Assembly (NCBI GenBank): GCA_002238805.1
Contig: MPNB01000008.1
Span: 1 to 64,000 of the forward strand
From: Rhodothermaceae bacterium bin80
Lineage (GTDB): Bacteria > Bacteroidota > Rhodothermia > Rhodothermales > Bin80
Length of the DNA stretch: 64,000 bases
Direction: 5' to 3'
Below, in pieces: positions 1 to 64,000 of the stretch. Within the stretch, counting starts at the first letter, position 1; each line of letters starts with the position of its first letter. The notes under the pieces are model-generated. The model did no database searches, was not told the DNA's origin, and was given only the letters and a program-made list of their open reading frames with translations. Made by a program: the position numbers and the translations under genes.

Positions 1-2
1 TT

Positions 3-263
3 CATACCGTTCACCTGATTCGGAGTCAACTGCGAACCCATCAGATCCATCATAGCTGGGGAACCCTCAAAGTGAAGCTCAACCACCAGAACCGGGTGAC
101 CACCGTACTTCCACAAAATAAAACCCACTGTATCCTGCTCAAACAAGATGCAGATCTGAAACCATTCCAGCGAAAAGTCTTTCAGGCCATGGGACTTAAC
201 ACCGGAAATTATACCCGACGAATCAAGGCGAAACGCCCCCCAAAAGAGGGCGCCGACAGGTAA
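3..263 (+). pseudogene. 3' end of a DDE transposase, IS4/IS1634-like (cut by window edge)
   Basis: Open from the window edge to a TAA. The visible ~86 residues look like the C-terminus of an IS4/IS1634-type DDE transposase: a RTHQIHHSWGTL stretch, then RVTTVLPQ, then a LKPFQRKVFQAMGL tail. Family assignment is by eye. No ATG-started protein of its own is likely here, because the first internal ATG (position 72) falls in the middle of the recognisable stretch. Whether the element is complete upstream cannot be seen. Confidence 0.5.
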
Positions 264-411
264 GAAAAGAACGAAAAATAGCCCTTTTTGAGATCCCCTG
301 AAAAATAGGGAACAGTAAAGATCCGCAAAAAAATCCACTACAATTGCAAACTTGCGCCAGATTTAATCATTCCACACGAATTGCGGTAGAACCTTATTGA
401 GATTTTGAATC
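264..411. other. AT-rich gap between transposase end and secreted-protein gene
   Basis: The gap is A-rich. Around positions 294-312 TCCC and GGGA are separated by an A-rich loop, which could be a weak hairpin or part of the element's end. It presumably holds the promoter of the next gene, but no convincing promoter was identified. Confidence 0.3.
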
Positions 412-3400
412 ATGGAGAGATGTCAAGGTTGCGGTAGGATGCGGTGGTTTCCAGCCGTAGTTATTTTTTTATGTGTTGCGGCATCGGCGTTTGCGCAGAA
501 TCGAACGGGTCTCTGCCCCTCGAACTTGGATGTGGCTGCGGGTGAATCCAGAATGATAGACTGCGGTCTGGATGCGTACTCCCTTGAATATGAATGGATA
601 AGTCCAGATCCATCTTGGCTGGTGTATTTGAGTGATGTTACGGTGGCATCTCCTCGTTTTAATGCGCCCGCTGGCATCAGTACTTCTCAACGATTTACGT
701 ACAGGAGACTGAGCCTTGATCAAGATGGAAATGTCGTAGATCGCAAATTACTTTCCATCACCGTGAACCCAGTAGCCTCCCCGGTTGGTTGCAACCACGG
801 GAGTAGACAGGATTGTCTATCGCTGGAAAACACAGACCAGATATTGTTGGATGACCGGTATGCACCGGGATCTTTTGATCTGTCTACAGAAAGCCGAGCA
901 CCATTTTTGGACTGCGAGCCGCGGGTCACGGTTGGGAGTGGTACGATGGCCGAGATTCGGTGCACGGGGCTGAATCCATCAGGAGAGCAATTAACCTATA
1001 GAGCTGAATTCGATTGGTCTCCCTTTAGCGAGACAAGGATTCTTGTAGACGGAGCGTTCGACTACTTTGTTCGCGTGCCATTGATAGATGAACCGGCAGC
1101 GGTTCGAATGCTTGAGATTAGTGCATCTGTGCCGGGTAAGGATATGCAGGTTTCGCAAAGTGTAGAGGTACATATTGTTAATCGTAACCCGGTCATGATG
1201 TGTGAGGACCTGATTGTAGAAGAAGCCGTGGAGGCGGCATTTCCGTGTTCGGTGACACCAGACCGGAATATTGAGTATCAGTTCATTTCGGATCCTCCTC
1301 TGGTGCAACGGGGAAGGTACGATCATTGGCCAACGTTTCTGGTCCCGGAAGTGGATCGTGACCGGTCGGTTCCAGTCATTGTGCGGGCATTTGAAGCAGG
1401 TTCGGATCAGGTGGTAGAAGCAGATTTCATGGTGAGAATTCGGAATACGTCTGGACCAATGGATTTCACGATTGAATGTACTCCCGCGCAGACGGAAGTG
1501 TATGAGGGGACACCGGATGTTGTAGTTACATGCAGGGAATCGGACGCACAGACCCGATTGACCTGGACTTTGCAGGCCGATGGGGCGAACGACCCGTATG
1601 ATCGGATAAATTTTGAAGAGTTCCCTACCGACGGGAAGATAACGTTTCTTGTTCCAGAAGATGTGATGAAGGATGAAATATATAACTACAAGGTGATCGC
1701 TGTAAATACTGATGATGAACAAGCTAGGGCGGATTTTTCTGTTACGGTATTGGATACACCGCAAATCACTGTTGGGTGTACCGACGCTTTCGCGCGTACA
1801 GGAGACCCACCGCTGCAGCTTTCATGTATGGCAAGCAATTCCACAGAGCTACTGTTGGAGTACGAGTGGAACTGGGATCCGACGACACGTCTCTCGGACC
1901 CATCCATCGGAACTCCCTTATTTACCGTTCCGACCAATGATGAGCAGCCGGAATTGAGTGCTGAGTATGAATATGAGGTGACTGCCTCAGCGGATAATCC
2001 AGATATTCCAAATCTTGCATCAGCTTCGGCGAGTTTGACCGTGACGGTAGAAAAGTTTTTCGGAAAATTGGAACTGGGGTGTATCAGCCCTATTGAGGTC
2101 TATGAAGGGGATCCAGCTATTCCCATAGACTGTTCGGTTCAGGGGTTCGATCCTGCAGTTACGGATCCAATATCATGGACATGGACTCCACTGGATGGTT
2201 TGAGCCTGGAGGAAGGAGAACTCATCTTCCAGACACCGGCATCGATTTCCACTGATCCTACAATCTACCGTTATGATATTCAGATAGATGCGCCGTACCA
2301 TGACCCTTCTGATGTGGAACAGGTCGAAGTCAGAGTTCGCGAGCGACCGGTCCTTTCCTTGGAGTGTCAGGATTTGACTGTGACCGTGGGGATGCCTCCC
2401 CAAAGCATCCAATGTGAGGTGAGCCATGATCAGGGTGATGCAGAACTGAATTACGTTTGGCAATGGGATCCGACTACACGTCTTTCGGACATATCTACCG
2501 GTACTCCGCTCTTTGCCACGCCCTCTCGGCAGCGGCTGTATTCTCAAGTACATACGTATAGTGTCACAGTTCAGGCTGAGTACGCAAATCCCGTGGAAAC
2601 AATGGTTTCTGTCACGGTGATTAACCCTGCTGTGGGTCCGCCGGAGGAGATCTCGATCAGCACATCAGAGTTGGATCTTGGTGTAGTTGGCCCACGGGGG
2701 CAGGTTTGGCTGGATCCAGGGACAGAGCAGGTATCGGGTCTGGTGTACGAGGGAAGTAGAACACATGCGGGGCGGATGGTGATTCGGGCACAGGACGAGG
2801 TAACCGTGTCCATGGAACAGCTTCCATCTGCCGTGTTACGCCATGTGGGTTTACCAGGAGAATTGGAAATATCCCGGGAGTTGACGCTTACCCCTCAGTG
2901 GGCATATTCCGAATCCTGTGTTGAGTTTGCAGCCAACACGCAAGCAGGTCAAACGGTGCAAACCAGCTTACAGCCCGGCGATTGCCACGTGATACGAATC
3001 GGAGGGACCGTTGAACTTAAGGGGGTGAAGCCAGGAGATTATTCAGGAGAAGTTGTCGTGGTGGTGACAATTGATGAGATAGATCAGTTGTATTCCATCC
3101 CAGTGGTTCTGACCGTGGAAGCAGAGCGTCAGGTCGTTGTTTTGGGGCCGGAAGGGGTTAGTATTCGACCCGTTTCAGCTACAACGGAGGAACTGCAATG
3201 GGCTGAAAGTATCAGCATCCAGCCACAGGTTGCAGTACTCGGACCAAATACTCCGTCTGGAACCTTCACGGTGGCGAACCCTTCGGTGCATTCGATGGAA
3301 ATTGAGGTGTCAACTGAATTTGGATATCGTGAAACCCGAGAGACAGATCCATTCTCAGTGCCAGCGACCGGTGAATTGGGGGATCTGGCAGAATTAGTTT

Positions 3401-3894
3401 TCGTGCATCCAAATGTAGTCGTCTTGTTGCCAGGCGAGACAAAGCAGGTGCGTTATGCCGTAGCGGAGCATGAATTCAGACGAATGGAGGATCGCGGCTA
3501 TGCCGCACTATTCAACTTCACGGTCACATCACGTGCGTATATTGAACAGCGACGTGCTCCTGTGGCTGAGCAGTCCGCCCGCGTTACATTTCAGGCTCTA
3601 GGAGTTTATATTCCAGGGCAAGGTCCAGAACAGCTTCGCGCGACCGTTGAGTCGCGCACGGAGCAGGCTGCCATCGTTTTGATTGAAACGGATACCTCTC
3701 CATTTTATGGCGATGTCGTCGTAAAAGATGACGCAGGAAATGAGTTGGGAAGGTCAGAAGTTCTGGTGTATACACGCAGCCGAGTTCATGTTGATTGGAA
3801 TGCGAATCCGTCGGGTGGATTGACACTGCAATTCGTTCCTTCGCACCTTGACCATATTAAACCAAACGATGTATTCATTCCAGCTAATGATTGA
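412..3894 (+). CDS. Large secreted protein: seven Cys-paired Ig-like repeats, DUF4402-like and PapD-like C-terminal parts
   Basis: 1160 aa. The N-terminus is an export signal ending ...VAASAFAQ. A second ATG at 442 (MRWFPAVVIFL) gives a tidier signal peptide and may be the true start. Residues ~30-740 hold about seven units of ~90-100 aa. Each opens with a Cys followed by a second Cys 14-20 residues later, for example CEPRVTVGSGTMAEIRC and CQDLTVTVGMPPQSIQC, then a beta-rich stretch. Two units share the phrase WDPTTRLSD...GTPLF. Residues ~745-895 (GRMVIRAQDEVTVSME, later a GTVELKGVKPGDYSG-type ending) resemble DUF4402. Residues ~912-1160 (VSIRPVSA, then VLGPNTPSGTFTVANPS and VVLLPGETKQVRYAV) resemble the N-terminal fold of PapD-type chaperones. 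Likely a surface or periplasmic beta-protein. Its role is unknown. It is followed directly by a small secreted companion. Confidence 0.75.
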   Translation: MERCQGCGRMRWFPAVVIFLCVAASAFAQNRTGLCPSNLDVAAGESRMIDCGLDAYSLEYEWISPDPSWLVYLSDVTVASPRFNAPAGISTSQRFTYRRLSLDQDGNVVDRKLLSITVNPVASPVGCNHGSRQDCLSLENTDQILLDDRYAPGSFDLSTESRAPFLDCEPRVTVGSGTMAEIRCTGLNPSGEQLTYRAEFDWSPFSETRILVDGAFDYFVRVPLIDEPAAVRMLEISASVPGKDMQVSQSVEVHIVNRNPVMMCEDLIVEEAVEAAFPCSVTPDRNIEYQFISDPPLVQRGRYDHWPTFLVPEVDRDRSVPVIVRAFEAGSDQVVEADFMVRIRNTSGPMDFTIECTPAQTEVYEGTPDVVVTCRESDAQTRLTWTLQADGANDPYDRINFEEFPTDGKITFLVPEDVMKDEIYNYKVIAVNTDDEQARADFSVTVLDTPQITVGCTDAFARTGDPPLQLSCMASNSTELLLEYEWNWDPTTRLSDPSIGTPLFTVPTNDEQPELSAEYEYEVTASADNPDIPNLASASASLTVTVEKFFGKLELGCISPIEVYEGDPAIPIDCSVQGFDPAVTDPISWTWTPLDGLSLEEGELIFQTPASISTDPTIYRYDIQIDAPYHDPSDVEQVEVRVRERPVLSLECQDLTVTVGMPPQSIQCEVSHDQGDAELNYVWQWDPTTRLSDISTGTPLFATPSRQRLYSQVHTYSVTVQAEYANPVETMVSVTVINPAVGPPEEISISTSELDLGVVGPRGQVWLDPGTEQVSGLVYEGSRTHAGRMVIRAQDEVTVSMEQLPSAVLRHVGLPGELEISRELTLTPQWAYSESCVEFAANTQAGQTVQTSLQPGDCHVIRIGGTVELKGVKPGDYSGEVVVVVTIDEIDQLYSIPVVLTVEAERQVVVLGPEGVSIRPVSATTEELQWAESISIQPQVAVLGPNTPSGTFTVANPSVHSMEIEVSTEFGYRETRETDPFSVPATGELGDLAELVFVHPNVVVLLPGETKQVRYAVAEHEFRRMEDRGYAALFNFTVTSRAYIEQRRAPVAEQSARVTFQALGVYIPGQGPEQLRATVESRTEQAAIVLIETDTSPFYGDVVVKDDAGNELGRSEVLVYTRSRVHVDWNANPSGGLTLQFVPSHLDHIKPNDVFIPAND

Positions 3895-3953
3895 GTTTGT
3901 TTTCCATGGGGCCGTGTGCTCCTCCAGAGCCCAAAGGGGTTCTGTACAAAAAA

Positions 3954-4476
3954 ATGTTTCAAGATTGGAAGAAGCAGCTTAGGCGTGCAGCCCGGTGCAG
4001 TGACACGTTTTCTTTGTTTGAAGAGCCTGGATTTTGGATTCTGTTTCTGGCCCTCCCCGCATACGGGCAGATCGCAGATGCAGATGTGACCCAGCGTGTG
4101 CTGCCGGTCGCGGAATTAAGAGATCTGGACTTCATTAATTCGTTCCTCGAAGAGAATTTTATTTTCCCTCAGGACCCGGATTACTCCTCTGGAGTTTTTT
4201 TTTGATATTACACGGGATGGCTTCGGCTCAAATGATGTCTTGGTTCTCTATCCATCAGAAGAGCAGTTTCATTTGAGTGCTTATCTGCCGGAGCAGTTGG
4301 CTGCAGTACTACGCGCACAGGGTTTGGCCACAGACTACACCATATCGACGACTCGGGACCTCACAGAAGTTCTCATTGATGAGGCCGAAAATGAAACGAG
4401 TCCCAAAAAAGCCCTGGCAGGGGCATTGCTTGGGTCAATACAAAACTATGGGAATTATAACTCAAGGGGAGCGTGA
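3954..4476 (+). pseudogene. Small secreted companion protein, frame broken at a run of nine T
   Basis: Two ORF pieces in different frames make one protein if one T is removed from the T9 tract at 4195-4203. The first piece has a hydrophobic segment ending ALPAYGQ and runs to ...DYSSGVFF; it can start at TTG 3891, ATG 3906 or ATG 3954 (A-rich upstream). The second continues DITRDGFGSNDVLVLYPSEE and ends at 4476. Joined, it is ~175-195 aa. No family was recognised. It directly follows the large repeat protein and probably shares its transcript. The break may be a real mutation, an assembly error at the homopolymer, or slippage that still yields full-length product. Its end overlaps the convergent dehydrogenase gene by 22 nt. 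Confidence 0.6.
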
Positions 4477-5504
4477 TATGGAATTCCTGGCAAGAAACAC
4501 CTTGGAATGGGAAGATCTGTAACCGTTCGCAGGCCCGGTGACGCGTTTATCACCTGAGGTATTGCATTTACTAAAGCTCCCACAGTAGCAGTATCTCCAA
4601 AAATTCCGCCTTGGACCACAAGGTCAATGGGAGGGTCTCCATCCACTACTACTCGGTCCACTGGGTCGTTCGCGCCTACGTACATTCTCAAGTCTAGGGA
4701 TACAGCAATACGTCCATCCAAATAGGCCTCTGCAGTATGCTTGATTCCAGCTACCCTGTCGGGGGGTACAGTCAGGTAAGGGGTTTTTACTTCGGATTCA
4801 GCAACAACAGGTTCCAATGACTCGGACATCTTTTTGATTGGCCAGCCAAGACCGTGCATAACCAACCTGAGGGACTCGACCAGCCCAACATGCCCGAGGC
4901 CGCCTTGCTCGCGCCGCTCGTTAAATTCTTCTACCGTTATTCCCGCACCTATTTTACGCTGAAGCGGCAAACGTCTCAGACTGGCATCCACTCGACGCCT
5001 AACGGCAACGGATCGAACACTTGTACAGACGCCTGTGGCAACAAGAGCAAGCACATCCATGGCATATCCGGGATTAACACCCGTACCGAGGATTGTTACT
5101 CCATATTTCCTGGCTAGGGTATCCAGATTATTTGCAATGCTTGGATGCCTGTCAAAAGGGTAGGGCAGTTCTTCCGTACTGGAAATAACTGATACTCCTG
5201 CGCGAATACATTGCGTCAACTGTCCTTCAACTTGAGGCAAAAAAGAGCTTGTCGTGTGAATGACGAGGTCCGGCTGCGCCTCAGCGAGGACCTTCTCGGC
5301 GTTCGAGGAGATCACTACATCAGAGGAAGTCCCCACTACTTCGCCTACCGTCTTGTTGGCCTTTGCAGGATCAATATCAATGGCCCCAACCAGCTCTAGC
5401 CTCCCGCTCCCTGCTTTTTCAAGTATCAACTTAGCCGCCCCTTTTCCGATTGGGCCCAGTCCATACTGAACTATTCGGATCGGGGTGTCTTTATTGGCCA
5501 TCAT
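4455..5504 (-). CDS. NAD(P)-binding oxidoreductase, 2,4-diaminopentanoate dehydrogenase / DapB-like family
   Basis: 349 aa. The N-terminal Rossmann domain (IRIVQYGLGPIGKGAAKLI, then VGAIDIDPAKA) is typical of dihydrodipicolinate reductase-like and 2,4-diaminopentanoate dehydrogenase-like enzymes. The middle has the group's VIHTTSSFL and GTGVNPGYAMDVL motifs. Such proteins are often labelled dihydrodipicolinate reductase, but the length and C-terminal half fit the diaminopentanoate dehydrogenase group better than true DapB (~250 aa). It lies 2 nt downstream of P5C dehydrogenase, so the two are almost certainly co-transcribed and probably share an amino-acid catabolic route. The real substrate cannot be read from sequence. 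ATG ATG at the start leaves two equivalent initiation codons. Confidence 0.7.
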   Translation of the reverse strand: MMANKDTPIRIVQYGLGPIGKGAAKLILEKAGSGRLELVGAIDIDPAKANKTVGEVVGTSSDVVISSNAEKVLAEAQPDLVIHTTSSFLPQVEGQLTQCIRAGVSVISSTEELPYPFDRHPSIANNLDTLARKYGVTILGTGVNPGYAMDVLALVATGVCTSVRSVAVRRRVDASLRRLPLQRKIGAGITVEEFNERREQGGLGHVGLVESLRLVMHGLGWPIKKMSESLEPVVAESEVKTPYLTVPPDRVAGIKHTAEAYLDGRIAVSLDLRMYVGANDPVDRVVVDGDPPIDLVVQGGIFGDTATVGALVNAIPQVINASPGLRTVTDLPIPRCFLPGIPYHAPLEL

Positions 5505-5506
5505 AC

Positions 5507-7138
5507 CTAGTCTGGTTGATTGAATGGATACCCAAAGTGGGACGGAGGATTGAAAGTCTCCTTTATGGTACGCGCTGATACCCAGCGTATTAGATTGGGC
5601 GGTGCTCCAGCTTTATCGTTCGTTCCCGAGGCTCTTGCCCCCCCAAAAGGCTGTTGACCCACAACTGCTCCAGTAGGCTTGTCATTGATGTAGAAGTTGC
5701 CGGCTGCATTACGCAATGCAGCACTCGCTTGAACGATAACCTGCCTATCCTGAGCGAAAATTGCGCCCGTCAGTGCGTACGGAGATGTTTTGTCTACAAG
5801 TTCAAGTGTCTCCTCAAAATCTGAGTCCTCATAGACATAAATGGTTACGACCGGGCCAAATATCTCCTCACACATGGTCCGGTAGGTTGGATCAGTAACA
5901 ACAATCACCGTTGGTTCGATGAAGTAACCCTCCGCATCACTGTAATTGCCACCGGCAAGTATTTCTGCATCGGCAGCATCACGCGCGTGGGCAATGTAAC
6001 TCGTTATACTCGCGTAGGCCTTCTTATCAATCACTGCATTAACGAAGTTTGAAAAGTCCTCTACGGGGCCCATCTTAACTTCGCTCAACTGAGACACTAG
6101 GGCATCTCGTGTTTCCGACCAACGGGATTTAGGCAGGTATACTCGTGAAGCGGCCGAGCATTTTTGCCCCTGGTATTCAAATGCTCCGCGTACTATAGCC
6201 GTGGCTACGACATCCGGGGCAGCTGAAGCATGAGCAATGATAAAGTCCTTTCCTCCTGTTTCTCCAACGATGCGGGGGTACGTGTCATAATTCGCAATAT
6301 TAGCTCCGATCGTTCGCCACATATGCTGGAACGTACCTGTAGAACCCGTAAAGTGAAGGCCTGCAAAGTATTTCGACGCTAGAACAGGATCACCAATGGC
6401 TGGTCCTGGGCCAGGCACCATATTAAGCACACCGGGAGGTAATCCAGCCTCTTCAAGTAATTTGTAGATGAAGTATGCTGAATAAATGGAGGTCGAAGCC
6501 GGCTTCCAGATCACTGTGTTCCCCATCAGTGCAGGTGCGGCCGGCAAATTACCGGTAATCGACGTAAAATTGAAGGGAGTGACTGCAAATACGAAGCCTT
6601 CTAGCGGACGATATTCAAGGCGATTCCAAACCCCAGGAGAAGAGTAGGGCTGCTCTTCATAGATACCGGTGGCATATTCAACATTGAACCGGAAGAAATC
6701 AATGAGCTCACACACCGCATCAATTTCAGCCTGATACGCATTCTTGCTTTGCCCCAACATTGTAGAAGCATTCAGCGCATCTCTCCATGGGCCCGCAAGC
6801 AGCTCTGCCGCTTTTATAAAAATGGAGGCCCTATCTATGAAATCCATATTCGCCCAGTCCCGCCGTGCTTCCAGTGAAGCTTCGATAGCTTGCATCGCTT
6901 CCTTTTCACCACATTTATGTACGACCCCAAGTCGATGACTTAACTCGTGTGGTGGGCGGATTTCTTCAAGATCCCCTGTATATATGGCATTCCCGCCAAT
7001 AAAGGCTGGAATTTCCAGTTCGCTCTGCTTGAACTCCCGCAGCTTATTTTGCAGGGAAATACGCTCGGGGGAACCGGGAGCGTAATTCAAGACGGGTTCA
7101 TTCTTCCCAGCGGGTATTCTTGGTCTGCTGTTGTTCAT
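5507..7138 (-). CDS. pruA: L-glutamate gamma-semialdehyde (1-pyrroline-5-carboxylate) dehydrogenase
   Basis: 543 aa, the size of the stand-alone P5C dehydrogenase family rather than the fused PutA form. It oxidises glutamate semialdehyde to glutamate with NAD+, the last step of proline and ornithine breakdown. Visible signatures are VTPFNFTSITGNLPAAPALMGN, catalytic Glu in GETGGKD (about residue 294), nucleophilic Cys in GQKCSAASR (about 326), and the C-terminal QQPFGGARASGTNDKAG stretch. No proline dehydrogenase is in the window. The gene heads a two-gene unit with the DapB-like oxidoreductase and is divergent from the FtsX-type permease. Confidence 0.93.
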   Translation of the reverse strand: MNNSRPRIPAGKNEPVLNYAPGSPERISLQNKLREFKQSELEIPAFIGGNAIYTGDLEEIRPPHELSHRLGVVHKCGEKEAMQAIEASLEARRDWANMDFIDRASIFIKAAELLAGPWRDALNASTMLGQSKNAYQAEIDAVCELIDFFRFNVEYATGIYEEQPYSSPGVWNRLEYRPLEGFVFAVTPFNFTSITGNLPAAPALMGNTVIWKPASTSIYSAYFIYKLLEEAGLPPGVLNMVPGPGPAIGDPVLASKYFAGLHFTGSTGTFQHMWRTIGANIANYDTYPRIVGETGGKDFIIAHASAAPDVVATAIVRGAFEYQGQKCSAASRVYLPKSRWSETRDALVSQLSEVKMGPVEDFSNFVNAVIDKKAYASITSYIAHARDAADAEILAGGNYSDAEGYFIEPTVIVVTDPTYRTMCEEIFGPVVTIYVYEDSDFEETLELVDKTSPYALTGAIFAQDRQVIVQASAALRNAAGNFYINDKPTGAVVGQQPFGGARASGTNDKAGAPPNLIRWVSARTIKETFNPPSHFGYPFNQPD

Positions 7139-7244
7139 CTTTCTAAAAGGTTCGGAGTTAGGGGGTTTAGGATTGCACGAACGAGTGTTGTACTGTTGAT
7201 GTTCAAGAGATTTCCATAGTCCGTAAAATGCCTATCGAAAAGGT

Positions 7245-8534
7245 GTGCGTCCTGTTCTTTTATCCCCTCTGCCACACATAACCGTTACTCTCGTGTCCTT
7301 CAAGACTTTCATAGCCTGGCGATACTTTCGCGGTGCACAAGGCACCGGGAGTAGTAGTGGTTTCCTGCGATTTGTGTCTTGGGTTGCCATTGGGGGGGTA
7401 GCGCTCGGCGTTGCAACATTACTTCTTGCATTGTCGATTGTACGAGGTTTCAGTCAAGAGATTGAAGCTAAGATCGTAGGCTTTGGCGCTCATGTACAGG
7501 TTGAGAGCATCCGCCATACTCCACTGACTGCTGCCTCCAAGCTCATGGCCCAAATCAGAGAGCAAGACAGGGTGGCTTCTGTTCAACCGGTAGTTACGGA
7601 ATTCGTTTTACTTCGGCGGTCCAGTCAGGATATTGATGGAGTAGGTCTTTGGGGAACAGATCGGCTTCCTGTTTATCTGGAAGATCATCTTACGAGTGGC
7701 TCAGGCCATCTGGAGCGGGGTACGGCCATAATAGCACCGCTTGTTGTTGGTAACGCACTCGCTGGGAATCTTGGTCTTACACTTGGAGATCAAGTAACGA
7801 TTCTTTCTACAAGGAATTTGCGCGATACCAATTCCCTCTTGATGCAGCGTCCCCGGTTTAAGCAGTTCGAGATCACCGGTATTTATGAGACTGCACTGGC
7901 TGATTTTGATGAAACCTATGTATTTACAGATACTGATGTAGCCAGGCAGCTACTTAATTATGCGCCTGAGGAGATAACACGAGTTGATGTTATGCTACAA
8001 GATGTGGCTGCTGCCGAATCAGTAGCATTAGCTCTTGAGGAAACACTTGGTCTTGGAATCCTGGCACGAAGCATCTTCGAGATATATCGTGGTTTGTTTG
8101 CATGGGTTGATCTTCAGGAGGCCATCATTCCACTAATTATTGGTGTCTTAGTCCTTGTTGCTGCATTCAATGTGATGGGAACACTTTTGATGATTGTCCT
8201 CGAAAAGACACGGGAAATTGGAATCCTCGCCAGTATGGGAGCCTCACAACAGGATATCCAGAAACTGTATCTGCATCTCGGATTCTTTACAGGTGGATTT
8301 GGAACAGCGATTGGCCTCGTGCTCGCATGGGGGCTTGGCATGCTGCAGTTACACTATGGCATCATAGGCTTACCCGCGGAGGCCTATTATATGACCACGG
8401 CACCCATTGCTTTGCATGTAACGGATTTTGTGCTTGTTGCAATGATATCCTTGTTGTTGTGTCTGGGAGCTTCATATTTTCCGGCACGTGTTGCATCACG
8501 GATTCTGCCACTGCGCGTGATCCGGTTTGGTTAA
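7245..8534 (+). CDS. ABC transporter permease, LolC/LolE (FtsX) type
   Basis: 429 aa inner-membrane permease. A first transmembrane segment (FVSWVAIGGVALGVATLLLA) is followed by a large extracytoplasmic domain and a C-terminal FtsX domain with about three membrane segments, including the LMIVLEKTREIGILASMGAS cytoplasmic loop. This layout is that of lipoprotein-releasing permeases LolC/E. No LolD ATPase is adjacent. The first codon is GTG 7245. A GTG at 7293 (VSFKTFIAWRYF) fits the family start better. Divergent from pruA. Confidence 0.85.
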   Translation: MRPVLLSPLPHITVTLVSFKTFIAWRYFRGAQGTGSSSGFLRFVSWVAIGGVALGVATLLLALSIVRGFSQEIEAKIVGFGAHVQVESIRHTPLTAASKLMAQIREQDRVASVQPVVTEFVLLRRSSQDIDGVGLWGTDRLPVYLEDHLTSGSGHLERGTAIIAPLVVGNALAGNLGLTLGDQVTILSTRNLRDTNSLLMQRPRFKQFEITGIYETALADFDETYVFTDTDVARQLLNYAPEEITRVDVMLQDVAAAESVALALEETLGLGILARSIFEIYRGLFAWVDLQEAIIPLIIGVLVLVAAFNVMGTLLMIVLEKTREIGILASMGASQQDIQKLYLHLGFFTGGFGTAIGLVLAWGLGMLQLHYGIIGLPAEAYYMTTAPIALHVTDFVLVAMISLLLCLGASYFPARVASRILPLRVIRFG

Positions 8535-8562
8535 CAGTTAACCTCACAGTAAGGATTAACTA

Positions 8563-8811
8563 ATGGTATCCTTTGAAGTCCAACTCTACAGTGTTTTGCG
8601 GTCGAAGCTCGCGGCTGCTTCGGTTAACCTGGAAATCCATGATGGAATAACGGCAGGTGAGGTCTTGGATGCACTCTGTCATCGTTACCCGCTCATGGCA
8701 CCATACCGAAACATCATGCGTCTTGCTGTAAATCAGGAGTATGCACCGGAATCGAGGATCATTCATACCGGTGATGAACTGGCCCTTATAACCCCTGTGA
8801 GCGGTGGCTGA
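8563..8811 (+). CDS. moaD: Molybdopterin synthase sulfur-carrier subunit
   Basis: 82 aa ubiquitin-like protein ending in the diagnostic Gly-Gly (TPVSGG), whose terminal carboxylate is thiocarboxylated and donates sulfur in molybdopterin synthesis. Length and the GDELALITPVSGG ending match MoaD rather than ThiS, and the next gene is moaE. It begins 28 nt after the permease. The final codons overlap the moaE start by 8 nt, consistent with translational coupling of the two subunits. Confidence 0.93.
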   Translation: MVSFEVQLYSVLRSKLAAASVNLEIHDGITAGEVLDALCHRYPLMAPYRNIMRLAVNQEYAPESRIIHTGDELALITPVSGG

Positions 8812-9262
8812 AAAATTAAACAAACGTTGGGTGTCACTTTCAAAGACATCTCTTGATGTCGCTGCGGCTTATCAATTTCTGCAGACACCCGCAGCAGGCG
8901 GAATTGCATTATTTATAGGTACTACACGACAGTGGACTGGTAGCCGCGAGACCACATTGCTGGTTTACGAGAGTTATGAGCCCATGGCACTGCGGGAGAT
9001 GCACCTGCTGATAGATCTCGCTGTAAGACGCTGGCCGATCAGCCGTGCATGCATCCTTCATCGACTAGGAGAGGTTCCCCTTGCCGAAGCCAGTGTATTG
9101 GTTGGAGTGGCGACGCCTCACCGTCCAGAAGCTTTCGAGGCGTGTCGATTTTTGATTGATCGCCTTAAAGTCCAAATCCCTATATGGAAACAAGAGCACT
9201 TTACCGATGGCCAAGTGCACTGGATCGAAGGAAGTGAACCCCCAGAAACTACTGTGACTTGA
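8804..9262 (+). CDS. moaE: Molybdopterin synthase catalytic subunit
   Basis: 152 aa, starting at a GTG inside the end of moaD. MoaE converts cyclic pyranopterin monophosphate to molybdopterin using MoaD thiocarboxylate. Family features are GIALFIGTTR, LVYESYEPMALREM, the ILHRLGEVPLAEASVLVGV core, and the active-site Lys region KVQIPIWKQEHFTDG near the C-terminus. No other cofactor genes lie nearby. The 3' end overlaps the convergent purC end by 14 nt. Confidence 0.93.
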   Translation: MAEKLNKRWVSLSKTSLDVAAAYQFLQTPAAGGIALFIGTTRQWTGSRETTLLVYESYEPMALREMHLLIDLAVRRWPISRACILHRLGEVPLAEASVLVGVATPHRPEAFEACRFLIDRLKVQIPIWKQEHFTDGQVHWIEGSEPPETTVT

Positions 9263-11246
9263 GCGCTTCTCGGATGCGACTTTCTGGATCGGGATGCGTG
9301 TCGGGTACGAATGCCTTGCCGGTCACTTTTTCGAACAGCTCAATGTAGCGAGCAGCTACCTGAATGCGGACTTCGTCTGACAAGTCGGGGAGTACTTGCC
9401 CATCTTTGCCTTGAAAACCTCTCTCCATTAACCACTCACGTACAAATTCTTTCGACAGCTGTTGTTGAGGCTCACCCTCTCGGAGAAGATCTTCATATGA
9501 TTCAAGGTAGAAGTAACGCGAAGAATCCGGTGTATGGACTTCGTCAATAAGAACCCATTCGCCATCCGGAGTTTTTCCGAATTCGTACTTCGTATCAACA
9601 AGGATTAGTCCCTGGTCTGCGGCGAGCTCCGTACCCCGTTGAAACAGGGCCAGAGAAACTTGCTCAAGTCGATCGAAAGTATCTGCCTCAATGAGACCCT
9701 GTTCAATAGCGGCTTCCCGGCTGATGTCTTCATCATGACCGACTTGTGCCTTTGTCGTAGGAGTGAGAATTGGTTTGGGCAACCGATCATTTTCGCTCAA
9801 CCCATCAGGTAACGACTTTCCGCATAGCGTACGCTTGCCTGTACGGTATGTCCGCCATGCATGCCCTACCAGATATCCCCGAACTACGAATTCGAGCTTT
9901 CCAGGCTCACATTTCTGCGCAATAGTAACATTGGAATCCGGCACACTCAAAATTTGATTCGGAATGATATCACTGGTTGCCTCAAAAAAATAGGCGGCCA
10001 ATTGATTGAGTACTTGACCTTTGAATGGGATGGTTTGAGGAAGTACGTGATCAAAGGCGGAAATCCGGTCTGTCGTCACCATGATCAGTCGATCCCCCTG
10101 GTCATACGTATCCCGCACTTTTCCTCGGTACTTTTTGCCCAGATCTGAAAACTCAGTTCCGGTCAATGTCTTGTCCAACTGGTTTTGAATTGTTTTGATG
10201 TGCATTCTGTTTGTATTTCGGTTATAGTTGCTAGAACGTCGTACACGTAGGTTCGGTACGATTTTATGGTCTATACCTATTGTGTCTGCGGGATTATTCT
10301 GACGGTAAAGCAAGCGTTCAGCCGCTAAGCGGCCGATATGCTCAATGCTCTGGTCAACACTGCTCAATCCAACGTAGTAGCTGGTCTTAACATCATCATA
10401 TCCGACCAAAGCAATATCCTCTGGCACACGTTTACCTGCGTCTCGAATTGCCTTCCATGCACCAACCGCCTGCACATCACTACTTGCCAAAACCGCTGAT
10501 ATTGCCGGGGTTACCTGCAGGAGTTGCTGCATTGCTTCGAATCCATGTTCCTCACTAAACCCAGCATGCTTGACGTTGGTACCGCTCTGGATGAGGTCAC
10601 TGTCGAATTTGACTCCATACTTTTTGAGTGCTGCCTTGTAGCCTCGAATACGTTGAAGCTGTACATAACCATCTGTGTAGGCACGGATTAGCCCGATACG
10701 CCGATGTCCCCGGAACAACAAGTGTTCTGTGGCTTCCCTTGCCCCAATAGCATTATCCCAGTAGAAGCAGTCAAAGTCTGTATGATGATTGCCTATAAGT
10801 ACAACTGGTGCACTGAACGCTTTCAGCTCTTTGGCCAAAAGAGCCGAGACCGGTATCCCAGCCAAGATTAAGCCGTCTACCTTACCTCCCTTCAATTTAC
10901 TGCGCAAACGTGCCAGCGGATCAGTGCTCCCCAAATCAAAGAGCAACAGATCCCGTTCTTCATCTGCAGCAGTAAAAATTGCTCGAAGACCTTTGAGGAG
11001 CGAATTGTGGAAAGGAGTTGTAATCGTGGGCGTTGCTATTGCAATCAGACTTGACCCTGGTTGGGCTAAGGCCTTGGCTACGCGGTTAGGACGATACTCG
11101 AGTTCGTCAATAACATTAAGAACATGTTCACGAGTATGTTCCGCCACATCAGGAGATTCGTTTAGTACACGAGACACGGTCGAAATCGCTACCCCTGCCT
11201 CATTGGCAACCTCGTAGATTGTGACGTACGGTTTGGGACGTGGCAT
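9249..11246 (-). CDS. purC: LacI-type transcription regulator fused in frame to SAICAR synthetase (PurC)
   Basis: 665 aa in one open frame. Residues 1-~347 are a complete LacI/GalR regulator: helix-turn-helix (VTIYEVANEAGVAISTVSRV), hinge (NRVAKALAQ) and a periplasmic-binding-protein-like effector domain (VDGLILAG, GHRRIGLI, VGYDDV). Residues ~348-665 are a complete SAICAR synthetase: KYRGKVRDTYD, TTDRISAFDHVLP, GKLEFVVRGYLVGHAW, DTKYEFG, DEVHTPDSSRYF. PurC couples CAIR and aspartate using ATP in purine synthesis. No stop separates the parts. Translation could restart at the internal ATG at 10205 (A-rich AATACAAACAGA upstream, no Shine-Dalgarno), giving a 318-aa PurC. LacI-family PurR controls purine genes in enterobacteria, but here the regulator could equally serve the divergent sugar-type ATPase. 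Confidence is high for both domains and moderate that a single polypeptide is made. Confidence 0.85.
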   Translation of the reverse strand: MPRPKPYVTIYEVANEAGVAISTVSRVLNESPDVAEHTREHVLNVIDELEYRPNRVAKALAQPGSSLIAIATPTITTPFHNSLLKGLRAIFTAADEERDLLLFDLGSTDPLARLRSKLKGGKVDGLILAGIPVSALLAKELKAFSAPVVLIGNHHTDFDCFYWDNAIGAREATEHLLFRGHRRIGLIRAYTDGYVQLQRIRGYKAALKKYGVKFDSDLIQSGTNVKHAGFSEEHGFEAMQQLLQVTPAISAVLASSDVQAVGAWKAIRDAGKRVPEDIALVGYDDVKTSYYVGLSSVDQSIEHIGRLAAERLLYRQNNPADTIGIDHKIVPNLRVRRSSNYNRNTNRMHIKTIQNQLDKTLTGTEFSDLGKKYRGKVRDTYDQGDRLIMVTTDRISAFDHVLPQTIPFKGQVLNQLAAYFFEATSDIIPNQILSVPDSNVTIAQKCEPGKLEFVVRGYLVGHAWRTYRTGKRTLCGKSLPDGLSENDRLPKPILTPTTKAQVGHDEDISREAAIEQGLIEADTFDRLEQVSLALFQRGTELAADQGLILVDTKYEFGKTPDGEWVLIDEVHTPDSSRYFYLESYEDLLREGEPQQQLSKEFVREWLMERGFQGKDGQVLPDLSDEVRIQVAARYIELFEKVTGKAFVPDTHPDPESRIREALKSQ

Positions 11247-11282
11247 GTAGGTATCTTAGTCTCAATGCAGTTTGGGACCAGA

Positions 11283-11297
11283 TCGGTAGTGTACCGA
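11283..11297. promoter_or_regulatory. Candidate operator (6-3-6 inverted repeat)
   Basis: TCGGTA-GTG-TACCGA is a perfect inverted repeat in the divergent gap between the LacI-PurC ORF and the ABC ATPase. A second short dyad, CTGCA-A-TGCAG, lies at 11308-11318. Both have odd centres, whereas classical LacI-family operators usually have an even CG centre, so assignment to this regulator is tentative. Confidence 0.35.
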
Positions 11298-11363
11298 GAG
11301 AAGCAATCTGCAATGCAGCGTCTTGTACTATATTTCCAGCACAGCTGTTCTTACATTACCCCG

Positions 11364-12494
11364 ATGGCGAGTGTAACCTTTGATAATGTCAAAAAAATAT
11401 ACAGCAATGGTCACCTTGCTGTTGATAAAGCGAGCTTCACGGTAGCAGACGGTGAGCTCATGGTGCTTGTCGGACCATCCGGTTGCGGCAAGAGCACTAC
11501 GCTACGAATGCTTGCCGGCTTGGAGTCGGTTACGCATGGATTGGTCAGCATTGATGATGTTGTTGTTAATGAGGTCCCACCGAAGGACAGAGATATAGCA
11601 ATGGTATTCCAGAACTACGCTCTCTATCCACATATGACAGTTTTCAACAACATGGCCTTTGGTCTGAAGCTCAGAAAGTATTCCAAGTCTGAAATCAAGA
11701 AGCGGGTAGGGCAGGCCGCCGAAATTCTTGGGATTACCGATATTCTTGATCGAAAGCCTAAACAGCTTTCCGGTGGACAACAACAACGGGTTGCCGTGGG
11801 GCGCGCGATTGTTCGCAAGCCCAAGGTTTTTTTGTTCGACGAGCCACTTTCAAACCTTGACGCGAAGCTGCGTGTCCAAATGCGTACAGAATTGGCACGC
11901 CTGCACCGGGAGCTAAACGCTACAATGGTCTACGTAACACACGATCAAACGGAGGCAATGACGTTAGGGGACCGCATAGTGGTTATGAATGAGGGGACTA
12001 TTCAACAGATAGATGCCCCAGTTACGCTTTACCACCAACCTCAAAACCGGTTTGTTGCTGGATTCATTGGCAGCCCCGCAATGAATTTTATTGATGGCCG
12101 CATGGAAGTAACGGAAGGAAGATGGAGCTTTGTTGCTGAAAAGCGCGATCTGTGTATTGCTATGCCCGCTAGCTTAGAAAAGATCTGTCACGGTCAGTCT
12201 GTTGTGCTTGGGGTTCGACCAGAAAATCTACGTCTGGTTGCTGATACCAGTAATGAAGACAGGAATGGCATAGTTGAAGCCGAGGTCATACTCGAGGAGC
12301 ATTTGGGTGCTGAGTCTCATGTGTACGGAAAGACGGCGTCTACCACGTTGATGGCTCGGGTGAATGGTACTTCGAATTATGGGGTTTCAAGGCAGGTTTG
12401 GTTTCAACCCGACATAGATCGAACCCACCTCTTCGACGCCGAAACAGGTCAATTATTATTGCGCAGAAATAATGAGAAATTGGGAATGGAGTAG
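11364..12494 (+). CDS. Sugar/glycerol-3-phosphate-type ABC transporter ATP-binding protein (MalK/UgpC family)
   Basis: ~376 aa from ATG 11364 (MASVTFDNVKKIYSNG), which matches the family start. An in-frame ATG at 11265 would add 33 unconvincing residues. The ATPase domain shows Walker A GPSGCGKST, Q-loop VFQNYALYPHM, signature LSGGQQQRVAVGRA, Walker B VFLFDEPLSNLDAKLR and the H-loop THDQTEAMTLGDR. A C-terminal TOBE/regulatory region (VVLGVRPENLRLV) follows, as in MalK and UgpC. No permease or binding-protein genes are adjacent, so it may energise importers encoded elsewhere. It is divergent from the LacI-type regulator, a usual arrangement for carbohydrate uptake genes. Confidence 0.88.
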   Translation: MASVTFDNVKKIYSNGHLAVDKASFTVADGELMVLVGPSGCGKSTTLRMLAGLESVTHGLVSIDDVVVNEVPPKDRDIAMVFQNYALYPHMTVFNNMAFGLKLRKYSKSEIKKRVGQAAEILGITDILDRKPKQLSGGQQQRVAVGRAIVRKPKVFLFDEPLSNLDAKLRVQMRTELARLHRELNATMVYVTHDQTEAMTLGDRIVVMNEGTIQQIDAPVTLYHQPQNRFVAGFIGSPAMNFIDGRMEVTEGRWSFVAEKRDLCIAMPASLEKICHGQSVVLGVRPENLRLVADTSNEDRNGIVEAEVILEEHLGAESHVYGKTASTTLMARVNGTSNYGVSRQVWFQPDIDRTHLFDAETGQLLLRRNNEKLGME

Positions 12495-12754
12495 AGTAGG
12501 GCGCTACTATTATGTACGAACGGTCGGCATCTACACTTCATCCGTTTCGTGCAGTGAGCTAAACGAATACGCTCTATCGCGTGATGCGTATGTGTGTGTC
12601 GAGGATTGAGGATTCAGGATTGGAATTTCGCTAGTCCCCGGGCCTGCCGTGTGCCTTAAGTCCCCCGCTGAGCTGAGTTATACCCTAACTTTGTGGTATT
12701 CTGAGGCATGTCCGGGTGTGGGACGTGCTGATTTTGAGGTATTTCTGCACTATA
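12495..12754. other. Gap with a short GAGGATT tandem repeat
   Basis: Between the ABC ATPase and the recombinase 3' end. A 7-bp unit (GAGGATT, GAGGATT, CAGGATT) is repeated at 12601-12621. A weak AGTAG/CTACT hairpin follows the ATPase stop. No gene or clear attachment site was recognised. Confidence 0.35.
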
Positions 12755-13630
12755 TCAGATGTTAAGGTATTTGGAGGAGGAGTCGTTAGGGCGCGCGTGG
12801 GTATACTTGCTGGTAGTTGTGAGGGATCGATGACCCAAAGACTCCTGAACCAAGTGGACAGGGGCCCCATGATCAAGGGCGTGCGATGCGTGTGCATGGC
12901 GCAGCCAGTGTGGTGATACATTTTTATCAAACCCAGCCGCCCTTGCTGCATCCCTAACAATACGCCAAATCTGCTGCCTGGATAGTGGGCCCCCTTTACG
13001 TGATCGGAAAACAGGCTGGTTGGGTTCATTAAGCTCAGACTTAGACTTCAATTCCATCAACTCCTTCCAGACTGACGCAGGGAGCAGCAGCGTACGCATC
13101 TTATTACCCTTACCAAGCAAAGAAATTTGACCCTGCTGGTCTCCTCGTGGAATCAAAGCACCCCAGTATACGCTCGCCAATTCAGACACACGCGCACCGG
13201 ACGCGTAGAAAAGCTTGAGCAATACACGGTTTCGTAGTGTGCGGGCCTGACTCACAATTGCTATTATATCTTCCTCCAACAATATGCGTTCAGCCAATTT
13301 GTCGGGGATGCTCGGTAGTGTAATAGCCGCTCCTACATTAAATTGCAAATAACCGATCTTGTGTCCAAAGCTGAACAAGCTCTTGACTGCCGCCAGTTTT
13401 CGGGCTTGTGTTGCAGGCAAAGCACCTTGTTTTTTTAGGTGATCCGCCCAGTCCCAGAAATGCTGCATCTTGATCTCACTCAGCGGCAAATCTACAAAGT
13501 CTACAAATTGCTCTACGTCACGCGTATAAGCCTCTTGAGAGTGCTGACTTTTTCCTCGCAACCACAAGTTGATAAGATGCAAGTCATCATTTGCTTGGCT
13601 GGAACGCGGAGAATTAATTGGCACAAGCAT
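12755..13630 (-). CDS. Tyrosine recombinase/integrase, XerC/XerD-like
   Basis: 291 aa. The N-terminal SAM-like DNA-binding domain (SQHSQEAYTRDVEQFVDFV) is followed by a catalytic domain with all expected residues: Arg in GARVSEL, Lys in GKGNKMRTLLL, His-x-x-Arg in SPHWLRHAHASHA, His in ESLGHRS, and nucleophilic Tyr in TSKYTHA. Size and domain layout are those of XerC/D and of integrases of small mobile elements. It stands alone, transcribed toward the ABC ATPase, next to an unknown gene and a repeat array, which favours an element-borne enzyme. A chromosomal dimer-resolution role cannot be excluded. Confidence 0.88.
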   Translation of the reverse strand: MLVPINSPRSSQANDDLHLINLWLRGKSQHSQEAYTRDVEQFVDFVDLPLSEIKMQHFWDWADHLKKQGALPATQARKLAAVKSLFSFGHKIGYLQFNVGAAITLPSIPDKLAERILLEEDIIAIVSQARTLRNRVLLKLFYASGARVSELASVYWGALIPRGDQQGQISLLGKGNKMRTLLLPASVWKELMELKSKSELNEPNQPVFRSRKGGPLSRQQIWRIVRDAARAAGFDKNVSPHWLRHAHASHALDHGAPVHLVQESLGHRSLTTTSKYTHARPNDSSSKYLNI

Positions 13631-14069
13631 GAGTAGATCGGAGTCAGCCTGAATGTGACACGTCGCCAGACATAAAGGTGATGCAGATCAATGTGACATG
13701 TCAATAAAAACGTGATGCTTGATTGAGTTATATGGCTTGAGAGCAAAACTACTCAAGTCATAGAAGCTTCGTCTCCTCAAATAGTTCCGGTGATGTGAGA
13801 ACAACCGCGGATATCATTGAAGAAGGTTGCTCTGCGGTGGAACGTTGCTTCTAAATCACACGTAGCATTGATTCCACCGTATTATATTTACTTGAACATT
13901 ATGAAAGAGGTTGTAATTGCGCTCACAATTCTACTTGTGAGCATCCCCTTTTGAAGTAAAGGACTATATTGATACAATCTTGCAAAAGTGTGAGTATACT
14001 CTCCAGAAATTGTACACTATTGAGTTGATGTCCAATGACTCTAGTTCCCGATTCTAAACTCACATCCCA
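13631..14069. other. 439-nt gap with an inverted repeat and a possible 17-codon ORF
   Basis: GCTCACAA-TTCTAC-TTGTGAGC at 13921-13942 is a perfect 8-6-8 inverted repeat. It lies inside a tiny ORF (13901-13954) encoding a hydrophobic 17-residue peptide, MKEVVIALTILLVSIPF, like a truncated signal peptide. The rest shows no recognised gene. The region separates the recombinase from the divergent unknown gene and must hold one or both promoters. Confidence 0.35.
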
Positions 14070-14810
14070 ATGAGAAAGCCACTCAAGCCTATCAAACCAC
14101 TCCTCTCGCAAGCGGAGCAGCTTGTGAACGCCAGTAGGAGGAAAGACTATAAAAGCACTGCGCAACAGAAGAAGAGAGAGGAAGCCAAGCACCAAGCAGA
14201 ATTTGAGGAAATGCTGCGCCAAGCTGGGACAATACTCGTCATGGTTAAGCCTTATTCCATGGTACTCCGTGAAGCGGGGCCTGAAGTGCCAGTACCCGAG
14301 GACATGCCGCGGATTGTGGAGAAGGTCAAAGTGTATATTTCCATTCTCTCCACGCGGAGTCGACTAGGCATTTTTGCAGATCATGATACATTATTGGCAG
14401 ATGCGAAGACAGAAATAGAACGTGTTACAAGGGCCCACGAACTTCTGTGTCAAGCGACAGAAGCCGTAGAGGAGTCTCAAAGAATCGCACTTCGGGCCTT
14501 GCCGGGAAAAACAGGATTCGCTCAGCTCATGGCCGAATGTGGAGGAACAGGGAAAGAATTCTGGCATCCTACTGATGCAAACGAAAAGCTGATCAATGCC
14601 ATACAGGCTATGGACGCCAAGGGCGAGCAAGTCCCAGAGGAACTTCGGCGAGCATGTAATGATTCGACAGAACATATTGGAACATTCTTGCTCGCCCTGA
14701 CCACCTACTATACTACCATCACAGAGGCTTACAGGCATTTAGACGGAGGAGCAGCTCTCGCACAAATCAAAGCACTGTTAGCCATTGCTTCCTATGGCAG
14801 ACCAGATTAA
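14070..14810 (+). CDS. Hypothetical protein, mostly helical, 246 aa
   Basis: Not recognised. The N-terminus is strongly basic (RKPLKPIKPLL, then RRKDYKSTAQQKKREE). The rest is predicted by eye to be alpha-helical, with acidic and Ala/Leu-rich segments. No signal peptide or membrane segment is evident. The open frame is longer than chance and codon use looks like the neighbours', so it is probably a real gene. It lies between the tyrosine recombinase and the 20-bp repeat block, suggesting it belongs to the same acquired island. The basic N-terminus might bind nucleic acid, which is speculation. Confidence 0.6.
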   Translation: MRKPLKPIKPLLSQAEQLVNASRRKDYKSTAQQKKREEAKHQAEFEEMLRQAGTILVMVKPYSMVLREAGPEVPVPEDMPRIVEKVKVYISILSTRSRLGIFADHDTLLADAKTEIERVTRAHELLCQATEAVEESQRIALRALPGKTGFAQLMAECGGTGKEFWHPTDANEKLINAIQAMDAKGEQVPEELRRACNDSTEHIGTFLLALTTYYTTITEAYRHLDGGAALAQIKALLAIASYGRPD

Positions 14811-14970
14811 CCATTGTATCTATTTTCTAAACCAGAAGGACGGACAGGGGATCTGTGATCACACGCATGAACTTTTAGATGGCGGACACCCATCGTGCAC
14901 AAGCAGTAATTGACCATGTCCCAAGTACTCAGAATATAACAATCAAGGGAGGGAGGGAGCATGCAGATCT

Positions 14971-15100
14971 GGTGAGGCGAGTCATGCTCAGGTGAGGCGA
15001 GTCATGCTCAGGTGAGGCGAGTCATGCTCAGGTGAGGCGAGTCATGCTCAGGTGAGGCGAGTCATGCTCAGGTGAGGCGAGTCATGCTCAGGTGAGGCGA
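14971..15100. repeat. Iteron-like tandem repeat, 20-bp unit, 6.5 perfect copies
   Basis: The unit GGTGAGGCGAGTCATGCTCA is repeated without a mismatch: seven copies of the first half (14971, 14991 ... 15091) and six of the second. Each junction contains the small dyad CTCA-GG-TGAG. Copies are contiguous, so it is not a CRISPR. It sits 14 nt beyond the stop of the first DUF1640-like gene. Confidence 0.95.
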
Positions 15101-15114
15101 GGAATCGCTTCGTT

Positions 15115-15444
15115 TTAGCTAGGAAATAAGCGCAACGCGGCGAACAGGATCCCCATGCCACTGAAAAACGTCACAGGCATCCAACGCACAAGTCGAGTTT
15201 CGAGAGAACTTATTTTGGTATGCATGTCGCCGCGCAGGTTACTTTCCATGGCATTCATGTCGCCGCGCAACTCACTTATTTTACCGCGCACAGTTTGGAT
15301 TTGGCTAGTCACGAAATCCTTGGTCGCGAGATCCTGTTGTTGTCTTTCGGCGACATCCGCAAAGACATTTGTAAGGGCCTCAGCTTGTTGGTCATCAAAT
15401 CCTGAACTGGAGAGCTTGTGAGCAATTGCAAGAGTGTTTATCAT
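15115..15444 (-). CDS. DUF1640-like coiled-coil membrane protein, copy 1 (short form)
   Basis: 109 aa. The N-terminal helix segment (FDDQQAEALTNVFADVAERQ) and DLATKDFVTSQIQTVRG match the DUF1640/CCDC90-like pattern. A coiled-coil stretch with one LRGDMNAMESN hendecad, then LRGDMHTKISSLETRLVRW, leads into one C-terminal membrane helix (MPVTFFSGMGILFAALRLF). The function of bacterial members is unknown to me. Upstream are a strong GGAGGT and a 7-codon leader ORF whose TGA overlaps the ATG. This is the last gene of the tandem array in transcription order. Confidence 0.8.
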   Translation of the reverse strand: MINTLAIAHKLSSSGFDDQQAEALTNVFADVAERQQQDLATKDFVTSQIQTVRGKISELRGDMNAMESNLRGDMHTKISSLETRLVRWMPVTFFSGMGILFAALRLFPS

Positions 15445-15521
15445 GGCTTCACAAAAGAAAGCACTTGTTACCTCCGTGCAGGTCTACGTTCGTCCAGAAT
15501 TATTGGTTTCCCGCTTCCTTC

Positions 15522-16079
15522 TTAGCTAGGAAATAAGCGCAACGCGGCGAACAGGATCCCCAGGCCACTGAAAAACGTCACAAGCATCCAACGCACAAGT
15601 CGAGCTTCGAGAGAACTTATTTTGGTATTCATGTCGCCGCGCAACTCACCTATTTCGCCGCGCAGGTTACTTCCCATGGTATTCATGTCGCCGCGCAGGT
15701 TACTTTCCATGGTATTCATGTCGCCGCGCAGGTTACTTCCCATGGTATTCATGTCGCCGCGCAGGTTACTTTCCATGGTATTCATGTCGCCGCGCAACTC
15801 ACTTATGTCGCCGCGCAGGTTACTTTCCATGGTATTCATGTCGCCGCGCAACTCACTTATGTCGCCGCGCAGGTTAATTTCCATGGCATTCATGTCGCCG
15901 CGCAACTCACCTATGTCGCCGCGCACAGTTTGGATTTGGCTAGTCACGAAATCCTTGGTCGCGAGATCCTGTTGTTGTCTTTCGGCGACATCCGCAAAGA
16001 CATTTGTAAGGGCCTCAGCTTGTTGGTCGTCAAATCCTGAACTGGAGAGCCTGTGAGCAATTGCAAGAGTGTTTATCAT
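15522..16079 (-). CDS. DUF1640-like coiled-coil membrane protein, copy 2 (expanded form)
   Basis: 185 aa. The N-terminus and C-terminal membrane helix are almost identical to those of the neighbouring copies. The central coiled coil is expanded: five 11-residue units of the LRGDMNTMESN type after a variant LRGDMNAMEIN, interleaved with 7-residue units of the LRGDISE type. At DNA level these are near-identical 33-bp and 21-bp repeats between about 15630 and 15920. Heptads and hendecads are both compatible with a continuous coiled coil. The upstream spacer resembles those of copies 1 and 3, but the leader start codon is changed from GTG to GTA and one base is inserted. Confidence 0.82.
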   Translation of the reverse strand: MINTLAIAHRLSSSGFDDQQAEALTNVFADVAERQQQDLATKDFVTSQIQTVRGDIGELRGDMNAMEINLRGDISELRGDMNTMESNLRGDISELRGDMNTMESNLRGDMNTMGSNLRGDMNTMESNLRGDMNTMGSNLRGEIGELRGDMNTKISSLEARLVRWMLVTFFSGLGILFAALRLFPS

Positions 16080-16156
16080 GGCTTCACAAACAGAAAGTAC
16101 TTGTTACCTCCGTGCAGTTCTACGTTCGTCCAGAATTATTGGTTTCCCGCTTCCTT

Positions 16157-16540
16157 TTAGCTAGGAAATAAGCGCAACGCGGCGAACAGGATCCCCAGGC
16201 CACTGAAAAACGTCACAAGCATCCAACGCACAAGTCGAGCTTCGAGAGAACTTATTTTGGTATTCATGTCGCCGCGCAACTCACCTATTTCGCCGCGCAG
16301 GTTACTTTCCATGGTATTCATGTCGCCGCGCAGGTTACTTTCCATGGTATTCATGTCGCCGCGCAACTCACTTATTTCGCCGCGCACAGTTTGGATTTGG
16401 CTAGTCACGAAATCCTTGGTCGCGAGATCCTGTTGTTGTCTTTCGGCGACATCCGCAAAGACATTTGTAAGGGCCTCAGCTTGTTGGTCGTCAAATCCTG
16501 AACCGGAGAGCTTGTGAGCAATCGCAAGAGTGTTTATCAT
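16157..16540 (-). CDS. DUF1640-like coiled-coil membrane protein, copy 3 (intermediate form)
   Basis: 127 aa, with the same N-terminus and membrane tail as copies 1 and 2. Two LRGDMNTMESN hendecads and flanking heptads (ISELRGD, IGELRGD) form the coiled coil. The ATG at 16540 overlaps the TGA of a GTG-started leader ORF (16537-16560, MLSFVKP) that has GGAGGT five bases upstream. Spacers upstream of the three copies (about 77 nt each) are nearly identical, so gene plus spacer is the duplicated unit. Confidence 0.82.
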   Translation of the reverse strand: MINTLAIAHKLSGSGFDDQQAEALTNVFADVAERQQQDLATKDFVTSQIQTVRGEISELRGDMNTMESNLRGDMNTMESNLRGEIGELRGDMNTKISSLEARLVRWMLVTFFSGLGILFAALRLFPS

Positions 16541-16560
16541 GGCTTCACAAAAGAAAGCAC
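16537..16560 (-). CDS. Seven-residue leader ORF coupled to the DUF1640-like gene
   Basis: GTG-started MLSFVKP, preceded by GGAGGT (complement of 16566-16571) at 5-nt spacing, a rare strong Shine-Dalgarno in this window. Its TGA overlaps the ATG of the main gene (ATGA). The same arrangement precedes copy 1 (15441-15464). Copy 2 has lost it. Confidence 0.4.
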   Translation of the reverse strand: MLSFVKP

Positions 16561-16579
16561 TTGTTACCTCCGTGCAGTT

Positions 16580-16786
16580 CTACGTTCGTCCAGAATTATT
16601 GGTTTCCCGCTTCCTTTTAGCCAGAATTAAGCATATCACAGTAAGAACGATCCTCGTGCCACCGAAAACCGCCTCAATAATCCAACCCAGGGGGCGGGAG
16701 CATGACTCGGGCAGATTTCCGGGATTACTGGATTCAGGGGCCAGAACACCGACTGCGCTCAACAAAACCGTATTTACCATTCCCAA
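16580..16786 (-). pseudogene. Degenerate fourth DUF1640-like copy (membrane-tail fragment)
   Basis: The C-terminal DNA aligns base by base with the membrane-helix end of copies 1-3: WIIEAVFGGTRIVLTVICLIL here against RWMLVTFFSGLGILFAALRLF. A single-base loss near the normal stop makes the frame run on into the shared spacer (AKRKRETNNSGRT). The N-terminal half shows no similarity to the paralogues. Best read as a diverged, truncated relative rather than a working gene. Confidence 0.5.
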
Positions 16787-16823
16787 TGTAACATAATGAT
16801 AATTATGTTACATTGGAAATGGT
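16776..16823. repeat. Long near-perfect palindrome (22-bp arms, 4-nt loop)
   Basis: The inner arms CCAATGTAACATAAT and ATTATGTTACATTGG (16783-16797 and 16802-16816) are perfect around a GATA loop. After one mismatch, six further base pairs (ACCATT/AATGGT) extend each arm. It lies between the DUF1640 array and the rhodanese gene. No T-run follows on either side, so a simple terminator is unlikely. An operator, or the scar or end of a mobile element, are options. Confidence 0.85.
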
Positions 16824-16906
16824 CTCGGATCTCATCATTGTCCACCAAGCAACCGCTTCAATCTTTGCTCGTTCACTGGTTCGCTACCTCCATAAAAAGT
16901 ATCCCG

Positions 16907-17254
16907 ATGTCTGGTTTGTCCGAAAATTATGTACCTGAAATAACCGTACGGGAGCTCAAGCAGCTCCTTGACGAAAATAAACGACCATTCATTCTTGATG
17001 TCCGAGAAGAGTCGGAATATGCTATTGCCAATTTGGGTGGATACCTAATCCCTCTCGGCGAATTGGTTGACCATGTGGAGGAGCTTAAAAAGCACTGCGA
17101 CGATGAACTGATTGTCGTTCATTGCAGATCTGGGGGTCGATCAGCACAGGCTGTGAGATTCTTACATGCTGCAGGTCTCCTCAATGCCAAAAACCTCCGT
17201 GGAGGAACTCTTGCTTGGAGCAAAGAAATTGATCCAAGCCTGCCTACCTATTAG
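16907..17254 (+). CDS. Rhodanese-like domain protein
   Basis: ~115 aa from ATG 16907 (MSGLSENYVPEITVRELKQL). An upstream in-frame ATG at 16796 would add residues unlike the family and lies inside the palindrome. A single rhodanese domain: FILDVREESEYAIANLGGYLIPL, then the active-site loop VVHCRSGGRSAQA with the nucleophilic Cys, and a C-terminal LRGGTLAWSKEIDPSLPTY ending. Small single-domain rhodaneses transfer sulfur from a persulfide to an acceptor. The partner is unknown. Followed 17 nt later by miaA, so probably co-transcribed. Confidence 0.88.
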   Translation: MSGLSENYVPEITVRELKQLLDENKRPFILDVREESEYAIANLGGYLIPLGELVDHVEELKKHCDDELIVVHCRSGGRSAQAVRFLHAAGLLNAKNLRGGTLAWSKEIDPSLPTY

Positions 17255-17271
17255 ATATTGAGCTCAAGGCC

Positions 17272-18195
17272 ATGCGGGCCCAGACAATGCCGATTCACGC
17301 TATCGTCGGCCCTACCGCAGTTGGTAAAACGGCTCTGGGAATAAAGCTAGCGCAGGTCATTGGTGGTGAAATTATCTCCGCAGATAGCCGTCAGATCTAT
17401 AAGGAGCTCTCCATTGGATCAGCGAAGCCTACTGCTCAAGAACTCGCCTTGGTGCCACACCACTTTATTGATGAGTTGAAACTTGGCGAACATTATTCTG
17501 CCGGTCTATTTGCTAAGCTGGCTACAGCGCGTATTGGTGAGATTTTGGCACGTGATCGTGTTCCAATTGTAGTTGGCGGCTCAACATTGTACCTTCACGC
17601 ACTAATACACGGTCTATCCCCGCTCATTCCTTCTGATACGGAAGTGCGCACATCTATTGGAAATAGACTTGCTGACTTGGGCAAAAACGCACTCTACGAA
17701 GAACTTTGTCGAGTGGATCCGGACTCTGCCAGTACAATGGACCCGACAAAAACGACGCGGATGATCCGGGCGCTCGAGGTTTTTGAACTCACGGGCACAC
17801 CACTATCCAAGTTTCACAATGTCCATGAGACTCCCCTCTATTCGTTTTATGTAACCGTACTAACACTGGACCGCAGCGTGCTCTATCGACGAATTGAGCA
17901 GCGTGTAGATGAAATGCTCGCGGCAGGCCTCATTGAGGAAGTTCAGAGTATCCGCAATATGCAACTTGACCGAACATTGCCCGCATTAAAATCAATTGGC
18001 TATAAAGAACCACTGGCTTACTTGAACGGCTTGTATACTTGGGCTCATATGGTCGAAATCCTGAAACGCAATAGCCGACGCTATGCAAAGCGACAACTGA
18101 CGTGGTTTCGGCGCTATGAAACGTACCGAAGAGTTAATGCGGAGACCCCAGATGAGGTCTTGGTTAAGGCACTCTGTCACCTTTCTGAAGAGTGA
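17272..18195 (+). CDS. miaA: tRNA dimethylallyltransferase
   Basis: 307 aa, normal length. It adds a dimethylallyl group to N6 of A37 in tRNAs reading U-starting codons. The P-loop GPTAVGKTALG is at residues ~13-23. The substrate-binding DSRQIYKELSIGSAKPT, the VPHHFIDEL segment, VVGGSTLYLHALIHG and the C-terminal RNSRRYAKRQLTWFRR motif are all present. The start could be ATG 17272 or ATG 17287 (MPIHAIVGPTAVGKT), the latter fitting the family better. Follows the rhodanese gene and is convergent with the GT-C fusion gene. Confidence 0.95.
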   Translation: MRAQTMPIHAIVGPTAVGKTALGIKLAQVIGGEIISADSRQIYKELSIGSAKPTAQELALVPHHFIDELKLGEHYSAGLFAKLATARIGEILARDRVPIVVGGSTLYLHALIHGLSPLIPSDTEVRTSIGNRLADLGKNALYEELCRVDPDSASTMDPTKTTRMIRALEVFELTGTPLSKFHNVHETPLYSFYVTVLTLDRSVLYRRIEQRVDEMLAAGLIEEVQSIRNMQLDRTLPALKSIGYKEPLAYLNGLYTWAHMVEILKRNSRRYAKRQLTWFRRYETYRRVNAETPDEVLVKALCHLSEE

Positions 18196-18274
18196 CCACT
18201 CCCCTACTATGAACGGGAGCTGAAGGCGCTGGCAGAATAATGTTAGACTGTAAAAAATCCACGGAGATGGGGAT

Positions 18275-20167
18275 TCATTTCTCGATATTTGCATTAGATC
18301 TGACGGTCAGATGCGGTTCAAGAACGAACCCCGCTCCGGCAAATGGTCCTATTCCTGTTTTGAACTCAGCTATTGACCGCGCATCACATTTTTGAAAAAG
18401 TGTACTCCACTCCTGGGAGGTCCTGAACCGGAGGGCCCCCTCTTGTAGATTCATTCTACCATACGACCTCAGGCGATTGGCTAATTTGTCCAAAACTGTC
18501 AGAAGCTTGAGTTGAACAGGCGTTGTGTACACTGACTCAACCACGATAACACGCCTAGTACATACTCGCATTGCTTCACGGATTAACATTTCAGGATCTT
18601 CGGCATGATGCAATACAAAGTAGAGGAGAATTATGTCAAAATGTCCATTGGACCACGGCAATACCCCTGGTTGCAGTAAAACATGAGGCAACTCTGTTCT
18701 ATTCATTGCAACCACATCTGCCAGTAAGACGCGTGCTCCCAAACGATCCCTAATACACTTGCCCACGTAACCTTCTGCACAGCCTAAATCCAGCACTGTT
18801 AAGATGCCGCTATTGCGCGGAAAGAATGGATTGATTTTTCTGAATTTTTGCTTGGCACGCCAGCGCATTGCACCCTGCAAAAACTTCGGAGCATACCGAA
18901 TGGCTCCAAGTATCCCCCACCCTAACCAACCAGCAATAACGAATATCCAATAGGGTCCGCCGACATACAACAAGTATGTGCCCGCCGAACATACTCCCAG
19001 CCAAACCCAATGCCATCCATAAGCCTGTAAACTCGCGACTAGGAATAACGGAATGAGTAAATACCACGGATGGACAGTTGTAGCAAGCACTAGGTAGAAT
19101 CCTGTTGTAATGAGCATCGCCTGCGCCAGGGGCCAGCGTCGCCGCGCACTCACGAAATAAAGCACCGGAAGACTGACAAGAAACACAAGCCGCAGAAACG
19201 GGCCGATCTGCTTACTCCAATCCTCTCCCGTAAACCATTGCATCACGGCTTTCATACCGTAGTACGGACCTGCATTGAATTCAAAGAGCCGAGCGTAAAG
19301 ATCAAGGGATCCAGCCACATTGTTCAATACGTATGGAGCTGCAAACAGAAGTGCAAGAAGTACTGCTACAATACCACCGGGCCAAACAGAGCGCCAACCA
19401 AATCGACTCCACAGAAACGGAAAAAAGAGAAATGGTAGCAACTTGACCCAGCCGGCTATTGCTAAGAAGCTAGAAGCCCAGCCCCCATATCCTCTTCGGG
19501 CCAGAGAAATTACCAGGATCAATGCCAATAGAGCTGCCGATTCCGTATGAGCCTGGCCAGCAGTTTCCAGTAATACGACCGGGCTCCATGCATAGAGCAA
19601 TACAAAACCGCTTGACACAATTCGGGCGAGGAGAAAAATTGCCAATAGTTCAGCCAGAAGAAGAACCCCTTTGATCAGGTAATAGCTTCGCAGATTGTCT
19701 GGTGTGTGCCAAGCAGTTCCCAGTCTAAAAATCAGTTGAGAAACCGGAGGATAAACACTCACATATGCCTTGGAATTTAGCTCTTTGAATGTAATATCCT
19801 GCTGAAGGTCACTGAAAATGACATCCTCCGGTGCGAGTCTGTACGGATTACCATCGTTCTGCTGTACAAGCCCATCCCATACGTAGCGATAAGCATCATC
19901 GGAGACAGATGGTGGAAGGCCAATCAATGCTAACCGAAATAGCAGTGCATATAGAATGACGGCTTTCAGGTCAAAATTTCCCCAGCGCCAACAGACGATC
20001 CAACAAACGCTACCAAATACAACTAAGCCAAATATTAATGGTACATGGCTACGGTCAACTGCTACAAACCCCAATGTCAGAACCGCAGCACAGAGTCCAA
20101 CATGTGCGACCAATTGCCATATAGTGAGCCATCGGTTCGGAGATTTTCTCACTATCACGGAGATCAT
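18275..20167 (-). CDS. GT-C type glycosyltransferase fused to a SAM-dependent methyltransferase
   Basis: 630 aa. Residues 1-~435 form a polytopic membrane protein with about ten to twelve hydrophobic segments. It carries an early SDDAYRYVWDGLVQQNDGNPY loop, as in polyprenyl-phosphate-dependent GT-87/mannosyltransferase-like GT-C enzymes, whose acidic pair is catalytic. Residues ~450-630 are a cytoplasmic class I methyltransferase: motif I VLDLGCAEGYVGK, then VLPWSNGHFDIILLYFVLHH and MLIREAMRVC. The linker is basic (MRWRAKQKFRKINPFF). No stop codon or plausible internal start separates the parts. Acceptor lipid or glycan is unknown. Linked glycosylation and methylation of one product is an inference. 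Convergent with miaA. Confidence 0.8.
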   Translation of the reverse strand: MISVIVRKSPNRWLTIWQLVAHVGLCAAVLTLGFVAVDRSHVPLIFGLVVFGSVCWIVCWRWGNFDLKAVILYALLFRLALIGLPPSVSDDAYRYVWDGLVQQNDGNPYRLAPEDVIFSDLQQDITFKELNSKAYVSVYPPVSQLIFRLGTAWHTPDNLRSYYLIKGVLLLAELLAIFLLARIVSSGFVLLYAWSPVVLLETAGQAHTESAALLALILVISLARRGYGGWASSFLAIAGWVKLLPFLFFPFLWSRFGWRSVWPGGIVAVLLALLFAAPYVLNNVAGSLDLYARLFEFNAGPYYGMKAVMQWFTGEDWSKQIGPFLRLVFLVSLPVLYFVSARRRWPLAQAMLITTGFYLVLATTVHPWYLLIPLFLVASLQAYGWHWVWLGVCSAGTYLLYVGGPYWIFVIAGWLGWGILGAIRYAPKFLQGAMRWRAKQKFRKINPFFPRNSGILTVLDLGCAEGYVGKCIRDRLGARVLLADVVAMNRTELPHVLLQPGVLPWSNGHFDIILLYFVLHHAEDPEMLIREAMRVCTRRVIVVESVYTTPVQLKLLTVLDKLANRLRSYGRMNLQEGALRFRTSQEWSTLFQKCDARSIAEFKTGIGPFAGAGFVLEPHLTVRSNANIEK

Positions 20168-20751
20168 CCTTTTTCTGTTCTCACCGTCTGGGGATTGTCA
20201 GACAAATGTCGAACAATTCCTGTAAGAGAGTTGATTGGTTGCTCAGAAAGGCGTGATGGAGTTAAGAGGCCAGCATGGTACTCATTTACGTCCTGTCGGG
20301 AGTTATCTTCTGCTATGGTACTAGGGTACAATTTCCGTTGTAGAGCTCGCGATGGAGAATGCCAAGGCTGCGGAAGGCTTACTGATGAACTTGGTGAATC
20401 AGGGATTGCGCTATGATCAGAAACTTGTGTGTGTGATAGATGGTGCCGAAGAACTTCACAAGACCGTCCATTGGGTCTTCTAGGACTGCCATAGGTGTAG
20501 CGATGCACTTGGCGTAAACAGGAAAATTTGCTGGGAAAGCCCAAAAGAAGATCAGGTAGCGGCGTGACAGAATCAGAGGGCGGCGCGGTGCCCTCCGACT
20601 CTACCACGCCCTCAGAAAACAGTTTCCTGTGAAGGTTACACGAAAAATCTTTAAGGAGAACAAGTTGCATCATAGCACCGGGAACTTTTATATCCAACTT
20701 CGTTAATTTAAGAGATCGTTTATAGTCTTTAATCGTAACACTTGTGAGCAC
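20168..20751. other. 584-nt gap containing a dead transposase
   Basis: Apart from the transposase remnant at 20325-20640, nothing coding was recognised. The last ~100 nt before 20752 are AT-rich and presumably hold the promoter of the secreted BNR-repeat protein. Confidence 0.4.
20325..20640 (+). pseudogene. Decayed mutator-type (IS256-like) transposase fragment
   Basis: Three reading-frame pieces add up to the core of a Transposase_mut-type protein. First is AKAAEGLLMNLVNQGLRYDQ followed by CVIDGAEELHKTVHWVF (to a TAG at 20481). After a frame change comes V-stop-RCTWRKQENLLGKPK, where the family has QRC.WHKRENV..LPK. Finally EDQVAA-stop-QNQRAA and PTLPRPQKT match the family's DQ.AWR.RL.AAY..PTY.EA. 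At least two stops and two frameshifts show it is long dead. No terminal inverted repeats were identified. Confidence 0.6.
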
Positions 20752-23700
20752 ATGACTTATCGCGAAATCAGATTCATTGGCTTGGCAGCCATACTCCTCA
20801 TTGTACCCGTGATTGGGGTTACGTTTTTGCTTCCTGGAGATACTCAGGAAGAGTTTGAGTTTAGATCAGAGAAATCCAAACGTCTGAAAGCTCCGTTTGG
20901 ACATCCAGATAAGTTTATAGAATTCTTCGCTGCAGTTGAGGGTCTTGATCAGGGTTATGCGCCCTATCCGCAGGGCTACAAGATGGAAGAATTCCGAAAA
21001 GCCATGCTCGCCAATTCCAAGCGGGGGAACACAGCCGAGCTCGCATGGGTAGAGCGCGGACCTGGGCGTGTGGGTGGAAGAACCCGTGCTGTTTTGATTG
21101 ATCACACGGATCCGACCGCTAATGAGTGGTTCGTTGGAGCCGTAGGAGGCGGCGTGTGGAAAGCACGTCGATACATTGATACATTTGATCAGGCGGCGAT
21201 TGAGTGGACTCCACTTACGGATCATCTTCCCAGTCTCGCTGTTTCTGCCATGGCGGGAGCATCCGTCAACCACCCCAAGGTTATATATGTTGGAACTGGT
21301 GAAGGATTTGGGAATATTGATGCTTCCTCCGGCACTGGCATGTTCAAAACGACCGACGGGGGGGATACTTGGACGCATTTGACCTCGACGACTAACAACA
21401 CTGACTGGCTTTTCATAAATCGCATAGCCGTAGATCCTAACAATCCAGATATTGTCGTAGCGGCGACAAATACGAGCATCTTTCGCTCAGAAAACGGCGG
21501 ACAATCATTCTCAAAGGTTTTAGGTAGAAACAGTCGAATTCAGGATTTGCGGGCAAAACCAGACAACTTTGACGTGCAGTTTGCAACAGTGAATGGTCAT
21601 GGGATATTACGTTCAACCGATGGAGGAAAAACTTGGGAGGATTCATTTTCGGCATTGGTTTACGGAGGGGCTCGCATTGAATTGGCAATTTCACAATCTC
21701 ACCCGGAGGTGATCTGGGCTTCAGTTGAAAGTACAGGGGGAAGAGCTGCCCTCTTTGGTCCCGTGCCGGATATTTATCGCTCCGTCGATGCTGGCGAGTC
21801 TTGGACTTTTGTCGATAATTTGGACAGTGTACCAGAGTTCTTCCAGGTTTACCTAGGTCAACAGGGGTGGTATGACAATACAATTACAGTTCATCCCTTT
21901 TCGCCGGACACTGCTTACATCGGCGGCATCCTCCGTTGGAAAACATGGGTTGAGGGAGATACAACATTTCGTATAGGAGCAGTCGGACGTTTTGCAAATA
22001 ACGCAAGCAGTTTCTTGAACTTGGTCAACTTTGGTGCAAGTCATGTGGGCGGCACGATAGATGTGGGCTATTCCGACCCCGAGGTAACAAATATAGATGT
22101 AACCGAAATGACCTCTATTGAAATCCGATTTGGTCCAAACCTCACTCAATTTGCTCACCGATTCTCAGTGCCGGCAAACGGGGGAACTGCTGGAGATGGC
22201 GGTGCGGGAATTGCGTTTGCGGATTACATGTACCAAGATTACGTTGAGGTACCCTTTCAGGTTTGGGATACCGACAATAACCGTCAATTGATGGCCTCGT
22301 TCAGAGATCAGGCGAACAATGGTGCATGGGACTTGATTCCTTTCAATACAGCGGGCCCGGGGAATACACATAGCCGAGAATATATATTCATCTCCAAGCA
22401 TGATTACAATGCCAGTGTCCCCCTGTCCGACTACATGGTAGACGGAGGATTCTCCAGCGGTCTCATGTATTTTATGTGGCCATTTCTAGCCGATGGGGAT
22501 GAGGTCGTATGGGACCCAAACTCGCCAACCCCAGGTACTTTGGAGATTGAGTTTACCTCAATTGAAGGAGAGCTCCGAAATATAGACCTTTGGGAAAATG
22601 GTGAGGTCCATGTAGACCACCATAATCTTACCGTTGTACCCATTGATGGAAGCAGTAATGAATTTCATATCCTGAATGGAAATGATGGTGGTTTCGCCTA
22701 TTCACGTGACGGCGGCGAAACTTGGGCAGAAGGAGACGCATACCCCGGATACAATACATCTCAGTTTTATGACGCAACCAAGCGTCCGGGATTCCCCATG
22801 TATTTAGGTGGTACGCAGGATAATGGTACTTGGGCCTCCTACAATAATGCTAATAACCGGCGGGGATGGCGGGATATGCTGGGCGGGGACGGATTTGATG
22901 TTGTTTGGAAGGGAGCAGATTCACTTATGGGCTCAATACAGGGTAATTTTATCCAACGATCACTCAATGGCGGCACTACATGGGAATCAGCAGGCAACAT
23001 TGGCGACTGGCCCGGGCAATTTCTCACGTCCATTGGATGGACTCCTGAATCGGGAGCTACCGTATTTAGCATGACACCAGATCCAGCTGGAGGACTACTT
23101 AGATCTCTCGATTTTGGTGCATCTTGGCATGCGATCCCAGCAAGTAACCCCGATGCTTGGGCAGCATTCAGTAGCGGTAAGGTACGTGTTTCTCTAGCCG
23201 ATCCCTCAGTGGTCTGGGCAGGATATAGAATGAGGAGTCCTAGTGGTGCTGCAAGGCTCCACGTATCCGAAAATGCTTTAAATCCCCGCCAAGGAGAAGG
23301 CGTGCAGGATCCAGTGGCACTGCGACCGGTTAGTTCACCAAGTTTTGCACCGACAAGCCGAATTGCAGGCTTAGCCACGCATCCGTTTAGTCGTGCCACC
23401 GCTTATGTGACGTTTGCTGTTTCATGCCAGCCCAAGGTGTTACGAACGGAGGATATGGGAAACACCTGGGAGGACCTTTCAGGAGGATTCGCTGGAATTG
23501 AAAACTGCCAGAGCAGCAATGGATTCCCTAATGCTAGAGTTTGGGACATCGAAGTCTTCCCCGATACGCCGCGGATTATTTGGGCTGGCACTGATATGGG
23601 TATCTTTGAATCCCGTGATCATGGCCAGACTTGGGCTTACGCTGATAATGGACTCCCGGCTGTGAGTGTTTGGCGTATTCGCATTGTCGATGGTGAAGTA

Positions 23701-24054
23701 GTTCTTGCCACACATGGGCGTGGTGTTTGGTCACTTGATATTACACAGGTGCAAACCGCCATGGAAGAAGCTGCGGCAGAGCTACCGACCTCGTTTGAAC
23801 TGCTCAGCAATTACCCCAATCCATTTAATCCAAGTACAACTATTGGCTTCAAGATCGCGGCAGATAGTCACATTCGCGTAACTGTGTTCGATGTATTGGG
23901 CCGTAAGGTTGCGACGCTGACGGATGAACCCTATTCAAGAGGTACTCACCAAATTCAATGGGATGCTTCAGCGATGAGTAGCGGACAGTATATCTATCGG
24001 ATGGAAGCAGATGGCAAGCTGATCGGCGCAAAAGCTATGGTGCTTGTAAAGTAA
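20752..24054 (+). CDS. Secreted VPS10/sortilin-type BNR-repeat protein with T9SS C-terminal sorting domain
   Basis: 1100 aa. An N-terminal hydrophobic signal segment (IGLAAILLIVPVIGVTFLL) is followed by beta-propeller repeats with many Asp-box motifs, e.g. STDGGKTWED, TTDGGDTWTH, SRDGGETWAEG, SRDHGQTWAY, as in VPS10/BNR proteins. The central region (~residues 400-640) interrupts the repeats. The last ~85 residues are a type A sorting domain (FELLSNYPNPFNPSTTIGF, then VTVFDVLGRKVATL, and SGQYIYRMEADG), which directs export by the type IX secretion system and cell-surface attachment or release. A protease or glycan-binding role cannot be read from sequence. Confidence 0.9.
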   Translation: MTYREIRFIGLAAILLIVPVIGVTFLLPGDTQEEFEFRSEKSKRLKAPFGHPDKFIEFFAAVEGLDQGYAPYPQGYKMEEFRKAMLANSKRGNTAELAWVERGPGRVGGRTRAVLIDHTDPTANEWFVGAVGGGVWKARRYIDTFDQAAIEWTPLTDHLPSLAVSAMAGASVNHPKVIYVGTGEGFGNIDASSGTGMFKTTDGGDTWTHLTSTTNNTDWLFINRIAVDPNNPDIVVAATNTSIFRSENGGQSFSKVLGRNSRIQDLRAKPDNFDVQFATVNGHGILRSTDGGKTWEDSFSALVYGGARIELAISQSHPEVIWASVESTGGRAALFGPVPDIYRSVDAGESWTFVDNLDSVPEFFQVYLGQQGWYDNTITVHPFSPDTAYIGGILRWKTWVEGDTTFRIGAVGRFANNASSFLNLVNFGASHVGGTIDVGYSDPEVTNIDVTEMTSIEIRFGPNLTQFAHRFSVPANGGTAGDGGAGIAFADYMYQDYVEVPFQVWDTDNNRQLMASFRDQANNGAWDLIPFNTAGPGNTHSREYIFISKHDYNASVPLSDYMVDGGFSSGLMYFMWPFLADGDEVVWDPNSPTPGTLEIEFTSIEGELRNIDLWENGEVHVDHHNLTVVPIDGSSNEFHILNGNDGGFAYSRDGGETWAEGDAYPGYNTSQFYDATKRPGFPMYLGGTQDNGTWASYNNANNRRGWRDMLGGDGFDVVWKGADSLMGSIQGNFIQRSLNGGTTWESAGNIGDWPGQFLTSIGWTPESGATVFSMTPDPAGGLLRSLDFGASWHAIPASNPDAWAAFSSGKVRVSLADPSVVWAGYRMRSPSGAARLHVSENALNPRQGEGVQDPVALRPVSSPSFAPTSRIAGLATHPFSRATAYVTFAVSCQPKVLRTEDMGNTWEDLSGGFAGIENCQSSNGFPNARVWDIEVFPDTPRIIWAGTDMGIFESRDHGQTWAYADNGLPAVSVWRIRIVDGEVVLATHGRGVWSLDITQVQTAMEEAAAELPTSFELLSNYPNPFNPSTTIGFKIAADSHIRVTVFDVLGRKVATLTDEPYSRGTHQIQWDASAMSSGQYIYRMEADGKLIGAKAMVLVK

Positions 24055-24095
24055 AGCCCTTACCTTGATATTAATTCCCTAATACGCATGCTGTG

Positions 24096-24129
24096 GGCTA
24101 CGTTTGGCAATAAAATACCAAGCGTAGCC
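24096..24129. terminator. Stem-loop between convergent genes
   Basis: GGCTACG-T-TTGG, a 10-nt A/T-rich loop, then CCAA-G-CGTAGCC: an 11-bp stem with one mismatch. It overlaps the stop codon of the RsbW-like gene and lies 41 nt after the stop of the T9SS cargo gene. A five-T run follows a little downstream on the plus strand (about 24137). It may act as a bidirectional terminator. Confidence 0.5.
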
Positions 24130-24505
24130 TGCAGCCGTTTTTCTCAATGTGGATCTCGTCAGCCATCGTGCGCATGAAATATTGCCCTCGACCATGATCT
24201 GCCAATCGATTAAATTCTGTCAGCGGGTCACGTCGTGTCCAATGGATACCGTCGCCTTCATCGGTTACGACTAAGTCGATTCGATTTCCACCCTTAACTA
24301 GGCTAAGAGTCGCATTCTTATCCTCATCCCACTGGTTGCCGTGTTCCATGGCATTCGTCAAGGCTTCGCTCGCAAGGAGTATGACCCTGTAGGATAAATC
24401 GTCATCCAGCTCCAAGGTTGGTATAAAATCCTGCAAGGCTTCCACCGCGCAGTCTAGCTCCTCGAAAGTGGATCCTAACTCCAGATCAAGTCTTTTCTGA
24501 GACAT
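24098..24505 (-). CDS. RsbW/SpoIIAB-type serine kinase / anti-sigma factor
   Basis: 135 aa, one GHKL ATPase domain of the HATPase_c_2 group. The N box is LASEALTNAMEHGNQWD, the G1 box DEGDGIHW, and a Gly-rich G2-like segment DHGRGQYFMRTMADE follows. Such proteins phosphorylate anti-sigma-factor antagonists and sequester a sigma factor, or act in partner-switching modules. No STAS-domain antagonist, PP2C phosphatase or sigma gene is adjacent, so the partner is unknown. Lies 28 nt downstream of the GT4 gene on the same strand, so co-transcription is likely. Confidence 0.85.
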   Translation of the reverse strand: MSQKRLDLELGSTFEELDCAVEALQDFIPTLELDDDLSYRVILLASEALTNAMEHGNQWDEDKNATLSLVKGGNRIDLVVTDEGDGIHWTRRDPLTEFNRLADHGRGQYFMRTMADEIHIEKNGCRLRLVFYCQT

Positions 24506-24533
24506 TGTGACTCTGTTCCAGTTTGATTTTTGC

Positions 24534-25805
24534 TTACGCTTGAACTATGGTATTAAACACATCAGATAATTTCTGTGTAAGATGCTCGCGGCTATACATG
24601 GATACGAATGCTTCATCTGGCCTCGGAAAACATTGATTACGCCAATCATCTCTTATCCGACTCAGGGCTTGCGTGACTTGATTTACATTTTCAGGAGAAA
24701 CTATGTAAGCTGCTCTGTAACGGTGCAGTGTGTCGCGTGCAGCCCCCGGTGGTACAAGTGCCAATATCGGCTTCCTGGTTCCCATATACTCAAATAATTT
24801 ACCAGTCGAAATCTGTGATGCACCAGGTCGACTGCCAATTGTCATCCATAATATGTCGGCATTCTGTTGTATAGAAACTACTCTACTGTGCTCAACATAT
24901 CCTACGTATTGAACCACCTGTTCAAGCTCCAAGCTCCGCACAAGGCGATCAAAATCAGCCGGCACCAAACCCGCAAAGATTGCTGAAACCTGGTTACGCA
25001 TATCAGGATATTGAGTTAAGAACTCTCCTAAACCACGTAAAAAATATTCGGGTGTCTGAGCATCATAAAACACACCTGTATAGACAAGTCGAAGCCGATC
25101 TCCATGATTAGCTTGCGTTACTGATGGAGGACTATGTTCTTCATATCCATGAGGAATAACGTGCCCAGGAATTCTAAGAGGTTTGTGTCTGGTTTGCAAA
25201 CCATCTAGAATCGGCCGATTAATCGTAGTAACTACGGATGCCTGCTGGAGAACTTGCCGCTCCTGCCGAATGTGAATCTGCCGATGCAAAATTGTTGGAT
25301 AGATGTGTCTTGGATTACCCACCCAATCATCACGAAAATCAATAATCAAGGGCAACCTTAACCGTTGAGAGATTTTTCCGCCTACCAAGTGTCCGGTATA
25401 GGGAGGTGCACTAGAAAAAATTGCACTGAAAGATTGAATTGAGGCTTCTCGTAAACCGGCTTGGACTGCAAAAGGCATCCAGCCTAGTTTGTTGTCGGGG
25501 ACAAAAACCCAGTTACTGATTGAGGCCAGCACTTGCCTTTTCGATTCTCGAGGAAGCTTTACTGTACTGCCTACCCGAAAAAAGCGTGTTGGATCAAGGC
25601 TTCGCGTCCGTACTACACGAATCCCTGCCTCTTGAATAGGCGCCCAAAGTGAGTTGTCATGTGCAAAATACCCCGCCGGCTTTGCAGTGAGTACAGTCGG
25701 CTGCCATCCATACTCGGGTAAGTGACGCACAAATCCTGCAATCCGCTGAACACCACTGAGTCCAAGTGGAGGGAAATAGTATGCTACGACCAGCACATGC
25801 TTCAT
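24534..25805 (-). CDS. Glycosyltransferase family 4-like protein
   Basis: 423 aa, GT-B fold. The start MKHVLVVAYYFPPLGLSGVQR is typical of GT4 enzymes in polysaccharide clusters. The C-terminal nucleotide-sugar domain shows RLVYTGVFYDAQTPEYFLRG, VQYVGYVEHSRVV, then PGASQISTGKLFEYMGTRKPILAL, where a Glu in EYMG contacts the donor. Probably works at the cytoplasmic face on a surface glycan. Donor and acceptor are unknown. Its ATG overlaps the stop of the M24 peptidase gene by one base (TGATG), so the pair is translationally coupled although functionally unrelated on current knowledge. Confidence 0.85.
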   Translation of the reverse strand: MKHVLVVAYYFPPLGLSGVQRIAGFVRHLPEYGWQPTVLTAKPAGYFAHDNSLWAPIQEAGIRVVRTRSLDPTRFFRVGSTVKLPRESKRQVLASISNWVFVPDNKLGWMPFAVQAGLREASIQSFSAIFSSAPPYTGHLVGGKISQRLRLPLIIDFRDDWVGNPRHIYPTILHRQIHIRQERQVLQQASVVTTINRPILDGLQTRHKPLRIPGHVIPHGYEEHSPPSVTQANHGDRLRLVYTGVFYDAQTPEYFLRGLGEFLTQYPDMRNQVSAIFAGLVPADFDRLVRSLELEQVVQYVGYVEHSRVVSIQQNADILWMTIGSRPGASQISTGKLFEYMGTRKPILALVPPGAARDTLHRYRAAYIVSPENVNQVTQALSRIRDDWRNQCFPRPDEAFVSMYSREHLTQKLSDVFNTIVQA

Positions 25806-26908
25806 CAGATAACCAGCAGATCTCGCCCAATGGCGGATAAACGTTCACAGGTATTGGAATCAATCAGAATAGTATCCTCAATCCTGATTCCAAACTCACC
25901 CGGAAAATAGACGCCCGGCTCCATGGTTACCGTATAACCTTTGAGTAAAATTGCAGATGAATCGGACGATATACGCGGCCACTCGTGAACCTCAAAGCCT
26001 ATTCCATGGCCTACACTATGAATAAAAAATTCATTGAATCCGAACTCTTCCAGGCTATTCTGGGCAACTTGGGAAACCGCGGATATTTCAATACCAGCAG
26101 AAGCCAAAGATATCGCCTGCTCCTGTGCCACCTTGACTGCCTCATATGCTTTAATGAATTTTCCGTCTGGTTCTCCCAAATGTACAGTACGTGTCATGTC
26201 CGAAGCAAACCCATCAACCATACACCCAAAATCCAGTAATAATGGCTCTCCAGACTGTAGTTTTCGATCGCTTGGGCGAGCATGTGGCAATGCACTGTTC
26301 GGACCAGAAGCAACAATTGTATCGAAGGCCATTGTTGAGGCGCCGAGCATCAAATGATGATAATTGATCCTTGCTGCTAACTCGTTTTCATGAATACCCG
26401 GTTTGATGTATTGAAGTATTTCTTCAAATACAGCATCGGAAACGGCCTGTGCTCGGCGCATACCTGCAATAGCTTCTTCCGATTTTATTGCAACATGCTT
26501 GTTCAATAAATTCTCGACGGGAATGAGTGATATCCCAGGTATAGCGACTTGCCAACAGGTAAGTTCTGCCACAGTCAGGTGTTCTGGTTGAATAATCAAC
26601 CTGTCTGCCGAATTGACCAAGCCCTCCTCCTTGGCAAATTTAGCAATAGGATACGATCCTATATGGACCTCTGCCCCACGCACTTCCAAGGTTGCCTGAG
26701 TTTTATATATGCTGTTAGTCAGTAAATGAAGCTTGTTTTCGCGAGCGATCAGAAGACCAATGGATCCCGTAAATCCACAAATCCATCGAATATGCGGTAA
26801 ATGGCTAATGATCACACCCGTTGCATCCTTGGAACGTAGTATTTCCCGAATTAGATGGTCTACCGGCATAATCCAAGAGCTAAGCTGAGTTCTACGTGAT
26901 CGGATCAA
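25805..26908 (-). CDS. M24 family metallopeptidase (Xaa-Pro peptidase-like)
   Basis: 367 aa. An N-terminal creatinase-like domain (IRWICGFTGSIGLLIARENK) precedes a pita-bread catalytic domain. Metal ligands are visible: Asp in LLLDFGCMVDG and SDMTRTVHLG, His in HSVGHGIGFEVHEWP, Glu in TMEPGVYFPGEFG and IRIEDTILID. This is the pattern of cytoplasmic aminopeptidase P/prolidase-type enzymes that cut Xaa-Pro bonds. The ATG at 26908 overlaps the upstream SRAP gene by 17 nt. An ATG at 26869 (MPVDHLIREIL) removes the overlap and is a likely alternative. Confidence 0.9.
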   Translation of the reverse strand: MIRSRRTQLSSWIMPVDHLIREILRSKDATGVIISHLPHIRWICGFTGSIGLLIARENKLHLLTNSIYKTQATLEVRGAEVHIGSYPIAKFAKEEGLVNSADRLIIQPEHLTVAELTCWQVAIPGISLIPVENLLNKHVAIKSEEAIAGMRRAQAVSDAVFEEILQYIKPGIHENELAARINYHHLMLGASTMAFDTIVASGPNSALPHARPSDRKLQSGEPLLLDFGCMVDGFASDMTRTVHLGEPDGKFIKAYEAVKVAQEQAISLASAGIEISAVSQVAQNSLEEFGFNEFFIHSVGHGIGFEVHEWPRISSDSSAILLKGYTVTMEPGVYFPGEFGIRIEDTILIDSNTCERLSAIGRDLLVI

Positions 26909-27524
26909 GACAAGTGGGGCTGTTATACCGGGGATTTCCCATCTTTCTAGTTACCGGGTAAGTCCGTAACCTGATATCACTGCGCAGCTCAATTAAGTCA
27001 AAAGCGGACTCCAATGTGTTTAGATACGCTCCAATCATTTCGAAGTCCAAAACAACCGGCATGCGATTGTGAATAAACGCAATGTCTTCCTGCGCCGGAC
27101 GTGTTAGAATGACACATTGGTTGTCGAGATATAGTCCAGCAAGCAAAAGTGGGAGGTCGTTCTCAAGTCGGATACAATAGGGCTGTTTCCCTACGGGAGA
27201 TGAGAACCATTCGTAGTATGCTGTTACAGGAATCACGCAACGGCGGTTTAAGAATGACTCTCTGAACATTGGTTTACGCCCCACTGTCTCCATCCGCGCA
27301 TTGATCACGGGGCGCTTAATTCGCGACCAGAGGGGCAGCATCCCCCATTCCAGTGTAGTCCATATTTCGTTACCATATTCACTTAGGCATAGTGCGATAA
27401 TCCTGCTGCTCGGAGGTATATTGAACGAGGGCCTAATATCCATGAACTCCTCAATACCAATTTGGGCATCCAGCAGCTCTACGAGATCTTCTGGTCTGTG
27501 GGCTTGTGCTATCCGTCCGCACAT
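26892..27524 (-). CDS. SRAP domain protein (HMCES/YedK-like abasic-site sensor)
   Basis: 210 aa. The family forms a covalent thiazolidine link to abasic sites in single-stranded DNA through Cys2, which is present directly after the initiator Met (MCGRIAQAH). Other active-site residues are in place: Asn in PVINARMET (about 75), Glu in TAYYEWFS (about 106) and His in FIHNRMPVVL (about 153). The start is fixed by the need for Cys2. Followed by the M24 peptidase gene. Confidence 0.93.
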   Translation of the reverse strand: MCGRIAQAHRPEDLVELLDAQIGIEEFMDIRPSFNIPPSSRIIALCLSEYGNEIWTTLEWGMLPLWSRIKRPVINARMETVGRKPMFRESFLNRRCVIPVTAYYEWFSSPVGKQPYCIRLENDLPLLLAGLYLDNQCVILTRPAQEDIAFIHNRMPVVLDFEMIGAYLNTLESAFDLIELRSDIRLRTYPVTRKMGNPRYNSPTCLDPIT

Positions 27525-27569
27525 GAGATATCAACTTAGTTCTGCGATGTTTTTGGAAAGGATCAGAAA

Positions 27570-30500
27570 TCAAGGATTATACTCTGTTCCATCCCGGATC
27601 CAAAATATATCCAGCGGACCACTATTATTCCCTACAATCACACGATTATCAACCCTGATCAGTCTACGTGCATCTCCGCGCATCCAAAAACCACTGGTTT
27701 TTATTTCCTGAAAATTCAACATACCATCCCCAGACAGTACCAAGCCCCTGCCACTGCTCATGCGGCCCTCCTCTGCCCTATTGGCATAATCGTTGCCGAT
27801 CAAAAGAATGTCCAGGCTCTCGTCTTGATTAATATCCATAACAAGAGCGTCCCTGACGGGTGCAAATTGTACAGCTAACGGTAATGGCCTGGATTCAAAT
27901 GTACCACTCTCGGTTAATTCAAGAACAACTGTGGCACTGTTACTTACCTCGAGTGAGGTTGTTGTTTCCTCATACCCAGACAGAACTTCACCGGTAGTCG
28001 CGGCCGCATAATCTGAGTATTTCGGAAATCGTAGGCGCACATCTGGTAGCTGTGCAACCATTTGGTCCCGGGAAGCAACGGGCACTTCCAGGCCCTTAAC
28101 AAAACCGCTGTATATAATATCCCACGTGCTGGAACGATCCAGATCACCCACATACAGAGTAGCTGGATACTCGGGAGAAATCCGAATCTGTGCATTCCAA
28201 CCCCTATTCCCGGCAATAAGATCTGTATCCCCATCCATGTCTAAATCGGCGGGCACAATCTGATTCCACAGCCCATTCTGATCTGCCAGTAGTAAGGATG
28301 CTGTGCATTCCTCCAGGATGGGAGATTCTCGCACGCAAAAGGCTCGAATTGTCATCCAGTGTCCCGCAATTAGCAGTTCCTCCCTCTCATCACCGTGAAC
28401 ATCTGCCCAGACGGCAGTCGTTAGCATTCCAGGATTCTGTAGCTCCGGTGCCCAGGAAGCAGTTCGATCCTGAAAACCCTCCGGTGTATTTTCCAACAAA
28501 TAACTACGTGGAGCTTTTCCGAACTCCCCGGGAATATGGAATCCACCAATAAACAAGTCTATATCGCCATCGCCGTCTATATCGTTTGATGCGACAGTGC
28601 TTGTTACCGTATGGATAGGCGGCAACAGGTTGGGGGTATGCAACAGGTTACCAAAGCCGGTATTAATGTAAAGACGGTCCTGCCAGTATGCGGGATCAGG
28701 ACCCATTCCACTCACCACGTAGAGGTCAAGAGCGCCGTCCCCGGAAAAATCAGCGAAAACAGCATCAACATCCTCATACTCTGCATGCTGTTCAAATGCC
28801 GGAAGTCCCACACCTACATATGTCCCATCTAATTGTTGTAGGTATAGCGTCGCTGCCTGACCTCGACTACCTCCCAGGAATATGTCAACAAGGTTATCCC
28901 CGTTCACATCTCCACTCGTTAAAGCAGGCCCCTCGTAAGCCAAATCCCGAGGTAAAAGTGGCTGGACATCCCAGTCAGAGTAAACGTCTTCTATATGCTC
29001 ATAATCAAGCCCAGAGGCATTATCTCGTACAAAGAAGTACCGATTTTTTTCGGTAGTGGCTGGCAATGATCCTACTGGAAACGTATCGCTGTACTTAATG
29101 CTGACTGTCTGGTTAGTGGCAATATTCTTCAATTGCTGTAAGCGCCCATCAGGCCAGTAAACATCTATATCAACCTCGTCCCATTGCCCCGTTCCAAAAA
29201 CCAAGGCCGGCTCAAGGGATGAAAGGTAGCCACGCACAAAAACCGCCTCCTGCATTATCGACGCATCTCCCTCACCGTGGAGGATCACCTTGGACCCCAC
29301 GCCGTTGCTATTACCCGGGAATCCTTCCAAAACCACTCTTAATGCTGCCCCCCTCCCCTGCTCTTCTGACTCATTGCGATACAGCAATGCTTGTTGGTTA
29401 ACGTTATTCACAACAAGATCTAAATCAAGGTCTCCATCCAAGTCCGCCAGAGTCATACCATTGGAGTGTGTTGGGATCTCCATTCCCCAGTCAATGGTAA
29501 CATTTTCAAAATGAATACCATCCTGTCCTCTGAAGACGTAGTTCGCTACGCGCGTTGAGGACATCTGCTCTACGAGGGCTAATCCTGATACAGCTTCTCC
29601 ACGCATTTCGGCTGCTTTTGACGCATTGGGTAACGTAGTCGACAGAAAATCGAGATCAGTATAGTCACGCAGATAGCCGTTAGTTATAATCAAATCTTTT
29701 AGACCGTCTCTGTCCAGGTCGGCAAAAAGTGGGGCCCAGCTCCAATCCGTATTTGAAACGCCTGAAAGTTGTCCGATCTCCACAAAATCAGCCCCACGAC
29801 GCAGATGGAGCATGTTGCGCATATATTGCTCATGAAACCCATCTGCACGTAATTGCGCGTAAAACTTGTAGTTTTCGGGCCCCTTGAGTACCTTCTGGCG
29901 AAAATTATCTTCCGCTAGCATATCCAGCGTTAGAATATCTGCCTGGAGATCATTGTTAATATCAGCAATGTCAGCTCCCATGGACGCATATGAAGTGTGC
30001 GTCAGGTAGGATCGAATTGATTCAGCGAACGTACCGTTCTGCTGATTGATGTACAAATAGTCGTCCTCGATATAATCATTCGATATATAGAGGTCGGGCC
30101 AAAGATCTCCATTGATATCGCTAACAACGACGCTCAGACCATAACCCAAAGGATTGCCGATGATACCAGCTGCTTCACTTACATCTGTGAACATTCCATC
30201 ATCGTTGCGAAAGAGTTTATCACCTGCCAACGAATCGCGCTGTGCACGCATATAGTCTACAACAAAGTGAGAATATCGCCGTATGGAGTGGTTCAATAGA
30301 TACATGTCTAGGTCTCCATCCCTGTCATAGTCGAAAAACGCGGCATGATTGGAATAAGAAGGATCATCCAGCCCATACTTTGCCGCTTCATCTTTGAAGG
30401 TGAGATTGCCCTGATTCACATAGAGTGCGTTGCGGCGGCGGTCTGTTGCAACATTGCCACTGCGGCAAACATAAATATCCAACCAGCCGTCACCATTGAT

Positions 30501-30854
30501 GTCAACCATGGTTACTCCCGTGGTCCAGGTTGGCTCGTGTATAATGCCTGTTTGCTCGGTTATATCTTCAAATGCCCAATCGCCTCGGTTCAGATAAAGT
30601 TGATCGGGCACCATATTAGCCGTGAAATATAGATCTACTAGACCATCGTTGTTCAGATCTCCTGCTGCAACCCCGCCCCCGTTATAGAAGTATTCATATT
30701 CCAGCACATTAAACGCATTTTGCTCTACAATTCTATTTTCAAAGGTAATACCGGTCTTCTCCATGAGCGTAAATAATGGCCGCTCACGCGTACAGCCGAT
30801 TAGTACTACCAAACTTATTGAGCTTATGACGATTTTTCGACGGGTTACTAGCAT
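27570..30854 (-). CDS. FG-GAP/VCBS repeat lipoprotein with ASPIC/UnbV-like region
   Basis: 1094 aa. A lipoprotein signal (SLVVLIGC, cleavage before Cys) suggests anchoring in the outer membrane. Many FG-GAP/VCBS repeats follow with calcium-binding DxDxDG loops, for example DLNNDGLVDLY, DYDRDGDLDMY, DLDRDGLKD, DIDGDGDIDLF and DMDGDTDL. The middle (GFPGNSNGVGSKV, later PALVFGTGQWDEVDIDVYWPDG) is the ASPIC/UnbV segment. Large proteins of this type are frequent beside SusC/SusD pairs in Bacteroidota and may help capture substrates. Its start is only 45 nt from the divergent GWxTD gene. Confidence 0.9.
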   Translation of the reverse strand: MLVTRRKIVISSISLVVLIGCTRERPLFTLMEKTGITFENRIVEQNAFNVLEYEYFYNGGGVAAGDLNNDGLVDLYFTANMVPDQLYLNRGDWAFEDITEQTGIIHEPTWTTGVTMVDINGDGWLDIYVCRSGNVATDRRRNALYVNQGNLTFKDEAAKYGLDDPSYSNHAAFFDYDRDGDLDMYLLNHSIRRYSHFVVDYMRAQRDSLAGDKLFRNDDGMFTDVSEAAGIIGNPLGYGLSVVVSDINGDLWPDLYISNDYIEDDYLYINQQNGTFAESIRSYLTHTSYASMGADIADINNDLQADILTLDMLAEDNFRQKVLKGPENYKFYAQLRADGFHEQYMRNMLHLRRGADFVEIGQLSGVSNTDWSWAPLFADLDRDGLKDLIITNGYLRDYTDLDFLSTTLPNASKAAEMRGEAVSGLALVEQMSSTRVANYVFRGQDGIHFENVTIDWGMEIPTHSNGMTLADLDGDLDLDLVVNNVNQQALLYRNESEEQGRGAALRVVLEGFPGNSNGVGSKVILHGEGDASIMQEAVFVRGYLSSLEPALVFGTGQWDEVDIDVYWPDGRLQQLKNIATNQTVSIKYSDTFPVGSLPATTEKNRYFFVRDNASGLDYEHIEDVYSDWDVQPLLPRDLAYEGPALTSGDVNGDNLVDIFLGGSRGQAATLYLQQLDGTYVGVGLPAFEQHAEYEDVDAVFADFSGDGALDLYVVSGMGPDPAYWQDRLYINTGFGNLLHTPNLLPPIHTVTSTVASNDIDGDGDIDLFIGGFHIPGEFGKAPRSYLLENTPEGFQDRTASWAPELQNPGMLTTAVWADVHGDEREELLIAGHWMTIRAFCVRESPILEECTASLLLADQNGLWNQIVPADLDMDGDTDLIAGNRGWNAQIRISPEYPATLYVGDLDRSSTWDIIYSGFVKGLEVPVASRDQMVAQLPDVRLRFPKYSDYAAATTGEVLSGYEETTTSLEVSNSATVVLELTESGTFESRPLPLAVQFAPVRDALVMDINQDESLDILLIGNDYANRAEEGRMSSGRGLVLSGDGMLNFQEIKTSGFWMRGDARRLIRVDNRVIVGNNSGPLDIFWIRDGTEYNP

Positions 30855-30899
30855 GCACGTGTTCCTTTCCAGCTTCCGTTATGACGGAGTCCAACGAAG

Positions 30900-32603
30900 A
30901 TGATACGGGTTCTTTCCATTTGCGGACTTCAATTACTTGCAGTTTCCCCATTATTGGCCCAAGAAGCAGATATTGCCCGTGTCTTTACCGAAGAGACTGT
31001 CCCCCTTTATGCGGAAGCCGCTGCTGCATACCTTGACTGGCTTGGCAAAGCTGCTGATGCAGAAGTTGGAGACAAGGAAGCACTGGTACGCCATTTACAC
31101 TGGGTAGCACTCATTACTCCCGAAGAATCGCCGATCAATAGATCAGTAGAAGCACTTATAGCAGACGAAGGCACGCCCGATGATGCTGCCGCAATCGTGT
31201 CCTGGTGGCATCAACAGGATCCATTGCCGGCAACCTTGTACAATGAACGAGTCGAAGAACATCTGTACAGGATTTACCGTGCTCGGCGTGAATATGCTTA
31301 TCGAAGAGACCCGCTTGGCGTGGACGACCGAGGTCGTGTTTTTGTGCGGCTTGGCAGGCCTTGGAGGGAAGCTATTATAACCCTTCAAAGCCCCAGGCTT
31401 CTAACCTTACCACTAGAGTTTCGATTGCCGCGGAATGAGATATGGGTCTATCGTGATGTCCACGATGACGCTCATTATCTCTTTGTACAGCTATCTCGTC
31501 GCAGGCCGTACCGGATTGATTCCCCCGAAGCCCTTATACCCCCAAACCTTCGAGGTAGAAGAAGTGTAGGGATACTCCTCGCGTGGATGGAAAATATCTT
31601 TGGGCAACTGGCAATGGAGCACGACCATTATGGTGCAGTGTATGATGCTGTCGTTAACTACACAACACTTCCCACCTCGGAGCCTCTCGCACCATACGAA
31701 TTCTCGCAGAAGGCAATCCAGGATACAAGGACTCGAGATGATCAACATCAGCTACGCCGGGCAAAAACTGTCCCAACCAGCGTAACCCATGTGTACGGCA
31801 ATGCCGTGGAGCTCAAACCGCAGACGCGGTTCATCCGCTTTTTGGAACAGGATGGCTCTACTCGACTGGAAGCTTACTGGAATATTGATTTGAATACGCT
31901 TCGACCTAGTCGAAGCATGACACGTCGTTTGCAACAACTGAGACAAGCCATCTCTTCTGATTTCATATTGAGTGTGGCACTGGCAAAACGAGACGAAGAA
32001 TTTGATCCCAAAGAGATTCGTATTCGACGATACCATTTGCCACAGGATACCGGTCAGGAAACGCCAATTCAATCCTGGATAATCCCCAATTTCAGCTCTG
32101 CATCACCCGTAGCAATGCAGTGGTCGTTACATTGGACTGTTCCAGACTCCATACCTCCACAACCTGCAGCTGCCTGGGCAATAGGTGTTACCTCTATCGA
32201 TACCTTGGAGGCTCTTCGGGGAGATGGAGCTTCTTTGGAGATCAGTGACTTAAAACCACTCTTTTTGGAATCCCCAAAAAACTTCGACGGTGCACTTCCC
32301 TACATGAGTAAGATAATTAATGCAACTACCCCGCTTGCCTTGTACTTTGAAGCGTACTTTCTGCGTTTCGACGAGCAAGATCGCACCAACTACACAGTTG
32401 AGTATTCACTGAATAGTGAGGGCAAGCCACCGATTGCTGCTTCCTTTGAGTATGAGGGAGAAACCTCAACTGTACGCGAATTCATTGTTGTAGATATTGG
32501 ACGCTGGGCCATTCCAGGGCCTTTCACACTCACGCTAACAATCAATGATAGGGTCGCAGACACCTCGGTATCCAGATCCCTGGAACTGGACTTTGAGGAA
32601 TAA
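30900..32603 (+). CDS. GWxTD domain-containing exported protein
   Basis: 567 aa with a cleavable signal peptide (VLSICGLQLLAVSPLLAQ). Residues ~95-165 match the GWxTD domain: WWHQQDPLPATLYNERVEEH, then the DRGRVFVRLGRP stretch, where the name-giving GWxTD is changed to LGVDD. The remainder is beta-rich and unassigned. The domain is widespread in Bacteroidota and Acidobacteriota and its function is not known to me. The gene stands alone between the divergent FG-GAP gene and a strong bidirectional terminator. Confidence 0.78.
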   Translation: MIRVLSICGLQLLAVSPLLAQEADIARVFTEETVPLYAEAAAAYLDWLGKAADAEVGDKEALVRHLHWVALITPEESPINRSVEALIADEGTPDDAAAIVSWWHQQDPLPATLYNERVEEHLYRIYRARREYAYRRDPLGVDDRGRVFVRLGRPWREAIITLQSPRLLTLPLEFRLPRNEIWVYRDVHDDAHYLFVQLSRRRPYRIDSPEALIPPNLRGRRSVGILLAWMENIFGQLAMEHDHYGAVYDAVVNYTTLPTSEPLAPYEFSQKAIQDTRTRDDQHQLRRAKTVPTSVTHVYGNAVELKPQTRFIRFLEQDGSTRLEAYWNIDLNTLRPSRSMTRRLQQLRQAISSDFILSVALAKRDEEFDPKEIRIRRYHLPQDTGQETPIQSWIIPNFSSASPVAMQWSLHWTVPDSIPPQPAAAWAIGVTSIDTLEALRGDGASLEISDLKPLFLESPKNFDGALPYMSKIINATTPLALYFEAYFLRFDEQDRTNYTVEYSLNSEGKPPIAASFEYEGETSTVREFIVVDIGRWAIPGPFTLTLTINDRVADTSVSRSLELDFEE

Positions 32604-32640
32604 AGAAGGGGGGGGCCACTTGCGCGGAGCCCCCTTCTTT
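32602..32640. terminator. Bidirectional intrinsic terminator
   Basis: AAAGAAGGGGG pairs with CCCCCTTCTTT (11 bp) around a 17-nt loop. The pairing ends in A- and T-rich flanks, so it can terminate both the GWxTD gene and the convergent susD gene. Confidence 0.75.
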
Positions 32641-32698
32641 TATTCAAACTCCTCAGGCAGACCCCCAACTATGAAGTCGAGGGCTACCCTGTTACGAT

Positions 32699-34225
32699 CT
32701 ATTGATCCCACCAAATGCGTGTTGTGAATTCGTCGGGACCCTGCGAAGAAATTACTGCATTATAGTTTTCTGGGTTAGCTACAGCTTCATTCTCCCGATA
32801 CCGCAAGCGACGCGGAATAGTGCCACCGGTTACATTGCCTGGATAATTCACCGGAACGAGTTCGGGGTAGCCCGTACGCCGCCAATTCGCAAAGGCTTCG
32901 TACTCGTTCAGCAAGACGGCAGCCCACAGCTGTTCGTTAATCATTTTCAATCCGTTTGCAGGATCGTACGGATTTGCTGCCAAGTAGGCATCAATAGCAT
33001 CGCTTGGTATATCTGCGGCTGCACCATACATTGCTAAGTACTCCATTGCAGCGCGAACGCCATTTGCATAATGCGTCGCAGCATCTCCGCTGTACCAGCC
33101 ACGCTGCGCTGCTTCAGCTTTGAGAAGTTCGACCTCAGCGTACGTCATGAAAAACATTGGATCGTCCTGTCCCTTTAACACATCATTGGGGACCATATAC
33201 ACATCCATTCCACACGGCTCGGCGCCTGAGTCACAGCTTACCCAACTGGAATGATTTTCGATACCGTTATCAGGATCTGCGCCACCGGTAATGCGGCCAT
33301 TTGGCATCCCTATTGGATCCGAACCAGCAACGGGACTCTGTCCATAGACGTACAGACGCGGATCACCGCGACTAACCATCCAATTAACGAAGAACTCGCT
33401 CAATCGGGGAGATCCATCTGCCAGGAATACAGAACCGTTACCATTGCGCCAGCCTGAGGGGTCATTGTGAGGAATGTAAGCTATGTCGTCATTGCTCTCC
33501 ATCGTCCCGCCGGCAATTGCCTTCTGCACCCAGCTTTGCGCTGCACCAGGATCAACTTTGACTAGTCGCATTCCTAACCGCAGCATAAGCGAGTTGGCCA
33601 GTTTGCTCCATTTGTCCACATCTCCCTGATACATCAGGTCGCCACCACCAAAGGAGCGATTCGCGGCATTCAGTCCCGTAGCAGCAGCCTCTAGCTTAGC
33701 CAGCATATCGGAGTAGATCGTTGACTGAGCGTCATATTTCGGCTGCGTGATACCTTCTAGGAAGCCCTTGCCTGCTTCTGAGTATGGAATATCCCCATAG
33801 AGATCAGTAAGTCGATGGTACATGATTACACGTACAACCTGTGCGATATGATGGAGATTAGCGTCTGCAGGATCCTCTGAAGTTTGCTGTAACAGGTCTT
33901 CAACGTTCCTGGCAATGTTGGGGTAATATCGATCCCACATTGCTGCGGAATACGATCCGATGTAGGTATACTTATCCCCTGCCCAATAGGTGGGCAGCGT
34001 GGCAAAGTGCTGAATCATGACGGAACTGTAAATCAGGTTAGTCCGCCAGTTCTCGTAGCGCTCACCGCTTATTCGGAGTTGAATATTGGTCAACTTGAAA
34101 TTGGGGTCCACTTGGTTGGCTTGGGTCGGATTCACGTTCATCTCTTCGAAGCCAGAATCACAAGAGGCAATCATAAGAGATATAACCAACGTAGCCAGTA
34201 CTGGAAGTCGTTTCATTTGAGTCAT
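32699..34225 (-). CDS. SusD/RagB-type nutrient-binding outer-membrane lipoprotein
   Basis: 508 aa. The lipoprotein signal ends SLMIASC, followed by DSGFEEMNVNPTQANQVDPN, a hallmark start of the SusD-like_2 subfamily. Tetratricopeptide-like helices (AAMWDRYYPNIARNVEDLL, HIAQVVRVIMYHRLTDLYGD) and the C-terminal WAAVLLNEYEAFANWRRTGYPEL segment are present. SusD proteins cap a TonB-dependent SusC channel and bind oligosaccharides or peptides at the surface. It follows susC by 37 nt in the same direction, as expected for a pair. Substrate cannot be deduced. Confidence 0.94.
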   Translation of the reverse strand: MTQMKRLPVLATLVISLMIASCDSGFEEMNVNPTQANQVDPNFKLTNIQLRISGERYENWRTNLIYSSVMIQHFATLPTYWAGDKYTYIGSYSAAMWDRYYPNIARNVEDLLQQTSEDPADANLHHIAQVVRVIMYHRLTDLYGDIPYSEAGKGFLEGITQPKYDAQSTIYSDMLAKLEAAATGLNAANRSFGGGDLMYQGDVDKWSKLANSLMLRLGMRLVKVDPGAAQSWVQKAIAGGTMESNDDIAYIPHNDPSGWRNGNGSVFLADGSPRLSEFFVNWMVSRGDPRLYVYGQSPVAGSDPIGMPNGRITGGADPDNGIENHSSWVSCDSGAEPCGMDVYMVPNDVLKGQDDPMFFMTYAEVELLKAEAAQRGWYSGDAATHYANGVRAAMEYLAMYGAAADIPSDAIDAYLAANPYDPANGLKMINEQLWAAVLLNEYEAFANWRRTGYPELVPVNYPGNVTGGTIPRRLRYRENEAVANPENYNAVISSQGPDEFTTRIWWDQ

Positions 34226-34262
34226 GGATATTGTCTAGTTTGTTTGTCGGGTATGATTAAGG

Positions 34263-37200
34263 CTACAGACGTACATTGAGGTTGATACCGATACTGCGCG
34301 TCTGCGGCACACCCGAGTGTTCAAGACCAATGCCTCGATTCGTACTGTTGTAGAGAGACTCTGGATCGAGATTGTCTACATTGCTGTAGAGTAACCAGAG
34401 ATTCCGGGCAACCAGAGAAATAGACGCATATCTAATCGGTGTGCGCACGAACAGGCGAGATGGCAGGTTGTAGTTAAGCTGCAACTCGCGAAGCTTAACA
34501 AAACTCGCATCGTAGACGAACTCCTCGCCTATGGTTCCACCCCCAATCCTTCCAAAGTAATCCTGTGGATCGACCTGAACTGTGTTGGTTTCACCACTTT
34601 CGTTAACACCGTCTCCAACGATATAGCCTACGTCACGCCCCTGCAGGGTATTCTTATGGAGCCCATTACTGTACCCTGCACTGTTGGTAACGGAAAACAG
34701 TTCACCGCCAAAGCGCATATCAAAGAGCATGTTTAGTGACAGATTGCGCCAACGCAATCCACTCCGAATACCTCCACTGAGCTTAGGAGTACCATTTCCC
34801 AACACACAAAGATCGGATGTCCTCATGGGAAGCCCATCAGCATCATGTACGATTGATCCGGTTGCGTCACAATCAGAACCACCGGCAGGCACATTTTGCC
34901 GAAGATATTTGCGACCCTTAATGGATCCGTATGCTTCACCAACATCAGCAGTCACGTAATTTCCACGATGACGGCTCTCGCCGAGCACAAGTGAAGTCTG
35001 GCCTTCCACAAGCTCCACGACTTCGTTCGTGTTTCTTGCAAGATTAACATCTAAATCCCAGCGCCAGTCTCCTTGACGGACTGGGGTCGTTGTTAGGAGC
35101 ACTTCGAAACCTTGGTTCGAAATCTCGCCTGCATTGATCACCTGACTACCGAAGCCGGATGCACTCGAAATTGTCGTAGACAGAATCTGATCCGTAGCAC
35201 TTTGTGTGTAGTAAGTGAAGTCCAAACCAAAACGATTGTCGATGAAGCGAATATCAAAGCCCCCCTCAATGCCCACTGTACTTGAAGGCTTCAGGTCGGC
35301 CAATGGAATGGTTCCCTGCGCAATTGCACCGCGCGGCTGGCCAAGATGGCTACCGCTGAGTCCATAGGTGAGTGCAAGCGCATATGGATTCGTGTCACCT
35401 CCCACTTCGGCCCATGATGCACGAATCTTACCGAAGCTGAGCCATTCCGGTACTTCAAATGCATCACTGAATACAAAGCTACCGCTAATGGATGGATAGA
35501 AGTAGCTGTTATTATCCACTGGCAGTGTTGACGACCAGTCGTTACGTGCAGTTAGCGTTAGGAAGAAGAAGTCATTGAATGCCAGTTCAGCGGATCCATA
35601 GAGCGAGTTAATTTGCTTTTCATTCAACCCATAGCCATGCGACCGTGTGTTTTGATTGGTCACAACTTCCAGTCCTGGCACGTTAAAACCACCCCCACCA
35701 CTGAGCGAGAGTGTCTCGTTTTCCCGGTAAAGGATGTTGCCACCGGCTGTTGCTTGCAGACCAATAGAGCTGGTCAGTGTACGATCTACCGTCAACAGGA
35801 AGTCGGTATTGATTTCAGTAATACGATATTCCTGCTCACTTTGGCCTCCCACTGGACTGAAAGCAGTTCCCCAAGGAGTGATTCCCGTTCGGCGGGTGGT
35901 ATAGGTATCACCCCCAAAACGGCCCATTAGATGAATTCCCTCAGCAAATTTAAAGGTCAGAGAGGCAAAACCAATAGCACGCCTATCTTCATCAGAGCTG
36001 GTAAATTGATGAGCTGCCCAATAGGGGTTCTGCTGATAAATATTACCGAACAGGCCACGGTGCAATTCTCTACCATCTGTGTCGGTTCCTGGTTCTGTGC
36101 AGGCCTCGTCCTCTGGAGGGCACCGCATGGATTCCACGTCCACATTTGGAGCCAACTGGTAAACAGAATAATTTGCATTACCTGGTGAATCGCTGAGTCT
36201 TGGTCGGTTGTTGACTAACTCACGAACGAGGTTGATCTTGGCGTCCGCGCTCAAACGAGCACCGAACTGAGAGCTACCGCGCAGCGAGAGCGTAGTACGT
36301 GTTAACCCCGAATTCGGGCTGATTCCCTCGTTTTGCAGATGTGAGAGCCCTATTCGCAGTGAACTCGTTGCCGTAGCCGTTGTCAGTGCTAAACTGTTCG
36401 TGCTTGTGATCCCCGTGTTGTAGAACGCATTGACTGCATCAGCAGCCTGACTGTAGGGCTGGTTTGTACCATCCCAGCTAATTGTCTGGGCACCATCCAG
36501 TGACGGCCCCCAAGCTTGGTCAACGGTCGAAAGTGCTTCATCTTCCGATGAGGGCTTAGCACCTCGTGTTCCCTGCCCATACCGGGATTGCCAGTCGGTA
36601 TTCACGAGAACATTTTCAAATGTCGTATTACTCGAAAACTCTACACCAAGTCCTGAACCCGGCACCGCCTTTTTGGTCGTGATTAAAATCACACCATTCT
36701 TCGCACGTGTACCATAGAGTGCGGCAGCTGACGGTCCCTTAAGCACCGTCATCTTCTCTATATCGTCGGGATTAATGGATCCGATACCATCTCCGCCGTC
36801 CGTTCCCCCCCACATTCCGGCACTACCTAAGGTGGTGTTATCAATGGGTACACCGTCTACAACATAGAGTGGTTGACTGTCTTCTCCCAGCGAAGAAGCT
36901 CCACGTATGATCACACGGCTGGAACCAGCCGGCCCTGTGGCAGGCTTGGTCACGATAACGCCAGCGACCTTGCCGGCAAGCGCATTAGCCACATTATTTT
37001 CCCTGATTTCCCGCAGATCTTCACCGCCGACTTCGCTCACGGCATACCCTACTGCACGTTCCTTACGCTCAATGCCACCGGCTGTAACAACAAGCTCTTC
37101 CAGCAGACCGGTATCTTCTTCCATGGCAATTGTGATTTCATCCCTGCCCTCGATTTCAATGGTCTGGCTAACGTAACCGATAAACGTGACCGTGAGTGAT

Positions 37201-37433
37201 GCATTGGGATCACCAACTTCAAGAGAAAAAGCCCCATCTATGTCAGTTGAGGCACCATTAAGTGTACCGGTTTCAACAACTGAAGCCCCGGGCAAAGGTT
37301 GATTGTCAAGTGCGGATACCACCGTGCCACTGACCGTGTGGTCCTGGGCGTGTACAGACTGAATTGTCACAAAGGACAATATCAGCAGAAGACACGGGCC
37401 GTACACACGCCCCCGTAGTAAGGTTTGAAGCAT
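34263..37433 (-). CDS. SusC/RagA-type TonB-linked outer-membrane transporter
   Basis: ~1056 aa from ATG 37433 (MLQTLLRGRVYGPCLLLIL), which gives a proper signal peptide ending SVHAQ. An in-frame ATG at 37496 would add 21 residues. A carboxypeptidase-like regulatory domain (VSGTVVSALDNQPLPGASVV) is followed by a plug domain with the SusC signature VDGVPIDNTTLGS and KGPSAAALYGTRAKNGVI, then a 22-strand type barrel ending ...SIGINLNVRL. It imports a substrate captured by the adjacent SusD, powered by TonB. No glycan-active enzymes or regulators (SusR, anti-sigma/ECF) are adjacent. Confidence 0.95.
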   Translation of the reverse strand: MLQTLLRGRVYGPCLLLILSFVTIQSVHAQDHTVSGTVVSALDNQPLPGASVVETGTLNGASTDIDGAFSLEVGDPNASLTVTFIGYVSQTIEIEGRDEITIAMEEDTGLLEELVVTAGGIERKERAVGYAVSEVGGEDLREIRENNVANALAGKVAGVIVTKPATGPAGSSRVIIRGASSLGEDSQPLYVVDGVPIDNTTLGSAGMWGGTDGGDGIGSINPDDIEKMTVLKGPSAAALYGTRAKNGVILITTKKAVPGSGLGVEFSSNTTFENVLVNTDWQSRYGQGTRGAKPSSEDEALSTVDQAWGPSLDGAQTISWDGTNQPYSQAADAVNAFYNTGITSTNSLALTTATATSSLRIGLSHLQNEGISPNSGLTRTTLSLRGSSQFGARLSADAKINLVRELVNNRPRLSDSPGNANYSVYQLAPNVDVESMRCPPEDEACTEPGTDTDGRELHRGLFGNIYQQNPYWAAHQFTSSDEDRRAIGFASLTFKFAEGIHLMGRFGGDTYTTRRTGITPWGTAFSPVGGQSEQEYRITEINTDFLLTVDRTLTSSIGLQATAGGNILYRENETLSLSGGGGFNVPGLEVVTNQNTRSHGYGLNEKQINSLYGSAELAFNDFFFLTLTARNDWSSTLPVDNNSYFYPSISGSFVFSDAFEVPEWLSFGKIRASWAEVGGDTNPYALALTYGLSGSHLGQPRGAIAQGTIPLADLKPSSTVGIEGGFDIRFIDNRFGLDFTYYTQSATDQILSTTISSASGFGSQVINAGEISNQGFEVLLTTTPVRQGDWRWDLDVNLARNTNEVVELVEGQTSLVLGESRHRGNYVTADVGEAYGSIKGRKYLRQNVPAGGSDCDATGSIVHDADGLPMRTSDLCVLGNGTPKLSGGIRSGLRWRNLSLNMLFDMRFGGELFSVTNSAGYSNGLHKNTLQGRDVGYIVGDGVNESGETNTVQVDPQDYFGRIGGGTIGEEFVYDASFVKLRELQLNYNLPSRLFVRTPIRYASISLVARNLWLLYSNVDNLDPESLYNSTNRGIGLEHSGVPQTRSIGINLNVRL

Positions 37434-37496
37434 GATTGTTGCGGTTTTGTTTGTTAAAAGGACTGCGAATTGACCATATGCAGAACTACTACTCAA

Positions 37497-38092
37497 CGAG
37501 CCTGCTTAGAGAAAAGGCCTACTACTGCATACTTGCCGGACTGTCAACGCTGAGACACCTCAAGAGGTTCATTTGCAATACTGCATCAAAAGCCATAGAA
37601 TCAAAAAATCGACGTGATGGAGATATACAGCTCTTGCCTGTGTCTTTCAATCAATCTTGGCGTCTACTGAAAAGACCGGGCGTGATATCCTACATACTGG
37701 CATGCAATAAAGAAACGGATATTGAGGTTTCAGTAGTATGCGAAGTGTAATGTGGAATATATCCCGTAGGGGTCATGGAGTACGGAAGCCATGAACTTGA
37801 CTGATGCCCTCAACTTCTATTTGCGCAGCGTTGATGAGATCTTAGAACGTGACAGCTTGGGGGGCGCGTGAACACTAGTTGGTTAAAAGAAGCGCAATGT
37901 AGGGCTCTGAGGTAACGATTTGCGGGTTTATAATAGTGCTTGAGCTTGTGAATCAAGGGGATATCTTACCCTATTGCTCCATCCTCCATCTCTCAGGAAG
38001 CCCAAAAATACCTTTCCCAGTACGACAAATCAACTTCGTGATCCAAGACTGCATGCATGCGTTGAAATGCGATTGTTCCATAATTGAGTAAG
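37497..38092. other. 596-nt gap upstream of the arginine operon
   Basis: It holds the divergent promoters of susC and argG. TATAAT occurs near 37930. A hairpin TCATGG/CCATGA spans 37773-37794 and a GCATGCATGC palindrome lies at 38051-38060. A 26-codon ORF at 37791-37871 is open but has no recognised match. Nothing convincing as an RNA gene. Confidence 0.35.
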
Positions 38093-39283
38093 ATGGCTAT
38101 CGTACTGGCATTTAGTGGCGGGCTAGACACATCTTTTTGTGTGCCTTACCTGCGTGAAAAATATGCCGAAGAGGTGTTCACAGTAACTGTGGATACCGGT
38201 GCATCTGTCGAGAAAGAAACCCTCCGAGCCCGTTCGAGCGAATTAGGAGCACAAGAGCATTTTCACATTGATGCCCGCACAGTCCTGTATGAGGATCATC
38301 TAAAATTCCTGATCATGGGCAATGTCTTACGTGGGGGAGTCTATCCGCTCTGCGTTGGTGCTGAGCGTGTGGTGCAGGCTCGAGAAGTTGTTAAGATTGC
38401 CCGTCAGATCGGAGCGCGTGCAATCGCGCATGGCTCAACCGGAGCTGGGAATGACCAATTCAGATTTGATTCCGTAATTCAGTTGATGGCTGATGATATG
38501 GATCTCATCACACCAATCCGTGATGAGGGTCTCACCCGACAGTACACTACTGCATTTCTGCGCGAACGAGGTTTTTCAGTGCCAGAGAAAACCACACAGT
38601 ACTCAATCAATGACGGGCTTTGGGGAACAACCATCGGTGGCAAAGAAACCCTTGATACAGTTGCACCATTACCGAACGAGGCATACCCGAATACTGTGTC
38701 TCCAAGTGAAGCACCCGGTCCAGGAATTACAGTACATATTCAATTTGAAGAGGGATTACCTACAGCACTTGATGGGCATAATATGGAGCCTGTTCAGTTG
38801 ATCACTGAGCTTGCTGCTATTGGTGCAAATCACGGAATAGGCCGAGACATCCATGTGGGTGATACTATACTGGGACTTAAGGGGCGAATAGGTTTTGAGG
38901 CCCCTGCCCCTCTTATCCTAGTTACGGCACACAGAGAACTGGAAAAACTAGTACTCACCAAATGGCAGCGGTATCATAAAGATCAATTAAGCGATTTTTA
39001 TGGGATGTTGCTCCACGAAGGTCAACATTTTGATCCCGTCATGCGAGATATTGAGGCCTTCTTGGTATCTTCTCAGAGCGTTGTAACGGGATCTGTGATC
39101 GTACGACTCTGTAAGGGGATGATTGCCGTGCAAGGTTGTAAGAGTCCGTATTCAATGTTTGATACCGGAGTTGCAACCTATGGTGAAGAAACTGCTCTCT
39201 GGGATGGACGCGATGCCCGCAGCTTTTGCATGCTCAACGGACTCCCGGCTTACCTCGCACATAAGGCACGCTCGAAACAATGA
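38093..39283 (+). CDS. argG: Argininosuccinate synthase
   Basis: ~396 aa from ATG 38093 (MAIVLAFSGGLDTSFC). A TTG nine bases upstream is an alternative. It joins citrulline and aspartate with ATP to give argininosuccinate. The PP-loop ATP motif LAFSGGLDTSF at the N-terminus, IAHGSTGAGNDQFRFD in the middle, and YSINDGLWG identify the family. First gene of a six-gene arginine operon. The stop overlaps argC by four bases. Confidence 0.94.
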   Translation: MAIVLAFSGGLDTSFCVPYLREKYAEEVFTVTVDTGASVEKETLRARSSELGAQEHFHIDARTVLYEDHLKFLIMGNVLRGGVYPLCVGAERVVQAREVVKIARQIGARAIAHGSTGAGNDQFRFDSVIQLMADDMDLITPIRDEGLTRQYTTAFLRERGFSVPEKTTQYSINDGLWGTTIGGKETLDTVAPLPNEAYPNTVSPSEAPGPGITVHIQFEEGLPTALDGHNMEPVQLITELAAIGANHGIGRDIHVGDTILGLKGRIGFEAPAPLILVTAHRELEKLVLTKWQRYHKDQLSDFYGMLLHEGQHFDPVMRDIEAFLVSSQSVVTGSVIVRLCKGMIAVQGCKSPYSMFDTGVATYGEETALWDGRDARSFCMLNGLPAYLAHKARSKQ

Positions 39284-40275
39284 TTCGCGCAGCTATCTTG
39301 CATGGAGGTGGGTATGTCGGCCGCGAGTTGATCCACCTGCTTCTTAACCATCCTCGCGTTTCACTTTCTTGCGTGACTAGTCGAACCTATGCCGGAGCTC
39401 CACTAGATACTCCACATCCAGCGTTACGGGGACAGTATAACCTTCTCTTCATTGACCCAACAGAACTCGACTGTACCACATTCGATATCGTGTTTGTGGC
39501 TGCCGAGCATGGAAAGGGGGCCGCAAGCGTTAAGGCCTTACTTGACAGGGGGTATACAGGCGACATCATCGACATGAGTTCTGACTTTAGGTTCTCGGAT
39601 GTGAATACCTATGAGTCCTTATTCAAAGTAAAACATCCAGTACCCGAGCTGATACAGAAATTTTCGTACGGACAGCCGGAACTCTTTGCCCCCTACTCTA
39701 CACGTTATATCGCAAATCCGGGTTGTTTTTCAACTGGCATGCTCCTGTCTGTATGGCCCTTGCATCTGAATTGCACTGAGGTTAATGCTTCGATCATGGC
39801 TATCACGGGGGCGTCCGGCTCAGGTATTCGCCCTAAGCCAACAACACATTTCCCTGAGAGGGATGGTAACGTCCGCGCCTACAAGGTGTTGAATCATCAA
39901 CATTTGTTCGAAATTTCTCAGTTTTTGAACTCTGGCATATCCTTAGCAATGGTACCTGTCTCCGGACCATTTACACGGGGGATCTGGGGGACTGTGCAGC
40001 TAAAAGCACCAGCAAAGAGATCTGAGATCGCACGATGGTTCAACGAGGTGTATGGGAATCACAGTCTCATTCGGCTTTGGCCGGACATGCTCCCGGAATT
40101 ACGGTATGCCGTTGGATCACCTTACTGCGATATAGGATGGGTCGTACATGGAGAGCATCTCGTGATTGGATTTGCGCTTGATAATATGCTCCGGGGTGCT
40201 GCGTCTCAAGCGATACAGAATATGAATCTGTTAATGGATTGGCCAATCAAAACGGGCCTTGTACCTGAGGCATAA
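39280..40275 (+). CDS. argC: N-acyl-gamma-glutamyl-phosphate reductase
   Basis: 331 aa. It reduces N-acylglutamyl phosphate to the semialdehyde with NADPH. The Rossmann motif GGGYVGRELIHLL is at residues ~7-19. The catalytic Cys is in ANPGCFSTGMLL (usually NPGCYPT), and the active-site His region is PKPTTHFPERDGN. Overlaps argG by four nt (ATGA), so it is translationally coupled. Whether the acyl group is acetyl or succinyl is discussed under the carbamoyltransferase. Confidence 0.93.
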   Translation: MIRAAILHGGGYVGRELIHLLLNHPRVSLSCVTSRTYAGAPLDTPHPALRGQYNLLFIDPTELDCTTFDIVFVAAEHGKGAASVKALLDRGYTGDIIDMSSDFRFSDVNTYESLFKVKHPVPELIQKFSYGQPELFAPYSTRYIANPGCFSTGMLLSVWPLHLNCTEVNASIMAITGASGSGIRPKPTTHFPERDGNVRAYKVLNHQHLFEISQFLNSGISLAMVPVSGPFTRGIWGTVQLKAPAKRSEIARWFNEVYGNHSLIRLWPDMLPELRYAVGSPYCDIGWVVHGEHLVIGFALDNMLRGAASQAIQNMNLLMDWPIKTGLVPEA

Positions 40276-40279
40276 ATCA

Positions 40280-41449
40280 GTGAACACACAAACAATTTTA
40301 CGTGATGAGGACACATTTCTCATCCCGACCTACAAAAAGATGCCCGTCGCTCTCGTACGCGGCGAGGGATGCTATGTATGGGATAGCAACGGAAAGCGAT
40401 ATTTGGATTTCTACGGCGGTCATTGCGTTACGCCGCTTGGTCATTGTCCGCCTAGGGTGGTTGACGCCATAAAGCGGCAAAGCGAGCGACTGCTTTTCTA
40501 TTCGAACGTTGTTTATAACGATGTTCGCGCGCGCTCAGCTAGGCTCCTTGCAGAAATGGCCCCGCTGAAGCGGATATTCTTTTGCAATTCCGGCACGGAA
40601 GCAATCGAGACAGCACTGAAGATTGCCCGCAAATCCACCGGTCGCAATGAAGTAGTTTCTATGACCGGTGCCTTCCACGGGCGTACGCTCGGAAGTCTGG
40701 CTACTACTTGGAATCCAGCCTACCGAGCTCCTTTCACGAAAGTCTTGGCTAATTCCCATTTTCTGCCACTCGGGGATTTGGCAGCTGCGGAATCGTTTTT
40801 GGCCCACAACAGCGATACAGCAGCCGTACTCATTGAACCTATTCAGAGTATTGCCGGCATGGTAGGAGCCTCTGACGACTACTTCCAGGGACTGCGAAAA
40901 CTGTGTAACAGCACGGGTACGCTGCTGATTTTTGATGAAGTGCAGACTGGCGTTGGTCGTACGGGTACATTCAGTATCAGTGAGCAATTCGGAATTGTGC
41001 CGGATATGATCACTCTCGCCAAGAGTTTGGGATCCGGTGTTCCAGTAGGTGCGACATTGTTAAGTGAAGCTCTTTCAAATGAAGTTAAATATGGTGATCA
41101 GGGATCCACATTTGGCGGAGGAATGATTGCCATGAGTGCAGTTGAGGCAACACTCCAGTCTATTCGTGAGGATAATCTCATGAATAACGCCCCAAAAATA
41201 TTTGACGCCATCACAGATGCCGTACAACCGTTTGCTCTGGAAATGCGGGGACATGGTTGCCTGATTGGTGTGCGGATTAAACCCAAAGTGAGCAATATCT
41301 TGCCCGCTCTCCGTGAACGCGGTGTATTGGCTGGAGGTAGTGCGGATCCTAACGTGATGCGCCTCATGCCCCCACTTATAGCCAGTGAAGAACAGATTAC
41401 TGAATTTGCCGAGGCCTTTAGAGACGTAATAGAGAATGTACACGCCTGA
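40280..41449 (+). CDS. argD: Acylornithine aminotransferase (class III, PLP)
   Basis: ~389 aa from GTG 40280, four nt after the argC stop. A TTG at 40259 overlapping argC is less likely. It converts N-acylglutamate semialdehyde to N-acylornithine with glutamate as amino donor. Motifs are NSGTEAIETALKIAR, GAFHGRTLGSL, LLIFDEVQTGVGRTG (Asp contacts the PLP ring) and the Schiff-base Lys in ITLAKSLGSGVPVGA. The final codons overlap the next gene by 14 nt. Confidence 0.92.
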   Translation: MNTQTILRDEDTFLIPTYKKMPVALVRGEGCYVWDSNGKRYLDFYGGHCVTPLGHCPPRVVDAIKRQSERLLFYSNVVYNDVRARSARLLAEMAPLKRIFFCNSGTEAIETALKIARKSTGRNEVVSMTGAFHGRTLGSLATTWNPAYRAPFTKVLANSHFLPLGDLAAAESFLAHNSDTAAVLIEPIQSIAGMVGASDDYFQGLRKLCNSTGTLLIFDEVQTGVGRTGTFSISEQFGIVPDMITLAKSLGSGVPVGATLLSEALSNEVKYGDQGSTFGGGMIAMSAVEATLQSIREDNLMNNAPKIFDAITDAVQPFALEMRGHGCLIGVRIKPKVSNILPALRERGVLAGGSADPNVMRLMPPLIASEEQITEFAEAFRDVIENVHA

Positions 41450-42458
41450 CCCCAGACTAAAGCATCTATTTGACTGGCATGTCGAAAGTAATTCGACATG
41501 GGAAGAACAGTTGAGTCGTGCACGATTTCACTATCGGAATCCAAATCCGGCGCCAAGGCCGAATACTTTTCGCAGCATCGGCTTAGTATTTTTTAATTCT
41601 TCTCTTCGCACACGCACTTCCATGGAAGTGGCTGCTGCTCGACTTGGTGCTCATACCTCAACAATTATCCCAGGAGATGGCGTATGGAGTATGGAATGGA
41701 GGGATGGCGTCCGTATGGATGGTCAGCCCGTAGAGCATATCAGGGAGGCAATTGGTGTATTATCGCGCTATTACGATGCCCTGGGGGTTCGTTTGTTTGC
41801 CACGGGAACGGATTACGCACTTGACCAAAACGAGTCACGATTCAAGAAAGTTCTGGAGGCAGCCACCGTCCCCGTAATTAACCTGGAATCCGCGGTCTAT
41901 CACCCCTGCCAGGCCTTGGCAGATGCTGCGACTATTCACGAACACTTCAGAGATGAAGTTAAGGGTCGACGCTTTGTTCTTTCATGGGCCTGGCATCCAC
42001 GCGCACTACCGCAGGCCGTTCCCAACTCTGCCCTTCTAATGGCAGCCCGACTGGGTATGCAGGTGACTCTTGCACGACCAAAAGGATTCGAGCTGGCTCC
42101 TGAGATAATGAAACTTGCTGATTCGTATGCATCGCAGCACGGAATTTCAATAACCCAAACAGACGATCAGGATGCCGCTTGCGAAGATGCTGATGTGATA
42201 TACGCAAAAGCCTGGAGCGGTAACATGAGGTATGAGAATCCCGATGCAGAAGCTGTATTGCGGAATCAGCACCAGAACTGGCGAATACGCGAGCGTCATC
42301 TCGGAGAAGCCGTTTTTTTGCACTGTCTACCCGCACGCCGTGGGGTTGTAGTTGATGATGCAGTGCTTAACAGTTCACAGGCGATTCATTTGCTGCAGGC
42401 AGAATTTAGACTGCACGCACAGATGGCCATTCTGGAACGAGCCTGGAAACTCCTATGA
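41436..42458 (+). CDS. argF': N-acylornithine carbamoyltransferase (N-succinyl- or N-acetylornithine type)
   Basis: 340 aa. Carbamoyl-phosphate binding is shown by FFNSSLRTRTSMEV, HPCQALADAATI and HCLPARRG. The sequence belongs to the acylornithine branch, not ordinary OTCase: it has WAWHPRALPQAVPNS where OTCase differs, and lacks the SMG loop. In the acetylornithine enzyme of Xanthomonas a Glu in the MDGDTEEHI loop selects acetylornithine. Here the loop reads MDGQPVEHIRE, with Val at that place by my hand alignment. Published swaps of this residue to Pro, Ser or Val favour N-succinylornithine, as recalled. So succinylated intermediates are plausible. It overlaps argD upstream and argB downstream, as in a tight operon. 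Confidence 0.88.
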   Translation: MYTPDPRLKHLFDWHVESNSTWEEQLSRARFHYRNPNPAPRPNTFRSIGLVFFNSSLRTRTSMEVAAARLGAHTSTIIPGDGVWSMEWRDGVRMDGQPVEHIREAIGVLSRYYDALGVRLFATGTDYALDQNESRFKKVLEAATVPVINLESAVYHPCQALADAATIHEHFRDEVKGRRFVLSWAWHPRALPQAVPNSALLMAARLGMQVTLARPKGFELAPEIMKLADSYASQHGISITQTDDQDAACEDADVIYAKAWSGNMRYENPDAEAVLRNQHQNWRIRERHLGEAVFLHCLPARRGVVVDDAVLNSSQAIHLLQAEFRLHAQMAILERAWKLL

Positions 42459-43228
42459 GAGCTCCGGTCGTCATCAAAATTGGTGGCGGAACAATTGAGA
42501 ACCTAGGTCTCTTTTGGGATCAGCTCAAATTGATTAAGTCTCCGCTCATTATTGTCCACGGAGGCGGTATACAGTCCTCTAAATTGGCAAATCGCTTGGG
42601 TCACACACCTCGGATCATTAACGGACGGCGGGTAACAGGAAATCTGGACCTAAATATTGCTGAGTGGACCATGCGAGGCGCCATAAATGTACAGCTGGTC
42701 GCCCAAGCTAATACTTGTAACCTCAAAGCAGTTGGACTCAGTGGAGTGGATGGGTCCATACTAAATGTTCGTCGGCGTGAGCCATGGTTGATTGATGGTG
42801 AAATGGTTGACTTTGGGTGGGTTGGCGAAATAGTCTCAGTAGACACAACCCTGATTGAAACCGTATCCAATGCTGGATTCATGCCAATCATAGCCCCTCT
42901 CGGTGTTGATGCGATTGGACAACGATACAACGTCAATGCGGATACAGTGGCTTGTGCACTTGCTGTTGCCACCCAGGCGGAGGAGTTATTACTTATAACA
43001 GATACCGGAGGAGTGCTACGGGATCCCACTGATCAAGGATCAATACTACGAACATGTTCACCCACTGACGAAGCAGCAGGTATTGACCAAGGTTGGATCA
43101 CGGGAGGAATGCTAGTCAAACTGAGAATAGCGCGCGAAGCACTTGTTTTGGGCATTCCCAGTGTATGGGTACTAGGAGCAAATGACTTACTACAGAGACA
43201 GAAGGCTACTTCAGTCATTACAGGATAA
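42455..43228 (+). CDS. argB: N-acylglutamate kinase
   Basis: 257 aa amino-acid kinase fold. It phosphorylates N-acylglutamate. Features: VVIKIGGGTIENLG, the Gly-rich loop LIIVHGGGIQSSKLANRLG, substrate-binding RRVTGNLDL, VNADTVACALA, and LLLITDTGGVLRD followed by WITGGMLVKLRIA. The length fits arginine-insensitive short forms; no N-terminal helix associated with arginine inhibition is present. Overlaps argF' by four nt. Confidence 0.93.
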   Translation: MRAPVVIKIGGGTIENLGLFWDQLKLIKSPLIIVHGGGIQSSKLANRLGHTPRIINGRRVTGNLDLNIAEWTMRGAINVQLVAQANTCNLKAVGLSGVDGSILNVRRREPWLIDGEMVDFGWVGEIVSVDTTLIETVSNAGFMPIIAPLGVDAIGQRYNVNADTVACALAVATQAEELLLITDTGGVLRDPTDQGSILRTCSPTDEAAGIDQGWITGGMLVKLRIAREALVLGIPSVWVLGANDLLQRQKATSVITG

Positions 43229-43230
43229 TA

Positions 43231-44313
43231 ATGAGTGGAAGAAATGTGCTGGACCTGCTGAGCTCAATGATTCGATTCCCGTCATTGAGTGGAGAAGAAG
43301 ATGAGATATGTGCGTACATGCAGTCCTATGTAAACGCTGCAGGCATTCAAACCCGACGGGTTGGGAACAGTCTTTATTTTTGGATAGGACGCGGACCAAA
43401 CAAGCTACTCCTGGCCTCTCACCTCGATGTGGTCCCCCCATCCTCTGGACATCCTTATCCTCCATTCGATGCTGCCGAAGTGAACGACCGAATCTATGGC
43501 AGAGGGGCGTCTGATGCCAAAGCATCAGGTGCTGCCATGACTTCTGCACTGCTGGAGTTAGCTGCCGAAAATTGGCAACCAGAAAATGGGCAAGTAATTG
43601 TTGCCTTGACTGAATGCGAGGAAACCAGTTATGGAAATAATGGGCTAAGGAAATTATTGAAAGGACATTTACCTCGCCCCCAGGCTGCATTAATTGGCGA
43701 GCCAACCAGCTTACTACCCACTATCGCACAGAAAGGACTGCTCATATTACGACTCGATGCTAAGGGGAAAAGTGCACATGCAGCCCGTCATACCCTTGGA
43801 GAGAACGCCATTCTTAAGACTGTGGCAGATATTCAACATTTGTCTGACCTTACCTTTGATCGAGTGCATCCTATCCTGGGCCGCACCAGTCTGAACGTCA
43901 CTACTATCCAAGGGGGATCGGCCCGTAATGTTATTCCTGACCAGTGTACAATCTATCTGGATATTCGAAGTACGCCGTCCTACACACACGAAGAAATAGT
44001 CGCCCAAATCAGAGAAGCTGTTGAGTCAGATGTTACTGTTCACAGCAATCGTATAGTGCCGGTATCTACCGCGACCGATGAAACTATTGTAGATGCCTGC
44101 CTGGAGTCACTGCCCGGAACCGAACCCATGGGCTCCCCGACTGCAAGCGACTGGATCTTTCTGAAAGATGTTCCCACTGTAAAGATTGGTCCCGGCCGTA
44201 GTGAGTTATCCCATACGGCTGAAGAGTGCGTAGACAAATCTGAGGTCGTGCGGGCAGTTGATTTCTATAAGGCTGCCGTAAAAAGATATTTCGAGCGTTG
44301 CTGCCAGACTTGA
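43231..44313 (+). CDS. argE': M20 family deacylase, probable N-acyl-citrulline deacylase
   Basis: 360 aa zinc peptidase-like enzyme. Ligands: His in LLASHLDVVPP, Asp in GRGASDAKASGAAM, the Glu pair in LTECEETSYGNNG, and Glu in IGEPTSLLPTIAQKG. A dimerisation domain carries NVTTIQGGSARNVIPDQC. Since the operon carbamoylates acylornithine, the natural substrate should be N-acyl-citrulline, giving citrulline for argG. Starts two nt after argB. Last gene of the operon. Confidence 0.88.
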   Translation: MSGRNVLDLLSSMIRFPSLSGEEDEICAYMQSYVNAAGIQTRRVGNSLYFWIGRGPNKLLLASHLDVVPPSSGHPYPPFDAAEVNDRIYGRGASDAKASGAAMTSALLELAAENWQPENGQVIVALTECEETSYGNNGLRKLLKGHLPRPQAALIGEPTSLLPTIAQKGLLILRLDAKGKSAHAARHTLGENAILKTVADIQHLSDLTFDRVHPILGRTSLNVTTIQGGSARNVIPDQCTIYLDIRSTPSYTHEEIVAQIREAVESDVTVHSNRIVPVSTATDETIVDACLESLPGTEPMGSPTASDWIFLKDVPTVKIGPGRSELSHTAEECVDKSEVVRAVDFYKAAVKRYFERCCQT

Positions 44314-44400
44314 TCGATCTCTGCTATACAGACCAGACCATCCAGGATGGGGTCAATGAGTGATGACGCCCTTACAACACGCTTCTAACCACACACTGAG

Positions 44401-44420
44401 CGGCTTTTGTATCTAAGCCG
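44401..44420. terminator. Small hairpin between convergent arginine and BCAA operons
   Basis: CGGCTT-TTGTATCT-AAGCCG, a six-bp perfect stem in the 124-nt gap between the two convergent operons. It is short and has no strong T-run, so a terminator role is only suggested by position. Confidence 0.35.
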
Positions 44421-44437
44421 TGAAGCATTTTGAACTG

Positions 44438-46039
44438 CTACGCTGCCTCTGATTCTAAAACCTGAGCAGGTTGAGAATTCATAAGGTAATAGCGCACGCC
44501 ATCAGTCAGTGCCTGCCAGCTAGCTTCTAATATGTTGGGCGAAACTCCTACTGTATGCCAGATGGCTTCGCCGCTGATATCATGATGCTCAATCAAAACA
44601 CGCACCGAGGCAGCCGTCGCGTCTTCCGGTCTGAGAACACGTACTTTGTAGTCTGCAAGCCGTACGGATTCCAAGCGAGGATAAAAATGACAGAGCGCTC
44701 GATTGAGAGCATTAGATAAAGCGTCCACGGGACCGACCCCCTCACTCACTGCAAGCTCCCGATGCTTGCCAACGAAAACGGCAACCGTAGCCTCGGACCA
44801 TTCTGTTCCATGCTCATTTTGCTCACTATGTACCCGTAGACGATCCAACTTGAACATCTCCGTGTCCTCGCCTCGTATAGTGCGTAAGAGCAATTCAAAA
44901 GATGCTTCAGCCCCCTGGAACTCATACCCGAGATGCTCAAGCTCCTTGATGCGCTGGACCGCAAGTCGAGCCTCATCACGCCCATCAAGCGAAATGCCTA
45001 ATTCTTGTGCCTTGTAGCGCACATTTGATTGGCCTGATAAATCCGAAACCAGCACACGTCGCTTGTTTCCTACCAGTTCAGGTTCCATATGCTCATAAGC
45101 GCGTGGTTCCTTCATCACTGCAGATACATGAATACCTCCCTTGTGTGCAAAGGCACTACGCCCAACAAATGGGGCACGGTCAATCGGCAGCATGTTGCAG
45201 ATCTCGTAAACAAACTGGCTAAGATCTGCCAATGAACTCAGTTGCTCCTCGGAAACACAATCATAGCCTAGTTTATGCTGGAGACAAGCTATGACGGTGC
45301 ACAGATCCGCGTTACCGGTACGCTCACCGATCCCGTTGATGGTACCCTGAACATGGCATGCCCCCGCCTCCACGGCGGCGATAGTATTTGCTGCTCCAAG
45401 ACCACTATCATTGTGTGCGTGGATGCCTATAACACAACAATCACCGATGGTTGAGCATACCTGCTCAGTGATTCGTTGGATATCTGTCGGCATAGTGCCC
45501 CCATTCGTGTCACATAAGGCCAGAACATCTGCACCCGCTACTACAGCAGCGTTTAATGTCGCTAATGCATATCCAGGATCATCCTTGTAACCGTCAAAAA
45601 AATGTTCTGCATCATAAATCACACGACGGTCATGTAATGTTAACCATTCTATCGACCCGACAATCATGTCCAAGTTTTCATCTGGCAACACATTGAGTGC
45701 ATGCTTAACATGCAAAAGCCAGCTTTTTCCAAATATGGATACCGTATCTGTTTCCGCCGCTATCAGTGCCCGTAAATTAGGATCCTGATCTGGGGCGTTT
45801 CGGGGATGATGCGTTGATCCAAAAGCACAGATGCTTGCCTGTTGCCAATTCTCCTTTTGGGACAGTTCAAAGAACTCCTGATCTTTGGGATTCGATCCAG
45901 GCCAACCTCCTTCAATCACCCCGATGCCAAAAGCATCCAGTCTGTGCGCAATTCGAACTTTGTCAGTGACCGATAGCGTTACATGTTCGCCCTGTGTACC
46001 ATCGCGCAGTGTAGTGTCAAATAATTCAATGTATTCCAT
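44438..46039 (-). CDS. cimA: (R)-citramalate synthase
   Basis: 533 aa. Condenses pyruvate and acetyl-CoA to citramalate, the entry to threonine-independent isoleucine synthesis. The start MEYIELFDTTLRDGTQGEHV, the GWPGSNPKDQEFFE segment and HAHNDSGLGAANT (metal-binding HxH) with GTINGIGERTGNADL mark the CimA branch of the HMGL family, distinct from the leuA in the same operon. The C-terminal ~140 residues form an intact LeuA-type allosteric domain, so end-product inhibition is likely. Last gene of the branched-chain operon. The ATG overlaps the leuD end by 14 nt. Confidence 0.92.
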   Translation of the reverse strand: MEYIELFDTTLRDGTQGEHVTLSVTDKVRIAHRLDAFGIGVIEGGWPGSNPKDQEFFELSQKENWQQASICAFGSTHHPRNAPDQDPNLRALIAAETDTVSIFGKSWLLHVKHALNVLPDENLDMIVGSIEWLTLHDRRVIYDAEHFFDGYKDDPGYALATLNAAVVAGADVLALCDTNGGTMPTDIQRITEQVCSTIGDCCVIGIHAHNDSGLGAANTIAAVEAGACHVQGTINGIGERTGNADLCTVIACLQHKLGYDCVSEEQLSSLADLSQFVYEICNMLPIDRAPFVGRSAFAHKGGIHVSAVMKEPRAYEHMEPELVGNKRRVLVSDLSGQSNVRYKAQELGISLDGRDEARLAVQRIKELEHLGYEFQGAEASFELLLRTIRGEDTEMFKLDRLRVHSEQNEHGTEWSEATVAVFVGKHRELAVSEGVGPVDALSNALNRALCHFYPRLESVRLADYKVRVLRPEDATAASVRVLIEHHDISGEAIWHTVGVSPNILEASWQALTDGVRYYLMNSQPAQVLESEAA

Positions 46040-46604
46040 CAGATAGGGCGATCAAGCCGTTTTGTCTTGCATATTCAAATACGTTTCCCGCATTGAGAAT
46101 TTCGGCTACATCCCCAAGGGGTTTTAGTAAATACTCTTTGCCAGTTGTATGATTGGTTAGCTGCCCTAAGCGGGTGTCCAATTCCAGATCATCTCCCGTA
46201 CATATTTGATCGTTAATCTTTTCGTTAGCTTCAAAGGGAACAACAAAACCACCATCGATCGTATTCCGGTAAAAAATACGTGCATAACTCTCGGCTATGA
46301 CAACTTTTGCCCCCGCTTCGGTCAATGCAAATGGTGCATGCTCGCGGGAAGAGCCACATCCAAAATTTGTCCCGCCTATGACGAAAGTGAATCTGCTTTC
46401 ATACTTATCCGGATCAGTAAATGGTACATGACCTTCGGGAAGTCCCTGTACCTGCACCGGCACACCGCTCATGGCGAATCGCCCATACATGCGTCGTTCA
46501 TCGGGCTTCTTTAGGCTGTAGACCAAATGCTCCGCGGGAATGATCTGATCTGTATCAATCGCGTCGCCCACAACATAGGCTAAACCACGAACATTAGATT
46601 CCAT
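46026..46604 (-). CDS. leuD: 3-isopropylmalate/(R)-citramalate dehydratase, small subunit
   Basis: 192 aa. The swivelling domain of the isomerase that works with LeuC. DAIDTDQIIPAEHL near the start, GGTNFGCGSSREHAPFAL and ESYARIFYRNTIDGG are diagnostic. Present beside both leuA and cimA, so it probably processes isopropylmalate and citramalate. 18 nt downstream of leuC. Confidence 0.95.
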   Translation of the reverse strand: MESNVRGLAYVVGDAIDTDQIIPAEHLVYSLKKPDERRMYGRFAMSGVPVQVQGLPEGHVPFTDPDKYESRFTFVIGGTNFGCGSSREHAPFALTEAGAKVVIAESYARIFYRNTIDGGFVVPFEANEKINDQICTGDDLELDTRLGQLTNHTTGKEYLLKPLGDVAEILNAGNVFEYARQNGLIALSDGIH

Positions 46605-46622
46605 AACTTCCGATTTAATATG

Positions 46623-47918
46623 CTATACCAAAACCTCACGTGGGTCCGTAATCACGCCGTTGAGCGCACTTGCTGCCACAGTAAGCGGTGATGCAAGATA
46701 AACTGAGGCCTGCTTAGATCCCATACGTCCAGGAAAATTCCGGTTTGTAGTAGAAATAACCACTTCGTTCCCCTGCATGCGTCCAAATGTGTCTGGTGGC
46801 CCCCCTAAGCACGCAGCACAACTCGCCTGTCCCATCTTGCATCCGGCCTCAACAAAAACATCCCACAAGGTAGTACCATCAAGTGTAGTTGTACGAAGAG
46901 CATTACTAATCTCGGTTGTCGCAGGCACGATATAAGTATCAATAACCACTTCCTGGCCCTTGATGATCTGAGCCGCTGCTTGAAAATCCTCCAGCTTACC
47001 CCCGGTGCAACTACCAACATAGGCACGATCCAGGCTTGTACCAGCAACCTCTACAACACTCGCACGGTTGTCTGGCCGATGAGGCTTAGCCACAACAGGC
47101 TCCAACGTGGAGACATCGTACCTGTATTCGGAATAAAATCGTGCGTCTTCGTCACTATAAACACACTCAAAAGGGGCATCCGTACGAGCGTGTACGTACT
47201 CAATGGTTGTCTGGTCGGGCGCGATAATTCCGTTCTTTCCTCCAGCTTCAATAGCCATATTCGTTAGTGTCATTCGCTCCTGCATGGATAGAGAGTATAC
47301 TGACTCCCCATCAAATTCCATGGCACGATACGTGGCGCCGTCGCAACCAATATCCCCGATCACAGCAAGAATAAGATCCTTTGCCATCAAGTATGGGGGT
47401 AACACGCCCTCGAAAATGAAACGCATAGTTTCCGGTACGCGTAACCAGATCTTCCCTGTTCCCATAATCAGAGCAGCGTCTGTATTACCCACTCCTGTCG
47501 AAAACATACCAAAGGCCCCTGAGGTACAGGTGTGGCTGTCGGTACCGATCAGCAATGAGCCTGGGCGATTGAAACCCTCTTCAGCAAGTGCCATATGGCA
47601 AACTCCTTTGTAGCGTGGTGATCCTACATCATAATAATGAGGCAGATCATGTTCTTCCGCAAAAGCCCGTAGCAGTCGGACGTTGCGATTCGCATGATGA
47701 TTCTGCGTGAAGATGTAGTGATCGGGCAGTATCACCAGCTTTTCCGGATCCCAAACCTTAGCCTCCTCTCCAAACTCGCGTTTGAAAATATCGATGGTTG
47801 GTGGACCGCACACGTCATGAGTCATCAGGATGTCTACCTCCACCCAGACGCTCTCGCCAGGAGCGATCCTGCTTCGACCGCAATGCCGTGCAATTACTTT
47901 TTCTGTGATTGTCATCAA
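46623..47918 (-). CDS. leuC: 3-isopropylmalate/(R)-citramalate dehydratase, large subunit
   Basis: 431 aa aconitase-superfamily subunit carrying a [4Fe-4S] cluster. Cluster-region motifs: GTDSHTCTSGAFG, YVGSCTGGKLEDFQAA and QASCAACLGGPPDTFG. The length fits the shorter homoaconitase-like LeuC type (about 420-430 aa) rather than the 465-aa enterobacterial form. Overlaps leuA by four nt, so the two are coupled. Confidence 0.94.
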   Translation of the reverse strand: MMTITEKVIARHCGRSRIAPGESVWVEVDILMTHDVCGPPTIDIFKREFGEEAKVWDPEKLVILPDHYIFTQNHHANRNVRLLRAFAEEHDLPHYYDVGSPRYKGVCHMALAEEGFNRPGSLLIGTDSHTCTSGAFGMFSTGVGNTDAALIMGTGKIWLRVPETMRFIFEGVLPPYLMAKDLILAVIGDIGCDGATYRAMEFDGESVYSLSMQERMTLTNMAIEAGGKNGIIAPDQTTIEYVHARTDAPFECVYSDEDARFYSEYRYDVSTLEPVVAKPHRPDNRASVVEVAGTSLDRAYVGSCTGGKLEDFQAAAQIIKGQEVVIDTYIVPATTEISNALRTTTLDGTTLWDVFVEAGCKMGQASCAACLGGPPDTFGRMQGNEVVISTTNRNFPGRMGSKQASVYLASPLTVAASALNGVITDPREVLV

Positions 47919-49531
47919 ATTTGCCCTCCGTCGCTATCAAACGACTGCATAATTCCATCAGATACGAACTCTTCCTCACTATTTGCTCTGAAATTCTCCA
48001 GCTGATTAAGCGCTTGTATGTACGCATTGGCCGAAGCTTGGAGTACATCGGTATGGCGTGCTACACCTCGGAAGAGTGCCCCGTTTTCGCTAATCAGAAC
48101 ACTCACCTCTCCCATTGCATCTTTGCCTTCACCTACTGATCGAATGCCATAGGAAACCAGTCCGTGATGACTTCCAGCTGCCATATCAATGGCTTTATAA
48201 ATGGCTGCCACAGGTCCATCTCCCTCGGCTATTTTGCGGCAGGATGTACCCGAAGAACTGTGATACAGGAGAACTTCCGCCCGTGGTATTCGTCCAGTGC
48301 TGGAAATAATCGACAGATGCTCCAACCGATAATGGGCCGCCGAGCCACCCCCCTTCGCTTCCTGCACCAATGCTACGAGGTCCTCATCAAAGATTTCTTT
48401 CTTCTCGTCAGCAAACTCCACGAATTTTTTATAGAGGCTATCTCTGCGCTCATCACCCACAAAAATTCCCAGTTTCTCCAAGCGGCTAAAGAGCCCGTGT
48501 CTGCCTGAATGTCGACCAAGACGAATTGCTTCAGGGCTTTGCCCCACGTCCTCCGCCCGCATAATTTCGTAGGTCTCACGACTCTTAAGCACACCATGTT
48601 GGTGAATACCAGCCTCATGACTGAAGGCATTCGAACCTACTACGGCCTTGTTTGGAGGCACGGGAAATCCAGTAGCACTCGAAACCATTTTACTGGTTTC
48701 TGAGAGCAGTGTAGTTTCAACCCCTGTGTGAGCCCCAAAGAGTTGTCTTCGTACATTAAGTGCCATGACTATTTCCTCGAGGGAAGCGTTTCCCGCCCGC
48801 TCTCCGATACCGTTAATTGTACACTCAACCTGACGGGCGCCTGCCAGAACTCCGGCCAGAGAATTTGCGACCGCCAACCCCAGATCATCATGGCAGTGTA
48901 CAGACAGGACTGCTCTGTCTATGTTCGTACATCGTTCTCGTACGGCATCAAACAAGGCCGCATACTCTGCAGGTACGCAATATCCCGTAGTATCTGGAAT
49001 ATTGATCGTTGTGGCTCCTGCCTCGATAGCCACGTCAATAACTTTTACCAAATAGTCTATCTCTGTACGTCCCGCATCTTCTGCACTGAACTCAACATCA
49101 CTCGTAATTGAGCACGCCTGTCGCACCGCCCTATCGACCATTTCGAGGACGAACTCTCGCTTTGCTTCGATAGTACGTCCATATTTATCAGTTCCAAATT
49201 TTGCTGCTAAGTGAATATCACTTGTGCCGATGAACGTGTGAATTCTCGCGTTAGCACTCGTTTGCAATGCCTCCCCGGCGGCGTCAATGTCGGCTTCAAT
49301 CGTCCGTGCAAGAGCGGCGACCACCGGTCCGTCCAATTCCTGCCCGATACGTTGTACCGCTTCAAATTGCGCAGGCGAAGAAATGGGGAAGCCTGCCTCA
49401 ATAATGTCAACCTTCAATTTGGCAAGTTGATGTGCAATACGAATCTTTTCTTCGACATTCATCGAAGCACCAGGCGCTTGTTCGCCGTCACGTAATGTAG
49501 TTTCGAATATCAGTACTTTGTCTTCAGACAT
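47915..49531 (-). CDS. leuA: 2-isopropylmalate synthase
   Basis: 538 aa. First committed step of leucine synthesis, from 2-oxoisovalerate and acetyl-CoA. FETTLRDGEQAPGASMN at the start, metal-binding SVHCHDDLGLAVANS, INGIGERAGNASLEE and the SNAFSHEAGIHQHG motif are all present. The C-terminal LeuA dimer/allosteric domain is intact, so leucine feedback inhibition is expected. 27 nt downstream of leuB. Confidence 0.95.
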   Translation of the reverse strand: MSEDKVLIFETTLRDGEQAPGASMNVEEKIRIAHQLAKLKVDIIEAGFPISSPAQFEAVQRIGQELDGPVVAALARTIEADIDAAGEALQTSANARIHTFIGTSDIHLAAKFGTDKYGRTIEAKREFVLEMVDRAVRQACSITSDVEFSAEDAGRTEIDYLVKVIDVAIEAGATTINIPDTTGYCVPAEYAALFDAVRERCTNIDRAVLSVHCHDDLGLAVANSLAGVLAGARQVECTINGIGERAGNASLEEIVMALNVRRQLFGAHTGVETTLLSETSKMVSSATGFPVPPNKAVVGSNAFSHEAGIHQHGVLKSRETYEIMRAEDVGQSPEAIRLGRHSGRHGLFSRLEKLGIFVGDERRDSLYKKFVEFADEKKEIFDEDLVALVQEAKGGGSAAHYRLEHLSIISSTGRIPRAEVLLYHSSSGTSCRKIAEGDGPVAAIYKAIDMAAGSHHGLVSYGIRSVGEGKDAMGEVSVLISENGALFRGVARHTDVLQASANAYIQALNQLENFRANSEEEFVSDGIMQSFDSDGGQI

Positions 49532-49558
49532 GCGATAGCCAATCTGTTGGTCTACTGT

Positions 49559-50629
49559 CTAGGCAGCAGTCGGGGCAAAATTGAATGCACGCGAAAGCAC
49601 CGCATCAGCGAATTCTGTGGTTGAGGCTGTTCCGCCCAGATCCCTGGTAAGCACACCCTCTTCCAGCGTCTTTATGATGCCATCCTGCAGACGTGCCCCG
49701 GCTTCCATCTCCCCCAGCCTCTGGAGTAACATTACAATGCTAAGCAGTGCACCACCAGGATTCGCGCATCCCTTGCCTGCTATATCAGGTGCACTGCCGT
49801 GAACGGGTTCATACAAGTCGACTAGTCCACCGAAACTCGCCGAGGGCAAAATGCCGAGAGAGCCAGGAAGCGTACCTGCCAGATCGCTGAGTATATCTCC
49901 AAACAAATTACCTGTCAGAATTACGTCAAACTGAGACGGATGAAGAATAAGCTGGATTGCCGCATTATCTACATACAGATGTTCGAGCTCTACATTCGGG
50001 AATTCCAATTCATGAATCTCGGTGACAACACTGCGCCACAATTGCGAAACCTCAAGAACATTCGCCTTATCCACGGATGTCAAATGACCTCGGCGTTTTT
50101 CCGCGATGCTGAATGCCATTCTGGCAATACGCTCAACCTCGCTACGGGTATAGATCATGTTATTCGCCGCAACGTCCTCTCCACTACTTCGCGGCTCCCC
50201 AAAGTAGATTCCACCAGTAAGCTCACGTACGATGAGTAGGTCCGTACCGCTTACACACTCAGGCCGCAAGGGCGAAGCATCTACGAGGCTCTCAGGTACG
50301 ATGACCGGTCGCAAGTTAGCGTACCCCCCCAAGGCTTTACGCAAAGCAAGAAGGGCCGCCTCACATCTACGAGCACCGGTTTCGTGATCCCATTTGGGAT
50401 CACCGATCGCACCCAGAAATATCGCATCCGCAGCCAGACAGGCCTCACGTGTTGCATCAGGGAAAGGCGTATCGAACTGATCGAGCGCTGTGCCACCTAT
50501 CGGCCAGTGTTCCAGTTCGATCTCAAAATTAAAAGCCTGTGCAGCAGCAATCATAGCCCGTTCGGCTTCCCGAGTGACCTCTGGCCCTATACCATCGCCC
50601 GGGAGTACTGCAATCTTATATCCAGGCAT
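49559..50629 (-). CDS. leuB: 3-isopropylmalate dehydrogenase
   Basis: 356 aa. NAD-dependent oxidative decarboxylation of 3-isopropylmalate. AVLPGDGIGPEVTREAER at the N-terminus, VRELTGGIYFG, substrate and metal site VDKANVLEVSQLWR, LSDLAGTLPGSLGILPSAS and HGSAPDIAGKGCANP identify it. In a cimA-containing operon it may also act on 3-methylmalate. Its ATG shares one base with the ilvC stop. Confidence 0.95.
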   Translation of the reverse strand: MPGYKIAVLPGDGIGPEVTREAERAMIAAAQAFNFEIELEHWPIGGTALDQFDTPFPDATREACLAADAIFLGAIGDPKWDHETGARRCEAALLALRKALGGYANLRPVIVPESLVDASPLRPECVSGTDLLIVRELTGGIYFGEPRSSGEDVAANNMIYTRSEVERIARMAFSIAEKRRGHLTSVDKANVLEVSQLWRSVVTEIHELEFPNVELEHLYVDNAAIQLILHPSQFDVILTGNLFGDILSDLAGTLPGSLGILPSASFGGLVDLYEPVHGSAPDIAGKGCANPGGALLSIVMLLQRLGEMEAGARLQDGIIKTLEEGVLTRDLGGTASTTEFADAVLSRAFNFAPTAA

Positions 50630-51645
50630 TAAGCTGCCTTAGCGGTTTCTACTGTATCGCTGCTCTTTCTGAGCCAAGCCATCATCTTGCGAAGTCGCTT
50701 GCCTACTTTTTCTACTGGGTGTACCGCAGTTTCATCTCTATAAGCCTGAAACGCTGGTTGACCTCCTTCGCATTCAGCAATCCATTCGCGCGCAAAATCA
50801 CCAGATTGAATCTCGTCAAGGATACGCTTCATTTCCTCCTTTACCTGAGGACCAATAACACGTGGGCCGCGAGAATAGTTGCCATATTCAGCCGTATCAC
50901 TGATGGAGTAATTCATATATGATAGCCCTCCCTCATAGTAGAGATCTACAATGAGTTTCAGCTCATGGAGTACTTCAAAGTAAGCAAGTTCTTCAGGGTA
51001 CCCTGCTTCAACTAGCGTTTCAAATCCTGCCTGGATTAACCCTTGTGATCCTCCACACAGGACCGCCTGTTCTCCGAACAGATCAGTTTCTGTTTCGTCC
51101 TTGAAGTTGGTTTCGATCACGCCTGCACGTGTACCCCCAATCGCCTCAGCGTAGCTGATCGCGAGATCAAGGGCTGTGCCGGTAGTATCCTGTGCCACCG
51201 CAACAAGACAGGGGGTACCCTTACCCTCCTCAAAAGTACGGCGAACGAGATGTCCTGGTCCTTTGGGGGCTACCATAAAGACATCCACGCCTTCCGGCGC
51301 TTTGATTTGGTCGTAATGCACGTTAAATCCATGGCCAAACCCCAAGGCTTTGCCTGGTACTACGTGCTCGATAATCTCTGCTTCGTAAACCCGTTTCTGA
51401 TCTTGATCCGGGATCAGAAGCATGATTACATCTCCCCAGGCAGCAGCCTCAGCGATGCTCATAACTCTCAATCCTTTAGCAAGGGCTTTGCTGGCAGACG
51501 GAGACCCGTCTCGTAGGCCTACTACAACGGTAACACCGCTGTCGTGCAAGTTTAGGGCATGGGCATGCCCCTGACTTCCATACCCGATCACCGCTACCTT
51601 TCTACCAAGGATAATGCTGGGATCGGCATTGTAGTGCACTTTCAT
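50629..51645 (-). CDS. ilvC: Ketol-acid reductoisomerase (class I)
   Basis: 338 aa, the short class I form. Shared step of valine and isoleucine synthesis. The NADPH motif [32 protein letters not shown], the [12 protein letters not shown] metal site and the C-terminal [18 protein letters not shown] helix are present. The loop after the Rossmann beta-2 strand ([13 protein letters not shown]) fits NADPH preference. Confidence 0.96.
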
Positions 51646-51676
51646 GTATTACTAAGTAAGTGTGGTTGATTACAGA

Positions 51677-52243
51677 TTATGCGTCACGCTGCATAACGAC
51701 TCGCCCGCTTCGAGCAACTTCGACAACATTATGCGATAGCATCATGTCGATAAACGCGTCAATTTTTTGAGATGGACCACGAAGTTCAAAGGTCATTGTT
51801 TTTTTTGTGATATCAACGACCTTGCCTCGGAAAACATTACTTACATCCAGAATTTCTGAACGGGAATCCTTCGTATAGCAGACCTTAAGCAGACACAACT
51901 CCCGCTCTACAAAATCAGTTGTCGTGAGATCGGTGACTTCAATCGTGTCCACGAGACGGCTAAGCTGTCTCAGAATCTGGGAGATTATACGGCTGTTTCC
52001 GGCTGTAGCTATGTTCATCCGGCTTACATTCGGATCCTCTGTCGGACCGACCGTAATACTATCAATGTTGAATCCCCGGGCTGAAAACATATTTACAACA
52101 CGTATAAATGCACCGATTGAGTTCTCTACAAGAACCACAATCATATGCCTCCGTGTCATTGCACTATCGTCCGGCTGAATCGGCTCACCCGCCGCCTTTT
52201 TGCGGATAATCTGCTGTGGGGTCAATACAAGTGTGTCTGCCAT
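51677..52243 (-). CDS. ilvN: Acetolactate synthase regulatory subunit
   Basis: 188 aa. An N-terminal ACT domain (MIVVLVENSIGAFIRVVNMF, then GFNIDSITVGPTEDPNVSRM) and the ALS_ss_C domain (LCLLKVCYTKDS, ...FELRGPSQKIDAFIDMM) make a full-length small subunit. It binds valine or isoleucine and modulates IlvB. A ~26-residue extension precedes the ACT domain. 26 nt downstream of ilvB and 31 nt before ilvC. Confidence 0.93.
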   Translation of the reverse strand: MADTLVLTPQQIIRKKAAGEPIQPDDSAMTRRHMIVVLVENSIGAFIRVVNMFSARGFNIDSITVGPTEDPNVSRMNIATAGNSRIISQILRQLSRLVDTIEVTDLTTTDFVERELCLLKVCYTKDSRSEILDVSNVFRGKVVDITKKTMTFELRGPSQKIDAFIDMMLSHNVVEVARSGRVVMQRDA

Positions 52244-52269
52244 AATCTATCGTATTCTCGGTGCCTTGA

Positions 52270-54078
52270 TTACACGAAGGAATTTGGTGTTATTCTGTCA
52301 GTGATCATCTCCCCCGTTGCCGCACCAGCGGGCACCATCGGAAAGACCATTTCCTCTTTTGCCACCTGAAACTCCATGAGTACAGGCCGATCGGTCACTT
52401 TCCATGCTTCGTCAATAATCTGCTGGGCCTCTTCCGGTGTTTTTGCAGAGAGGCCTACACAATGATGTGCCTCGGCCAGTTTCACGAAATCAGGGTTAGT
52501 ATCTGAAAGATCGGTATGGCTGTATCGTTCCTTGTGGAAAAGCTCTTGCCATTGTCTTACCATACCTAGGAAGCGGTTATTGATAACTGCGAGCTTCAGC
52601 GGAAGCTTGTGAGCCGCAGCTACACTCATTTCCTGGGCATTCATTACAAAACCACCATCACCACTTATGCAGACCACCGGTCTGGAGGATCCAATTTCAC
52701 GCATACCGAGAGCAGCTCCCATGGCTGCAGGCATACCAAATCCCATCGTACCCAGGCCGCCACTGGTAATATGTGTACGTGCGTACAGAAATCGGAAGTA
52801 CTGTGCTGTCCACATTTGATGCTGACCAACATCGGTGATTACTATGGCATCGCCTCCGGTTTTATCACGTAGTTGTTCGATGACACCTTGTGCACGTAAC
52901 TTTCCATCCTGTTCGTACTGCAGGGGACATTCTTGGCGCCAAACATCAATTTGTTTCAGCCATTTGGTTGTGTCCTTCGGCCCGACCATTGGCTGCAGCT
53001 GTTCGAGTACGCTTCGTACATCACCCAGAATAGCGCAATCTGCGAAAACGTTTTTGGAGATGCATGACTGATCGATTTCGATGTGAATGACTTTTGCGTG
53101 AGGTGCCCACGAATCCAACTTCCCGGTCACACGATCATCGAACCGCGCACCAACAGCAATAATCAGATCACAATGCTGTATGGCCTGGTTCGCCCACCAA
53201 GTTCCATGCATACCTAGCATGCGTAATGCAAGAGGATCTTCTTCGGGAAAGGCACCTAATCCATGCAGTGTAGTGGTTACCGGAATACCGGTATACCTTG
53301 CAATATCTGTTAACAGCTCCGAGGAATCACTGTTGACTGCCCCACCACCCACATAAAACAATGGGCGCTCCGATTCTGCAATCATCTGCGCGGCGCGCTG
53401 CAACTTCTCCGGTCGTCCCTCTCCGGGTACAGCGTATCCCCGCATATTCACGGTTTCTGGGTACAGGAAGGGGGCTTCTGCCAGTAAGACATCCTTCGGC
53501 AGGTCAACCAGTACTGGACCAGGTCGCCCAGTCCGAGCAATATGATAAGCCTCCTTGACTGTACGAGCCAAGTCACTCACATCACGAACCAGATAACTAT
53601 GCTTCGTGATAGAGCGGGTAACTCCAATGGCATCGCACTCCTGGAAAGCATCATTGCCGATAAGGCCCGTAGGAACTTGCCCGGTGAACACGACAATCGG
53701 CACCGAGTCCATGTAAGCGTCGGCAATCCCTGTAACGGTGTTCGTAGCACCAGGGCCACTGGTAACCAGTACGGTTCCCACTTTCCCTGTGGCCTTTGCA
53801 TACCCTTCCGCCGCATGTGTTCCTCCTTGTTCATGCCGAACGAGGATGTGTTCAAACCGGGGTTTTATCCGGTGCATCTCATCGTACACCTTGATAACAG
53901 CACCCCCGGGATACCCAAAAACAACCTTGACACCTTCAGCCTCCAAGGATCGGAGCAGGATTTCGGCACCGGACATGTATTGGCTTTTAGTCGTTAATTC
54001 CGGTCGAGCTTCTGGAAGTGCATCACCAGTTACAACTGGCTGGACCTTCGTATGGACGTCGTAAGTCATTAATCGCAA
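52270..54078 (-). CDS. ilvB: Acetolactate synthase catalytic subunit
   Basis: 602 aa ThDP enzyme, first step of the branched-chain pathway. Catalytic Glu in VRHEQGGTHAAEGYAKATG (about residue 83), GARFDDRVTG in the FAD-binding middle domain, and the ThDP motif from GDGGFVMNAQE to VINN (about 471-500). The N-terminus has ~35 extra residues before MSGAEILLRSLEAEG. ATG 54078 or the second Met at 54069 could start it. First gene of the eight-gene ilv-leu-cim operon. ilvD, ilvE and ilvA are not in this window. Confidence 0.95.
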   Translation of the reverse strand: MRLMTYDVHTKVQPVVTGDALPEARPELTTKSQYMSGAEILLRSLEAEGVKVVFGYPGGAVIKVYDEMHRIKPRFEHILVRHEQGGTHAAEGYAKATGKVGTVLVTSGPGATNTVTGIADAYMDSVPIVVFTGQVPTGLIGNDAFQECDAIGVTRSITKHSYLVRDVSDLARTVKEAYHIARTGRPGPVLVDLPKDVLLAEAPFLYPETVNMRGYAVPGEGRPEKLQRAAQMIAESERPLFYVGGGAVNSDSSELLTDIARYTGIPVTTTLHGLGAFPEEDPLALRMLGMHGTWWANQAIQHCDLIIAVGARFDDRVTGKLDSWAPHAKVIHIEIDQSCISKNVFADCAILGDVRSVLEQLQPMVGPKDTTKWLKQIDVWRQECPLQYEQDGKLRAQGVIEQLRDKTGGDAIVITDVGQHQMWTAQYFRFLYARTHITSGGLGTMGFGMPAAMGAALGMREIGSSRPVVCISGDGGFVMNAQEMSVAAAHKLPLKLAVINNRFLGMVRQWQELFHKERYSHTDLSDTNPDFVKLAEAHHCVGLSAKTPEEAQQIIDEAWKVTDRPVLMEFQVAKEEMVFPMVPAGAATGEMITDRITPNSFV

Positions 54079-54432
54079 GCAAGTTTGCAGAACTACTATG
54101 ATACCAACTACTTAGCAAGATGTCCCTTACATGTGTGGTATGTCGCATTATACCCCGTCATGCGCATTGCTGACACCTATATCGCCCCCTTCTTATTAAT
54201 AATAATACTGGCTCATAACCAGCAAAGGCTTCATACGTCGGCCAAGATAAGGGATAATAACCGCCAAAGGGTTCTGGTTTCCGATTCAAACTAAATGTTT
54301 TTGTATTGATTTTGCGCCAAATCACGGTGACATCCTGATGTTTGTTGCTAACAATTGGAAGCGTATACGCTCACACAGACAGCCCCAGCCTAAGCTGTAT
54401 GCTATTCAACACCCAGTTCCACTTATCGCACT
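54079..54432. other. 354-nt leader/promoter region of the BCAA operon
   Basis: Presumably contains the ilvB promoter on the minus strand. A 12-codon ORF (54234 to 54196, MKPLLVMSQYYY) has two Leu and one Val, too few for a typical attenuator peptide. No clear T-box, riboswitch or terminator-antiterminator pair was seen. Confidence 0.35.
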
Positions 54433-55311
54433 TCAATCAAATCTTACTCGCAATAGTTGCGTCGAAGTTAAGAGAAGTATGTGGTCTGAAATAGGTAGCG
54501 CAGCCAACAATGGACTATCATGCTCAACGACAATCTGGCGAGAAAGCGAGCCTAGGTTATCATAGATCCATATAGCCTGAGGCAGGACAACCCACACCTC
54601 TGTCCCGGCTGTTGTAACACTGATTACGTCCTGCGTTGCCTTCAAATTTCGCACGAGTCCACCAAAATAGTCGTACACCTTAACCAGACCCAATGCACGG
54701 TCTGCCACATAAAGCAGTGACCGATCCGTAGAAAGGCTAACGGGGTCTACCAGTTGACCTGCCCCAGAACCAAAATCACCGATTACGCGCTCTAGCCTTC
54801 GGCTGGCATCCCATTTAAGCACACGTTGAGAAGATGCGTCAACCACAAACAGAGCCCCCGTTGAACCAACTGAAATGGAGATCGGCCGTCCCAATGCAGT
54901 CTTAAGTCCATCGTGGAGATCAAGACGTGGAGATCGTTCCAATTCAACGTTTGCCCTCCTAGGCACTCGAATAGACTCCAGATGCAGTAATTCTTTTGAA
55001 AACCGTAATAGATGACCATGCTCTGCATCCGCAACGACCCATATCAATCCATTGCCTGGATCAACATCGGAAATTTCCCCAAATGCTCCCGCATTCGTTC
55101 CATCCAGACTCCCGCGTATCCTACCATCTTGGCCAAGTTGGACAACCTCTGTCACCGTCGCAACATATATCAACCCTTCCGGGTCAACTTCAAGCACCTG
55201 TGCCTCCGAAAAATGTGCAATTATTTCGAACCCAGTACTAAGAGTATCCTGGGCACTCACAATTCCGGCAAACGTCACGAGAAGAACCAACAAGGTCGGT
55301 AGAGTGTGCAT
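54433..55311 (-). CDS. Secreted six-bladed beta-propeller (NHL-like) protein
   Basis: 292 aa. The signal peptide ends FAGIVSAQ. The mature part has repeating blade motifs typical of NHL/6-bladed propellers: VLEVDPEGLIYVATVTEVVQ, ISDVDPGNGLIWVVADA, ISISVGSTGALFVVDASSQR, then SLSTDRSLLYVADRALGLVK. No catalytic signature. Likely periplasmic. Its ATG shares one base with the purD stop, suggesting translational coupling although no functional link is known. Confidence 0.72.
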   Translation of the reverse strand: MHTLPTLLVLLVTFAGIVSAQDTLSTGFEIIAHFSEAQVLEVDPEGLIYVATVTEVVQLGQDGRIRGSLDGTNAGAFGEISDVDPGNGLIWVVADAEHGHLLRFSKELLHLESIRVPRRANVELERSPRLDLHDGLKTALGRPISISVGSTGALFVVDASSQRVLKWDASRRLERVIGDFGSGAGQLVDPVSLSTDRSLLYVADRALGLVKVYDYFGGLVRNLKATQDVISVTTAGTEVWVVLPQAIWIYDNLGSLSRQIVVEHDSPLLAALPISDHILLLTSTQLLRVRFD

Positions 55312-56579
55312 TATTCACGCCCGAGCGCACGGTATCCAATATCCCGCCGCAGGTGCTTTCCATCGAACTCTATGAGATCAGCTGCTTCGTAAGCACGGCC
55401 AATAGCCTCCCTTAACGTGGAGGCCACTGCGGTTACACCTAAAACACGTCCTCCTGCCGTAACAGTTCTTTGACCATCAGATTTTGTACCCGCATGAAAT
55501 ACAAGAGCGCCTGGGATTTCACTTGCTGTGTTCAGTCCACTAATCGGGTATCCCTTGTTGTAAGAACCGGGATACCCACCACTAGCCAGTACTACACATG
55601 CAGCTGCAAGTGATTGTTTGGTAAGTCGCAAGTTTCCAATACCTCCACTGGCTGCTCCCAGGAGCACCTCTATGGGGTCTGCTCCTATCAAGGGTAGCAC
55701 AACCTGCGTCTCTGGATCCCCAAAACGGCAGTTGAATTCGACAACCTTGGGGCCCTGATCTGTGACCATAAGACCGGCGTACAGACATCCAGTGTAACGC
55801 CTGCCCTCACGTGCCATGCCCTCAAGTACTGGCTCGATGATTGAGCGACAAACTTCATCAATCAAGTTTGAGGTCATTACCGGAGCTGGAGCATATGCAC
55901 CCATGCCTCCTGTATTTGGACCGAGATCATCGTTAAATGCGCGTTTATGATCCTGGGCCGGATCTAACACTAGATAATCATCCCCGTCTGTAAGAGCAAA
56001 TACACTTGCCTCTTCGCCCTCCATCCATTCTTCAACGACAACCTCTCTGCCCGCATCTCCCAGACGGCCCACGGTCAGCAATTCATGCAATGCACGGTCG
56101 GAGCTGGTGTGGTCCTCACACATGATGGCCCCCTTCCCCGCAGCAAGCCCCGAAGCCTTAACAACGCATCTCTCCAGTGTTCGGGCATAAGCTTTGGCCT
56201 CCTCAACCTGATCTAGAAGAAAGGCCTGCCATTGGGCTGTTGGCACATTATGGCGCTGCATAAATGCTTTGGCAAACACCTTGCTACTTTCAATTTCGGC
56301 GGCTGCCGCTGAGGGGCCAAAGCAAGACACCCCTGCTTGGCCCAAGGCATCGGCGAGCCCATCTGCAAGAGGTACCTCTGGACCGACAACAACGAGGTCA
56401 ATATTCTCGCGTCGAGAAAACGCAACTAAACCTTCCGTGTCTGTCGCTTTGATACTGACGTTTTCTCCGAACTCCCTTGTCCCCGCATTGCCTGGGGCTA
56501 TAAATAGCTTGTTGGCTTCACGTACGGCCCATGCCAAGGCATGCTCACGCCCGCCACTCCCTACAATGAGTACTCTCAT
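55311..56579 (-). CDS. purD: Phosphoribosylamine-glycine ligase (GAR synthetase)
   Basis: 422 aa, ATP-grasp enzyme, second step of purine synthesis. N-terminal MRVLIVGSGGREHALAWAV and FIAPGNAGTREFG, VVVGPEVPLADGLAD, the ATP-grasp core VVKASGLAAGKGA, then NTGGMGAYAPAPV and VVEFNCRFGDPETQVVLP. Complete. The second purine gene of the window, not near the purC fusion. 15 nt downstream of mutS. Confidence 0.96.
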   Translation of the reverse strand: MRVLIVGSGGREHALAWAVREANKLFIAPGNAGTREFGENVSIKATDTEGLVAFSRRENIDLVVVGPEVPLADGLADALGQAGVSCFGPSAAAAEIESSKVFAKAFMQRHNVPTAQWQAFLLDQVEEAKAYARTLERCVVKASGLAAGKGAIMCEDHTSSDRALHELLTVGRLGDAGREVVVEEWMEGEEASVFALTDGDDYLVLDPAQDHKRAFNDDLGPNTGGMGAYAPAPVMTSNLIDEVCRSIIEPVLEGMAREGRRYTGCLYAGLMVTDQGPKVVEFNCRFGDPETQVVLPLIGADPIEVLLGAASGGIGNLRLTKQSLAAACVVLASGGYPGSYNKGYPISGLNTASEIPGALVFHAGTKSDGQRTVTAGGRVLGVTAVASTLREAIGRAYEAADLIEFDGKHLRRDIGYRALGRE

Positions 56580-56594
56580 GCTTACTCCCTAGAT

Positions 56595-59165
56595 CTAGTC
56601 GGAAAGATCCTTTAATTCTGCTAAAAGAGATAACGCCTGCAGCGGCGTAATTCTGTTTGTATCTATCTCCCGTAGTTTGTCGCGCACCACATCGCATTCT
56701 GGTTGATCAAAAAGCGCCATCTGAATAGCTTGCACTTTCGGCATAATGTCCTTCTTCACGAGCTTCTGAGATTCGAGTTTATCCAGAATCTCCCCTGCTC
56801 TGCTCAGCAGCTTTGAGGGCAGTCCAGCCATACGAGCTACCTCAATACCATAAGAGTGATCTGCAGCCCCACGGATCAACTTGTGGAGAAAAACAATCCT
56901 GCCGTCGTGCTCTTGAACATGGACCTTATAATTTTGAACCCTCTCAAGACGCTCCTCAAGGGTATTGAGTTCATGGTAATGAGTTGCAAAAAGTGTTCGT
57001 GCAGCTATTGAATCATTTTCGTGCAAATATTCGACCAATGCCCACGCAATAGAGAGACCATCAAAGGTACTGGTCCCCCGCCCTATCTCATCCAGGAGGA
57101 TCAGTGAATTTCGGGTGGCATTATTGAGGATATTGGCGGCCTCATTCATCTCAACCAAAAAAGTGCTCTCACCTGCAGCCAAGTTATCTGATGCACCAAC
57201 GCGCGTAAAGATGCGATCAACAACACCAATGGTGGCCGATTTTGCGGGCACGAAGCTTCCCGCCTGCGCCATCAAGACAATTAAACCAACCTGGCGTAAA
57301 ACTACGCTCTTGCCCGCCATGTTGGGACCCGTTATGATGAATATCTGGTACCTGTCGGGATCCAGCTCTATTGAGTTTGGAACGAAGGCAGCAGGATCTG
57401 CTTGTTCTACAATCGGGTGTCTGCCATGCACAATTTTGAGTAGTCTGGTATTATCGATACGCGGTCTTACGTACCCTTCACGAACAGCTACTTCGGCAAA
57501 GCCGACAAAACAGTCCAGAACTGCTATCGCTGCACCCAACCGCTGGAGCTCATTGGATGCTGTCGCTAAGTCAACTCTAAGAGATCGTAGGAGCTCGTTT
57601 TCGAGCACTATGATCTGCTCCTGTGCCCCAATTACACGTTCCTCATACTCTTTCAACTCATTGGTAATATACCGCTCTGCATTAACTAAGGTCTGCTTCC
57701 GAACATATTCAGGCGGTACCTTGTCCCGATGCGCATTCGTTATCTCCAGGTAGTACCCAAATACCTTGTTATAGCCTACTTTGAGGGAGGGGATACCTGT
57801 CCGTTCACTTTCACGCTTCTGAAGTGCCTCGATAAACCCTTTACCCGAACTCGAAATCTCGCGTAATCTGTCCAGTTCCTGATTATAGCCCCGTCGAAAT
57901 ATCTGCTCAGAAGAGTCATCAAGGGCCTGACTGATAGTAGATTCGATATCATCACAAGGGGGCAGCCGTTGGGATAATTCATCAAGTGCTTTGCAATCGG
58001 TTGACTGTATACTCTGGATCAATTCAGGCACCTGACGCAATGCTAATGCGAGTGCTAATAGCTCCCGAGGGGTTGCTCTTTGCGTACATATTCTGGCAAC
58101 TACCCGCTCAATATCACAGATTTGTTTGAGACAGTCTTGCAGGTTTTCTCGAACTTCTGTACTGTGTACCAGCGCCTCAACAGCATCAAGTCTACGATTG
58201 ATGCGTGCAACATCACGCAATGGTTGAAAAAGCCATCGCCGCAAAATTCTCGCACCCATGGCAGTGCAGGTTTGATCCAGAAGCTGAACCAGCGTGGTGC
58301 TATTACGGTCTCCGTGGAGCGGGGTCAGCAGTTCGAGGTTACGGCGCGTTTGTGGATCAAGGAGCATGTACCCCTCATCCACCTGTTGCTGAATCTTGCG
58401 TATATGCTCCGGTTTACCCTTTTGTGTTTCGATCAGGTAATGAAGCACCACACCTGCTGCAACAACACCCTCACTCAACCCCGAAATCCCAAAGCCTTTC
58501 AAAGAATGTGTACCAAAGTGTTCAAGTAGTGTAGTGTCGGCAAAATCACTATCAAACACCCAATCCTCACATGGTGTAACAATATAGCCTTGATCACGGA
58601 ATCCACGTACAGACTCCTGTGCAGCTTTGTTAACAAGGAGCTCTGCCGGTTCAATACTCTGTAATAGATCATCCAGCCTGGACTGATCAATCTCTGTGAG
58701 TAGGAACTCACCAGTGGATACATCCGCGTAAGCTACCCCTACTACCTGCTTCTTCCCAAAGTGTACTGCCACTAGGTAGTTTGCCTGTTTTGGAGACAGC
58801 ATTTGATCCCGGAGGGATACCCCGGGCGTAACGACTTCAGTCACGCCCCGCTTGACCAGAGACCCTGTCGATTTTGGGTTCTCAAGTTGTTCGCAAATTG
58901 CAACTCTGAGTCCTGCGTCAATCAGTTTGGGGAGATGATTTTCGAGTGCGTGATACGGGAACCCCGCAAGCGGCACACTCTTTGCCGCACCATTTGCCCG
59001 TTTGGTAAGCACAATACCCAACACGTCACTTGCCTTAAGGGCATCTTCTTCAAACGTCTCGTAGAAGTCGCCCATACGAAACAATAGAAGTGTATCCGGA
59101 TGCTCTGCTTTGATCCGGTAATACTGCCGCATGAGTGGCGTCTGACCTCTTCTCCTTGATGCCAT
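56595..59165 (-). CDS. mutS: DNA mismatch repair protein MutS
   Basis: 856 aa, full-length MutS1. The mismatch-recognition domain begins with TPLMRQYYRIKAEHPDTLLL and the Phe-x-Glu motif in GDFYETFEEDA. The core and clamp domains follow. The C-terminal ATPase has Walker A GPNMAGKSVVLRQ (about residue 615), LAAGESTFLVEMNEAANIL, Walker B LILLDEIGRGTSTFDG and the ATHYHELN motif. No mutL in the window. Lies between the deacetylase-like gene (45 nt upstream) and purD. Confidence 0.97.
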   Translation of the reverse strand: MASRRRGQTPLMRQYYRIKAEHPDTLLLFRMGDFYETFEEDALKASDVLGIVLTKRANGAAKSVPLAGFPYHALENHLPKLIDAGLRVAICEQLENPKSTGSLVKRGVTEVVTPGVSLRDQMLSPKQANYLVAVHFGKKQVVGVAYADVSTGEFLLTEIDQSRLDDLLQSIEPAELLVNKAAQESVRGFRDQGYIVTPCEDWVFDSDFADTTLLEHFGTHSLKGFGISGLSEGVVAAGVVLHYLIETQKGKPEHIRKIQQQVDEGYMLLDPQTRRNLELLTPLHGDRNSTTLVQLLDQTCTAMGARILRRWLFQPLRDVARINRRLDAVEALVHSTEVRENLQDCLKQICDIERVVARICTQRATPRELLALALALRQVPELIQSIQSTDCKALDELSQRLPPCDDIESTISQALDDSSEQIFRRGYNQELDRLREISSSGKGFIEALQKRESERTGIPSLKVGYNKVFGYYLEITNAHRDKVPPEYVRKQTLVNAERYITNELKEYEERVIGAQEQIIVLENELLRSLRVDLATASNELQRLGAAIAVLDCFVGFAEVAVREGYVRPRIDNTRLLKIVHGRHPIVEQADPAAFVPNSIELDPDRYQIFIITGPNMAGKSVVLRQVGLIVLMAQAGSFVPAKSATIGVVDRIFTRVGASDNLAAGESTFLVEMNEAANILNNATRNSLILLDEIGRGTSTFDGLSIAWALVEYLHENDSIAARTLFATHYHELNTLEERLERVQNYKVHVQEHDGRIVFLHKLIRGAADHSYGIEVARMAGLPSKLLSRAGEILDKLESQKLVKKDIMPKVQAIQMALFDQPECDVVRDKLREIDTNRITPLQALSLLAELKDLSD

Positions 59166-59210
59166 GAATCACAGTAAATAAGTGCTGGTCACACCGTGAT
59201 GCATCTTTCT

Positions 59211-60623
59211 CTAACCGGCAACTGGGTAACCCGTCCATGAACTAAGCGCATCTTGCAAGGAAGCAATATGTGCTCCTTGTGTGCTACTCCACCTCAATGT
59301 TTGCTCAAAGTGCTCCCCCCATCCGGGATAATCTAATTCTTCTCCAACAACGTTGTGCCAAAGACCAACGGCAACCCCACCAAACTTCTGACATAACTCG
59401 AGGAGTTTTATACTTTCTTGGATGGCTTCAGCCGCTTCATACTTCTGTCGGTTAAACAATGCTCCATCCATAAATAGGAGCGGCATTTCCCAAATGTCCA
59501 TCACCTTGTTTCTAACAGGATCAAACCGCAGAAACGGCATACAGGTGCCGTTTCTGAACCCTGCACACTCTGCAAATCCAAGAGATGAATCAATTCTAAA
59601 ACCGACTGCCTCCTGGATGCGGGGCGTTATCGCAGGCTCATAACGCAAAAAATGCTGCCTAACACTTACAGAGTCTATTCCAGTAATCTCAGTGAGTGCC
59701 CTGCGCTCACTGCGCAGATAAGCAGCGTGAGTATGTGCGTGATAGCTTGGATGAAGACCAATTTCAAAGCCGTCAGAAGAAAGATCAATGAACAGTTGAC
59801 GAAGAAAACGTTGATCCAAGCGATAATGTACATCATTGGGACCGTGTGCCGCTGCTTTCAAAAAAATTGTAGCACTACCGTAAGCCCGAATCACTTGATG
59901 CATGCTACGTAAGGCAATCTTAAATGCATCGCCCCGGCTAAAGTAACTATGGATAAACTTGAATAGCCGGCGCCAGCGCTCACCCGCACTGACTTTTCGA
60001 CGATTCAACAGAAAGTATTCAACTTTTTCCCGAAAAATCATCCCAACACGCCAATGCCGAAGATAGTCGACATCAATCGTAGGACAAAACGCCCAATCCT
60101 TCCCAGCCCATTTCCGCAGATCGGTATTAATCCCAGCATTTTCTAAACTCTCTCTCATCAGCATTCGATAACACTCTACAACAGGGAGTCGAGTCACTTC
60201 AAGTATCGCTTGAAGTGACTCCTTATGTGGAAACCGGCCGTGCTGATCGCAGGCGCCTATAGTGAATTCCTGCCAACCTGAGAGCCAGTAGAAAGCCGAT
60301 GCAACAAGATCATCGCCAGCCTCTGACGAGAAAAGAACAGGAACATTGAAATTAGCGTACTCCCTCCAACACACAGAAGTCACATCTATGGCGGTAAAAT
60401 CATCGTAGAACCTTTCCGCATTTAGAGCCAATGGTAACACGGTTACCGTTGAGGGCAAATTGGAAGGGTTTTGGCCATAGTACAAACCACGACCATTCAG
60501 CTCACTTCGTGGCTTGAATATCGGACCCAAACCAAGCGGCTCAAGTAACATGCGGATGGCGTACTTTGCCTTTGGCCAATAGTCTTGGCTTACCTCAATG
60601 CACACGGGTAGTGCAACCTTCAT
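59211..60623 (-). CDS. Polysaccharide deacetylase-like protein (DUF7033-type N-terminus)
   Basis: 470 aa. The C-terminal half carries the NodB-type signature: Asp in FCPTIDVDYLRHW and the His pair in EIGLHPSYHAH, which together would bind the catalytic metal. A VRQHFLRYEP motif follows and AVGLWHNVVGEEL lies near the end. The N-terminal ~150 residues resemble the domain that precedes such deacetylases in Bacteroidota. No signal peptide, so it may act in the cytoplasm on a precursor glycan. Target unknown. First gene of a possible operon with mutS and purD; divergent from the HD protein gene. Confidence 0.8.
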   Translation of the reverse strand: MKVALPVCIEVSQDYWPKAKYAIRMLLEPLGLGPIFKPRSELNGRGLYYGQNPSNLPSTVTVLPLALNAERFYDDFTAIDVTSVCWREYANFNVPVLFSSEAGDDLVASAFYWLSGWQEFTIGACDQHGRFPHKESLQAILEVTRLPVVECYRMLMRESLENAGINTDLRKWAGKDWAFCPTIDVDYLRHWRVGMIFREKVEYFLLNRRKVSAGERWRRLFKFIHSYFSRGDAFKIALRSMHQVIRAYGSATIFLKAAAHGPNDVHYRLDQRFLRQLFIDLSSDGFEIGLHPSYHAHTHAAYLRSERRALTEITGIDSVSVRQHFLRYEPAITPRIQEAVGFRIDSSLGFAECAGFRNGTCMPFLRFDPVRNKVMDIWEMPLLFMDGALFNRQKYEAAEAIQESIKLLELCQKFGGVAVGLWHNVVGEELDYPGWGEHFEQTLRWSSTQGAHIASLQDALSSWTGYPVAG

Positions 60624-60719
60624 CAGTAGTTATCTGCTTAGTGTTGTCACTTTGGAAGATCAAGTTACAGCACGTGCGCATTCATTCGACAGCGAGTCGG
60701 TGAATCGTCCAAACCTGCA

Positions 60720-61994
60720 ATGACACGCACCGCCATAGTCCTTTCGGATCCTGTTCACGGGTTCATTAGAGTGCCCCAAAAAATAATTCAGCCATTGCTC
60801 GAATCGCGTGAGATTCAGCGACTTAGACGAATCAAACAGTTGGGGCTGGGTCTGATCGTTTTTCCTGCTGCAGAACATAGTCGTTTTCCACACGCCTTGG
60901 GTGCAATGGCATTAATGTCCGATGCCCTAGACAGTTTGGCCACCAAAGGAACCCCCATTACGGAAGATGAAAGACTGGCAGCTATGGCCGCCATCCTGCT
61001 GCACGACATTGGTCATGGGCCCTATTCGCATACACTTGAGTACGATCTGATTTGCGATACACCACATGAAAAAATAAGTTTGGCCCTCATGCGGCGCCTC
61101 GAATCGCAGATTGGTCCGCCGATCGACACAGCAATCCAGATGCTGGAAGGCACCTATGAACGTCCCTTCTTTTGCGATTTGATTTCGAGTCAACTGGATA
61201 TGGACCGTTTGGATTATTTGTGCAGAGACTCGCATTTTACAGGGGTGGTTGAAGGTAAGATTGGCATTGAGCGTATTCTGCGCACATTGTGTGTCTACCC
61301 AAAGGATGGAGGAAAAGAATCCTGTCTTGCTATCGAGTCAAAGGGGATTTATGCAGTGGAAAACGTACTCATAGCTAGGCGGTTAATGTACTGGCAGGTT
61401 TATCTGCACAAGACCGTTGTTGCTGCTGATTTTGTACTCCGAGGTGCCATCCGCCGTGCACGGCACTTGATTAATGTTGGCAATCATGAGGCTGTGTCTG
61501 GCATCTCACCTGCACTGTGCTGGTTCCTTGAGCGGAAAATTGACGCATCAAAACTCTCGGATGATGAGATTTTGGATCGGTTCCTGGACTTGGATGATGT
61601 TGAAGTAATTGGCAGCTTGAAGCAATGGTACCGGAGTCCTGATCCTATTCTTGCAGATTTATCGCGACGTATCATCGATCGGGATCTGTTTCGATGTACA
61701 TTCCTCACTGAAGTACCGACCCAAGATTTACTCGCTCAGTGGCAGGATCGCGTAAGTCAAACACTGACGAACATGGGGATCTGCATTCCCGATGCACATA
61801 CTTACTACCTAACAGTAGGTACGTCGGGTCATGCAACTTATGAACCAAATGAGAGGGGCGTACGCATCTTGGATTCAGGAGGAAATCTCTGTGAGCTTGA
61901 AGATCATGCTGATATAGCTGCAATCAATGCACTCACACGTTTTACTGAAAAGCCGTACCTCTGCTGCCTAAAGGCAGCCAACCTACCACTATGA
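60720..61994 (+). CDS. HD-domain phosphohydrolase (dNTPase-like)
   Basis: 424 aa. Start MTRTAIVLSDPVHGFIRVPQ, typical of the HD family related to deoxynucleoside triphosphate hydrolases. Metal site: first His in EHSRFPHALGAMAL, the HD pair in AILLHDIGHGPYSH, and a distal Asp in SQLDMDRLDYLCRDS. C-terminal ~150 residues unassigned. The substrate is unknown. Its last codons overlap the convergent isomerase gene by 6 nt. Confidence 0.88.
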   Translation: MTRTAIVLSDPVHGFIRVPQKIIQPLLESREIQRLRRIKQLGLGLIVFPAAEHSRFPHALGAMALMSDALDSLATKGTPITEDERLAAMAAILLHDIGHGPYSHTLEYDLICDTPHEKISLALMRRLESQIGPPIDTAIQMLEGTYERPFFCDLISSQLDMDRLDYLCRDSHFTGVVEGKIGIERILRTLCVYPKDGGKESCLAIESKGIYAVENVLIARRLMYWQVYLHKTVVAADFVLRGAIRRARHLINVGNHEAVSGISPALCWFLERKIDASKLSDDEILDRFLDLDDVEVIGSLKQWYRSPDPILADLSRRIIDRDLFRCTFLTEVPTQDLLAQWQDRVSQTLTNMGICIPDAHTYYLTVGTSGHATYEPNERGVRILDSGGNLCELEDHADIAAINALTRFTEKPYLCCLKAANLPL

Positions 61995-62948
61995 CTCCAA
62001 AGCCACACGGCAGTATTCAGCGCACTTAGCCATTTCCTCCATAACACTGGAGTCCTCTGGGATTGGGTACTCCAGTTCAATCATAGCCGTAATTGGGTAA
62101 TTCTCGTCCCGCAACAGGCGCAAGACTTCGCCAATCGGCGTATCTCCTGTTCCCCACGGGACATTGTCCTGTCCATTGTCGGGGCTTTTGCGATCTTTTA
62201 GGTGCAAATGGCTGATCCGATCGTGATATTTCTTGATCACGGGAATAGGAGAAGTCCCAAGGGCAGCTACGTAATGCCCTATGTCCAGATTCAGCATATT
62301 GTTCGGCGAATGGGCAAGGTATTCGTCGAAATCAAAATCTTCGTTGGCTACTTGCAAGTGATTGTGCATGCCGTTGAGGAGGTTGTACTTCGTGGCAAAT
62401 GGGGCCATTCGCTTGGACGACTGAGCTGAGATTTCGAAAGAAATTCCACGTGCACCGATCGCTTTTGCCGCCCTGTAGGCATAATCTATGTCCTGATCAA
62501 GCCAATTCGGGTTACCCAATTTCAGGATATCTACATCTACTCCCCCATCTCTGAACATATCACCCAACTCAGCAAATTTCTCCATGGAAACACTGCGACG
62601 CCATTTCTGCGTTTCACTTCGTGCTGCCGTCCTGGCAGCTACATAATCCGACCTTTCATCCGGGGTCATGGATTCGGGATGTCGCGGTCCAGGACCTGGG
62701 TCAGGAGCTCCTGCATACGCTTCTGCAGGTCCCCCCATCAACTCTATCGTGTTAAGTCCAAGAGTTTGCATATACCCAAGGATTTCTTCTGCACTGCCGG
62801 GAATCTGACGAAAGCTATATGAGATCGCACCAACTTTTACAGGTGACGACGCGAAAAGGAGACGGCGTGGAATTACCGCAACGCTGGCAGCTAATCCGGC
62901 GGTTTTCAGAAAGCTTCTACGGCTAAAACTCTGGTTCATTTCGATCAA
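61989..62948 (-). CDS. Tat-exported sugar phosphate isomerase/epimerase-like TIM-barrel protein
   Basis: 319 aa. A twin-arginine signal (FSRRSFLKTAGLAASVAVIP) predicts folded export. The rest is a xylose-isomerase-like TIM barrel with candidate metal ligands in TIELMGGPAE, NGMHNHLQVANE, MLNLDIGHYVAA, HLHLKDRKSPDNG and AMIELEYPIPED. Such exported proteins are common in glycan-degrading Bacteroidota and Planctomycetota. Substrate unknown. The start could be ATG 62948 or the second Met at 62939, which places the RR motif nearer the N-terminus. Confidence 0.87.
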   Translation of the reverse strand: MIEMNQSFSRRSFLKTAGLAASVAVIPRRLLFASSPVKVGAISYSFRQIPGSAEEILGYMQTLGLNTIELMGGPAEAYAGAPDPGPGPRHPESMTPDERSDYVAARTAARSETQKWRRSVSMEKFAELGDMFRDGGVDVDILKLGNPNWLDQDIDYAYRAAKAIGARGISFEISAQSSKRMAPFATKYNLLNGMHNHLQVANEDFDFDEYLAHSPNNMLNLDIGHYVAALGTSPIPVIKKYHDRISHLHLKDRKSPDNGQDNVPWGTGDTPIGEVLRLLRDENYPITAMIELEYPIPEDSSVMEEMAKCAEYCRVALES

Positions 62949-63011
62949 TTTATCACGTTACATGCACATAAGTTACAACAAAATACCTACATGCCCCCGT
63001 TATTGGATATT

Positions 63012-63282
63012 GAGATCCAGTTAGCCTGGCGCACGCATCTTGGGGCTCAAGGACCGATATGGTCCCGAGCGCTTGGAATCCGCATGTCGCCTCGCGGGGG
63101 TGCTGGGGCCGCGTGCGTTCAGCTATCCGTCCATTGCCTCCATCCTTCAAAAAGGACGGGATTTGCTACAGGAGACCGTCCCTGCTCCCCCAACCATCCT
63201 GCATAAAAATCTTCGGGGCGGAGACTATTATGCAAACAAACCCAAAAATGAATCCACCGATGCTTCATCATTCAACGCTTGA
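63012..63282 (+). pseudogene. IS21-family IstA transposase, C-terminal fragment
   Basis: In-frame stretch RILGLKDRYGPERLESACRL followed by FSYPSIASILQKGRDL and NLRGGDYYA is the conserved C-terminal end of IstA. A stop lies just upstream (about 63009) in the same frame and the catalytic domain is missing, so this is a 5'-truncated remnant. Confidence 0.65.
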
Positions 63283-63440
63283 TCAACTCGAAAAACTCCG
63301 CTTTTATGGGATGGCCCGCGCCTTGCGCGACCAGTTGAACCAGCCCGATATCAACCGCCGTCCTTTCTCGATCGTCTGGCACTCCTGTTGGATTGTGTGT
63401 GTATTCAGATGAAATCGCCCACCTATTCAGAGAATTAGGC
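63228..63440 (+). pseudogene. IS21-family IstB ATPase, N-terminal fragment
   Basis: Begins like IstB: HHSTLDQLEKLRFYGMARAL then RDQLNQPDI. A one-base loss at about 63361 shifts the frame: the family-like continuation FLDRLALLLDCV is read in the next frame and then stops. The ATP-binding motifs are absent. Overlaps the IstA tail in the usual istA-istB order. Confidence 0.65.
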
Positions 63441-63691
63441 TGAAAACATAGGCCTAATCCATCTCAATCTGATTGCCTTCACAAACTAAGAAATTGAGTC
63501 AACGAAGTCACGGCGAAACCCAACCAATAGAACCAAAGGATGGCTTAAACCAGAACTTATCGAAAAAATGATGAAAGATGGGTATACTATTTATGGATGC
63601 CCCCTAACAGCCTGTGGATAAAGTAGGGAGTCTAGGAATTCTAGAGTTGACGGGGTATATTTCGAGGGAGTATCTATGTTCGGATTTAACG
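63441..63691. other. Non-coding junction between two insertion-sequence remnants
   Basis: Contains ATTAGGC/GCCTAAT (about 63436-63461) and TCTAG-GAATT-CTAGA (63631-63645). The second may lie near the left end of the next element. No gene recognised. Confidence 0.3.
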
Positions 63692-64000
63692 ATGCAAATT
63701 CATGGCATTAGGAAAGCGAAAGGAGCGTACACAAGGCGAGCTATTTATTCGCATGAGCTCTGCTCTTCTTTAAATGCATTTTACGAGGCCTTGGAGTCGG
63801 TACTTCGCAAGTATGGTTTTGACAAGTTTGTGGAGGAGATTTGTCACGCATTTTATGCGGACGGTATTGGTCGTCCCGGTCTTGCTCCGGGGGTTTATTT
63901 TCGGATGTTACTGATTGGGTATATGGAGGGTTGGGGATCGGAGCGTGAGATTGCGTGGCGATGCAATGATTCGCTGGCGTTACGCAAATTTTCGGGATAT
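63692..64000 (+). CDS. IS1182/IS5-like transposase, N-terminal part (cut by window edge)
   Basis: 103 codons open to the window end. ATG 63692; TTG 63647 is an in-frame alternative. The conserved N-terminal transposase domain is clear: FYEALESVLRKYGFDKFVEE, ADGIGRPGLAPGVYFRMLLI, then GYMEGWGSEREIAWRC and NDSLALRKF. DDE residues would lie beyond the window, so intactness cannot be judged. Confidence 0.8.
   Translation, partial: MQIHGIRKAKGAYTRRAIYSHELCSSLNAFYEALESVLRKYGFDKFVEEICHAFYADGIGRPGLAPGVYFRMLLIGYMEGWGSEREIAWRCNDSLALRKFSGY

Follow-up and report, generated by a model that had tools for sequence, protein, structure and literature searches.

We found that the window, the 64,000-nucleotide stretch of DNA that was analysed, carries an array of three CCDC90-like genes (Table 1), and we give a probability of about 0.5 to the reading that they belong to a lineage-specific, recently duplicated set in which the stalk acts as a length-tunable spacer at the inner membrane, facing the cytoplasm. 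Each protein would consist of a head, an ATK β-layer neck, a parallel coiled-coil stalk and a C-terminal inner-membrane anchor, with the head and the stalk in the cytoplasm. The stalk length would shift via slippage or unequal crossing-over among units of 21, 33 and 54 bp, and the gene number via tandem duplication of the leader-plus-gene unit; only phase-keeping lengths (15+7a+11b residues) were observed. The most likely role, that of a spacer, would set one conserved head at differing heights above the membrane, and an ECF-type sigma factor would probably activate the copies jointly.

Table 1. Positions in the window of the array and of the features around it.
Feature	Position	Strand	Basis or remark
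Downstream block common to the C93 paralogue (90%), weaker in C120 and C152	14822..15114	-	Sequence similarity
Perfect 20-bp tandem array, 6.6 copies	14971..15101	.	One copy at the C93 paralogue
Gene 1, CCDC90-like protein	15115..15444	-	109 aa; ATK neck to membrane helix, 44 residues
Promoter-like motif GAAACC-N17-GTA, gene 1	15485..15510	-	Upstream-region comparison
Gene 2, CCDC90-like protein	15522..16079	-	185 aa; neck to membrane helix, 120 residues
Stalk-coding 33-bp and 54-bp (33+21) tandem repeats, gene 2	15655..15925	-	TRF, 97% matches
Promoter-like motif GAAACC-N17-GTA, gene 2	16121..16146	-	Upstream-region comparison
Gene 3, CCDC90-like protein	16157..16540	-	127 aa; neck to membrane helix, 62 residues
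Stalk-coding 33-bp tandem repeats, gene 3	16290..16365	-	TRF, 100% matches
Promoter-like motif GAAACC-N17-GTA, gene 3	16581..16606	-	Upstream-region comparison
Tail remnant of a fourth copy, no recognisable head	16618..16689	-	0/2000 shuffles match the tail score
Putative dif site, 28-bp 11-6-11 palindrome bordering the array	16786..16813	.	Landmark outside the gene family

The open reading frames of the window revealed that genes 1-3 follow one another head to tail, all of them minus-strand genes. At the DNA level, 158-159 of the first 162 nt are identical among the three genes (97.5-98%), as are 76-78 of the last 78 nt, which encode the membrane tail (97-100%). Each gene is preceded by a leader of ~77 bp; the leaders differ by 1-2 substitutions, and the repeat unit of the array comprises the leader and the gene only. 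TRF found 33-bp and 54-bp (33+21) tandem repeats in the array with 97-100% matches, and a separate repeat search agreed, with repeat start spacings of 33 and 21. The 33-bp unit encodes LRGDMNTMESN (11 aa), and the 21-bp unit encodes LRGEISE or LRGEIGE (7 aa). The unit order in the stalk is 7+11+11 in gene 1, 7+11+7+11+7+11+11+11+11+7+11 in gene 2 and 7+11+11+7+11 in gene 3. The first-pass annotation had described three near-identical genes with a common head and membrane tail that differ in their 33-bp and 21-bp units, and the reading frames, identities and TRF results bear this out; a recent duplication, in line with the recent expansion that it proposed, is also supported. It had also proposed a decayed fourth gene, of which one part stood: the tail and stop region was supported against shuffled sequence, while the supposed head at 16701-16790 did not stand out from shuffled sequence (1375 of 2000 shuffles reached its score), so that a whole gene is unsupported. 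The start codon of this supposed gene overlaps the dif-like palindrome.

By profile, motif and architecture, the window proteins belong to the CCDC90-like family. All three genes exceed the Pfam cut-off of 33.5 bits for PF07798 (CCDC90-like, formerly DUF1640), with 40.3, 67.9 and 47.9 bits, in agreement with the earlier description of them as DUF1640-like. In all three proteins, LATKDF forms the β-layer motif before the stalk, and A-T-K is nearly invariant across 21 aligned members. An aliphatic-A-T-K β-layer motif has been described previously (PMC4786415); it ends in D or E, whereas the window proteins have F at that position. A PDB profile search matched CCDC90B (6H9M) with an E-value of 0.06-0.09, which is not significant alone, and this was the only relevant natural relative matched. 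The AlphaFold model of the single chain was a monomer with a head of low confidence, and a fold search with this model gave no significant match, as expected of one long helix. According to Adlakha et al. 2019, as cited in PMC7519068, the CCDC90-like or DUF1640 family spans MCUR1, CCDC90B, yeast Put6/Put7 and prokaryotic members.

As read from the sequence, the proteins begin with MINTLAIAHKL, have no signal peptide and carry a single hydrophobic C-terminal stretch after RLVRW; likewise, no signal peptide was visible as an export signal in any family member. The N-terminal domains of yeast Put6/Put7 face the matrix (PMC7519068), and by analogy with these proteins, we infer coiled-coil trimers that are anchored in the inner membrane with their heads in the cytoplasm. 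Exposure at the surface, which had been considered earlier, was not borne out. A length- or phase-variation system at the surface would agree with a membrane protein family of changing repeat number, as found among surface proteins of other bacteria, but the lack of a signal peptide, the tail anchor, the matrix-facing relatives (PMC7519068), repeat changes that stay in frame, and thus give no on/off switching, and differences that were seen between paralogues or species but not within a strain leave it scarcely credible.

To describe the stalks, we determined how many residues separate the ATK motif from the membrane helix (the neck-to-membrane length) for 46 members, drawn from eight genomes. 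Without exception, these lengths equal 15+7a+11b residues, and the start spacings of the stalk units were 7 (100 cases), 11 (57), 18 (14) and others (4). Among the unit pairs tested, 7 and 11 alone fitted all lengths without also covering most integers. For increments below 60, 29 of 59 integers can be expressed as 7a+11b, and so can all 17 distinct increments seen (p ~6e-6, a guide only, given that the members share ancestry and that the shortest of them supplied the offset of 15). The 7/11 rule therefore holds family-wide, and the earlier proposal that both units keep the coiled-coil phase is upheld. Additionally, a relative on an Acidithiobacillus caldus plasmid has units of 11, 11, 11 and 7 by eye and appears to obey the rule. 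The window stalks have a mean of 3.615-3.625 residues per turn; since this is near the 3.63 of an undistorted helix (PMC4786415), nearly straight rods are expected. With 0.148 nm per residue, the neck-to-membrane heights would be ~6.5 nm for gene 1, 9 nm for gene 3 and 18 nm for gene 2.

We compared the loci of two sister species, G003 and G005, in which the DNA flanking common loci is 92-97% identical; here, as in all of these comparisons, each species is represented by one genome, and all differences are between paralogues or species. The first locus contains three genes in G003 versus one in G005, the second four versus two, and the third three versus two, with the G005 contig ending there. 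At the fourth locus, proteins of 138 aa in G003 and 264 aa in G005 share the same start, and the additional 126 residues equal seven 18-residue units; the fifth locus revealed no change. In the second genus, among single-contig chromosomes, G039 has two genes, with neck-to-membrane stretches of 15 and 22 residues, and G048 has one, with a stretch of 29 residues. Identical counts in all relatives, set beforehand as the refuting observation, are excluded, as the sister-species loci differ in both gene and repeat number. Because the species differences recur in independent genomes, the pattern is independent of any one assembly. An artefact of assembly in copy or repeat number could be suspected from the fragmented source assembly (4.08 Mb in 192 contigs, 94% complete), from several paralogues at contig ends and from the longest exact repeat inside the array, which is 151 bp with counts taken as assembled; however, each array gene has unique substitutions, and the pattern repeats in independent genomes, G039 and G048 among them, so we regard such an artefact as very improbable.

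In the heads of G003 and G005, dN/dS was mostly 0 to 0.4 across tandem and sister-species pairs, with one pair at 0.79, and these low values indicate working genes; the three window copies have too few changes for dN/dS. The main rival explanation is neutral repeat dynamics, in which slippage alters the number of units, selection purges phase-breaking lengths alone and length itself has no function. The near-identical DNA repeats are prone to slippage, close species differ greatly in stalk length, and the non-coding 20-bp array next door has also expanded. Against this, several arrays keep multiple lengths side by side with constrained heads, and one locus has an unchanged length in G003 and G005, although neither point is decisive; we consider neutral dynamics possible but on the unlikely side.

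In a head-profile search of 114 genomes of the order, the family was found in 13, all within two genera: 7 of the 10 genomes of the window's genus and 6 of the second genus. Each of these 13 genomes gave 1 to 16 matches. The Pfam model overlooks many of the members that the head profile finds. The named genomes among the relatives from a scan of a genome collection were all Rhodothermales metagenome assemblies, and none of the tblastn matches was to a Borrelia plasmid. In the window's genome, paralogues lie on at least six other contigs. Those on C93, C120 and C152 match the array over the gene, ~75-80 bp upstream and ~235 bp downstream, after which the similarity ends. A second subfamily comprises those on C145, C97 and C48, which lie in part near an IS1380-type transposase. 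On C120 of the window's genome, G000 (locus L049), a direct repeat of 173 bp (97%) at 2650-2822 and 4494-4666 flanks a paralogue and its neighbouring gene, possibly as the trace of a duplication or insertion. Clustering of neighbours for a conserved partner gene gave only orthologous blocks and the IS1380-type transposase. We rejected a defence system, as the PADLOC matches were weak coiled-coil noise, and a phage origin, as there was no match among phage records and the PHROG matches were mostly to families of unknown function.

Across subfamilies, the upstream regions can no longer be aligned; what they retain is GGAACC or GAAACC, located ~50-70 bp ahead of the start codon and in many cases followed by GTA 15-18 bp further on. 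The first half of this motif is present in 43 of 52 members, compared with 3.6 expected from Markov resampling and 12 of 187 other open reading frames at the same loci; the full, strict motif is present in 27 of 52 members, compared with 0.7 expected and 1 of 187. The strict motif occurs three times in the 64-kb window, once before each array gene. Genome-wide, GGAACC-N16/17-GTA shows no excess in the window's genome (36 versus 85 for the reversed control), and the counts were 66 versus 55 in G003 and 59 versus 44 in G005, so the motif carries information only where it adjoins genes. Its survival alone in otherwise diverged upstream regions argues for function, though shared descent contributes. 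Promoters of ECF sigma factors resemble GGAACC/GAAACC-N15-18-GTA, and the dispersed family copies may form one regulon. In G003, locus L183 (C28:18500-22368) contains five tandem units of ~400 bp without a convincing open reading frame, each carrying GGAACC-N16/17-GTA and, ~100 nt after it, a terminator-like hairpin with a T run. The position of the motif before these hairpin-rich units would fit a promoter, and L183 is possibly an array of small RNAs.

We also observed other stalk families in these genomes. A second paralogous family in the window's genome (L055, L056, L057 and L058 on C128, C70, C103 and C118) starts with an N-terminal membrane helix, continues into a stalk in which LRGGISE (7) and LRSEVRNDISE (11) units vary in number, and ends in a C-terminal head. 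In G003, the membrane-anchored repeat proteins of L184, L185, L186 and L202 contain 11-residue units (ESEARQEKSRK and ESTNIKIDALT) and sit directly downstream of GGAACC-N16/17-GTA. A broader proposal, which we hold to be doubtful, is that several unrelated membrane-anchored families with 7/11 stalks, among them the CCDC90-like family and those described above, some with the ECF-type motif, form a regulon of membrane-tethered rulers; if true, such families would adjust inner-membrane distances through gain or loss of units.

The array is flanked by the gene of a Xer recombinase (12755-13630) and an open reading frame of unknown type on one side and by a rhodanese-miaA pair on the other. The open reading frame at 14070-14810 gave no family match in Pfam, PADLOC, NCBIfam or PHROG. 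The order of the rhodanese gene, miaA and the next gene is kept within the genus, and the array was absent from the sequence upstream of the rhodanese gene in all nine sister species, some of whose contigs end within a few kb. The nearly perfect palindrome ATGTAACATAA-TGATAA-TTATGTTACAT is taken as a putative dif site from its 11-6-11 arms and the nearby Xer gene. All 14 family genomes have such a palindrome, which is single in 13; G009 has a second match with 3 mismatches. G000 and the single-contig G011 have only one strong Xer homologue, beside the putative dif site, consistent with a Xer system that uses a single recombinase. As each genome has essentially one dif-like site and the remaining family members are located away from it, the site marks a place and not a mechanism, and an origin from an integron or dif module was rejected. 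The 12-mer CGAGTCATGCTC of the 20-bp array recurs inverted at 16698-16709, within the fourth-copy remnant. Elsewhere in the window (9249-11246, minus strand), a single open reading frame, assigned by eye, runs from a LacI-type regulator into sequence resembling SAICAR synthetase (PurC); a fusion or a lost stop codon may underlie it.

CCDC90-like proteins range from bacteria to human mitochondria. In this lineage, up to ~16 copies per genome, phase-keeping steps and sister-species differences provide a natural length series for testing the ruler idea, and the common promoter-like motif a first handle on the timing of production. A compatible proposal is that paralogues act as subunits of mixed oligomers in which their lengths stagger the heads within one complex. 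Put6/Put7 is a hetero-oligomer of ~720 kDa (PMC7519068), and the heads, necks and anchors of the array are nearly identical; however, stalks of unequal length in one oligomer would require looped-out units, and many species have single-copy loci, so we judge mixed oligomers improbable.

New here are the 7/11 length rule, the locus differences between sister species, the upstream motif and the array beside a putative dif site. The window proteins share with PF07798 members an architecture of head, ATK β-layer neck, predicted coiled-coil stalk and C-terminal membrane anchor. They differ from the known members in reaching ~16 copies per genome, in their tandem arrays, in their 15+7a+11b stalks and in the common promoter-like motif. 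The Bdr proteins of Borrelia are likewise a paralogous family with in-frame repeats of changing number, the repeats of bdrT being about 9 versus 6 between strains (PMC3303823); this likeness is one of description, and the Bdr genes are borne on plasmids or prophages of a spirochaete. The stalks of trimeric autotransporter adhesins similarly join seven- and eleven-residue periodicities in phase and contain β-layers (PMC4786415), but those adhesins are surface proteins with a signal peptide and an outer-membrane anchor.
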